Positions 1 through 39,510 of a stretch of DNA of 39,510 nucleotides are shown in pieces. Positions within the stretch are counted from its first letter, which is position 1. Every line of letters starts with the position of its first letter. This DNA is from a bacterium (lineage in GTDB: Bacteria > Bdellovibrionota > Bacteriovoracia > Bacteriovoracales > Bacteriovoracaceae), in the NCBI GenBank assembly GCA_030425045.1, contig JAUHVL010000032.1, positions 1 through 39,510 on the forward strand, in the 5' to 3' direction. The notes under the pieces are model-generated. The model was not told where the DNA came from, searched no databases, and saw only the letters and a program-made list of their open reading frames with translations. The position numbers were made by a program, and so were the translations under genes.

Positions 1-1
1 G

Positions 2-1087
2 CCAAGTGGTTCTTCTGCCACTTCAGCAGGGGCCATCATCGCCAGTGGAGCGCATCTTCTTTATATGAGTGAGGGAACAAATATCGGTGCTGCGACTCCA
101 GTTCAAATGAGTGGCAATATTGGTGGTGAAGATAAAAAAGGTGAAAAGAAAGATAAAAAAGGTGAGCTGATCAAAATTGAACAAAATAATAGTCACTTGA
201 GAGCAAAGGCTATCAACGATCTAGTCGCTTTGGTGAAGAGTCTTTCCGAGGCCCATAACCGAAACCCCGAACCTTTTGCTGAGATGATTTCAAAAGCTAA
301 ATCCTATACGGCGAGAGAAGCGAGTGAGAAAAAATTAATTAATGGCCTCGCTGCGACTTTAGATGACCTTCAAAAACAAATTAATGGTAAACAGATTTAT
401 ATTCGTGGGGAAAATAAAATTCTCGATGTGAAAGCAAGTGTTAGCTGGATCGACTTCCCTATGGATTTAGGTCAAAGAATATTAGATATTTTTTCAAACC
501 CCTCCATGGCCTATATTTTATTTCTTCTCGGTGCGGCCTTGATTTACTTAGAGTTTCAAGCGCCAGGTGGAATTATTGCGGGCGCTCTTGGTGCTGTCTG
601 TTTGTTAATGGCCGGTATTGGTTTTCAAGTCCTCCCTCTCAATCTTGGAGCCTTGGCGCTCATCGTGCTTTCTCTGGTTCTTTTTGTCATAGAGATTTAT
701 GTTACGAGTTATGGCATCTTAAGTATTGCGGGGCTCGCAACGTTGGTTGCAGGCTCACTCTTTTTATTTAGAACAGATGATGCTTATCTTCACTTTTCAA
801 ATACTGTTGTCTTTAGCGCCGTTGCCGCTGTGGCGAGTTTCATCGGTATTATAGCGTGGCTCTTTTTAAAAGATCTCAAAAAATCAAACCACGCCAAATT
901 CAATGACGTTGAAGGTGAAAAAGCGACCGTATTAAAAGTTAATCAAAAATATGAAAACGAACTTTGGCAATACAAAGTAAAAGTTGCTGGAGAAGTATGG
1001 AAAGCTGAGAGCGAGAACGAATACAAAGAAAACGATCACGTTACGGTCTTACAGCAAAACCATGATAATTTAATTTTAAAAATTTAG
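2..1087 (+). CDS. NfeD-family membrane serine protease, 3' part (5' end outside window)
   Basis: The open frame runs in from the left edge (codons start at base 2), so the first in-frame ATG at 65 is internal and not the start. The segment before it reads [20 protein letters not shown]. This matches the ClpP-class region of NfeD proteases, where the Ser of the SAG motif (codon 23-25 here) is the expected nucleophile. A Lys-rich helical stretch and the typical '[16 protein letters not shown]' region follow. Four or five hydrophobic segments then occupy about 535-870, and a soluble C-terminal NfeD domain, an OB fold in the family, ends the protein. The slipin gene follows after 8 nt, the classic nfeD-stomatin pair. 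Known relatives cleave hydrophobic stomatin tails and are linked to membrane quality control. The N-terminal signal region cannot be seen. Confidence 0.9.
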
Positions 1088-1095
1088 GAGTTTAT

Positions 1096-1839
1096 ATGTT
1101 TCAATTACTAGGTCCCTTTATCGCTATTTTTGCCATTTTACTTTTTAATACGATAAAAATTTTAAAAGAGTATGAAAGAGCTGTGATCTTTCGACTCGGA
1201 CGTTTTACCGGGTTAAGAGGACCAGGATTAATCATCCTCATTCCTGGAATCGAGAAAATGGTCCGAGTGGATATGAGAACTGTCACCATGGATATCCCCT
1301 CTCAAGATATTATCTCTCGAGACAACGTAACCTTAAAAGTAAATGGTGTTGTGTATTTCAGAGTCCATAATGCTGAAAAAGCGATTATCGCGGTAGAAGA
1401 CTTCTACTCAGCTACAGCTCAAATCGCACAAACAACTTTGAGAACGGTTATTGGACAATACGAGCTCGATGAAATTTTACAACATCGAGACAAAATCAAT
1501 GAATCTCTTCAATCCATTTTAGACGAGCAAACAGAGCCTTGGGGAGTAAAAGTATCCGCCGTTGAAGTTAAGGCCATTGACCTTCCCATTGAAATGCAAA
1601 GAGCAATGGCAAAACAAGCCGAAGCAGAAAGAGATAAGAGAGCTAAAATCATTTCAGCTGAAGGTGAATTCGAAGCTTCTAAAAAACTCGCTGAAGCCGC
1701 TGAAGTTCTTCAATCTCAACCCTCAGCGATCACGCTTCGTTACCTCGATACGATGAAAGAGATTTCTCACGGAGAAGGAAAATCGACAACATTCTTCCCT
1801 CTTCCAGTGAATATCTTTGATAAGATCATGAAGAACTAA
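1096..1839 (+). CDS. Slipin/stomatin-like SPFH (band 7) membrane protein
   Basis: This 247-residue protein has one N-terminal hydrophobic anchor (about residues 2-20). The band-7 signature '[20 protein letters not shown]' follows, then an SPFH domain and an Ala/Glu-rich helix ('[20 protein letters not shown]') typical of slipin oligomerisation. Length and motif order match prokaryotic slipins. It lies 8 nt after the nfeD-type protease with its own Shine-Dalgarno (AGGAG before 1096), so the two are an operon. Family knowledge makes it a membrane microdomain scaffold and the probable substrate or partner of the upstream protease. No physiological role can be read from the sequence. Confidence 0.93.
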
Positions 1840-1847
1840 TCGTTTAA

Positions 1848-2510
1848 TTATGATAACTTTATTCTATCACCAGAAACAAATGCATAACATCGATCGATAA
1901 ATTCGAGATTGCCCTGATTGTAAACTATTCCACTATGATCAGGGCATCCATACAAGGGATATTTTAACTTCTTTGATTCTTTTTCTAAAACTTCGTTATA
2001 TCTTCTCGAATTTTTGTAGTGAGGAAAAAACTCGAAATTAACTAAGTTTAATGCTCTAAGGTCAGTCACATCTTCGTCGTTATCGTCACAATCAAATGAA
2101 GGATAACTTGCGGAGTTTATATTGGGAGTCATCAAGATGCCCCCGGCAGAAAGACCGGTTAAGACTCCTCCTGATTTTGCAAACTTTTTAAGCTTACCCA
2201 ATAACTTTGCTTTTCTTAGGTAGTACAAAAAGTAAAAAGTATTACCTCCACCTAAGTGAATGAGTTCGCTATGAAGAATCTCTTCTTTTAAGACGTCACT
2301 CATCTTAAAGTCGATAGGAGAAAAAAGAAACTTCTTCACCCCAAGCTTTTTAAAACTTTTCACAAACTCTCTAAAATCCTCTTCTGCTCCGTAGGATTGA
2401 GCTGGGATATAGGTGATTGTCGGAGATGAAGTATCAGTTAGCTCAACTGATAATTTATGAAGATGTAGGTTTTCACTTTCATGGCCCCCACCGTAAAAAA
2501 CAAGTTTCAC
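1848..2510 (-). CDS. Peptidase E-like (family S51) protein
   Basis: The 220-residue protein starts with GTG and opens with 'MKLVFYGGGHESEN'. It carries the S51 hallmarks: 'LGGGNTFYFL' near residue 87, the nucleophile elbow 'TGLSAGGI' with Ser121, and 'FFPHY' with His164 as the likely catalytic His. Salmonella PepE is an aspartyl dipeptidase with the same class I glutamine-amidotransferase-like fold. Cyanophycinase is a relative, but this protein has dipeptidase length. Its GTG start overlaps the stop of the upstream SelO-like gene by 4 nt (GTGA), so the two are translationally coupled. Substrate is unknown. Confidence 0.8.
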   Translation of the reverse strand: MKLVFYGGGHESENLHLHKLSVELTDTSSPTITYIPAQSYGAEEDFREFVKSFKKLGVKKFLFSPIDFKMSDVLKEEILHSELIHLGGGNTFYFLYYLRKAKLLGKLKKFAKSGGVLTGLSAGGILMTPNINSASYPSFDCDDNDEDVTDLRALNLVNFEFFPHYKNSRRYNEVLEKESKKLKYPLYGCPDHSGIVYNQGNLEFIDRCYAFVSGDRIKLS

Positions 2511-4345
2511 AACCCCTCGCGATGCTCTCTTACAATTTTCAACATGGACTTTAATAATTTAGGCCTACGAGGTTTTGCCGTCAAACTAAAAGGACCGCTA
2601 CTGGGATCAAAGTTTTGATACTCTGAAAACTCTTTCATGGTTTGATATACTTCATCGGGAGTCAGGGCAGGCTTAGCACTCATTACTTTATTAACAATTT
2701 TAGTAATCGAGTCTCCTGTTACACGGTCATAACGATTTATCACAGATGAGCGAACAAGGACTTCTAAAAGAATTTGCTGACTAGTAGTATCAAAGTATGA
2801 TGAAGTTTTTTCAATTAATGACCAATAAGACTTTTGAAACTTTCTTACCATTTTCTTTCTATAAGCATTAAGCTCTAAGTCTTCTTCTGTGGCGTAAGTA
2901 GACTGAATAATGCCAATGAATTCACTGACACTAATATTATTTCCTCTACTTAGATACAGTTGTGGTAACTCTCTAAGAATATCACGCATACAAAAGATGG
3001 CCGACCAGTTAATTCCATCTCCAACTTCATGCCTGCCATGTTTTGATTTAGCATGTTCGAAATAACAAAATGTTTTATAGAAACTATTCACTGTTTTCTT
3101 TTGGTACTTATATAAATACTCAATATGGTCTTCGTGATAACCAATTCTCGCGAGAAATAATTTTAACTTCTCTTCCTTATAAATCTTATCGAATTTTTTT
3201 AGAACAGGATGATTATCGTATTCTTTAATATTCTTTTTTTCTTTATTCTTTAAAAAGTCTACAAGCTGAATAAACGTCTGTACCGTATAACGACCTTTAG
3301 ATTTTTGCTCTTTAATAGTTGTAGAGTAACGATCATCATCATCAAAGCGGTACTCATGATGGAAAAGACCAAACTGTCTTACGGAACCATAATCAATGAT
3401 TCCCCCATCCATCAAGATATTATCTCCATCCCAGTCCATCCAACAGAAAATATAATCTGTCTCAAAACGTGCCACCAGCTTGGCAAATACCTCACACTCT
3501 TTTTTTAGAAAATAATTGTATTTACTTTTGGTTTTAGGAGCTTTTTCCCAAAGTTTATTCTTTCTTTGCCTTTCAATATAGTAATCCACCATACTCTTGA
3601 GAGCGTCGTAATTCCCTTGCTTGAGATGAGAGAACATATGACTAGGTCTGATAAGATTAGGATAGGCCCTAACTGTTATGGAAATATTTTTTGGATACTT
3701 GATGATTGCTAAAATGCGTTCTGTGGCCAGCTTATTTTGCCAAAAAATTTCTGAGAAAAAGAAAGAAGCGAGTCCTTCATCAAGTTCAGCATAACCACAA
3801 CCATAACTAATACTTGGATCACCTGTTTCAAAATACTTATTATAAATATGGGTCGCGGGTGATAATTTCGTAGCACCTGTTCCACAGCTCATCACATCGT
3901 ATGTGATCCCCTTACGCCCTTTAATATACCCATTCCAAATAGATCTACCATCACCACTAGTTTTACCTTGTTTATTGGGATGCTGCATTTGCAGATATCT
4001 TGTGGCCATATAGGTCTTTGGTTTGATTTCAGATTCAGGAAATTCTTTACCTTCCTCTTTGTCATATTCATTAATGATCACAATTGAAAATGTTTCATTT
4101 ATTTTTGCTTGTAACTCTGGCGTAAGAATTTCGGGATGATTCTTATCGATGAGTCCCATATCTTTTGCTAACTCAAAGTTAAATACTGCGACCTCTCCTC
4201 CAGGCCTTGAGCGAACTTGATATTCGACAACAGAATCAGAAACTTCTTTTTTAAGGGGGTGACTACCATCAATTTTATCAAATTTTTGATAGTCCCATTT
4301 AGCAGGTGACTTTTTTAAAGCAGATATTTTTTTACTAGTCATCAT
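2507..4345 (-). CDS. Divergent SelO/YdiU-family protein (protein AMPylator fold)
   Basis: By eye this ~612-residue protein follows the SelO pseudokinase order. It has 'SGDGRS' (SelO QLGDGRA), then 'SCGTGATKLSP' (SelO LKGAGPTPYS), 'DEGLASFFFSEI' (REFLxSEAM), 'TVRAYPNLIRPSHMFSHL' (RVAPSHLRFGHFEHF) and 'DGDNILMDGGIIDYG' (NTDNMSxLGLTIDYGP), followed by 'KGRY'. The two Arg, the Asp-Asn pair and the DYG Asp that serve nucleotide and metal binding in SelO are kept. The Lys of KGAG aligns with Cys. An insertion of about 25-30 residues follows that motif. SelO enzymes transfer AMP to proteins; activity here is unproven. The tandem ATG at 4345/4342 is preferred over the GTG at 4375, because a TATAAT lies between them. 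It is coupled to the downstream peptidase-E-like gene. Confidence 0.72.
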   Translation of the reverse strand: MMTSKKISALKKSPAKWDYQKFDKIDGSHPLKKEVSDSVVEYQVRSRPGGEVAVFNFELAKDMGLIDKNHPEILTPELQAKINETFSIVIINEYDKEEGKEFPESEIKPKTYMATRYLQMQHPNKQGKTSGDGRSIWNGYIKGRKGITYDVMSCGTGATKLSPATHIYNKYFETGDPSISYGCGYAELDEGLASFFFSEIFWQNKLATERILAIIKYPKNISITVRAYPNLIRPSHMFSHLKQGNYDALKSMVDYYIERQRKNKLWEKAPKTKSKYNYFLKKECEVFAKLVARFETDYIFCWMDWDGDNILMDGGIIDYGSVRQFGLFHHEYRFDDDDRYSTTIKEQKSKGRYTVQTFIQLVDFLKNKEKKNIKEYDNHPVLKKFDKIYKEEKLKLFLARIGYHEDHIEYLYKYQKKTVNSFYKTFCYFEHAKSKHGRHEVGDGINWSAIFCMRDILRELPQLYLSRGNNISVSEFIGIIQSTYATEEDLELNAYRKKMVRKFQKSYWSLIEKTSSYFDTTSQQILLEVLVRSSVINRYDRVTGDSITKIVNKVMSAKPALTPDEVYQTMKEFSEYQNFDPSSGPFSLTAKPRRPKLLKSMLKIVREHREGL

Positions 4346-4349
4346 CTCT

Positions 4350-4355
4350 ATTATA
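4350..4355 (-). promoter_or_regulatory. -10 box just upstream of the SelO-like start
   Basis: A perfect TATAAT lies on the minus strand only 4 nt before the tandem ATGATG. No convincing -35 sits at 16-18 nt. If used, transcription would begin at or within the first ATG and the mRNA would be leaderless. No Shine-Dalgarno is visible, which fits. Confidence 0.4.
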
Positions 4356-4413
4356 ACAAACAGAGTAAAACTCACTTAAAATGGTTTTTTTTTCCTATTA
4401 GATTCATTGACAT

Positions 4414-4437
4414 AAAAAAAACCCCACTAATGTGAGG
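4414..4437 (-). terminator. Rho-independent terminator of the L25 gene
   Basis: Read on the minus strand this is CCTCAC-ATTA-GTGGGG followed by eight T. The stem has six pairs (one G-U) and a 4-nt loop, directly downstream of the L25 stop. Confidence 0.9.
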
Positions 4438-4466
4438 CTTCTTAGCTATAACAATTTAATACTTGA

Positions 4467-5120
4467 TTAAGCTGCTTTCTTAGCTTCTTCTTCTGGAGCA
4501 CCTTCAACAGATTCGTCAGCATGAGTGTTAACCACCATTTCATCGACGTTTTCTGTCGTTTCTTCAGCTTCGACTTTAACGTGCTTACAAACCACACATA
4601 CTTTGTCGTCAGTCCAGTTAGCTTCTAATCCCGTTGGTAAAGTAATATCACTCCAATGAATATTTCCATTTACATCGAGCTCAGTTACATCAACTTCGAT
4701 ACTTTCAGGAATATCAGTAGGCATTCCTTTTACTGGAATTGTCCCTTCAATTGTTTGAAGTAGACCACCACTTTTCACACCAACAGCATTTCCAACGCAA
4801 GTTAGAGGTACTTCAATACTAATTTTTTCTTTTGCAGATAGTTTATGAAAAGAAACATGCATGATGTTTTTTCCAAGGTGATCGGTATCAACACAATCAA
4901 CAGAGATTAAATGTTTTTTTCCGTCTAACTCTAATTCAAAAATCTTTCCACCACTTCTATAAGCTTTGGTGAAATTCATTGAGTTAACAAAAACAGGGAT
5001 ACTCTCCATCCCTTTCCCGTAAATACATCCGGGGACTGTTCCTTGAGCACGATATTTATTCAATTCGCCTCGAGTATAACCGGTCTCTCTAGCTTCGGCC
5101 TTTAATACAAGATTAGACAT
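4467..5120 (-). CDS. rplY: 50S ribosomal protein L25/general stress protein Ctc
   Basis: From the chosen ATG the protein has 217 residues. It begins 'MSNLVLKAEARETGYTRGEL' and has the L25 N-terminal domain with 'GxVPGCIYGKG' and 'FHKLSAKEKISIEVPL'. A TL5/Ctc-type C-terminal beta domain follows ('VKGMPTDIPESIEVDVTEL', 'WTDDKVCVV'), and the tail is Glu-rich. It binds 5S rRNA in the large subunit. The open frame extends to 5183, but a strong AAGGAG lies 7-8 nt before the ATG at 5120, which decides the start. The peptidyl-tRNA hydrolase gene that often follows is absent. A clear terminator ends the unit. Confidence 0.95.
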   Translation of the reverse strand: MSNLVLKAEARETGYTRGELNKYRAQGTVPGCIYGKGMESIPVFVNSMNFTKAYRSGGKIFELELDGKKHLISVDCVDTDHLGKNIMHVSFHKLSAKEKISIEVPLTCVGNAVGVKSGGLLQTIEGTIPVKGMPTDIPESIEVDVTELDVNGNIHWSDITLPTGLEANWTDDKVCVVCKHVKVEAEETTENVDEMVVNTHADESVEGAPEEEAKKAA

Positions 5121-5228
5121 ACACACTCCTTGTGTCTTTTGGCAGTTTCGCCTATCTATTGTAGCACGTCCGTAAAAAATCAAACCGGAGGAAAAATCAT
5201 CCCCATCAATTATAAGAATAGTCAGTTA

Positions 5229-6548
5229 TTAAAAGAGATCCTCAACTCCCCAACGTACATAGAATGAATCACGAGGATCTGAACTGAAATTAAACTCTGC
5301 CTCTCGTCTCTCTTTAACCGTCATATAATAAGGAAGTGTGAAAGCATCAATAATATGTTTGAACTCTACCATATGGTAATTTGCTTCCTTGGTTCCACTT
5401 AATTTTACTTTACCGTTAAGGAAGCTATTAATTCTTCTTTTATAGATACGATCATCTTTATACATATTAAACGTTCGATTTGCTGCTGTCATAAGAGCTT
5501 GAAAACGATCATCTCTATTATTGGTACTATACTTATCGTAATTTCTTGTTCCCGGAGAACAGTCTTCAATTTTATCATCGTCATGAGAGATATTTGGATC
5601 ATCAACACAAAGGTTGTATCCACTAATAACGGTATTAATCCTCTCACCTAGTTCTAAATTAATAAACTTAATGAGTAACTCGAGATCAGCATAATTAAAA
5701 GAATACTTACTCCAAAGCCTTGCTGTAACAGCTTGGTAAAAGCCACCATAACCGTAAGTAAAAAGCTCATCATACTGCTCTTCAGACCAATAAGGATGTA
5801 ATTGTCTCTCCATGAGTTCATACTTTCCACCACCAATTGAAACAGGCCATCTCATTCTAAGGAAACCTTCGTAACCTCTTCGAGAAGGACGCTCACCTCT
5901 TGCGTAATGTCTTTTAAATAACTTTCTAACTGCTTTTGGTAATGTTGAGTTAAGCATATTAATAGCAACGGTCTCGTATTCTTTTTGAAAACGCTTGGCC
6001 CTAAAGTACTCTAAGTTAAACAGAATATTTGCGTGAGCACCTTTTGGATAAAAAGTTAAATGATGGGTTCCAATCAGCATCGAACGCTGAGAAATTTCAA
6101 CGGGGTAACTATCCCATGCGAGAGAGTAAGTATTTGTGTTATCTAAAACATAATTTAAGGCCGTCACAAAAAGTTTATCTTCGTGCCATGGCTTAGTGAG
6201 GTCCGCCTTTAGCCCTTGATTGATCCAAAACCTTTTCATTGTGTCTTGGCTATACATCTCACGAACACGATTTCCTTTCTCGTCAGTAATATGCATGGTC
6301 GCACTATGCTGAAGAACCGGCAGCCCATGCTTTCTTGCAAAAATCCATCTGGCAGCGATAGCGGCATCGGCACAATCTGTGGCCATATCGTGTTTTTCAA
6401 AAAAATCGAAATTCTCTTCAGAGAAGGCGACCTCAAACCAATCACTGTAACGGTTTTCCCATTCCCAGCTCCATTGATTTCTCACTTCCCAAAGTTTAGC
6501 TTGGGTAGACATTGATATTATTAAAAGTAAAAAGACTATAAAGCGCAC
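5229..6548 (-). CDS. Secreted protein of unknown function, possible transglutaminase-like fold
   Basis: The 439-residue product starts with GTG preceded by AAGGA and has a clear signal peptide (MRFIVFLLLIISMSTQA). After it comes 'TDCADAAIAARWIFARKHGLPV'. This resembles the Cys-helix of transglutaminase/papain-like folds (G-x-C-x-D-x-A...GxPA), and a possible His follows in 'GTHHLTFYP'. That resemblance is weak and by eye only. The remainder is rich in aromatic and charged residues with no domain I recognise. Only one further Cys pair ('NLCVDDP', 'EDCSPGT') is seen. It stands alone, downstream of a promoter region shared with the divergent GbsR-type regulator. Confidence 0.7.
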   Translation of the reverse strand: MRFIVFLLLIISMSTQAKLWEVRNQWSWEWENRYSDWFEVAFSEENFDFFEKHDMATDCADAAIAARWIFARKHGLPVLQHSATMHITDEKGNRVREMYSQDTMKRFWINQGLKADLTKPWHEDKLFVTALNYVLDNTNTYSLAWDSYPVEISQRSMLIGTHHLTFYPKGAHANILFNLEYFRAKRFQKEYETVAINMLNSTLPKAVRKLFKRHYARGERPSRRGYEGFLRMRWPVSIGGGKYELMERQLHPYWSEEQYDELFTYGYGGFYQAVTARLWSKYSFNYADLELLIKFINLELGERINTVISGYNLCVDDPNISHDDDKIEDCSPGTRNYDKYSTNNRDDRFQALMTAANRTFNMYKDDRIYKRRINSFLNGKVKLSGTKEANYHMVEFKHIIDAFTLPYYMTVKERREAEFNFSSDPRDSFYVRWGVEDLF

Positions 6549-6632
6549 AGGCCCATCCTTATTAGTAGTGTTTTAACCATCTCCTTATATCGCAACGCAT
6601 TACAAATAGGTTATTTTTAGTAATATTTACAT

Positions 6633-6647
6633 GTACTTAACAAGTAC
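6633..6647. promoter_or_regulatory. Inverted repeat GTACTT-AAC-AAGTAC, candidate operator
   Basis: A perfect 6-bp inverted repeat with 3-nt spacer lies in the 224-nt divergent region between the secreted-protein gene and the regulator. A second inverted repeat, GTTTTG-N7-CAAAAC, lies at 6653-6671. Binding is inferred from symmetry and position only. Confidence 0.35.
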
Positions 6648-6728
6648 GGGTCGTTTTGCTCCGGTCAAAACTTAGATAAATTACTGATTTTTAGTTCTTT
6701 TATTTAGACAGATGAAGACCACAGCTTT

Positions 6729-6743
6729 AATATCTCAGATATT
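6729..6743. promoter_or_regulatory. Palindrome AATATCT-C-AGATATT upstream of the regulator gene, candidate autoregulatory operator
   Basis: A perfect 7-bp inverted repeat with a 1-nt centre sits about 30 nt before the ATG at 6773. MarR/GbsR-type dimers bind such short palindromes near their own promoters. I see no second exact copy before oleC. Confidence 0.4.
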
Positions 6744-6772
6744 TCATTTTTGTAATAAATAGAATAATTGTG

Positions 6773-7417
6773 ATGAATCGTGAGTTTATAGAACCAGAAC
6801 TACTCAATGAAATTCCTGCCTTCGAGGAATTTTTAAAGAGAATGGGCCTCAAAAGAATTGAGGGTGCTGTTTATGGTCTCCTCACTCTTTCGAGTCGTCC
6901 TCTAAGCTCTGAAGAAATTGAACAAACATTAAACTTGTCTCAAAGTGCTGTCAGCATGGCCTTGAAAACTCTTACCTATTATGGGGCCGTTGAAACCATG
7001 CGAGAGCGAGAGAAAAAAGGCCAAGTTCACCAAGCCAAGGAAGACTCTATTTCAATTGTTGCTACCGTTTTTAAAAAACGAGAGCAAGAGGCCATTGAAG
7101 AGTTTAAAAATATGGCCCAACGATCACAAAACCTAATCAAAAACAAAGATGACCAACGTTATCGTCGTCTGAGCTCAATCGTCACCACTTGTGAAATGGC
7201 CGAAGTCGTAATGAATTTTGTTATAAAAGTTGCTAGTAAGAATATCACTGATCAACACCGAGATATTGTTGCGAAGCTGCCAAAGATGCTCGATGCCATT
7301 TTATTCTCAGAGAAGCTAGAAGCTGGAGGACAAATGGCCTTGGATATAACCACTCAACTTGCCTCAAAATTTTTAAAAGATCGATTTAAATTGAAGGGAG
7401 AAAACTCTGATGCCTAA
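6773..7417 (+). CDS. GbsR/MarR-type winged-helix transcriptional regulator
   Basis: This protein of about 214 residues has a winged helix near residues 30-85: 'GLLTLSSRPLSSEEIEQTLN' then 'SQSAVSMALKTLTYYGAV' as the recognition helix. A long helical C-terminal half for dimerisation follows. Helix order and length fit the GbsR group of the MarR superfamily. The GTG at 6770 is also possible; I chose the adjacent ATG. No Shine-Dalgarno is seen. Its 3' end overlaps the ketosynthase start by 8 nt, so it heads the KS-ACP-FAD-oleA-oleB operon. It is the obvious candidate regulator of that operon. The effector is unknown; Bacillus GbsR senses choline, which need not apply here. Confidence 0.85.
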   Translation: MNREFIEPELLNEIPAFEEFLKRMGLKRIEGAVYGLLTLSSRPLSSEEIEQTLNLSQSAVSMALKTLTYYGAVETMREREKKGQVHQAKEDSISIVATVFKKREQEAIEEFKNMAQRSQNLIKNKDDQRYRRLSSIVTTCEMAEVVMNFVIKVASKNITDQHRDIVAKLPKMLDAILFSEKLEAGGQMALDITTQLASKFLKDRFKLKGENSDA

Positions 7418-8639
7418 TAAACAAAGAATTGTCATCACTGGAATTGGCTTAACTGCTCCTAATGGTAATAACCTTAGTGAATTTAGAGGAGCTCTCCTAG
7501 AAGGAAAAAGTGGATTACAGGCGAAAGAAATTCGTCACATGGGAACTAAAGCTGCTGGGCTTTGTGACTTTGATGAATTTCGTTACCAAAAAAGAAAGAC
7601 AAGAAAACGTGGTACTCGAGCGGGATCAATTGGAATTTACTGTGCTCATCAAGCAATTCTCGATGCCGAAATCGATTGGAATACCGTTGATAAAGATCAA
7701 ATAGGAATCTATGTCGGGATAACTGAACATGGTAACGTGGAAACAGAAAATGAAATCCACGAGCTCTACCAAAATGAACTCAACACGGATTTTTGGTCTC
7801 ACCATCACAACCCTAGAACGGTTGCCAATGCCCCAGCTGGAGAAATATCTCTTAACCTAGGTGTAACAGGACCCGCATATACTATAGGAGCGGCCTGTGC
7901 CGCTGGAAATATGGGACTAATTCACGGAGTACAAATGCTCAGGGCCGGTGAAGTTGATTTGGCCATCGCAGGAGGTATCAGTGAATCTCCCGCGACATTT
8001 GGCATTTTTGCTGCCTTCAATTCCCAAGGAGCTTTGGGCTCTCATGAGAATCCTGAACTTTCTTCAAGACCTCTAGATAAAAATAGAAATGGTATCACTA
8101 TTTCAGAGGGTGGCTGTCTTTACATTCTTGAAAGGTTAGAAGACGCCCAAAAGAGAAATGCAAAAATCTATGGTGAGGTTGCCGGTTACGCCGTCAATAG
8201 TGACGCCAGTGATTTTGTTCTTCCCAACTCCGAACGCCAAACAGAATGTATTCATAAGGCCTTAAAAAATGCCGAGCTCAGTGCAAATGATATCGATATC
8301 GTAAATATGCATGCTACGGGAACCAACCAGGGTGATATTCAAGAGTGTAAGGCGATTAATAATGTTTTTAAGGGAACAAGTGCTCATATCAACGCAACCA
8401 AAGCACTTATTGGTCACTGTATGGGCGCTGCAGGTTCACTAGAGTTAGCCGGAAATATTCCAAGCTTTGAAGATTCGATGGTTCATGGAACCTACAATAT
8501 TGATGAGCTCGATGAGGAATGTGCCATGGACAATCTTGTTATTGGCGCTCCTGTAAAAAAAGAAGTTAAAACTATTTTAAATAATAGCTTTGGCATGCTC
8601 GGTATTAATAGCAGTTTAATCATTAAAAAATATATCTAG
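7410..8639 (+). CDS. Beta-ketoacyl-ACP synthase, FabF/KAS II-like
   Basis: The 409-residue condensing enzyme has all three catalytic residues at FabF-like positions: Cys163 in 'IGAACAAG', His301 in 'NMHATGT' and His336 in 'LIGHCMGAAG', with Lys331 before it. The N-terminus 'VITGIGLTAPNG' is typical. The C-terminal glycine-rich loop reads 'NNSFGMLGIN' instead of the usual NSFGFGGxN. It therefore should catalyse decarboxylative condensation with malonyl-ACP. It is followed after 9 nt by its own ACP gene and lies in a secondary-lipid operon, so it is probably a specialised synthase and not the housekeeping FabF. Its substrate chain is unknown. Confidence 0.92.
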   Translation: MPNKQRIVITGIGLTAPNGNNLSEFRGALLEGKSGLQAKEIRHMGTKAAGLCDFDEFRYQKRKTRKRGTRAGSIGIYCAHQAILDAEIDWNTVDKDQIGIYVGITEHGNVETENEIHELYQNELNTDFWSHHHNPRTVANAPAGEISLNLGVTGPAYTIGAACAAGNMGLIHGVQMLRAGEVDLAIAGGISESPATFGIFAAFNSQGALGSHENPELSSRPLDKNRNGITISEGGCLYILERLEDAQKRNAKIYGEVAGYAVNSDASDFVLPNSERQTECIHKALKNAELSANDIDIVNMHATGTNQGDIQECKAINNVFKGTSAHINATKALIGHCMGAAGSLELAGNIPSFEDSMVHGTYNIDELDEECAMDNLVIGAPVKKEVKTILNNSFGMLGINSSLIIKKYI

Positions 8640-8648
8640 GAGAAAAAA

Positions 8649-8897
8649 ATGGATACAGCAGAAGTAAGACAAAAAGTTTTAGACATCATTGCCGATGTGG
8701 CCCTCGATGATGACTTATCTGATTTGGATGATAGCGTTGCTTTAAGAGAGCAGCTAGATCTTGATAGCATGGACTTTTTAGATATTGTGATGGAGCTAAA
8801 GAAGCGTCACAAGATTGAAGTTCCTCAAGAGGACTATCCTCAGCTTGCTAGTATGCAATCATGTGTTGACTACCTTACGCCAAAATTTAATCAATAA
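8649..8897 (+). CDS. Acyl carrier protein
   Basis: This acidic 82-residue four-helix carrier has the phosphopantetheine motif 'LDLDSMDFLDIV', with Ser40 as attachment site (DSM replaces the more common DSL). A good AGGAG precedes the ATG. It sits between the ketosynthase and the FAD oxidoreductase, so it most likely carries the chain that both enzymes act on. A dedicated ACP beside a KS is a hallmark of specialised fatty-acid or polyene pathways; housekeeping acpP usually neighbours fabG/fabF in a fab cluster. Confidence 0.93.
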   Translation: MDTAEVRQKVLDIIADVALDDDLSDLDDSVALREQLDLDSMDFLDIVMELKKRHKIEVPQEDYPQLASMQSCVDYLTPKFNQ

Positions 8898-8911
8898 AAC
8901 TCGAGAAGATT

Positions 8912-10285
8912 TTGGAAAAATACGATGCAATTATCATAGGTGCGGGAATGAGCGGCATGGCCGCGGCTATTCGTTTGGCCATGTTTGATAAAAAAGTAAT
9001 CGTATTAGAACGTCACTACGAACTTGGTGGACTTAACTCTTTTTATAAAAGAGGTAAGAGAAACTTAGATGTTGGCTTACATGCTCTAACAAATTTTGCA
9101 CCGAAAAAAACTCCGGGAAAACCTTTAACAAAATTGTTAAAACAATTAAGACTCCCCTATGAGACGTTTAAGATCAACGAGCAAAAAGGCTCTCAGATTG
9201 TCTTTCCTGATCATACGTTAAACTTTAATAACGAGATTGAGTTTTTTATCTCAGAAATTGAAAAAGAGTTTCCGGATCAGGTTGAAGGCTTTCGTCAATT
9301 ATTACACAAAATAGAAAACTATAACGAAACCGCCTTAGACAACGAATACCTCCCAGCAAAAGAGGTGGTCAGACATTTCATTACCAATGAAAGTTTATTA
9401 GAAATGATTTTTTGTCCTCTGCTCATTTATGGATCGGCATGGGAAAACGACATGGACTTCAGTCAGTTCGTCATTATGTTCAAATCAATATTCCTCGAAG
9501 GATTTTGCCGAAGTGAAGGAGGGGTGAGAACAATCATCTCCTCTTTAAAAGAAAGAATGGATGCTGTCGGTGCTGAGTTACAAATGAAAACGGGAGTGAA
9601 AGAAATCATCTCTAAAGATAATCACGTCGTCGGAGTCCTAACGGAAAAAGATGAAGAAATCCATGCCCCCCTTATTCTTTCCTGTACTGGCTTTCCTGAA
9701 ACATTAAAACTGACAGGGCTTGAAGAGAAACTCCCCCGAACAGGGGCCATGAGTTTCACGGAAACAATTCTTTTTCTCAAAGAAAAGCCCGTCGACCTCG
9801 GACAAGACTCCAGTATTATTTTTTATAATAATCGCCCTCACTATCAATATCAAAAAAGTGAAAGTTATTACGATCACGAAAGTGCCGTCTTATGCTTTTC
9901 AAATAATTTTAATACCGATGATTACGATGAAGGGATTGCTCGCGTTACCTTTATCGCAAACTATGACCAGTGGAAGAAACTTGAAAGAAAAGAATATGTG
10001 GCGAAAAAGAAAGATGTCCTTCAAGACTCTATTGCTATCTTAAAGAATCACCTACCGAAATGGGATGGCCAGTTTGAATTTAAAGATGTCTTTTCCCCCA
10101 CAACCATAACTCGCTATACCAGTAGATTTGGCGGTGCCGTATACGGTAGCCCTGATAAAACCAGAGATGGCAGAACTCCTATCGATGGACTTGTCATTAT
10201 GGGAACTGATCAAGGTTTTCTTGGCATCATTGGTTCCATCCTCAGCGGAATATCCATGGCCAACTATCACGGACTACAATCATGA
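8912..10285 (+). CDS. FAD-dependent oxidoreductase, phytoene desaturase/CrtISO-like
   Basis: The gene starts with TTG preceded by GAGAAG. The 457-residue protein has an N-terminal FAD-binding Rossmann motif ('DAIIIGAGMSGMAAAIRLA', then 'VIVLERHYELGGLNSFYKRG'). A central substrate domain includes 'EGGVRTIISSLKERM', and the C-terminal FAD motif reads 'GLVIMGTDQGFLGIIGSILSG', the order seen in CrtI, carotene isomerase and retinol saturase. No other carotenoid gene is nearby. Its neighbours suggest it desaturates, saturates or isomerises an acyl-ACP or the long hydrocarbon product; this is inference. It overlaps oleA by 4 nt (ATGA). Confidence 0.85.
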   Translation: MEKYDAIIIGAGMSGMAAAIRLAMFDKKVIVLERHYELGGLNSFYKRGKRNLDVGLHALTNFAPKKTPGKPLTKLLKQLRLPYETFKINEQKGSQIVFPDHTLNFNNEIEFFISEIEKEFPDQVEGFRQLLHKIENYNETALDNEYLPAKEVVRHFITNESLLEMIFCPLLIYGSAWENDMDFSQFVIMFKSIFLEGFCRSEGGVRTIISSLKERMDAVGAELQMKTGVKEIISKDNHVVGVLTEKDEEIHAPLILSCTGFPETLKLTGLEEKLPRTGAMSFTETILFLKEKPVDLGQDSSIIFYNNRPHYQYQKSESYYDHESAVLCFSNNFNTDDYDEGIARVTFIANYDQWKKLERKEYVAKKKDVLQDSIAILKNHLPKWDGQFEFKDVFSPTTITRYTSRFGGAVYGSPDKTRDGRTPIDGLVIMGTDQGFLGIIGSILSGISMANYHGLQS

Positions 10286-11283
10286 AAAAGAAATTTAACA
10301 ATGTCTCAATCTCAGCAATAGACTACTACCTTCCCGAAACGATTGTCTCTAGTGAAGATTTAGAAAAAGAGCTCTCCCCACTATACGAAAGGCTAAAACT
10401 CCCTGAAGGTAGACTCGAACTCATGACCGGTATTAAAGAGAGAAGGTATTGGCCACAAGGAACAAGACCTAGTGATCTTTCGACAAAAGCCGCACGAAAC
10501 CTTTTTGAAAAAAATAATATTAATCCTCAACAGATAGACCTTCTCATTCATGCATCTGTCTGTCGCGACTTTTTGGAGCCTGCCACAGCTTCTGTTATTC
10601 ATGCCAACTTAAATTTAAAAAAAGAGGCCATGACTTTTGATTTATCAAATGCTTGCTTAGGAATATTAAATGGTATGATCATGGCCGCTGAAATGATTGA
10701 CTCTGGAGCAGTTGAGACGGCCATTGTTGTCGGTGGAGAAAATAGTGCTCCTTTGATCTTTGAAACAATTAAATTTCTAAATACTTCTGATATTAATAGA
10801 AAAGAGCTCAAAAAATACTTTGCTAACTTAACGATTGGCTCTGGGGCTTGCGCCGTCTTACTTAAAAAAGGTGATCACCTTTTAAAATTAAAGTCGTTCT
10901 CTGCTCTTACTGACGGATCTTCAAACAAGCTATGCCAAGGTGATGGCAACCCCAATAGCTTAATGATGCAAACCGATTCAGAAGAACTTTTAAAAGCGGG
11001 GATTCAGCTCGCTAAAGAAAATTGGGAGCTTTTAGCAGTAAGGCCATCGTGGAGTATTGGACATCAGGTTGGTACCGCTCATGAAAAACTAATGCGAGAA
11101 ACATTAGGTATTACAGAAACGAAAACATTTACCACGTATCAAACTCTTGGAAATACTGGAACGGTGGCACTTCCTATCACGCTAGCAAAATTTTTAGAAT
11201 CAGAGCCAGAACTTAGTGGAATTGGAACTCTTCTTGGAATCGGAAGTGGTCTTACGACTATCTTTATCGAGGTTGAAAAATGA
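10282..11283 (+). CDS. oleA: OleA, head-to-head acyl condensing thiolase-fold enzyme
   Basis: The 333-residue thiolase-superfamily protein carries the OleA signature 'FDLSNACLGILNGM' with Cys125. Glu99 ('LEPATAS') lies 26 residues before the Cys, the same spacing as Glu117 and Cys143 of Xanthomonas OleA. His261 ('GHQVGTAH') and Asn291 ('TLGNTGTVA') are 30 apart as in OleA. KAS III enzymes (FabH) share the fold but lack this combination. It joins two fatty acyl chains non-decarboxylatively to a beta-keto acid. Start and stop overlap both neighbours by 4 nt, so translation is coupled through the FAD oxidoreductase, OleA and OleB. Confidence 0.93.
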   Translation: MKKKFNNVSISAIDYYLPETIVSSEDLEKELSPLYERLKLPEGRLELMTGIKERRYWPQGTRPSDLSTKAARNLFEKNNINPQQIDLLIHASVCRDFLEPATASVIHANLNLKKEAMTFDLSNACLGILNGMIMAAEMIDSGAVETAIVVGGENSAPLIFETIKFLNTSDINRKELKKYFANLTIGSGACAVLLKKGDHLLKLKSFSALTDGSSNKLCQGDGNPNSLMMQTDSEELLKAGIQLAKENWELLAVRPSWSIGHQVGTAHEKLMRETLGITETKTFTTYQTLGNTGTVALPITLAKFLESEPELSGIGTLLGIGSGLTTIFIEVEK

Positions 11284-12152
11284 ATATAGAAATCCCTCAA
11301 GAACTAAAAAAAGAATACCCTTTTACAGGAAAGTTTTTTACCACACCGTCAGGTCACAAACTTCACTATCTCGATGAAGGTTCTGGACATCCCCTTATCA
11401 TGGTTCATGGGAACCCTACATGGAGTTTTTTCTATCGTAATTTAGTAAAGAATCTTAAAGATCATTTTCGTGTGATCGTGCCCGATCATCTCGGAATGGG
11501 AATGTCCGAAAGGCCTCAAAACTATGAGTTTACCCTGGCCAATCATATCGACAATCTTTCCGCCCTTTTAAAATCCCTTAATATAACTAAGGCGAGTTTA
11601 ATCGTTCATGATTGGGGTGGGCCAATTGGGCTTGGCACAGCTTTAAAAAACAAACTCGACACGACTCATACTATTATTATGAATACAGCTGCCTTTGTTG
11701 ACGAAAATATCCCTTCTAGTATTAATTTTTGTCGGACACCTGTGATTGGTGAATATATGATGAGAGGACTTAATGCCTTTGCATGGCCGGCAACTTTTAT
11801 GGCCGTAGAGAAGCCCTTAAGCTCATCTATAAAAAAAGGTTATCTACTCCCCTACAATAATTATAAAAATAGAATTGGCGTTGCTCGTTTTGTGCAAGAT
11901 ATTCCCATGAGCGAACAGCACCCAAGTTTTAAAACTTTAAAGTCGATCGAAGAGAATCTATCTCAACTTCCTGGAGAAAAACTTCTCCTTTGGGGCGCTA
12001 AGGATTTTTGCTTTACTACTCATTTTTATGAACGCTTTAAAACACTTCTTCCAGAAGCCAAAACAGTACTGCTTGAAGAAGCAGGTCATTATTTGTTAGA
12101 AGATGCAGAAGATAAAACTCTCAAGTGTATTAAGAGCTTTTTAACAAACTAG
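11280..12152 (+). CDS. oleB: OleB, beta-lactone decarboxylase (alpha/beta hydrolase)
   Basis: The 290-residue alpha/beta hydrolase is of the haloalkane-dehalogenase type. It shows the oxyanion motif 'HGNPTW' (43-48), nucleophile Asp111 in 'VHDWGGPIG' and catalytic His270 in 'EAGHYLLED'. Between OleA and OleC these features identify OleB, which converts the cis-beta-lactone to a cis-olefin and CO2. It overlaps oleA by 4 nt. Its stop (TAG) shares the palindrome CTAG with the stop of the convergent gene on the other strand, so the coding regions overlap by 4 nt. Confidence 0.92.
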   Translation: MNIEIPQELKKEYPFTGKFFTTPSGHKLHYLDEGSGHPLIMVHGNPTWSFFYRNLVKNLKDHFRVIVPDHLGMGMSERPQNYEFTLANHIDNLSALLKSLNITKASLIVHDWGGPIGLGTALKNKLDTTHTIIMNTAAFVDENIPSSINFCRTPVIGEYMMRGLNAFAWPATFMAVEKPLSSSIKKGYLLPYNNYKNRIGVARFVQDIPMSEQHPSFKTLKSIEENLSQLPGEKLLLWGAKDFCFTTHFYERFKTLLPEAKTVLLEEAGHYLLEDAEDKTLKCIKSFLTN

Positions 12153-12523
12153 ATTTCTTCGCCATTTTTCCAAACGCTGATATCATCAACGTGGTCCATA
12201 AAGAAATCACCACGGTATTCTCTTAGGTCTGAACCTGAAACACAGATAAAATACTTATCGGCATTATTTTTCCAATACCAATCTAGTCCATCACGATAAC
12301 GATCAAAATCTGAGTTTTCTGTGATAATTGTGGCCATCAATAATAATGTATCGATATGCTTAACAGTGATTGCTTTAGGTGTGTTTCTCTTGTTGTACAA
12401 AGACATTCTTTCAACAGAGTAAATATCGTTGTCGATAGTTAAGGCGCTTAAGCTTCCACAGTATTTGAGAGCAAAGCTGTTAAAAGAAAGTGTTACTAAG
12501 AGTGTAAGTAAGATAGTTTTCAT
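12149..12523 (-). CDS. Small secreted protein of unknown function, antisense insert in the ole cluster
   Basis: From the ATG at 12523 the product is 124 residues with a signal peptide (MKTILLTLLVTLSFNSFA). The mature part has two Cys ('LKYCGSL' and 'YFICVSG') that could form a disulphide, and an acidic, aromatic-rich body ('YRDGLDWYWKN'). The frame is open to 12535, but GAGGAAAACC immediately before 12523 is a strong ribosome site and decides the start. A good promoter lies upstream. I recognise no family. It interrupts the usual oleB-oleC junction and is transcribed against it. Confidence 0.75.
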   Translation of the reverse strand: MKTILLTLLVTLSFNSFALKYCGSLSALTIDNDIYSVERMSLYNKRNTPKAITVKHIDTLLLMATIITENSDFDRYRDGLDWYWKNNADKYFICVSGSDLREYRGDFFMDHVDDISVWKNGEEI

Positions 12524-12548
12524 GGTTTTCCTCATATGTGTTACGCAG

Positions 12549-12576
12549 TGTATACAACAAATTTTGAGAATTTCAA
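12549..12576 (-). promoter_or_regulatory. Sigma-70-type promoter of the small secreted protein
   Basis: On the minus strand it reads TTGAAA, 16 nt, TATACA, about 25 nt before the ATG at 12523. The opposite strand of the same 115-nt intergenic region must hold the oleC promoter. Weak candidates for that are TTGAGA (12564) and TTGCCG-N17-TAAAAA (12616-12644). Confidence 0.55.
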
Positions 12577-12650
12577 AGAAATGCCATAAATTTAACCAAA
12601 TTAGGTCAAACTTAATTGCCGTTCAAAAAGTGAGCATGTAAAAATAGCAC

Positions 12651-14270
12651 ATGTCACATTGGAATATTGCTTCACGCTTGCATAGACAGGCCATGTACTT
12701 CCCTGAAAAAACAGCTATTTGCTTTCCCATTAGAAAGTCGGCAAAAGAATTTGATTATCAAAGTTTAAATTTCTCTCAGGTTGAAGGCTTCGCCGAAAGA
12801 GCGGCTTGGGGTCTAACCGAACGAGGTATGGAAGAAGGCATGAAAGCACTCGTTTTTATGAAGCCTTCGCTCTACTTCACTCCTTTTATCTTTTCACTTT
12901 TTAAAGTTGGTATCATTCCCGTTTTTATTGATCCTGGAATGGGAAGAAAAAATCTCTTAGCGGCCATTGAGCATATCAAACCAGATATCTTAATTGGTGA
13001 ACCCATTGTTCATTTTATTCGACTCTTTTTTAAGTCCAGCTTTAAATCAATAAAATATTTTATTACGACTGGAGACTTTAAATGGGGAGAGATGATTTCT
13101 CTTCGTGAAATCTTAACCAGCGAAATAAAAGGCGATCGTATTCTTTTTAATGCTCTCGCCTCTGATCCTGCAGCTATTTTGTATACTTCAGGTGGAACGG
13201 GAATTCCAAAAGGTGTGCTTTACACTCACAAGATTTTTAACGCCCAAACGGACACTCTCCAAACCATGTTTGATCTCAATCCAAACGATGTTGATCTACC
13301 AGGGTTTCCTCTATTTAGTTTATTCACCGTAGCGATGGGGATGAAAAGTGCTATTCCGGCGATGAATCCGGCCAAACCTGCGAAGGCCGATCCTCTGGCC
13401 TTGGTTACCAATATCAATGATCACAAAGCAACTTTTGTAGCAGGCTCACCTGCAATTTGGGAGCGAGTAGCAGATTATTGCCTAGACCATAATATCCAAC
13501 TTCCTACCATTAAATATCTTGTCATGTTTGGTGCTCCTGTCTCTTTAGAAATACACCGCAAGTTTGAAAAAATATTACCGAACGGTACAACTTATACTCC
13601 CTATGGTGCCACAGAATGTCTTCCTGTTGCCTGCACAAGTGGAGCAAAAATTCTGGAAGAAAAGATCACCAAGGAAATGGAAAGTGGTAAGGGAACATAC
13701 CTAGGGCCAGCCGCGCCCCTCACTGAAATAAAAATCATACCAATCAATGATGATGTGATGACGTCACCTGAGTTTTTAGAAAAAGGAGAGCTCGGTGAAA
13801 TTGCTGTTTGCTCAGATACAGTCACACCAGAATATGTTGGTATGCCTGACAAGACATCTCTTGCGAAAATGATGGACGATAAAGGAAGACTCTGGCATCG
13901 CATGGGCGATCTTGGTTACCTCGATGATAATGATGATTTATGGTTTTGTGGCCGTAAGTCTCATCGAATCTCTCACAAAGAAAAGCTTTATAGCACTATA
14001 CCAACGGAAGCTATTTTTAATAATCATCCCCAAATTAAACGAACAGCATTAATAGATGCTGGAGACAAGCTTGGACTTGTAATCGAAACAAATGGAGCTG
14101 CCTCGAAAGACGTTCTAAAAAAAGAAGTCTTAGAGTTAAAAGATAAATTCGACCATACAAAAGAAATCTCCGATATTTATTTTATTAAATCGATGCCTGT
14201 CGATATTAGACATAATATAAAAATCGATCGCACAAAACTTGGAAAACTCGCCAGAGAAGGAAGATTATGA
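12651..14270 (+). CDS. oleC: OleC, beta-lactone synthetase (ANL superfamily)
   Basis: The 539-residue adenylate-forming enzyme has the P-loop-like motif 'YTSGGTGIPKG' (178-188), the A5-type motif 'YGATE', 'WHRMGDLGYLDD' and 'FCGRKSHRI' in the hinge region, and the C-terminal catalytic Lys region 'HNIKIDRTKL'. The opening 'NIASRLHRQA' and the lack of CoA-ligase context are typical of OleC. It converts the beta-hydroxy acid to a cis-beta-lactone with ATP. No Shine-Dalgarno precedes the ATG, and a weak -10 (TAAAAA) ends 6 nt before it, so the mRNA may be leaderless. It overlaps oleD by 4 nt. Confidence 0.93.
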   Translation: MSHWNIASRLHRQAMYFPEKTAICFPIRKSAKEFDYQSLNFSQVEGFAERAAWGLTERGMEEGMKALVFMKPSLYFTPFIFSLFKVGIIPVFIDPGMGRKNLLAAIEHIKPDILIGEPIVHFIRLFFKSSFKSIKYFITTGDFKWGEMISLREILTSEIKGDRILFNALASDPAAILYTSGGTGIPKGVLYTHKIFNAQTDTLQTMFDLNPNDVDLPGFPLFSLFTVAMGMKSAIPAMNPAKPAKADPLALVTNINDHKATFVAGSPAIWERVADYCLDHNIQLPTIKYLVMFGAPVSLEIHRKFEKILPNGTTYTPYGATECLPVACTSGAKILEEKITKEMESGKGTYLGPAAPLTEIKIIPINDDVMTSPEFLEKGELGEIAVCSDTVTPEYVGMPDKTSLAKMMDDKGRLWHRMGDLGYLDDNDDLWFCGRKSHRISHKEKLYSTIPTEAIFNNHPQIKRTALIDAGDKLGLVIETNGAASKDVLKKEVLELKDKFDHTKEISDIYFIKSMPVDIRHNIKIDRTKLGKLAREGRL

Positions 14271-15244
14271 AAATTTTTATGACGGGAGCTGGTGGCTTTC
14301 TAGGAAGTTATATTGTGAGAGACCTTCTAGAACTTGGTCATGAAGTTACCAATTATGCTCGTGGCGACTATCCCGAGCTTAAAGAAAAAGGTGTCCATTG
14401 TATTAAAGGTGATATTTGTGACGGGCCATCACTTACTGAAGCGATGAAAGGTCACGAAGTCTGTTTTCATGTAGCGGGCAAAGTTGGCGTCTGGGGCAAA
14501 GAGAAAGACTTTTATAATATCAATGTTGTTGGTACTCAAAACATCATTAATGCTTGTAAAAAAAATGGCATAAAACACCTCATCTATACCAGTAGCCCCT
14601 CTGTTGTCTTTGGCAAATCAGCTCTTAGCGGTGTCGATGAATCTTGGCCTTACCCCACAGAGTATTGTGCTCACTACCCTAAAACAAAAGCTCAAGCAGA
14701 AAAACGTGCACTAGATTCTAATGGCGACGAACTTAAAGTCGTGGCCTTACGCCCCCATCTTATTTTTGGACCAGGTGATACAAACCTCATCCCTCGCGTA
14801 GTTGAAGGTGCCAAATCTGGCAGAGTTAAAATTGTTGGAGATGGGCAAAACTTGGTGGATATCACCTATGTAGAAAATGCCTCTCAAGCACATATCCTCG
14901 CTTTCCAAAAACTTCTAAGTGAGCCCGAGGTAGTCGCCGGTAAAGCTTATTTTATTGGTCAGGGGCCTATTAAAATTTGGGATTTTATTAATGATGTTCT
15001 CGATCTCTATCAAGTTCCACGCTTAAAAAAGCAAATCTCTTTTAAGACTGCTTACCGAATAGGAAGCCTACTTGAAACAACATACTCTCTTTTTGGGATG
15101 ACCAAAAAAGAACCACCTATGACTCGATTTGTTGCCATGCAATTAGCTAAAGACCATTATTTTGACCATACTAATGCTGAACGTGACTTGGGTTGGAAGC
15201 CGAAATATTCAATTGAAGATGGTTTGAAAAAACTGAGGCCCTAG
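14267..15244 (+). CDS. oleD: OleD, NADPH-dependent beta-keto acid reductase (extended SDR)
   Basis: The 325-residue extended short-chain dehydrogenase has the Rossmann motif 'TGAGGFLGSYI' (6-16), the Ser in 'IYTSSPSVVFG' and the catalytic 'YPKTK' with Tyr137 and Lys141. It is annotated as NAD-dependent epimerase in many genomes. Its position directly after oleC with a 4-nt overlap identifies OleD, which reduces the OleA product to a beta-hydroxy acid before OleC acts. It ends the olefin cluster; a GC-rich hairpin follows 10 nt later. Confidence 0.92.
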   Translation: MKIFMTGAGGFLGSYIVRDLLELGHEVTNYARGDYPELKEKGVHCIKGDICDGPSLTEAMKGHEVCFHVAGKVGVWGKEKDFYNINVVGTQNIINACKKNGIKHLIYTSSPSVVFGKSALSGVDESWPYPTEYCAHYPKTKAQAEKRALDSNGDELKVVALRPHLIFGPGDTNLIPRVVEGAKSGRVKIVGDGQNLVDITYVENASQAHILAFQKLLSEPEVVAGKAYFIGQGPIKIWDFINDVLDLYQVPRLKKQISFKTAYRIGSLLETTYSLFGMTKKEPPMTRFVAMQLAKDHYFDHTNAERDLGWKPKYSIEDGLKKLRP

Positions 15245-15253
15245 AAACAGATA

Positions 15254-15273
15254 GGCCCCGCAAAAGCGAGGCC
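15254..15273 (+). terminator. Hairpin after oleD followed by a C/A-rich, G-poor tract
   Basis: The stem is GGCC-C-CGC / GCG-A-GGCC with loop AAAA and one internal mismatch. There is no T-run. About 40 nt of almost G-free CAACA-type sequence follows, which would suit Rho loading. Termination here is inferred. Confidence 0.45.
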
Positions 15274-15342
15274 CATCAACACACAACAACAACTCAAGAC
15301 AACAGACAAAGGATAGGAGGATCACTAATCCTTAGACTGTCC

Positions 15343-15411
15343 AAAGGCCAATTCTGGCATCTGAAGTGATGCGGAATCTAACGCTAGTAATACAGCTTGG
15401 CAAGGGCCTTT
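15343..15411 (+). other. Potential folded leader upstream of the astacin gene
   Basis: AAAGGCC (15343) can pair with GGCCTTT (15405), and the enclosed GCATC-TGAAGT-GATGC (15357-15372) forms an inner hairpin. The structure ends about 20 nt before the tandem ATG at 15432. It may be a leader element or part of the oleD 3' region. No known riboswitch class is recognised. Confidence 0.3.
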
Positions 15412-15431
15412 TGAAAAAAATTCACTCCATT

Positions 15432-16421
15432 ATGATGAAAAAAATTGCCATTTTAAGTTTCCTGATTTTTGTCACTGTTTTGAGTTACCAGCTGTATCTT
15501 AGACATCAAAATGTGCCGATCGAAAAGAACCTTGTGCCCCTGGAAAATAGCTATTCTAAGCCCAATAAAACAAAGGAAAAATCGAAAAATAGTGATGTTA
15601 AGAGACAACATAATACAAACTCAAAAAAGAGCACCTACCACTCAATAAAAGCTCCTAAAAAAGAGCTCTCTCAAGGGAGTCTTCAAGAGTCGAAGCACCA
15701 GCACCTGCAACTTCCAAGTGGAGAAATTATTATTACTCAGGTTATCGTCCAAGACGGTCTCTTAATTTCACATGGAGACCTTATTGTTGGACGAGAAGAA
15801 GACTTACCTTCTCTGCAGAATAATTCAAAACCCCTTATTCTTGCGAAACCCAGACTTTGGGAAAAAGGCATTGTTCCCTATCGTATTCAGCCGGGCCTTC
15901 CCAATTATGATTTTGTAAAAAAGGCGATTCAGTATATGGAGATGAAAACTCCCCTTAAGTTTGTACAAAGAAAAGACCAAAGAGACTTTATTACTTTTAA
16001 AGAAGGCAGTGAGAATTGTTATTCTAATCTAGGTCGAATTGGAGGAGAGCAATTCATCACACTTGCCCGTGGTTGTAAAACTTACGAAATCGTTCATGAA
16101 ATCATGCATGCCATTGGCTTTTTCCATGAGCAAAACCGTAGCGATCGCGATGAATATATCAAAGTACTCTGGGAAAATATTGATGAAACAAATTGGCTTC
16201 AATTTCAAATTATTGAAAACACCTTTGTCGACTTAACAAAGTTTCCTTTCGACTTCAAATCTATCATGCTCTACCCTTCAAACTCATTTTCATTGTTTCC
16301 AGATGATTACTCAATGGTCGATATTGGAGGGGAGCCTTTTTTAAGAGATCCCTATAACGAGAGAGTCTTGAGTGAAGGTGATATTAAAAAAGTTAAGTAC
16401 TATTATAAATCAGATGATTGA
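15432..16421 (+). CDS. Astacin-family zinc metalloprotease, exported or membrane-anchored
   Basis: The ~329-residue protein starts at tandem ATGs with a basic, hydrophobic leader (MMKKIAILSFLIFVTVLSY). A Lys/Ser-rich linker and a pro-region follow, then an M12A catalytic domain. The zinc site is complete: 'HEIMHAIGFFHEQNRSDRDE' with His222, Glu223, His226 and His232. The Met-turn reads 'SIMLYPSNSFS', where classical astacins have SIMHY. An upstream extension of the frame to 15366 has no leader-like start and is rejected. No lipobox is seen. Astacins process extracellular or prey proteins, and a predatory role is plausible but unproven. Its 3' end overlaps the convergent gene by 19 nt. Confidence 0.9.
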   Translation: MMKKIAILSFLIFVTVLSYQLYLRHQNVPIEKNLVPLENSYSKPNKTKEKSKNSDVKRQHNTNSKKSTYHSIKAPKKELSQGSLQESKHQHLQLPSGEIIITQVIVQDGLLISHGDLIVGREEDLPSLQNNSKPLILAKPRLWEKGIVPYRIQPGLPNYDFVKKAIQYMEMKTPLKFVQRKDQRDFITFKEGSENCYSNLGRIGGEQFITLARGCKTYEIVHEIMHAIGFFHEQNRSDRDEYIKVLWENIDETNWLQFQIIENTFVDLTKFPFDFKSIMLYPSNSFSLFPDDYSMVDIGGEPFLRDPYNERVLSEGDIKKVKYYYKSDD

Positions 16422-17380
16422 TTTTTATCTTTTTCAAGTTCACTCATAAGTTTAACGAGCTCTTCTCCGATAAACTTTCCGTACTTGCCGTAGAATTTTT
16501 TCATATCCTCAAGGTATTTATCATTCGTTTTACGATCCATTCCTTGATTAACATATTGGCGATAGCTTTCAAGTTTATCTTTGTCGACCTGGTCAAAACT
16601 CCAGTGAATAACATTCGTCATGGCTTGAGTTTGTTTAGGCTTAGTAGTTGCCATAAGTTTATTAGCAAAGGCTTCCATCTCATGAATATTGGCATTTGGG
16701 TTTTGCTTTTTATGAATGGCCATAAATATAGGCTTGGTTGTGGCATCTCCTATCACTGCACCATGCTCTAATGCATTAGATGCTTCAATAATCTCAGCAA
16801 TAATTTCTTGCTTCTCTGGTGTTGGAAGATAGTCTTGTTCGCTTTTTGTTATTTCGGTCAGCTCATCAATTCTTTCTTTTTGTACGGCCATGGCTTGTTG
16901 ATTAGCGGGATGTTTAAAACTATTGTGTAGGTAATCTAATTCTTTTTCAGAATAATTCGCTAGTATATTTTTAAACTCCTCTGCCATCGGGTAGTCCATA
17001 AGAGAGTTGGCAAACTTCTTTAGAAATTCTTTTTTCTCAGCATCATCAGTTTCAGACTTTAAACTGCTTTCAATACCTCGAGTGATATTCTCTTGATAGT
17101 TGGCAACTTCACTAACCACAAGAATATTTTCAATGAGCTCTTTTTTCTTTTCACTCATCTCTTGATCAATCTCGGTCGTTAACTCTTCATTATTTCTCTT
17201 AATTGCAGCGGCACTAAAATCAACTTCATCAATTTCTTCTCTTACTTCTTCGTTTTGACCGAGAGTTGCTACACTTTTCTCACCAGGTGAAAATTGAGAA
17301 TAATCAAGTAGACCTGTTTGTCCTAAATAAAAAATAAAAGCAAATGTAAGAACGACGACAGATAATAGCGACTTTTTCAT
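16403..17380 (-). CDS. Exported helical protein of unknown function
   Basis: The 325-residue protein begins at an ATG preceded by GGGGGGT and has an N-terminal hydrophobic segment (MKKSLLSVVVLTFAFIFYLG) that is a signal peptide or anchor. The rest is strongly charged and predicted helical, rich in Glu and Lys ('TEIDQEMSEKKKELIENIL', 'EKKEFLKKFANSLMDYPM'), with no Cys and no recognised motif. It is probably periplasmic. The frame could start one codon earlier with TTG. It ends inside the last 19 nt of the convergent astacin gene. No family or function can be assigned. Confidence 0.72.
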   Translation of the reverse strand: MKKSLLSVVVLTFAFIFYLGQTGLLDYSQFSPGEKSVATLGQNEEVREEIDEVDFSAAAIKRNNEELTTEIDQEMSEKKKELIENILVVSEVANYQENITRGIESSLKSETDDAEKKEFLKKFANSLMDYPMAEEFKNILANYSEKELDYLHNSFKHPANQQAMAVQKERIDELTEITKSEQDYLPTPEKQEIIAEIIEASNALEHGAVIGDATTKPIFMAIHKKQNPNANIHEMEAFANKLMATTKPKQTQAMTNVIHWSFDQVDKDKLESYRQYVNQGMDRKTNDKYLEDMKKFYGKYGKFIGEELVKLMSELEKDKNQSSDL

Positions 17381-17478
17381 CAAGACCCCCCAATCTCAAA
17401 AACGATGAATGATCTCGATATACCATTTCAATCCTATGAAAGATAAGAGAGAGAAAAGTTTACAGAGTATGAGTTAAG

Positions 17479-18117
17479 TTACTGATTATCTTGTTTTTTT
17501 CTTAAGAACGTTGAGCTAAAATGCTCATAATCATGATGGGCCTGAAAAAAGAGTTTCAATTGAGGAAACTCCTTATTAATTTTATCTATCTGATCATTAA
17601 TTTCTAATGGATCAGCCGCCCTTGGACAAACATAAATACCATCGAGACACTCTAACAATAAATGAAAATCTTTCCATAAATGCAGCTTTAGAAAGTTATC
17701 CTCACCCATAAGAAAGTACTTTTCACTGAGCTTTACTTTAGGAAGCCAATCTACTGTTGGGGTAACCTCTTCTTTAATTAAAAAACCAGGGTAAATAGAA
17801 TACTCCGTGTCTTTTAATCTCTCATGAAGATCAACAATCAAGTCCCACGGACCTTCTTTGCGAGCTTTTAGATCTTTCCAAGGATTATAATCGGGAACGA
17901 CAATTAAGGGTCCTGCCGGACAAAGATCCAAACAAGCCTGATGTCCTTCATGCCAAGGGTTGAAACTACCACCATAAAAAACGGCCTTATCAAGTTGCTG
18001 TGACTTTAATAGTGGTGACGACATTCCCTTTTTCTCAGGATGAAAACATGAAAATGCCAATGCATGTTCACGACAAAGCTCTACCTGCTGATCCCAAGAA
18101 AGTCCTTTTTTAAACAT
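17479..18117 (-). CDS. NadD-like nucleotidylyltransferase
   Basis: The 212-residue protein has the nucleotidyltransferase signature 'VFYGGSFNPWHEGHQ' (HxGH), the substrate motif 'YFLMGEDNFLKLHLWKDF' and the C-terminal 'FSSTFLR' (family ISSTxIR). These are the NadD order, nicotinate mononucleotide adenylylation in NAD synthesis. It differs from standard NadD in having about 50 extra N-terminal residues before the fold and in ending directly after the SSTxxR motif, without the usual C-terminal helix. It may therefore be a paralogue with another substrate. The ATG overlaps rarD by 8 nt, the end of a four-gene operon. Confidence 0.75.
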   Translation of the reverse strand: MFKKGLSWDQQVELCREHALAFSCFHPEKKGMSSPLLKSQQLDKAVFYGGSFNPWHEGHQACLDLCPAGPLIVVPDYNPWKDLKARKEGPWDLIVDLHERLKDTEYSIYPGFLIKEEVTPTVDWLPKVKLSEKYFLMGEDNFLKLHLWKDFHLLLECLDGIYVCPRAADPLEINDQIDKINKEFPQLKLFFQAHHDYEHFSSTFLRKKQDNQ

Positions 18118-19015
18118 TACGACCAACCTTTTTTGTTGTTAGTAATGTTTGCACCTCTTTACTCATAAAAATAATTATAGCAGACCAAATCAAAACAAAG
18201 GAAATCAAATGTGTCTTTGTAAAAGATTCACCGTAAATGACTGTTCCCACTAATAATTGCAAAAAAGGAGCGATATACTGCAAGATTCCAACTTGCGAAA
18301 ACTGTAACCTTTTTGCTGCGTAAACGAAGTAAAAAAGTGGAATGATCGTAATGAGCCCACAGCAGATAAATAATAATTTCAAGGAAAGAGGGGCAAGATA
18401 GAACTCATATTGTTCACTCCCTCCTGAGATAAAAAAGAGTAAAGCGGGAATGGAGGCGAAAAGCAGTTCAAATAAAAGCCCAAATTCTGAGTTGATCTCA
18501 AGCTGTTTTCGTATTAATCCATAAAGAGCAAAAGTTGAGGCAAGAAGAATTGAGATTTCAATACCATCGACTTTCCCATAGAACATCGTCATAACACCGA
18601 AAAAGGCAAAGGCCAATGCGACCCACTTTCTTATAGATAAGCTCTCTCCTAAAAAGAGTCGTCCAAGAAAAACATTCATAAGTGGATTCATAAAATAACC
18701 CAAAGAGGCTTCAACAATATGATTCGTTGTCATGGCGTAAGTAAATAAAAACCAATTTGTGCTAATACAGACAGAGGAAAGAATGAGAAGAAGAAATGTC
18801 TTTTTACTTTTTATACTTTGAAAAAAGTGTTTGATTTGCCCTTTGTAAAACAAAATACAAAATAGCGTAAAAAAGCCCCAGATAATTCGATGTAATAATA
18901 ATTCACTAGCCGAAGTGGTATCAAATAATTTCCAAAAAAGTGGAGCTAATCCCCAAAAGGCAAAACAAAAAACACCGGCAAAAATACCTTTTAGAAATTC
19001 ACTAGATTGTGACAT
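18110..19015 (-). CDS. rarD: RarD/EamA-family drug/metabolite transporter
   Basis: The 301-residue integral membrane protein has about ten hydrophobic helices in two EamA repeats. It starts 'FLKGIFAGVFCFAFWGLAPLFWKLF' (written here only as a landmark near residues 6-30) and contains 'ELLLHRIIWGFF' and 'NHIVEASLGYFMNPL', both characteristic of RarD. The substrate is unknown; RarD was first linked to chloramphenicol sensitivity. I start at the ATG at 19015 because GGGAG lies 8 nt upstream; a TTG at 19030 is the alternative. It lies between yjbQ and the NadD-like gene on one leftward transcript. Confidence 0.88.
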   Translation of the reverse strand: MSQSSEFLKGIFAGVFCFAFWGLAPLFWKLFDTTSASELLLHRIIWGFFTLFCILFYKGQIKHFFQSIKSKKTFLLLILSSVCISTNWFLFTYAMTTNHIVEASLGYFMNPLMNVFLGRLFLGESLSIRKWVALAFAFFGVMTMFYGKVDGIEISILLASTFALYGLIRKQLEINSEFGLLFELLFASIPALLFFISGGSEQYEFYLAPLSLKLLFICCGLITIIPLFYFVYAAKRLQFSQVGILQYIAPFLQLLVGTVIYGESFTKTHLISFVLIWSAIIIFMSKEVQTLLTTKKVGRNV

Positions 19016-19066
19016 GGACTCGTCTCCCAAGGGAAACTAACATTGTCTCGTCTCAAAGAAAACAGA

Positions 19067-19492
19067 TTAATCCGCTTGAAACTTTAAAATTAATGTTCTG
19101 CTATGAGGTCTATCTCGAAACTCACAAAGAAAAATTCCTTGCCATGTTCCGATCATAAGCTCCCCTTCATCGACGATAATCTGGAGAGAATTATTGATCA
19201 GCATAGTTTTGAGATGACTTGGACTATCGTCCGGGCCTTCTGTTGTATGAGTGATCAGTTCTAGATCTCGAGGAGCGAGATATTTTAAAAAAGATTCCAT
19301 ATCACGGGCAGCACTTGGGTCATAGGACTCATTTAACGTTAGACCGCAACTGGTATGCATACAAGATATAGTTAAGACTCCAGAAGATGAGCCGGCCTTC
19401 GTGAGTATTTCACTGAAGGCCTTTTTGATTTGAGAGGTTATCGGATAAAACCTCTCACCTTGAGTTTCGATTGTTAACTTTATTGGCTTCAT
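19067..19492 (-). CDS. yjbQ: YjbQ-family (UPF0047) protein
   Basis: At 141 residues it has the compact UPF0047 pattern 'GVLTISCMHTSCGLTLNES', 'THTTEGPDDSPSHLK', 'GTWQGIFLCEFRDRPHSRTL'. His and Glu residues in these motifs form a conserved pocket in the family. Members show weak thiamine-phosphate synthase activity; the physiological reaction is not settled. The ATG overlaps the PspC-domain gene's stop by one base (TAATG), so the two are translationally coupled. Confidence 0.92.
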   Translation of the reverse strand: MKPIKLTIETQGERFYPITSQIKKAFSEILTKAGSSSGVLTISCMHTSCGLTLNESYDPSAARDMESFLKYLAPRDLELITHTTEGPDDSPSHLKTMLINNSLQIIVDEGELMIGTWQGIFLCEFRDRPHSRTLILKFQAD

Positions 19493-19884
19493 TAATCTCT
19501 AAGGGAGAAAAACAGCCACAAACCAAAGTAAGCGACGATCGTTAGGCCAAGAGAAAAGAAAATACTCCCTACTGCGATCAATCTAATAGGGGCCAATTCC
19601 CAACCAAACTCTTGAGAGAGTTTATGACAGACCCCCATAAAACGAGGCTGCTCGTATTCATGAATCTCAGTCTCTAGGGGGAGAACCATCCATAATAAGA
19701 GATAAACCGCAATAGTTGTCCCAAAAGACAACAGCATAGAGAAAAACCACATCAACCTGATGTACTCAGGCTTGATCTCAAAAGATTGAGAGATTCCCTG
19801 ACAAACTCCACCAAACCATTTAGATGGAACACGATAAAAACGAGGTCTTTCACCTCTAGCATTTAACACAATTGTTTGATTCAC
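19492..19884 (-). CDS. Double PspC-domain membrane protein
   Basis: From the GTG at 19884 (preceded by AAGGAGG) the product has 130 residues and two PspC units. The first is 'KWFGGVCQGISQSFEIKPEY' followed by a membrane segment. The second is 'RFMGVCHKLSQEFGWELAPI' with another hydrophobic hairpin. PspC domains mark envelope-stress membrane proteins; E. coli PspC has a single unit. An upstream start at 19929 is rejected because the Shine-Dalgarno points to the GTG. It opens the leftward operon with yjbQ, rarD and the NadD-like gene. Confidence 0.88.
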   Translation of the reverse strand: MNQTIVLNARGERPRFYRVPSKWFGGVCQGISQSFEIKPEYIRLMWFFSMLLSFGTTIAVYLLLWMVLPLETEIHEYEQPRFMGVCHKLSQEFGWELAPIRLIAVGSIFFSLGLTIVAYFGLWLFFSLRD

Positions 19885-19940
19885 AAATCCTCCTTGCATA
19901 TCTATATATATCACTACATATAAGTGCACACAAGTAATAT

Positions 19941-19969
19941 TTTACATCTTTTTCTACGCATGCTAACAT
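19941..19969 (+). promoter_or_regulatory. Extended -10 promoter of the RHH-glycosyltransferase pair
   Basis: TTTACA, 17 nt, TAACAT with a TGC directly before the -10. The predicted start, about 19976, is only 2 nt before the ATG at 19978. No Shine-Dalgarno is present, so a leaderless mRNA is likely. Confidence 0.55.
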
Positions 19970-19977
19970 ACCTAAAT

Positions 19978-20280
19978 ATGGACCAAAGTTTAAAACGTAT
20001 CAGCCTTTTAATCAGACAAGATCAGTATGACAAGCTGACAGAACAGCATAATATCAACCTGAGCGCGCTTGTTCGCGATTTAATCGATGACCATCTCGGT
20101 GAACATAATATCGTTATTGCTGCCACGGAAGAGTTGAAGAAAATTTACGATACCATCATTACAGACACTGGTAGTAATGATGCTGAAATTGAGAAGTATT
20201 TAAAGATGGCCCTCAAAGAGCTGCTCGCAGAAAAAATTAAGAAAATGAAAAAACTTCAAGCCGATATGGAGAAGTCTTGA
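19978..20280 (+). CDS. Small ribbon-helix-helix-like protein with coiled-coil tail
   Basis: The 100-residue protein starts 'MDQSLKRISLLIRQDQYDKL' and continues 'NINLSALVRDLIDDHLGEH'. This is a basic strand followed by two helices, as in CopG/Arc-type RHH DNA-binding domains. Residues 50-100 form a charged helix ('LAEKIKKMKKLQADMEKS'). It may dimerise and bind DNA, possibly its own promoter, or act as a small partner protein. The stop overlaps the TTG start of the glycosyltransferase gene. An upstream extension to 19924 would run through the promoter and is rejected. Confidence 0.75.
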   Translation: MDQSLKRISLLIRQDQYDKLTEQHNINLSALVRDLIDDHLGEHNIVIAATEELKKIYDTIITDTGSNDAEIEKYLKMALKELLAEKIKKMKKLQADMEKS

Positions 20281-21239
20281 AGATTGTTTTTCAACATGAT
20301 CATCCACTTCCCGTAAAAAAATATGGTGGAATTGAAAGAATTCTTTTTTGGCATATGAAAGAACTAGCGAGAGCTGGTCATGATGTTATTTTAATTGGAC
20401 ACCCCGAAAGTACTGTAGAAAAAGATCAAATCAAACTCATCCCGATGGACGGAAAAGACTGGTATCATCTCATCCCAAAAGATGCAGATATTATTCACCT
20501 TAGTTATAACCATATCGTTCCCTGTGATATTCCCACACTCATTACACTTCATGGCAACGGTCAGCCAGGTGAAATTTTTCCAGAGAATACGGTTTTTCTA
20601 ACTAACAAACATGCCCAAAACCATGGTGGCGATGTTTTTGTTTTTAATGCCCTTGATCTAGAAGAGTACCCTTTTAAAGAAAAAAAACTGAGTTGGGATC
20701 GGTTTCTTTTTTTAGCGAAAGGAAGCTGGAAAGTTAAAAATCTAAAAGACTGTGTCAAAGCAGTAAAGGCCTCACATAAAAAGTTAGAAGTAATAGGCGG
20801 AAGCTCTTTTTTCCCTAAGAAAAATATTAACTATCATGGTTTTCTCGACGGACAAATTAAACTCGATATTATGAATTCAGCTGATGCTCTACTCTATCCC
20901 GTACGTTGGCATGAACCTTTTGGCCTTGCCATTATTGAGGCCATGAGCCAAGGCCTCCCCGCCGTGACAAGCTCTTTTGGTAGCTTTAAAGAACTTATTC
21001 ATGAAGACACGGGAATCATTTGTTCAAATTATCAAGAATTTGAACATACTATCAGAGATAATAAAAAAGAATTTTCTTCTAAAACCATCAGAAACTATGT
21101 TGAAGATAAGTTTGCCATGAGAAAATATTCCGCTGATTATGTCACGCTTTATGAAAGAGTTATTTCAGGAGAAAAACTGCATCAAAAAAAGCTTGGCTGG
21201 GTCCATCAAGATCCTCCCCAAAAGCTCTTAGATTTCTAA
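20277..21239 (+). CDS. Group 4 glycosyltransferase (GT-B fold)
   Basis: The 320-residue enzyme starts with TTG in the overlap TTGA, with GGAGAA upstream. The N-terminal 'QHDHPLPVKKYGGIERI' and 'LARAGHDVILIGHP' are typical acceptor-side motifs. The C-terminal nucleotide-sugar motif is 'HEPFGLAIIEAMSQGLPAV' (E-x7-E) followed by 'GSFKELIHEDTG'. It should transfer a sugar from a nucleotide donor, retaining configuration, to an unknown acceptor such as an envelope glycan. It is shorter than most GT4 enzymes (about 350-400). No other glycan genes are nearby. Confidence 0.87.
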   Translation: MKIVFQHDHPLPVKKYGGIERILFWHMKELARAGHDVILIGHPESTVEKDQIKLIPMDGKDWYHLIPKDADIIHLSYNHIVPCDIPTLITLHGNGQPGEIFPENTVFLTNKHAQNHGGDVFVFNALDLEEYPFKEKKLSWDRFLFLAKGSWKVKNLKDCVKAVKASHKKLEVIGGSSFFPKKNINYHGFLDGQIKLDIMNSADALLYPVRWHEPFGLAIIEAMSQGLPAVTSSFGSFKELIHEDTGIICSNYQEFEHTIRDNKKEFSSKTIRNYVEDKFAMRKYSADYVTLYERVISGEKLHQKKLGWVHQDPPQKLLDF

Positions 21240-21245
21240 AGTTTC

Positions 21246-21369
21246 TTTAGTTTAATAGTCTTATAAGAAGATTCAAATACTACCGAAGTCTAAACTAAAA
21301 CATCCGTGTTTTGCGATAACCAATATCGGGCCATCCTTGTCCCGACCCTTCGGGCAAGTATTGGCCATC
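21246..21369 (+). repeat. Structured repeat, copy A
   Basis: A unit of about 124 nt begins within a few bases of the glycosyltransferase stop. In order it has CTTTAG...TAGTCTTATA; the hairpin AAAACA-TCCG-TGTTTT (21297-21312); then a stem CCAATA/TATTGG (21320-21325, 21359-21364). That stem encloses TCGGG-N10-CCCGA and CCC-TTC-GGG, then CAAGT. Its order and core match the inverted copy at 21402-21523. Confidence 0.75.
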
Positions 21370-21401
21370 TTTTAATTTATAATAGGTTTTTTTGATTTAT
21401 C

Positions 21402-21523
21402 GATGCTCTGAACTTGCCCACGAAGTGGGTGTGACCACGATGGGAGTATTCTGAGCATCAAAAAACATGGATGTTTTTTAATAAACCATGCTGAAGAGGA
21501 ATATAAGACCATTAACTCTAAAG
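21402..21523 (-). repeat. Structured repeat, copy B (inverted)
   Basis: Read on the minus strand it has CTTTAG..TTAATGGTCTTATA, the hairpin AAAACATCCATGTTTT, then an outer stem GATGCTC/GAGCATC enclosing CCA-TCG-TGG and CCCAC-TTC-GTGGG, then CAAGT. The CCATC..GTC..ACCC..TTCG..GGCAAGT core matches copy A, while the outer stem differs completely yet still pairs. Its first bases overlap the 3' end of the kinase gene. The hairpins probably terminate the convergent transcripts. Confidence 0.75.
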
Positions 21524-22459
21524 TTTCTTATTCAAAGTAATTTTTAACGTTGTACCACCGTTCTTAGGTGAGAGAACCTCAACTTCACCACAATGATCTT
21601 TAATAATTCTCATTGCACTTGATAAACCGAGGCCAACACCATCGTCTTTGGTGGTAAAAAAGCGAGTGAAAATTTCCTCTTTATCTTTCTCCGGAATTCC
21701 ATGGCCTGTATCTGTGACGTTTACCACAAACTGACTCTCTTCGGCAGCTTGCTCAGTACTGATCGTTAGCACTTTTTCCGTTGAATTTTTCATGGCATCA
21801 CAAGAATTAGAAATGATATTAGAAAATAATTGTTCAAGAGAATTACGATCGCCATAACATTCAAGTTTCTCTGTGATCGTATTTTTGATTTCAATATTTT
21901 GTGGAATAATTTGATAGGAGAGATCGAAGATACTTCTTTCAATAACTTCTTTAAGATTGGTATCATTTCTATAATCTGTTTCTTTATTTCTTATTTTACC
22001 AAGCTTTGCTGTCATCATTTGAATTCGCTCTGCTGCCGTTTTAATTTTTTCAAAAGACTTGTTTGCTTTTTCATTCTCGGCTAAAAATTCTTTGCTATGT
22101 TTTTCAAACCGATCTGCATGCATAATAATTATCGAGAGAGGATTATTAATATCGTGAGCGATACCGGAAGAAAACTCCCCTACTAATGATATCCTTGTTT
22201 TTTGAATGATTTCTTTTTTCATTTGATCTAAATTATTTTGACTATCGTCCTTTTGATTATTTTTCGTAGAACCTGCTAAAACCTTCGATAGAAAAAGAAA
22301 ACCTAACACAGAGAGGTTCACCAAAAGCAAAATCACAATTGTACTTTTAAAATCGTTTGGATTTAACAAAAGAAGAAATATGGTCTGAACGAATAAAATA
22401 AGAAGGGCCAAGATACTAACGATCTGAATCATTGATAATGACTTAAAAACCTTAAGCAT
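21518..22459 (-). CDS. Sensor histidine kinase, orphan
   Basis: The 313-residue protein has two N-terminal membrane helices (about 10-32 and 40-60) with almost no periplasmic loop. HisKA follows with the H-box 'SGIAHDINNP' (His102 phospho-acceptor), then an HATPase domain with N-box 'IISNSCDAM', G1 'DTGHGI', F-box 'RFFTT' and G2 'GVGLGLS'. No sensory domain or response regulator lies nearby, so signal and partner are unknown. The short loop suggests sensing within or at the membrane. It is divergent from the aminopeptidase gene. The stop lies in a structured repeat. Confidence 0.92.
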   Translation of the reverse strand: MLKVFKSLSMIQIVSILALLILFVQTIFLLLLNPNDFKSTIVILLLVNLSVLGFLFLSKVLAGSTKNNQKDDSQNNLDQMKKEIIQKTRISLVGEFSSGIAHDINNPLSIIIMHADRFEKHSKEFLAENEKANKSFEKIKTAAERIQMMTAKLGKIRNKETDYRNDTNLKEVIERSIFDLSYQIIPQNIEIKNTITEKLECYGDRNSLEQLFSNIISNSCDAMKNSTEKVLTISTEQAAEESQFVVNVTDTGHGIPEKDKEEIFTRFFTTKDDGVGLGLSSAMRIIKDHCGEVEVLSPKNGGTTLKITLNKKL

Positions 22460-22582
22460 TGAACTCTCCTACACCCAATAAAAAATATTATACTCATCGT
22501 TATGAATTACTGAAAGTACGTGACGATTTATGCCTCACAGACCATAATTGAAAACACCTCACTATTACTGGAGAAAAAAACT

Positions 22583-24067
22583 ATGAAGTTTCGTTCGTCA
22601 CCCCATACGACCTTATCGTCTAAAATATCAAACACCTCGACAATAAAAGGCAAAGCTTCAGATCATCTTGTCCTTTTTTCTACCGTTGAACATAAGAAAA
22701 AAGTGAAGTCTCTTCTCAAGGGAACTCTGCTTCCTTGGCAGCTAAAACAAATTGATGAAAATAAAGAGCTCTTTTATTTTGATAGTAAGAAAGGGCCACT
22801 TGCTCTTTGCCTCTTAGAGCCGTCCAACCCCAAAAAGAACTTAGGACATTACCAATACTTAACACCATCACTCTATGGCTTAGCAAGAAATGCCATCGGC
22901 ACCATCATTAATAAATTTCAAGTTTCAAAAATTACAAATCTTAAAATACATGGTTTAGATATTTCTGAAGAGATTTGGGGTGGTCTTTCTGTTGGACTTG
23001 AGATGAGCTCTTATCACTATTTAAAAAAATATAATTTTAAGACTGAACTTTTTAATCTTTCAAAAAGTGAAACTCCAAGTATTAAAAAATATATTCAATT
23101 AGGTCACAGTACAAACTTAGCTAGATTTTTAGTCGATACTCCTCCGGGAGAAAAAAGACCTGGTGATTACGCAAACTTTTTAAAAGATCTCTTTTATTCA
23201 AAGCCAAATTGCAAACTGATCATTTGGGATGAGAAAAAATTAAAAAAAGAAAGAATGGGGATGATGTTGGCCGTAGGAGGCGCCAGTGCTCAACTTCCAA
23301 GACTTGTGCATTTAAGTTATCGACCGAACAAAAATAATAAAGACAAACCTATCGCTTTTGTTGGCAAAGGGATCACCTTTGACTCCGGGGGTCTCGATAT
23401 TAAACCCCCAAGTGGAATGCGAAATATGAAAAAAGATATGGGCGGATCCGCATCGCTAGTTGGAGTTGCTCATTATATCGTCACTCAAAAGTTAAACCTT
23501 AATTGTGACTTCTATTTTGCTCTCGCCGAAAATGCTGTCGATGCTCATGCTTTTAGACCAGGGGATGTGCTTGAATCACGAAAAGGCTTAAAAGTTGAAA
23601 TAGACAATACAGATGCAGAAGGAAGACTTGTTCTTGGTGATGCTCTCACTGTTGCTAACGAACAAAAACCAAAATTCATCATTGATGTCGCCACTTTAAC
23701 AGGCGCTATCAAAGTTGCCCTTGGAGCAGAAACAGGTGGCCTTTTTTCTAATGACGATGAACTTTCAGATCGTTTGCTTTCAAGTAGCTCTCAAGCAGGT
23801 GAGCAAATTTGGAGAATGCCTCTTTTAAAAGAACAAAGATCAAAACTTTCAAGCCCTGTGGCCGATCTAACTAATTCCGCAAGTGGTTTTGGTGGTGCCG
23901 TCAGAGCGGCCATGTTTTTAAAAGAGTTTATCGGCAACACTCCCTGGGCCCATTTCGATATTTATTCGTGGGTTGATTCGGCCAATGGACCGTATTTTCA
24001 AAAAGGTGGTAATGGTCAACTAGTTCAAAGCTTAAGTTTCATGGCCCAAGAGCTTGCCGACTCGTAA
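22583..24067 (+). CDS. Leucyl aminopeptidase, family M17
   Basis: The 494-residue enzyme has the complete two-metal M17 C-terminal domain: 'GKGITFDSGGLDIKP', 'MKKDMGGSASLVG' and the signature 'NTDAEGRLVLGDAL', followed by 'DVATLTGA'. These supply the metal-binding Lys, Asp and Glu residues. The N-terminal domain is divergent. It removes N-terminal residues from peptides in the cytoplasm; no signal peptide is seen. The ATG at 22583 is chosen because GGAG lies 8-9 nt upstream; the frame is open to a GTG at 22520. A strong terminator follows. Confidence 0.93.
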   Translation: MKFRSSPHTTLSSKISNTSTIKGKASDHLVLFSTVEHKKKVKSLLKGTLLPWQLKQIDENKELFYFDSKKGPLALCLLEPSNPKKNLGHYQYLTPSLYGLARNAIGTIINKFQVSKITNLKIHGLDISEEIWGGLSVGLEMSSYHYLKKYNFKTELFNLSKSETPSIKKYIQLGHSTNLARFLVDTPPGEKRPGDYANFLKDLFYSKPNCKLIIWDEKKLKKERMGMMLAVGGASAQLPRLVHLSYRPNKNNKDKPIAFVGKGITFDSGGLDIKPPSGMRNMKKDMGGSASLVGVAHYIVTQKLNLNCDFYFALAENAVDAHAFRPGDVLESRKGLKVEIDNTDAEGRLVLGDALTVANEQKPKFIIDVATLTGAIKVALGAETGGLFSNDDELSDRLLSSSSQAGEQIWRMPLLKEQRSKLSSPVADLTNSASGFGGAVRAAMFLKEFIGNTPWAHFDIYSWVDSANGPYFQKGGNGQLVQSLSFMAQELADS

Positions 24068-24124
24068 GCTTTAATAGTTTTAACCACTTAGAAAATCTTT
24101 TGCCAAAAATAAAGGGCATTATTT

Positions 24125-24158
24125 AAAAAGACTGGAAATTTCTTTACCAGTCTTTTTT
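24125..24158 (+). terminator. Rho-independent terminator after the aminopeptidase gene
   Basis: AAAAAGACTGG pairs perfectly over 11 bp with CCAGTCTTTTT around an 11-nt loop and ends in a T-run. The flanking A-run makes it possibly bidirectional. Confidence 0.92.
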
Positions 24159-24199
24159 ACTCCAAGTACTTGATTTTTTAAATCTCTCTGTCTTACCCC

Positions 24200-24226
24200 T
24201 AAAGCCGTTTCATAAATGGTCGATAA
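24200..24226 (+). promoter_or_regulatory. Sigma-28 (FliA)-like promoter of the giant lipoprotein
   Basis: TAAAGCCG, exactly 11 nt, GTCGATAA. The consensus is TAAAGTTT-N11-GCCGATAA, so the -10 matches 7 of 8 and the -35 matches 5 of 8. The expected start is within a few nt of the ATG at 24235, and no Shine-Dalgarno is seen. Confidence 0.55.
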
Positions 24227-24234
24227 TAAGAAGT

Positions 24235-27200
24235 ATGAAAAAGCTAATTTTGAACAGAGTTCTACAGACAGCTATCTTATCTTCTTTATTCCTTATGGGG
24301 TGTATGCCCGATTCGGTGACAAAATTTAAAGAGGATACTCCAACAAAAGAGACAACTACTTCCTCTTCTAGTGGAAGTAGTAGTTCTAGTGATTCAAGTA
24401 GTGAAACAACATCAACGACAATTACATCATTTAATTATTACCAACAAAATGGTGATCAACTTATTTTAAAATTAAAAGATCCGGATAAACTGGCGGGCTT
24501 CACCGTTGGTGACACACTTTATGTTTCGACAACCTTTCCAGTTGATTCAGGAAAAGGTGAGCTTTCTATTGTCAGTATCGATACTGATCGAAAAGAAATG
24601 TTAGTCAGTATTGCCAGTGCTGGTTCAGGTCTTTTTGTTGAACCAGAAGACTTTATCGATAACTGTGGAACTGGTTTTGCAAGTTGTGCTCTGGGTGCTT
24701 CAAGTGCAGCTGTTATTGAAACAGCATCTTTTTATCTCGATAGAACCGATACCAGTGCCTCTCTAACGAGAACTCCAACAACATCACCAGCTTCAGCATC
24801 TGATTGGGTTTACTCAGTTGATCCCCCAATTGATCTTGGAATGAGTTTTAATACCACAACCGGTGTTATCTCTATGCCCGTTGTTCCTTTTCTCGCTCCA
24901 GAGCTAGAAAATGAAATTTATACTATTACACTTACTAATGGTAATAATGAAACACGTGAAGTATCAATCTCTTTAACTACTTTAAAGTCTAATCAGTTCA
25001 CCCTCGCTTATGACTACTCTGCAAATCAAAGACTTGTCTTAGAGGTTGAGGATGCTTCTGGTTTTAATTTTGACGATGATGTTACTGATGGTAATAATGT
25101 CATTTACTCTTGTACTAGCGAACTCTTTTCAGCTTGTGATGCTGATGACGAGTATGTCGGTATCGGAGAAATTTATTATGTCGATACTTCAACTGACCCT
25201 CATCAAGTCTTTATCTCAATTGATAGTACAGCTGCTCCACCAGCTGACACTGACGCTACAAATGAGAGAGATTTTTATAGTCAATACTATATTCATGCAG
25301 ATGATGGCTCTTTTTCTACTCAGATTTCAGCAGAGCCTATCAGGCTTTTTAACTCAGGCGATACTGTATCTCTGAATGCTACTTTAACTCCTGCCACTGC
25401 TGGTGAAACTTACTCTACCACTCCAGGACTTAGTGATGGACTCGCGATTAACTCATCAACAGGTGAAATAACCAATTCAGGTACCATTGGTTCAAGAGTT
25501 ACTGAAGAAGAAGGACTTATTAGTGTTGTGGCCAAAGATAGTAATGGTCAAACACTAGCATCAAAAAGTTTACGTTTTAGAGTTGTGGATGCACCTACAG
25601 CTTTAAGTTATGAACAACTCTCTCCTATTGAATATATAATTGGTGATGATATTACGAAAAATAAACCAGTCGTTACAGGTCTTCCCGAAGACTCTAAAAC
25701 CGTCTATTACGCAATCGATGCGACTCTACCTTCTGGTTTATCATTTGATGTAACAAAAGGAGAAATAGAAGGTACTCCAGTGGCTTATGATGCAGGGACA
25801 ACCTATACCATTTCTGCTTATCATCCTTTTTCATCTGCGACGACTTTTGATACCTATGCGATGAATATCACCACGGCTTCATCTATAGCCTCGATTTTTG
25901 TCAGACAAGGTCTTGGGGACAAGTTGAGAATTGAAGTAAGTGATATTACGCCATTCTCACTTGGTGAAAATATTTCAACACCAACAGGCGCTCAAGCCTT
26001 GATCGATTATATCGATGTGACAAATAAAGTTCTTTTTGTCACGGTAACAAATGCAGCACTTACGGGAAGTGATGTTTTCAAAAAAGATGACAATATCGAC
26101 AACACGGGAAGTTTTGTTGCTGCGGCAACGGCCATTACCAAAGTTGTTCACGAATTTAAAACAACAGATGATCTCACTGGTGGAATAGCTAGTGATATTT
26201 ACGATAGTGGTGGAAGTGTTGTTTCACTCGTTGGTGCTGAAACTGTATCTTATTCCATTTCTCCGGCCCTACCAACGGATTTAACTTTTAGTGCAGCTGC
26301 AGGAACAATTACAGGCAATAGTGCCTCTGGTCAGTCAATTATGAATGAAACAGAGTACACTATCTCTGTTACCAACGCGATTGGTGAAACTGATTCTGTT
26401 ACTTATAATATGGTGATCTCTGAAACTCCAACCGATGTCAGTGTTGCCTCACTACAATATATTCCTGTTAATGCTGTTTCTAACACAAGGTTCTTTAAGG
26501 GAATGTTTATATCAAGTGAAAATGGTAGTTTTGGTAAAGTTATTGACCTCTACGAAAATGGTTCAGGACAGATTGAAGGGATCTATGCTTTTTTCTCTGG
26601 AACAATTGCCGCCGACGAAGGTATTGATAACGAAACTCCCTACTTCTCTGCTGAAACAACGAAAAAGAACTGGGGATTTGTTTACGTAAGTGCCATCGAT
26701 AATTTTACCGTAAGTGGATCCATTTCTAATACCGATGATATTGCTGGAACGATTTTAGCAATCGCTCCCGAAACAGCTGGTGCCGTGACTGGTCCCGGTA
26801 GACTTTTAGTTGAGTTTGCCGTTGTGGGACAAAGTTTTACCTCTGGTGACTCCGTTGATAACGCTGCTACATTCTCTGCACAGGAGGCTCTCGTTTCGAG
26901 TGTCTCAGATAAACTTGAGGCCAATGTTGTGCTCACCATAGCGGACTCATCGAACTTTCCTATTGGTACCTACGTATCAACGGACTCTGGAGCAGCTAGC
27001 CCAGCGATTGGTCTTGTTGTTTTTAACGATGAGATTAATGAAAAACTCTTTGTCAGAACAATTTCAGGACAGTTTGCCGATGGCGATCTTTTAGATAATG
27101 AAAGAACTCATGATTCAACTGTCGATACTATTGCAACAGTTGAAGCTCTAAATTTAGAACTGACTATTCCAAATGATACAGACCTCGTTGCAGGTGAAAA

Positions 27201-29556
27201 TGCTACTTTCGATTCAGGGGCAACTCATCAAGCAGCGGCTTCTTTTAATTATGATCCAGATACTTCTGATACGGCTTATTTTGTAGAGGTTCATAGTGGT
27301 ATTGTAGAAAATAGTGATACCATTGATGATGCCAATCCTTATGTTGCCTCTGAGCAAACAGTATCACTAGTAGAGCATGACCATCACTTTAAAGGTTATG
27401 TTGGATCTTTTATGACCCTTAATACTTATGTGAGAGGAACGGTCACCGAATACAGTGTTTCTCCTAGTCTTCCTAATGGTCTGACTCTTGATACGGCAAC
27501 AGGATTAATTTCAGGTAGCCCGACAGAGAACAAAACAAGAACAACTTATACGATAACAGCAAGAAATGGTGCCGAGACAGCAACTCATACATTTTCAATG
27601 GCCATTCATTCACAATTTAGAGTGACAAATGGAACCGCCAATACCTCTTCTTATATTTTAAGAAAGCAAGGTCAAGGAAATGAAACCACAAGTTGTCGTG
27701 TTAATAGTATGCAAATTGATGGATCGACAGCACAAGATGGTATTAACGATATCGTTTGTATCATGGACGCTGGTGAAGCCGATTTATTTTACAAAGGTGT
27801 TCAGTTTAATGTCACATCTAGTGCAGGTCTTTGTGAGTATGTTAATTATGAGCCATATTCATTTAACAGATTCCCAGTCCTCACTTCTGCTACGACTTAT
27901 TATGAATTTAGTGGGGATATTTCTGGATGTACTACTTTAACTGGTGACGGAGTATTAACCGCTGCTGCTGGAACTGCAAGTACACTAAACACACCATTAG
28001 TTTCTGGTGATGTAGAAGATAATGGTATTATAACGGCCAATGCTCTTGGAGCTGGTTCGACATTTGAAACAGGAAAAATATATTGTCGCTCTGGAAATGG
28101 TTGTGACTCTAATAATTATAATGAGACAAGTATTCAATGTATTGGTGATCACAGCACAGCAAATTCAGACTTTCCAAATTGTGATGAAGGTTCTACGACG
28201 AAATATATTTACACTATCACAGATGATGGCTCTGGTAATTGTAACTCAGTTTTAACAACCGAAACGACAGACTGTACCGGAACAAGATCGTCGTGTATGG
28301 GTGGTCCTATTCTAGACTCTGGTATTTCTGATGTTACAAGCACAAGTGGAACGACATTATCTGCTTTTACAGGTCTTTCGAATCAAGCTTATACGGTTGG
28401 AGATAGTACTGCTGTGGATACAACTTATGGTTATCTTCCTTCATCAAACGTGTATTGGGCAAACTTCTCTTTTATGGAGGGAATCGCGCTTGATAATAGT
28501 AACTTTATTTTAAATGCCAATAACTGGTCTGCTGCAGAAACAAAGACAAGTGGTGCTGCCACTTTAGGTATCAGTCCGATTGAAGGTCTTAACACGAATA
28601 AGTTTTATACCTACGAATGTCTTGACTCTTCTTTTAACACCAAGGCAAGGATTAGAATTGCCGTAAGAGATTGGGATAGAGACTTCGCACCGAACACAAG
28701 TAATTATAATACTGATGTTTTAGATAATAGCTCAGGCCTAGTCGATGATACATCTAATGAATGTTTTGGTTCGACCTGTGATACGGTTCAAGACTGGGAT
28801 TCATTACCGACAGTGGCCGTAAGTTCAACGCCAGCTGATACGGTTGATATCACTGCTGGCTCTGCTAACGTTTCATCAAATGGTGGCGGAGGAGATTTCC
28901 TAACGTCACTCTTCCCTGGATACGTCTTGAGAATTGATGGAGTAACTTATACCGTTGAGTCTGTAACTGATAATGATAACTTTGTTCTGACAACAAATGC
29001 TCAAACAACGGCCACAGGTGCAACTGTAAATGTCCTACTTGGACGTACACTTGAGTCTGTGCCAGATCTCGATCCTGTTTATGTCGCTTCTTTCACAGCA
29101 AGTGTAACCAATGGAAGTGCAACCATTACAGCAAGTGCAAATGTTACTTCTGAGATTGAAGCAGGAAGTTTAATTAATATCGCAGGATATAGTTATATCG
29201 TCTCTTCAATTGCCGGTGACAACGTCACTGTTACGCTAGAAAGTGATGTTCTTTCAGCGACAGGAGCTGGCCAAGAAGTAAAAATCTATATGGGAACAGG
29301 AGCGGCCATCACTGTCGCAGCAGCTGATACTGTTGACCTCTCAAAAGACTCATCAATCATTACTTCTAATGGTGGTACTGGTAGTTTTACCACTGAAATA
29401 ACTGTCGGGTCTCTTGTTAGTATTGGTGGTGTGATTTACACTGTCAGACAAGTTGATAGCGATGACCAATTTAGAGTGACTGTACCTGCTCCAGCGGCAG
29501 CGACAGGGGCGACGATGACAATTCTTAGAGGGATTCCATTTCCAATGGCGCGCTAA
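24235..29556 (+). CDS. Giant modular surface lipoprotein (1773 aa) with putative-Ig repeats
   Basis: A lipoprotein signal peptide ends in 'LFLMGC' (Cys23), followed by a Thr/Ser linker to about residue 60. The body alternates two module types. One is a He_PIG-like Ig repeat ('LPNGLTLDTATGLISGSP' is the clearest; at least five variants). The other is a beta-rich unit with 'VGDTLYVS...', 'EKLFVRTISGQFADGDLLDN' and similar. A Cys-containing region follows (about 1140-1450). Three tandem ~75-residue repeats end the protein (about 28816-29040, 29078-29302, 29305-29532; core 'GSLVSIGGVIYTVRQVDSDD'). Such architecture suggests a long cell-surface adhesin or fibre; no enzymatic motif is seen. The stop codon lies in the target duplication of the IS element. 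Confidence 0.88.
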   Translation: MKKLILNRVLQTAILSSLFLMGCMPDSVTKFKEDTPTKETTTSSSSGSSSSSDSSSETTSTTITSFNYYQQNGDQLILKLKDPDKLAGFTVGDTLYVSTTFPVDSGKGELSIVSIDTDRKEMLVSIASAGSGLFVEPEDFIDNCGTGFASCALGASSAAVIETASFYLDRTDTSASLTRTPTTSPASASDWVYSVDPPIDLGMSFNTTTGVISMPVVPFLAPELENEIYTITLTNGNNETREVSISLTTLKSNQFTLAYDYSANQRLVLEVEDASGFNFDDDVTDGNNVIYSCTSELFSACDADDEYVGIGEIYYVDTSTDPHQVFISIDSTAAPPADTDATNERDFYSQYYIHADDGSFSTQISAEPIRLFNSGDTVSLNATLTPATAGETYSTTPGLSDGLAINSSTGEITNSGTIGSRVTEEEGLISVVAKDSNGQTLASKSLRFRVVDAPTALSYEQLSPIEYIIGDDITKNKPVVTGLPEDSKTVYYAIDATLPSGLSFDVTKGEIEGTPVAYDAGTTYTISAYHPFSSATTFDTYAMNITTASSIASIFVRQGLGDKLRIEVSDITPFSLGENISTPTGAQALIDYIDVTNKVLFVTVTNAALTGSDVFKKDDNIDNTGSFVAAATAITKVVHEFKTTDDLTGGIASDIYDSGGSVVSLVGAETVSYSISPALPTDLTFSAAAGTITGNSASGQSIMNETEYTISVTNAIGETDSVTYNMVISETPTDVSVASLQYIPVNAVSNTRFFKGMFISSENGSFGKVIDLYENGSGQIEGIYAFFSGTIAADEGIDNETPYFSAETTKKNWGFVYVSAIDNFTVSGSISNTDDIAGTILAIAPETAGAVTGPGRLLVEFAVVGQSFTSGDSVDNAATFSAQEALVSSVSDKLEANVVLTIADSSNFPIGTYVSTDSGAASPAIGLVVFNDEINEKLFVRTISGQFADGDLLDNERTHDSTVDTIATVEALNLELTIPNDTDLVAGENATFDSGATHQAAASFNYDPDTSDTAYFVEVHSGIVENSDTIDDANPYVASEQTVSLVEHDHHFKGYVGSFMTLNTYVRGTVTEYSVSPSLPNGLTLDTATGLISGSPTENKTRTTYTITARNGAETATHTFSMAIHSQFRVTNGTANTSSYILRKQGQGNETTSCRVNSMQIDGSTAQDGINDIVCIMDAGEADLFYKGVQFNVTSSAGLCEYVNYEPYSFNRFPVLTSATTYYEFSGDISGCTTLTGDGVLTAAAGTASTLNTPLVSGDVEDNGIITANALGAGSTFETGKIYCRSGNGCDSNNYNETSIQCIGDHSTANSDFPNCDEGSTTKYIYTITDDGSGNCNSVLTTETTDCTGTRSSCMGGPILDSGISDVTSTSGTTLSAFTGLSNQAYTVGDSTAVDTTYGYLPSSNVYWANFSFMEGIALDNSNFILNANNWSAAETKTSGAATLGISPIEGLNTNKFYTYECLDSSFNTKARIRIAVRDWDRDFAPNTSNYNTDVLDNSSGLVDDTSNECFGSTCDTVQDWDSLPTVAVSSTPADTVDITAGSANVSSNGGGGDFLTSLFPGYVLRIDGVTYTVESVTDNDNFVLTTNAQTTATGATVNVLLGRTLESVPDLDPVYVASFTASVTNGSATITASANVTSEIEAGSLINIAGYSYIVSSIAGDNVTVTLESDVLSATGAGQEVKIYMGTGAAITVAAADTVDLSKDSSIITSNGGTGSFTTEITVGSLVSIGGVIYTVRQVDSDDQFRVTVPAPAAATGATMTILRGIPFPMAR

Positions 29557-29562
29557 TTTTTT
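29554..29562. repeat. Left 9-bp target-site duplication of the IS element
   Basis: TAATTTTTT directly abuts the left inverted repeat and is repeated exactly at 30563-30571. Its first three bases are the stop codon of the giant lipoprotein gene. Confidence 0.88.
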
Positions 29563-30562
29563 AAAACTGCTGGAGCTAATTGGATACAGAACAGTTGAAA
29601 ATGGAAGGTCTTTTCACTCCATCAATCCTTTGATTGTGATAAAAAGAATAGATATGAAGTAGGTCTAGAAGTCTTTCTATTTTTTTAGTCGTACACCACG
29701 TTCTTCTTGTTAGTCTTTTGATATTGTCGCGAATCATTGCAGCTGTTTGATTGAGGCAAAATAGCGGATCAAAACCGCCTTTTTTCATTTCACCTTGACC
29801 AATAATAGCAGATTTTCTTCCTTTAAAAGTCATATGTTTTACTTGCTTAAAATATCGCCTAATTTGATTTGGATAATGATGTGATTCATCACTGAAAAAG
29901 GTGGCATGAGGACAAGAGATCCTTTTTAAATGCCTAAACAATCTATTTAATGCTTTCTTTCTTTCACATTTTCTAAAACCATATTTCTTTTTACTGATTT
30001 GCGCTAAATGCCCCTTAGCTGCTATTTTACCGACATCTACGAATAGAATACGCCTAGTTCTTTTTTCGACTGCTAATGGAATCGTTAATGGTTTAAGTTT
30101 GGTATGCTCAAAGGTTTCCATCTCATCAAAAACAACTTCAGATACCGTTGATGTAAAACTTCTTAAGTGTTTTTTTGCACAAATTCCAAAACGCGTAATT
30201 CTTCTTGCAATCGTTTGTGGGTCAACTGCCAAAACATGGGCACAGCCTTTTTGAGACATACCTTTAGCTAGCATTCTAAAAACTGACTGATTGATTCTTC
30301 TTTTTCTCAACCGATAATCAAAAGAACTTGTTTGTGTAGAAAAATCTCTACCACAGTTGCGACAATTGAAGCGTTGAATTTTTAGACCATCTGAAGCTCT
30401 AATATAGAAACCACGCTTAACGATATCCGTATTAAAATGACAATGAGGACACATACTTACTCCTTTAGATAAAAGAAATAAGATTTAACTTTTAAGTTTT
30501 TAAAATGATTTAACTATCTATTAATAGTTCTTTTTTGATATCCAATTAAAGCCAGCAGTTTT
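29563..30562 (-). mobile_element. IS1-like insertion sequence, 1000 bp
   Basis: The element is bounded by 24-bp inverted repeats (29563-29586 and 30539-30562). Both begin AAAACTGCTGG and end TAATTGGATA, differing only at positions 12-14 (21 of 24 identical). It is flanked by 9-bp direct repeats TAATTTTTT. Size, repeat length and 9-bp duplication fit the IS1 family; IS1595 is a less likely alternative (8-bp duplications). The single transposase gene is intact, so the element may still be active. It sits exactly between the convergent lipoprotein and ampG genes. Confidence 0.93.
29576..30454 (-). CDS. IS1-like transposase, single ORF
   Basis: The 292-residue protein starts at an ATG with a strong AAAGGAG. 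An N-terminal zinc ribbon has two CxxC pairs ('CPHCHF' and 'CRNCGRDFS'), then a helix-turn-helix region ('GMSQKGCAHVLAVDPQTIAR'). A DDE-type catalytic domain has likely acidic residues in 'FDEMETFEH' and 'FFSDESHHY', and 'RLTRRTWCTTKKIERLLDLL' near the end recalls IS1 InsB. IS1 of E. coli makes InsAB' by frameshifting, but here both parts are already one frame. The stop codon lies inside the left inverted repeat. No frameshift or stop interrupts it. Confidence 0.9.
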   Translation of the reverse strand: MCPHCHFNTDIVKRGFYIRASDGLKIQRFNCRNCGRDFSTQTSSFDYRLRKRRINQSVFRMLAKGMSQKGCAHVLAVDPQTIARRITRFGICAKKHLRSFTSTVSEVVFDEMETFEHTKLKPLTIPLAVEKRTRRILFVDVGKIAAKGHLAQISKKKYGFRKCERKKALNRLFRHLKRISCPHATFFSDESHHYPNQIRRYFKQVKHMTFKGRKSAIIGQGEMKKGGFDPLFCLNQTAAMIRDNIKRLTRRTWCTTKKIERLLDLLHIYSFYHNQRIDGVKRPSIFNCSVSN

Positions 30563-31773
30563 TAATTTTTTTCAGACCAGGGAACGATTTTAAACAATAA
30601 AATCATCCCTGGGATGGCAATCAACGTACAAAAGATAAAAAAGAACCACCAACCCCATAACTCAGCGAGATAGCCTGTTGGTGCCGAAAGAATCGTTCTT
30701 GGGATTCCAATTAAACTGGTTAAAAGAGCATATTGAGTGGCCGTAAACTTCTTATTGGTTTGTGTCGCCATATAAGCGAGAAAAGCCGCTGTCCCCGTCC
30801 CCCCAGTGAAGTTTTCAAAACCGATGATAAAAGAAAGCCAACCAAGGTGAGGTCCCGTACTGACAAGAATTGAAAAGCATGCCGTTGATATGGCCTGAAG
30901 AAAACCAAAAATATAAAGACATTTCGAGATCCCTAATCTCAAAGTTAGCGCTCCCCCTACCGCCATACCAATAAGATTAGAGGCAAGCCCAGAGCCTTTG
31001 GCCACCACTCCAATTTGTGTTTTGGTAAATCCAATATCTTGATAAAAAGGCATCGTCATCGCCGAGGCCATGGTATCCCCTAGCTTATAAAAAAGAATAA
31101 AAAGCAAAATAAGTAGTGATCCATGACGAGAAAAGAACTCACTAAATGGATCTATCACCGCCTCTTTAAAACTAGAAGGCGCTTGCTCTGTAACACTTGG
31201 CTCTTCTACCCAAAGTGTGGTGAGCATGGCAGGAATCATCGCTAAGGCCATAATAAAATAAACACTTCGCCAGCTTATTTGATCGGCCAAAATAAGAGCA
31301 CCTGAAGAAGATAAAATCATGGCAATTCGATAGCCGTATACATAAAGTGTCGAGCCTAACCCTAATTCTTCATCTTCTAAATACTCTCTTCTAAAAGCAT
31401 CAATGACGATATCCTGACTAGCTGAAAAGAAGGCCACTAAAACGGCAACAATAATGAGACCTGTTAAATGACTTTGAGGATTGAATAGGCCCATAGAAAA
31501 AATACTGAGACTAAGAAGAATTTGCGTTGCCATCAACCAACCTCTTCTTCTTCCTAAGATGACAAAACCGAATCGATCAAATAAAGGCGCCCAAACAAAC
31601 TTCCAAGAGTAAGGCATACCCACAAGGGTAATCAGGCCAATATTAACTAAGCTCACACTAGAATCTTTTAACCACGCTTGTAATGTCGACATGGTGAGAA
31701 GTAGAGGAAGCCCACTGGCATATCCCATAAGAAAACAAACGAGCATTTTTTTGGAAAAGATTTTTGTCAACAT
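30562..31773 (-). CDS. ampG: AmpG-type muropeptide permease (MFS)
   Basis: The 403-residue MFS protein has 12 or so hydrophobic helices. Its opening is typical of AmpG: 'FLMGYASGLPLLLTMSTLQA', then 'GMPYSWKFVWAPLFDRFG', 'GRRRGWLM' and 'ASQDIVIDAFRREYL'. AmpG imports anhydro-muropeptides for cell-wall recycling. In a predator it could also import prey peptidoglycan fragments, which is inference. The last base of its stop TAA (30562) is contributed by the IS end; before insertion the stop would have been TAG. No Shine-Dalgarno is evident before the ATG. Confidence 0.92.
   Translation of the reverse strand: MLTKIFSKKMLVCFLMGYASGLPLLLTMSTLQAWLKDSSVSLVNIGLITLVGMPYSWKFVWAPLFDRFGFVILGRRRGWLMATQILLSLSIFSMGLFNPQSHLTGLIIVAVLVAFFSASQDIVIDAFRREYLEDEELGLGSTLYVYGYRIAMILSSSGALILADQISWRSVYFIMALAMIPAMLTTLWVEEPSVTEQAPSSFKEAVIDPFSEFFSRHGSLLILLFILFYKLGDTMASAMTMPFYQDIGFTKTQIGVVAKGSGLASNLIGMAVGGALTLRLGISKCLYIFGFLQAISTACFSILVSTGPHLGWLSFIIGFENFTGGTGTAAFLAYMATQTNKKFTATQYALLTSLIGIPRTILSAPTGYLAELWGWWFFFIFCTLIAIPGMILLFKIVPWSEKN
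30563..30571. repeat. Right 9-bp target-site duplication of the IS element
   Basis: TAATTTTTT, identical to 29554-29562, directly outside the right inverted repeat. It encodes the end of AmpG on the minus strand. Confidence 0.88.
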
Positions 31774-31834
31774 GCTTAAATCATGAACGATTTAACACAT
31801 ATTTAAAAGTGTTTAACCAAAAAGCAATGAGCGG

Positions 31835-31840
31835 TATAAT
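31835..31840 (+). promoter_or_regulatory. Consensus -10 box of the small-protein gene at 31867
   Basis: A perfect TATAAT, with only a poor -35 (TTTAAC at 31812). The predicted start near 31847 gives a 20-nt leader that carries the TAGGAG ribosome site. Confidence 0.5.
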
Positions 31841-31866
31841 AATATACGTTCTAGGAGAAATGCTTG

Positions 31867-32160
31867 ATGAAAAGAAACAACTTTACGTCAAAAGGACAAG
31901 TTCAAAAGTTCGCTCGAAATATTCTTAATACCTACCAAGTCGATTTAAGCCTTATGCAACTCTCCTGTAGTACCAGAACAATCCACTTAATAGGCACTTT
32001 AGTTGGCACTGATGGTGGAGATCTCTCTGCAGAGGAAATTAATTCGATGATTACGGAGTTAAGTTTTGGAGGCCAGGTTCAAAGCACGTTGGATAATTGG
32101 GATCTTAACGGGGGAACGGCCAGAAAAATAGGCAAAAAATTTAACAATCAAGACGACTAA
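31867..32160 (+). CDS. Small cytoplasmic protein of unknown function
   Basis: The product has 97 residues and no signal peptide or membrane segment. A basic N-terminus ('MKRNNFTSKGQVQKFARNIL') leads into a region of alternating hydrophobic residues ('QLSCSTRTIHLIGTLVG') and an acidic loop ('DGGDLSAEEINSMITEL'). The strand-helix pattern vaguely recalls BON-type or small RNA-binding folds, but I cannot assign a family. AGGAG lies upstream. A TTG directly before the ATG is an alternative start. It is transcribed away from ampG. Confidence 0.7.
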   Translation: MKRNNFTSKGQVQKFARNILNTYQVDLSLMQLSCSTRTIHLIGTLVGTDGGDLSAEEINSMITELSFGGQVQSTLDNWDLNGGTARKIGKKFNNQDD

Positions 32161-32233
32161 TTTTCCTGACTCATATCATTTTTCTCATTTCAACTTCCCT
32201 TTAAAATAAGCTAAACCTAATAAGGAGAACAGT

Positions 32234-32641
32234 ATGGCATTAATGGATTGGTCAGATAAGCTTGATGTTGGGGTCGATAATATGAACCATCAACATAAAA
32301 AAATTCTTAGCCTTATGAATAACCTCTATGAAGCTTTCGAACAAAATAAAGAATTCGATCAGTTTATTTCGATTCTAGATGAGCTTAAAGATTTCACCAT
32401 CAAACATTTTGCAGAAGAAGAAGCCTATATGGAGTCGATTAATTTTGAAGGCATACAAGTACACAAGGGAATCCATCAACAGCTTTTAGAGAAATTCACC
32501 TCCAACTACCAAACAATTACAAGCGAGAGAAAACTCACACAAGAATTCTTCGATTTTTTAAAGTTCTGGTTATCGTCTCATATTCAAGGGATCGATATCA
32601 AATACGGCAAGGGATTGGTAAATAAAAACGTCGCTGTCTAA
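32234..32641 (+). CDS. Bacteriohemerythrin
   Basis: The 135-residue protein has the full hemerythrin di-iron ligand set: His21 in 'NHQHKKI', His58 and Glu62 in 'HFAEEEAYM', His77 and His81 in 'HKGIHQ', and His116 and Asp121 in 'HIQGID'. It is a stand-alone single domain that binds O2 reversibly through a di-iron centre, for storage, delivery or sensing. AAGGAG lies 6 nt before the ATG. It begins a separate unit 73 nt after the preceding gene. Confidence 0.96.
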   Translation: MALMDWSDKLDVGVDNMNHQHKKILSLMNNLYEAFEQNKEFDQFISILDELKDFTIKHFAEEEAYMESINFEGIQVHKGIHQQLLEKFTSNYQTITSERKLTQEFFDFLKFWLSSHIQGIDIKYGKGLVNKNVAV

Positions 32642-32699
32642 ACTTTAGACAGCGCTCTTTCTCCCTGTCATGGTAAGTCCTTATTATGACACTCACCTT

Positions 32700-32716
32700 T
32701 TGGCATCCAATATGCA
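32700..32716 (+). promoter_or_regulatory. Sigma-54-type -24/-12 promoter
   Basis: TTGGCATCCAATATGCA has the invariant GG (32702-32703) and GC (32714-32715) at the required 12-nt offset, close to TTGGCACG-N4-TTGCA. Transcription would start near 32727, leaving a 22-nt leader with TAGGAG before the GTG at 32749. No activator gene is in the window. Confidence 0.55.
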
Positions 32717-32748
32717 AAGTAATAGACAACTAATCTTAGGAGTTTTTT

Positions 32749-33531
32749 GTGAAAGCATATTGGATGATTTTAGCAGTCTTTTTTCTTTGTACCGGTTTTG
32801 GAACCAGCTTTGATAACAACAGTGGACATAACTTTAGAGGACTTGCTTCAGATGAGAATGCTTCGCGAATCCAAGAATTAGAAAGGACTATCTGTGATCA
32901 AAATCAGCAAATCTCTGATTTAGAATCAAGAATTGAAGAGCTTATTGCTACCAGTGAAGAAACTATCGCTGCTGTGAATGAAGCCAATGACGATGAAGAG
33001 GAAGAAGCAGAAAGTGCTGAAGAAGTTGCAGAGACGGATACAGAAGAAGAAACCGAAACTGAAGTTTCCACTCCTCAAATTGTGCTTACAGCAGGTGCTG
33101 CACAAGACCCTTCTATGATGATGTTTTTTATGATGATGCAACAACAAGCTTCTCAAATGACGATGTTTCAAGCGACCATGGCGGAAATTCAATCAACTCA
33201 ATCCGTTTTGATGGCCAATCAAGGACATATGATGAGTAATCTTAATAACGCTTATTCTATGCCTCTCATGCAGTATTCTCAATATCCATCGGTTTATAAT
33301 TTTGGAAATACTTATGGCTTTAACAACGGACTAGGTCTCGGTTCAGCAAACTCAACGAACAGTTCTACTCCTGATATAAATAGATACCCAGGGACATCTC
33401 TTTTTCATAGCATCCCTTTGAGACAATCACATATTCAAAATCAAATGAATCCAAATCATATGTTTAATTTTCTACCAGAGCCTTTGAACACTGAAACAGC
33501 GACAGATCAACCTCAAACCGTAATGATCTAG
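32749..33531 (+). CDS. Exported acidic, Met-rich protein of unknown function
   Basis: The 260-residue product starts with GTG preceded by TAGGAG. It has a signal peptide-like start (MKAYWMILAVFFLCTGFGTS), though a Cys at position 14 is not in a good lipobox. A short coiled coil follows ('RIQELERTICDQNQQISDLE'), then a Glu/Thr-rich acidic stretch (about 80-105). A Met/Gln-rich segment comes next ('PSMMMFFMMMQQQASQMTM') and an Asn/Ser/Tyr-rich low-complexity tail. No domain is recognised. It could be a surface or periplasmic filament component. A sigma-54-like promoter lies upstream. Confidence 0.72.
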   Translation: MKAYWMILAVFFLCTGFGTSFDNNSGHNFRGLASDENASRIQELERTICDQNQQISDLESRIEELIATSEETIAAVNEANDDEEEEAESAEEVAETDTEEETETEVSTPQIVLTAGAAQDPSMMMFFMMMQQQASQMTMFQATMAEIQSTQSVLMANQGHMMSNLNNAYSMPLMQYSQYPSVYNFGNTYGFNNGLGLGSANSTNSSTPDINRYPGTSLFHSIPLRQSHIQNQMNPNHMFNFLPEPLNTETATDQPQTVMI

Positions 33532-33552
33532 TCAGGTACTCACCAAAAAAAG

Positions 33553-33581
33553 AGGCAAAATTTTCCTAAACATTTTTGCCT
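33553..33581. terminator. Hairpin AGGCAAAA/TTTTGCCT
   Basis: An 8-bp perfect stem with a 13-nt loop lies 20 nt after the Met-rich gene. On the minus strand it is followed by CTTTTTTT, a good terminator for leftward transcription; on the plus strand the T-run is only inside the stem. Confidence 0.55.
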
Positions 33582-33606
33582 AAATCTCGATAGGGAAAGT
33601 GATGCC

Positions 33607-33656
33607 TATAATGGCAAAACGACGGGTTGGATATCCCGTAACCGACGAATGTACGG
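33607..33656 (+). promoter_or_regulatory. -10 box and structured leader of the zinc-ribbon gene
   Basis: TATAAT (33607-33612) is followed by ACGGG-TTGGATAT-CCCGT, then ACCGACG and the GGAGG ribosome site. No good -35 is seen. The hairpin would sit in the leader about 20 nt before the ribosome site. No known riboswitch class is recognised. Confidence 0.4.
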
Positions 33657-33668
33657 AGGAACTTATCC

Positions 33669-33926
33669 ATGAATAAAGAAAAACTGGAAAGAAAAACCCA
33701 TTACAACGACAGCAAGTTGATTATTAAAAAATGTCACTGCTGTGGAACCCTGATGGAAAGTACCAGCGAAATTAGACGCTGTAGCAGCTGTAAAAAGTCT
33801 TTTTTACCGGCCAACTACTTCTCCAAAGTTCATGCTAAAAATTCGCAAGAGTTTGATAATTTATTTGCCACGAGCGATGAGCTACAGGATAACGACGTTA
33901 TAATAGGTTTAACGGTACTCTGGTAA
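33669..33926 (+). CDS. Small zinc-ribbon protein
   Basis: The 85-residue protein carries two CxxC knuckles: 'KKCHCCGTLM' and 'RRCSSCKKSF', 16 residues apart, a one-zinc ribbon. It is basic in the first half, followed by an acidic tail ('DNLFATSDELQDND'). GGAGG lies 8-9 nt before the ATG. Such ribbons bind nucleic acid or protein partners; no family name can be given. It sits 60 nt before recJ and might share its transcript. Confidence 0.75.
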   Translation: MNKEKLERKTHYNDSKLIIKKCHCCGTLMESTSEIRRCSSCKKSFLPANYFSKVHAKNSQEFDNLFATSDELQDNDVIIGLTVLW

Positions 33927-33986
33927 CGACAACACGCCCCATTCAATCATCTATCCACTAGATTTTTGCTATGTTATCCTGACCTT

Positions 33987-35684
33987 ATGAGTCTAGAAAC
34001 ACAACACATCAATCAAGAACATTATCATCCCGTTATTTTAAAACTTTTAGAGCAAAGAGGTTTTGATACTAAAGAAAAAAGAGATGCTTTTTTTTCAGAG
34101 GACTTAAGAAAACTTCCCAACCTAACGGATATCCCCGATATTCAAAAAGCTGCTGCTAGAATTGTTGAGGCCATCGAGCAAAACCAAAATATTGGAATCT
34201 ACGGTGACTATGATGTGGATGGCACAACCTCATGTGCTGTCTTCTACCATTTCTTTCAATCGATCAACCGCGATGTCTTTCTTTTTCAACCCAGCCGTTT
34301 TGATGAGGGTTATGGGTTACACTGCTCATCAATTGAAAAAGCACTCGATCAAAATATCGACTTACTTATTACTGTTGATTGCGGCATTACCAACGATCAA
34401 GCGGCAAAGTATTCTAAAGAAAGAGGACTTGATCTCATTATTACCGATCACCATAAAGATATCTTAGAAGAGATGCCACCAGCTTACGCTGTTATAAACC
34501 CCAATAGAAGAGACTGCCCTGAGGACTCACCTCTTAGAAAACTTGCAGGTGTGGGTGTGGCCTTTGCTGTTTGTTTAGAAATTAGAAATCAGATGATCGC
34601 AAAAGAAATTGAAGTACCGAGTCTCTACCCTCTTCTTCAATTTGTTGCCATCGGAACAATTTGTGATCTTGTTCCCCTCAATTTAATGAATATGAAATTG
34701 GTAAGACATGGTCTTAAGCAATTACCAAAATCTCAATTTGCTGGAGTAAAGGCCTTTTTAAATCCAGAAGAAAGAACATACCCCGCAACCCCCAGTGAAA
34801 AACTTTCTTTTAATATTGGACCAATGATTAATTCAAAAGGGCGAGTCGATCATCCAGAGATGGCCTTAAGTTTATTAACGGCAGAAGATAGCGATGAGGC
34901 TTTTCATTTTTATTCTCACCTTGAGGTATCGAATAAAGAAAGAAAGGCCATTCAAAGTGAAGTTTATAAAGAAGCAAAAGAACAAACCCTTTCTCAGATG
35001 AAAGGTGATCACACGATTTCTATAGTCTATCAACCTCATTGGCATGAGGGCGTTATCGGAATTGTCGCTTCGAGACTGGTCGAGCAATTTAAAGTTCCGG
35101 CCATTGTTTTTACAGATGCCAAAGATGAAGGTGTCATCAAGGCTTCGGCCAGAACAGCAGGAGAGCTCTCCATCTTTCATTGCCTCGAACAATGCCAAGA
35201 TCTCTTTTTAAAATTTGGCGGCCACAAAGCAGCTGCTGGTCTCTCTATGCCAAAAGATAATTTTGAGCAATTTAAAGAAAAGATGATCGGTCTAGTGAGC
35301 GCCATTCCTGAAATTAGCCGTACCGAACAAGAGTCATTTGATTTAGAGATCGATGCCAACGACGTCGATGCAGTCTTGGCCAAACAATTAGAAAAATTAG
35401 AACCATTTGGAATGGGTAACCCCATGCCAACTTTTAGAATTAGAAATATTAAACTGCAAAGTTTTGATATTTTAAAAGAACTTCATGTTCGTTGGAATTT
35501 TGTGAATCAAAAAGGTAAGCAGCTAAGAGGAATCAGTTTTAATTATATCGATAGTTTCGATAAACCTCATCCAAAAACGATTCACGAGCAACAAACTGAA
35601 TTGAAAGTCTATGCAAAAGTTGGAGTCAACCGCTTTCGCGGAAATGAGTTTTTACAACTCCAAGTTACAAAAATAGATTTTTAG
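33987..35684 (+). CDS. recJ: Single-stranded-DNA exonuclease RecJ
   Basis: The 565-residue protein has the DHH phosphoesterase motifs in order: 'GIYGDYDVDGTTS', 'TVDCGI', 'IITDHHKD' and 'INSKGRVDHPEMAL'. DHHA1 follows with 'FGGHKAAAGLSM', and the C-terminal OB region has 'LEKLEPFGMGNPMPTF'. Length is typical. RecJ degrades ssDNA 5' to 3' in recombination and mismatch repair. The frame opens at a TTG (33966), but the first ATG at 33987 gives the usual N-terminus. No Shine-Dalgarno is visible before either. Confidence 0.96.
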   Translation: MSLETQHINQEHYHPVILKLLEQRGFDTKEKRDAFFSEDLRKLPNLTDIPDIQKAAARIVEAIEQNQNIGIYGDYDVDGTTSCAVFYHFFQSINRDVFLFQPSRFDEGYGLHCSSIEKALDQNIDLLITVDCGITNDQAAKYSKERGLDLIITDHHKDILEEMPPAYAVINPNRRDCPEDSPLRKLAGVGVAFAVCLEIRNQMIAKEIEVPSLYPLLQFVAIGTICDLVPLNLMNMKLVRHGLKQLPKSQFAGVKAFLNPEERTYPATPSEKLSFNIGPMINSKGRVDHPEMALSLLTAEDSDEAFHFYSHLEVSNKERKAIQSEVYKEAKEQTLSQMKGDHTISIVYQPHWHEGVIGIVASRLVEQFKVPAIVFTDAKDEGVIKASARTAGELSIFHCLEQCQDLFLKFGGHKAAAGLSMPKDNFEQFKEKMIGLVSAIPEISRTEQESFDLEIDANDVDAVLAKQLEKLEPFGMGNPMPTFRIRNIKLQSFDILKELHVRWNFVNQKGKQLRGISFNYIDSFDKPHPKTIHEQQTELKVYAKVGVNRFRGNEFLQLQVTKIDF

Positions 35685-35785
35685 ATAATTCAACTACTTA
35701 CAGAGTAATGCCCTAGTAAAAAGTCAATTACGAAGAACGAAACTCTTTCTAAGTAATTAAAAACCTGTAAATGATCTTCAAATGT

Positions 35786-35807
35786 AACTTAATGATATTA
35801 TTAAGTT
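35786..35807. promoter_or_regulatory. Inverted repeat AACTTAAT-N6-ATTAAGTT at a lipoprotein start
   Basis: A perfect 8-bp inverted repeat ends 3 nt before the ATG at 35811 and covers the place where the ribosome site should be. It could be an operator or an RNA hairpin that masks initiation. Confidence 0.4.
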
Positions 35808-35810
35808 GAG

Positions 35811-38800
35811 ATGAAAATAACGTTACTATTTCCACTACTTATTTTCTTATCTTCTTGTATACAGCAACAGCTACCTTTAAGTGACGACACAACTGTTGCC
35901 TCTAGTACCCAAGAAGTTAGTCATCCATTTTATATTGTAAATGGCAGTGTAGAGGTGACTAATTCAGGAAAAATAAATATTGAATTTTTATCAAATGGTA
36001 ATAGCGACAACGTTATTACTGCGACTCTTTACACCTGTGCTCTTGATTCAAACTTTGGCTGTGATCCAACTGCGGGAACGGTAACGACTCTTAATGACGT
36101 TTCAGGAAAGCTTACTCGTCGCTCCTATCTAACCTCACTAACACTCTCTTCTCTAAGTCTTACTAATACAAGTTATATAAACTACAAACTCATTCTTCGA
36201 GATTCCTCTAGCCTTATCAAGTTTAGTAGGTCTGGATGGTTACAATTACCAGAGAACAAATCAGAGTTTAAAAGCATAAATCAACTAAACCCTTTAAACA
36301 TAGCTGTAAATTACACACATACTGATGGCAAAGAAGATGTGAGAGAAGTTGTCGAGTTAAGTAACGGTGATAAAATCGTCGTAGCAACCTCCACAAGTCA
36401 ACTGAGATCACCCACTTTAGATCAAACGACACTTGTTCTCATCAAGCTTGATAAAAACGGAAATTTAGTTTCTAGTTTTGGAGACTCTGGTATCAAACAG
36501 TTTGGAATAGATGAACTGACAGCTCTTCCTTCATTTAACTCAACTCAATACTCTCTTCCCGTCGCCTATGACTCTATTAATAAAATGATCTATATTGCAG
36601 GTACAACGTCAGAAAGTTTGGGCGGGAGTCTTTCCGGCAGCTCTGATATGCTTATTATGAAAATAAGTGCCGAAACGGGGGAGCTCGATCTTAACTTTGG
36701 TTCTGATGATGGGCAATCTGCTGATGGTATTCTTCAGCTCAACGACTTTTATGTTGGCGACTCGACTGGGTCTTACTATGACAGTATTTTTTCAATGGTT
36801 TTTGTTGATAGTTCACTTCTCGTCGCTGGTAGAAGTGATTCACCATTCAATGGCCCAGCTCTCATAGCTTCTTATCGCCCCTTTATTCTCAAGATGGATG
36901 ATACAGGATCATTAGATACATCTTTTGGAATAGACGATGGAAATGATCATGATGGAATTCTTCTTTTAAATCAAACTAAACTTGGATCTGAGGTCAACTC
37001 TTCAATTTATCATCTTTCAATCACTCCTGATAATCAGATCTTTGCAGCGATGGAGGCTAACGGATCGTTAGGTGGAACAGCAGGCGGTAGCAATGATATT
37101 GTGCTTGGGAAGTTTTACTTAACGACAGGAAAAACAATAACGGCATTTGGTAGTGGAGATGGCCAAAATAACGATGGTCTTTTTCAATTTAATGATAGTC
37201 ATGCAGGAACAGCATCGGGGTATGAAAAACCTAAAAAAGTCATTTTTGATCGTTCAAGCTCTTCCTATTTTCTTTTGGGAGCAGTCTCATACCTTATATC
37301 TCCATCCTCAAGTTTTGGCGGAGGAACCTACACAACAATGTCATTTTACCGACAAGAAAAAAGTTTTGTCATTAAAGGTAATTATTTTACTGGTGCCCCT
37401 GATGCATCTTCGGGAATTGGAAGTGGTGATGGCCAAGACAGTGATGGCATTCTTCACTTAGGACCAGAGCTAAGTAATGACCAAGACTATGCAGAATTTA
37501 TCTATGATATAGACTTTAATCGCAGCAGATCACACCTTCTTTTAACTGGTTCTACAACTGGCTCATTTGGAGGAGACAGAAGCGGAGATAGCGATATCAT
37601 CATGATAAAAATATCTAAATCAGATTTATCACTCGATACTTCTTTTGGAAGTGGTGACGGTGTTGATAATGATGGGATAAAGCAATTTAATGAAGATATA
37701 AACTCAACTCCTTTAAGTGGAAATGATTATGGTGTAGCACTTATTTTAACACCTTTAGGCATGGACCTTTTTGCTCATACTACAACTAATTTTAATTCAT
37801 ATGATTCAATGAACTCTTATGACCTGGCTACATTCCATCTCCATGACAATGCAGACTACCATGAGTCAAAAGCGATCAGCCAAATTAGCTTTAACAATAA
37901 AAGATCTAGCGATTCCCTTACTTACACTATTGATAGTTGGTTTTTAGAATATGACTCTGTGATGGACTCATCTGGCAATATTTTTGTCATTGGAGAAACA
38001 CAAAGTAGTAATTTTGGCGGAGAAAAAACCGGAAACCGAGACGTCTATATTCTTAAATTTAATAGAAAGGGATACCTCGACACTAATTTTGGAAGTGGAG
38101 ATGGAAAAGATAATGACGGTATCTTGCAATTTAATAAAAATGTCGTCATTGACTCTTCAGAGTCAGAATATGGCCGATCTTTTGCATTAGATGAATCAAA
38201 CCAACTTCTATATTTTTCGATGCAAGGAAGTGCCTCACTTGGAGGAACGAACCAGTACTCTAAAAGTAGTGTCAATATTGGGCGAATTGATTTGATCACG
38301 CAAAAATTAGATACGACATTTGGAAACGGTGATGGAAGAGATAGTGATGGCCTTTTACAATTCAATGATAGCATTTTACCTGATAGTGATTTCTCTATCT
38401 CTGGTGTCTCTATAACATTTGGTGCTTCAACAAGTGATTTATATATTGCGGGAGTCACAAGTGGTGACTTTGGTGGCACATCGGCAGGAGGAAATGACGT
38501 CTTTGTCATTAAGTTAGACGTAGAAAATGAAATCCTTGATACAAGCTTTGGCGGTGGTGATGGTATTAGCTTGCTTAGCGCATCCAACCTCTCAGCAGAC
38601 GAACATGTAAATAAAATCGTTTTTGACGGAACAAATTCTTTATATTTAAGTGGTGGTACCGCTAGTCATGCCAGTGGTGCTAGTACCTTTTGTGGTGGAA
38701 CGAGAGATGGCATTATTTATAAAGTCAACGCCACAACAGGCGCTCTCGATACAGACTTTGGAGATAATGACGGAAATGATAATGATGGAGTTCTTCATTT

Positions 38801-39422
38801 CAGCGATACCTTGGTAAAAAAATGTAATAAATATGATGCCATTGAAGGTTTATATTTTGATAGCAGCAACAATAAACTTTACGCAACCTTCTTTACCCAA
38901 AGTGCCTTAGGGGGAACATTCGAAGACTCATGGGACTCCGGAGTCATAAAAATAAATCCTGTTGATGGTGACCTAGACTCCACATTTGGAAGTGGGGATG
39001 GAGAGGATAGTGATGGAATTATTCAATTTAATAGCCTCTTTGGTATCGATGCAACCGGACAACAACAATACAGTGGTCCACCTAAGCCTGATGGTAATGG
39101 TAACCTCCTTCTATTTGGTTATTCAAACTCAAATATTTCTGTAATCAAAATTAAAGAAGCTACTGGTGCCGCTGATATCACTTTTGGTAGTGGGGATGGA
39201 AATGATAACGATGGGCATTTCTTTTTTAATAGCACAAATCCATATATTTCAGATAGTACTCGATTTGATAGAAATAGAAACGGAGGTCATATAGATCCAA
39301 TAAATGGAGACCTCATTATGGCAGCTGAAGTTGAAAGTTCTTATGACGGTGTACGAGTTAATGAAGGCGTCCCAACGTTTTTCAGACTAGACCCAACGAC
39401 AGGACAACCTACAACACCTTAA
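35811..39422 (+). CDS. Large surface lipoprotein (1203 aa) with delta-60-like GDGxDxDG repeats
   Basis: A lipoprotein signal ends in 'IFLSSC' (Cys16). An N-terminal beta domain runs to about residue 160. A repeat array follows to the end. Each unit has a blade-like part ('GGDRSGDSDIIMIKISKSD', 'GGTSAGGNDVFVIKLDVEN') and then 'LDTSFGSGDGVDNDGIKQFN' or a variant. I count 10 complete GDGxDxDG-type copies plus two degenerate ones. This matches delta-60/SBBP-type beta-propeller repeats. The acidic loops resemble Ca-binding DxDxDG sites, which is inference. It is probably a surface-exposed propeller or adhesin with no enzymatic motif seen. It ends 3 nt from a convergent cyclophilin gene. Confidence 0.88.
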   Translation: MKITLLFPLLIFLSSCIQQQLPLSDDTTVASSTQEVSHPFYIVNGSVEVTNSGKINIEFLSNGNSDNVITATLYTCALDSNFGCDPTAGTVTTLNDVSGKLTRRSYLTSLTLSSLSLTNTSYINYKLILRDSSSLIKFSRSGWLQLPENKSEFKSINQLNPLNIAVNYTHTDGKEDVREVVELSNGDKIVVATSTSQLRSPTLDQTTLVLIKLDKNGNLVSSFGDSGIKQFGIDELTALPSFNSTQYSLPVAYDSINKMIYIAGTTSESLGGSLSGSSDMLIMKISAETGELDLNFGSDDGQSADGILQLNDFYVGDSTGSYYDSIFSMVFVDSSLLVAGRSDSPFNGPALIASYRPFILKMDDTGSLDTSFGIDDGNDHDGILLLNQTKLGSEVNSSIYHLSITPDNQIFAAMEANGSLGGTAGGSNDIVLGKFYLTTGKTITAFGSGDGQNNDGLFQFNDSHAGTASGYEKPKKVIFDRSSSSYFLLGAVSYLISPSSSFGGGTYTTMSFYRQEKSFVIKGNYFTGAPDASSGIGSGDGQDSDGILHLGPELSNDQDYAEFIYDIDFNRSRSHLLLTGSTTGSFGGDRSGDSDIIMIKISKSDLSLDTSFGSGDGVDNDGIKQFNEDINSTPLSGNDYGVALILTPLGMDLFAHTTTNFNSYDSMNSYDLATFHLHDNADYHESKAISQISFNNKRSSDSLTYTIDSWFLEYDSVMDSSGNIFVIGETQSSNFGGEKTGNRDVYILKFNRKGYLDTNFGSGDGKDNDGILQFNKNVVIDSSESEYGRSFALDESNQLLYFSMQGSASLGGTNQYSKSSVNIGRIDLITQKLDTTFGNGDGRDSDGLLQFNDSILPDSDFSISGVSITFGASTSDLYIAGVTSGDFGGTSAGGNDVFVIKLDVENEILDTSFGGGDGISLLSASNLSADEHVNKIVFDGTNSLYLSGGTASHASGASTFCGGTRDGIIYKVNATTGALDTDFGDNDGNDNDGVLHFSDTLVKKCNKYDAIEGLYFDSSNNKLYATFFTQSALGGTFEDSWDSGVIKINPVDGDLDSTFGSGDGEDSDGIIQFNSLFGIDATGQQQYSGPPKPDGNGNLLLFGYSNSNISVIKIKEATGAADITFGSGDGNDNDGHFFFNSTNPYISDSTRFDRNRNGGHIDPINGDLIMAAEVESSYDGVRVNEGVPTFFRLDPTTGQPTTP

Positions 39423-39425
39423 CTT

Positions 39426-39510
39426 TTATCTTTCGACAGTAACAGACTCAATCATCACATCGTGATTAGGACGATCCATTGGTCCTGTTTGAACGCCACC
39501 AATCTCTTTT
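39426..39510 (-). CDS. Cyclophilin-type peptidyl-prolyl isomerase, C-terminal end only
   Basis: Read leftward, the last 27 codons give 'KEIGGVQTGPMDRP' then 'NHDVMIESVTVER' and a TAA at 39428-39426. This is the usual C-terminus of PpiA/PpiB-type isomerases (xxTGxxDRPxxDVxIxSVxV). Signal peptide and active site lie outside the window, so location and full identity are open. Confidence 0.72.
   Translation of the reverse strand, partial: KEIGGVQTGPMDRPNHDVMIESVTVER

Follow-up and report, generated by a model that had tools for sequence, protein, structure and literature searches.

The window analyzed here, a stretch of 39,510 nucleotides from a genome of the Bacteriovoracaceae (G000 below), contains a glycosyltransferase group 1 gene on the forward strand (20277-21239) that converges upon a sensor histidine kinase gene (HisKA, HATPase_c) on the reverse strand (21518-22459). 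Between the two lie inverted blocks of approximately 120 nt (21246-21523), which an earlier note described as two copies of a structured repeat. The order of parts given there, TCTTATA, an AAAACATCC[G/A]TGTTTT hairpin and a CCATC..GTC..ACCC..GGGCAAGT core, was confirmed in both blocks, and the outer stems (CCAATA/TATTGG and GATGCTC/GAGCATC) do differ in sequence while each is able to pair. For the core pattern CCATCNNNGTCN{5,30}GGGCAAGT, the window contains two matches, compared to none in 100 shuffles. Relative to dinucleotide shuffles, the folding energies of the two full halves gave z values of -4.0 and -5.0, and those of the 75-78-nt modules within them, on either strand, ranged from -2.6 to -5.2.

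The blocks themselves are thus real; they are not, however, dispersed copies that face each other by chance, but the two arms of a single small mobile element. A 13-nt direct repeat, TCTAAAGTTTCTT, stands at both outer edges (21235-21247 and 21517-21529), these being its two occurrences in the window, so that the pair resembled a single insertion, a view that the other copies in the genome support. As delimited by alignment to other copies, terminal inverted repeats and the flanking direct repeats, the whole element comprises 273 nt (21246-21518), each end being placed to within about 2 nt (21246/21248 on the left, 21516/21518 on the right). Its left terminal inverted repeat, TAGTTTAATAGTCTTATAA (21248-21266, forward strand), has diverged from the family end YAAACTGATnnnCTTTAATTGG, and its right counterpart (21500-21518, reverse strand) reads GAGTTAATGGTCTTATATT as the reverse complement. 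Under the target rule derived from other copies, the presumed 9-bp target duplication is TAAAGTTTC on the left (21237-21245) and occupies 21519-21527 on the right. The glycosyltransferase gene ends in a TAA that lies inside the left direct repeat and supplies the first bases of the left duplication, and the element is inserted at the stop codons of the two convergent genes. The copy in the window is of a minority type with about ten members (at least 83% identity to the window copy), and its own ends have diverged.

A reading of the element as a known RNA was set aside: Rfam 15 gave no family match in the window at gathering score, and a search with the element returned four matches only (E 0.79 to 3.6), none of them near the gathering score. 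The CsrB and RsmY families were absent both from the gathering-score matches of the window and from the four matches of the element at E <= 10.

A miniature element with IS1-like ends

Exact matches to ACATCCRTGTTTT numbered 26 in the 3.97-Mb genome compared to 0 for the reversed pattern, and among them were six inverted pairs at 160-162 nt and three matches (L012, L013 and L026) without the core. A DNA search for the core recovered at least 42 copies (40 of 101 candidates scored), and from the fetched loci 59 copies of the element were mapped in this genome, this being the number left after 7 opposite-strand doubles and 1 split row were removed from 67 raw rows. The genome searches scored few candidates per genome (40, 7, 37 and 13 by search), and hence the counts of copies and of genomes reported here are lower bounds. 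A further copy, outside the 59, was seen at C36:34424. Thirteen contig ends of the assembly fall inside copies (C38, C52, C55, C64, C65, C66, C69, C70, C71, C73, C76, C86 and C89), indicating that the repeat limits the assembly and that more copies are likely.

The 29 copies that were complete, of the 59, measured 291-346 nt, with 19 of them at 315-325 nt. Short length, high copy number and the lack of a transposase gene inside are the marks of a miniature inverted-repeat transposable element (MITE). The terminal inverted repeats YAAACTGATnnnCTTTAATTGG gave 42 pattern matches at up to 3 mismatches, with 0 for the control. Among the 29 complete copies, left and right flanks compared over 9 nt had a mean identity of 0.74, and over each of the other lengths from 3 to 14 one of 0.25-0.40; a 9-bp duplication with at least 7 of 9 positions matching was present in 19 of the 29, compared to 3.2% of mismatched pairs. 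The first end finder misplaced the right end in some copies (e.g., C13:8473), thereby lowering this count, and a second end finder detected the duplication in 25 of 33 copies. The target consensus, TAANNNTTA, was recovered from left flanks alone (45 copies) and from right flanks alone (42 copies); pooling of both flanks would force a palindromic consensus, and the one-sided flanks gave the same sequence. On 13 of the 62 sides with a gene end, the duplication opens precisely with the stop codon of the neighboring gene (12 TAA, 1 TGA). As called with a simple longest-ORF caller, the gene context of the 59 copies was convergent for 26, tandem for 16 and divergent for 3, with 0 inside an open reading frame and 14 at contig edges. 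In a compact genome, such placement at gene 3' ends can be produced by target choice together with the removal of harmful insertions.

The window also contains a complete IS1-like insertion sequence (29563-30562), the ends of which (AAAACTGCTGGnnnTAATTGGATA; at their full extent AAAACTGCTGG...TAATTGGATA) are related to those of the MITE, although the 5-nt spacer within them differs. It is flanked by the 9-bp target duplication TAATTTTTT on the left (29554-29562) and right (30563-30571), the left copy of which starts with the TAA stop of a 1773-aa Ig-domain open reading frame (24235-29556); target duplications of this length are typical of IS1. Its transposase (P0001; 292 aa; 29576-30454, reverse strand) found IS1 as the best family model, and a transposase search of the genome matched the same reading frame at 63% identity. 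The IS1 model scores of P0001 and of three relatives, L124, L177 and L129, were 64.4, 63, 54.8 and 29.5 bits, respectively; with the curated cut-off set at 100, the transposase is called IS1-like and not IS1. The longer relatives L129 and L124 encode a transposase of approximately 300 aa. Genome contigs yielded 152 transposase relatives, of which the 80 kept were from Bdellovibrionota-type or proteobacterial records, plus one bacterial record. A second, truncated IS1-like transposase with 39% identity to the query begins contig C85 of this genome (L137, positions 1-280).

The same end pattern recurs among the 129 genomes of the family, where many of the matches are no more than chance would give, the controls of many genomes having 1-2 as well. 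In stretches fetched from related genera, 13 paired short elements of 156-227 nt were found to have the same ends and other interiors (L116-L118, L120, L121, L125-L128, L130, L131 and L135), with two sites only 68 nt apart (L123) not counted as an element. Four of the 13 have an exact 9-bp duplication, e.g., AAAGGTTTA and AAAGAGGTT. At L125, two copies stand in tandem with TTCCCTTTA before each.

The element is therefore a non-autonomous transposable element, a MITE whose ends are those of a divergent family of IS1-like elements, and that the feature in the window is one copy of such a MITE is a firm result in its own right. It resembles the MITEs of bacterial insertion sequences in being short, non-coding and present in many copies, in its terminal inverted repeats and target-site duplication, and in the presence within the same genome of a transposase with related ends; it departs from them in carrying two conserved modules of the CsrA type described below, and the family of the related transposase falls short of the curated cut-off for IS1. 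The earlier note's suggestion of a REP-like element holds only loosely. REP, BIME and REPIN sequences are likewise intergenic palindromes with two inverted hairpin units, whereas the element has terminal inverted repeats, 9-bp duplications and multi-stem units of 75 nt; given the 9-bp duplications, the REP reading was set aside.

The structured modules and their strand bias

Each half of the element is a structured module of about 75 nt, and the two halves are homologous. The proposed fold is a three-way stem followed by a hairpin, H1, with the two modules of an element running in opposite directions. In the window, the left module (21297-21371; 101 bits, found on the forward strand with model R1) would be an RNA of the reverse strand, and the right module (21400-21477; 89.1 bits, found on the reverse strand with model R2) one of the forward strand. 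The covariance model of the left half finds the right half of the window copy (34 bits, E 4.8e-5) and that of the right half finds the left (45.9 bits, E 9.3e-8), and hence the halves are alike in both structure and sequence.

The 59 copies provided 55 left and 51 right halves, the rest being cut, mostly by contig ends; the filter for halves used the loop letters loosely. Identical rows were dropped for alignment (42 of 55 left and 47 of 51 right kept), as was a right half from which an internal stretch is deleted (C59:99544). Pairing was maintained in 93.7% of cells in the 42 distinct left halves and in 95.8% in the 47 distinct right halves. Both partners of a pair had changed in 14 and 30 cells (left and right, respectively), compared to 1.6 and 6.4 in shuffles, and 0 of 500 shuffles reached these values. 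Two other measures did not exceed shuffles: further pair types (reached by 323 and 500 of 500 shuffles for left and right halves, respectively) and, for the right halves, the count of both-sided pairs (225 of 500). When 31 modules of five genomes were merged into one alignment, 13 pairs proved to be changed on both sides, amounting to 97 cells compared to 30 in shuffles and at most 32 in slid structures; this alignment (A5) was fitted to the structure model of the left half and hence leans towards that structure. The structure was hand-written from the sequences and then scored, and so fits them by construction; the shuffles, the slid structures and the asymmetry between strands serve as controls. 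RNAalifold recovered the P1 stem from the right halves, and from the left halves gave a different structure that was without both-sided changes. Copies within one genome share ancestry and are not independent events, their mean column identity being 90-91%. Together, the many further copies and the covariation support the earlier proposal of a dispersed palindromic element selected for its structure, and what would have spoken against it, a lack of other copies and of stable stems, was not encountered: 59 copies were mapped, the two covariance models match each other's halves, and the folds lie below shuffles.

The two strands of a module are not equivalent. On the outward-reading strand, which carries GGA in the H1 loop, G-U pairs occupy 130 cells in 18 columns, whereas the opposite strand has them in 5 cells, spread over 4 columns. 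Four columns account for 110 of the 130, and 66 other mismatches fit neither strand; with three added stem positions left out, the comparison becomes 49 to 5. Read on the TCC strand, as in the earlier note, the same wobble-type mismatches become 130 cells of A-C and 5 of G-T. P1 is an 11-bp helix on the GGA strand, with G-U as its fourth pair in 39 of the 42 left and 26 of the 47 right halves. Given this asymmetry, the outward-running GGA strand of each half was taken as the RNA. Against this choice, it is the TCC strand that has the more significant fold in both halves of the window copy (z -3.8 vs. -2.6, and -5.2 vs. -3.7), and the minimum-energy fold of its left module on the GGA strand differs from the family fold in that hairpin P2 is not formed; H1 is present in the folds of both window modules.

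CsrA-type loop sites and a proposed working of the element

In many bacteria, CsrA governs motility, metabolism and changes of lifestyle, and is itself restrained by sponge RNAs. In Campylobacter, the restraint is described as being exerted by an mRNA (PMC4894983). Apical hexaloops of the type CANGGANG are given in the same source as high-affinity targets of CsrA/RsmE (PMC4894983), and hairpins of this kind are stated to come generally in pairs (PMC4383904).

On the GGA strand, H1 reads AAAA-C-A-N-G-G-A-N-G-UUUU. Among 89 distinct modules, three or four different letters occur in its two N columns, and each of the other columns has at most 3 exceptions. By their letters, the loops C-A-N-G-G-A-N-G thus match the high-affinity site of CsrA/RsmE. 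A strict CANGGANG (or CAGGANG) loop site closed by C-G is found in H1 of 106 of 106 modules in this genome. Written as CA[N]GGANG, the site occurs in the H1 hairpin of every module (55 of 55 left, 51 of 51 right) and in P2 of 52 of 55 left and 3 of 51 right modules; the opposite strand has it in 0 of 106. Left modules accordingly have two sites 29-32 nt apart in 52 cases and right modules mostly one (two in 3 of 51), and each of the 50 copies that retain both modules presents one or more CsrA-type sites per strand. The GGA strand of the modules had 161 occurrences of CA[N]GGANG in 8,083 nt, compared to 21 in the 78,420 nt that both strands of the window provide outside the element. Genome-wide, AACA[N]GGANGTT had 134 matches (33 for the reversed control), and 78 of the first 100 listed were inside elements. 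In the window copy, the left module presents CACGGATG in the H1 loop (21301-21308) and CAAGGATG in hairpin P2 (21332-21339, where the minimum-energy fold differs), both on the reverse strand, and the right module presents CATGGATG on the forward strand (21466-21473) in the H1 loop of AAAACATGGATGTTTT (21462-21477).

The genome has a canonical csrA gene (contig C34, 112020-112178; 91 bits). Among the 12 module-bearing genomes, the only ones covered by the survey, a csrA match was found in 11, 10 of them over the cut-off and one (G017) a fragment at a contig end; it was not found in G106, which is 84% complete. In the csrA leader of this genome (L184:1300-1800), CAGGATG occurs upstream of the start codon and, judged from its letters, is likely an autoregulatory CsrA site.

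In view of the observed transposition history, conserved structure, strand bias, loop motif and presence of csrA, the element is best read, with a probability of roughly 0.7, as a MITE with two outward-facing CsrA-binding RNA modules that would provide flanking mRNAs with CsrA-binding 3' untranslated regions (UTRs), its copies serving to titrate or place CsrA. Since the modules point outward and each strand has a site, an mRNA read through from either side should end in such a hairpin. The mRNAs of flanking genes would thus run into the element and terminate in a 3' UTR capable of binding CsrA, and the approximately 60 copies would together titrate CsrA, place it on the mRNAs of flanking genes, or both. 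Each copy would in effect be a mobile 3'-end tag and the sum of copies a distributed sponge, through which decoy or control sites for CsrA may become spread around the genome; the binding, the transcription of the element and its effect are here inferred.

Placement at gene ends also suits a bidirectional transcription terminator or read-through insulator, a role compatible with CsrA binding. With 26 convergent, 16 tandem and 3 divergent copies, 14 at contig edges and 0 of 59 within a reading frame, and with an A-rich and a U-rich arm to H1, the terminator proposed among other roles in the earlier note has some appeal. It is nevertheless unlikely: a consensus scan returned 0 sites (a weak test, shuffles averaging 0.4), the usual H1 stem has one G-C pair, and a terminator would need no CANGGANG loops with two free positions. 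For the RNA stability module also suggested in that note, the loops hint at a narrower role, namely probable CsrA binding. Comparably improbable is a neutral hitchhiker, i.e., an inherited palindrome kept by recent spread and devoid of present function. The copies are highly similar (90-91% mean column identity), as such a history would have it, whereas the compensated changes (13 both-sided pairs among 31 modules of 5 genomes) and the near fixation of the loop letters around two variable loop positions are contrary to it.

The preferred reading, a MITE supplying CsrA-binding 3' UTRs, has partial parallels among known systems. Like CsrB, CsrC, RsmY and RsmZ, the element has GGA in hairpin loops, several sites per RNA and, mostly in its left modules, paired sites; it differs from them in being a repeat dispersed by transposition and not a single dedicated gene, in having 1-2 sites per strand and copy, and in its lack of an Rfam match. 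The flaA leader of Campylobacter jejuni, as described in PMC4894983, likewise has two adjacent ANGGA hairpins, 21 nt apart compared to 29-32 nt in the element and thus close in both, and titrates CsrA from an mRNA, as is proposed here; flaA, however, has them in the 5' leader of one gene whereas the element is transposable and 3'-located (PMC4894983). In the literature collection searched, papers containing both CsrA and Bdellovibrio had neither term in title or abstract; no transposable element, REP, insertion sequence or MITE carrying CsrA sites was reported in the titles and abstracts displayed, no MITE paper was returned for Bdellovibrio, and no such element for insertion sequences of Bacteriovorax.

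The module in other genomes and on other mobile elements

With the merged model, the module was detected in at least 8 of 129 genomes of the family (E <= 0.01) and at least 12 of 368 of the phylum (E <= 0.001). For the 11 other genomes, with one module taken from each, the strict site is kept in H1 of 10 and in P2 of 8, figures favored by search models that reward the loop letters. Compensated stem changes were found in some of them (e.g., AAGAC/GTCTT in G235 and AGAAC/GTTCT in G236), and in three (G130, G106 and G022) the minimum-energy fold is not that of the family. In G000, G052 and G054, the module sits just inside IS1-like ends. That it might be a standard part of the IS1-like family was rejected: it is absent from 79 of 80 IS1-like transposase loci, and models R1 and R2 found no match, nor was a module seen, in the insertion sequence at 29563-30562. 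The one locus of the 80 that has it is in G235, where the module is in an IS1-like element behind the transposase gene and in the same reading, so that the transposase mRNA itself would be expected to carry it.

In G099 and G017, the module instead lies beside IS110-type transposase genes (L140, L141, L145, L162 and L166), which it follows with its GGA strand antisense to the gene; at L140 and L141 it begins 0 and 6 nt after the transposase stop codon. The 3'-UTR model does not explain this arrangement.

Occurrence in transposable elements of two families would suit hairpins that act as DNA, whether as a cruciform or as a single strand, for a transposase or for replication and without any RNA role, and most positions of the helices do keep pairing on both strands. 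This is quite improbable, as a DNA role predicts no G-U asymmetry between strands whereas the wobble-type mismatches favor the GGA strand by 130 to 5, and 79 of 80 IS1-like transposase loci manage without the module. Least credible is that the MITE acquired the module from the guide RNA (seek or bridge RNA) of IS110/IS1111 elements, for although the modules 0 and 6 nt past the transposase stop in G099 and G017 are on the side usual for the non-coding RNA of IS1111, the proposed RNA strand is antisense to the transposase gene, G235 has its module in an IS1-like element, and no homolog of the IS110-type transposase was found in the window's genome (one query, an uninformative search).

Returning to CsrA, a broader form of the preferred reading, with slightly less than even odds, is that a transposable element has become a genome-wide CsrA sponge, with some sixty copies at 3' ends and sites on either strand that would involve dozens of host mRNAs, such that transposition rewires the CsrA network of one lineage within the Bdellovibrionota and the unrelated IS1-like and IS110-type elements both use the module. 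If so, a mobile repeat that spreads CsrA sites would be a new way to build or disturb a post-transcriptional network and would provide a reason for a selfish element to keep an RNA structure. The finding also offers a testable handle on CsrA in the Bdellovibrionota. Among the IS110-type copies of G099, one is interrupted by an insertion of about 1.1 kb (L148:2877-3980), the open reading frame of which resembles another transposase and is presumably IS630-like.
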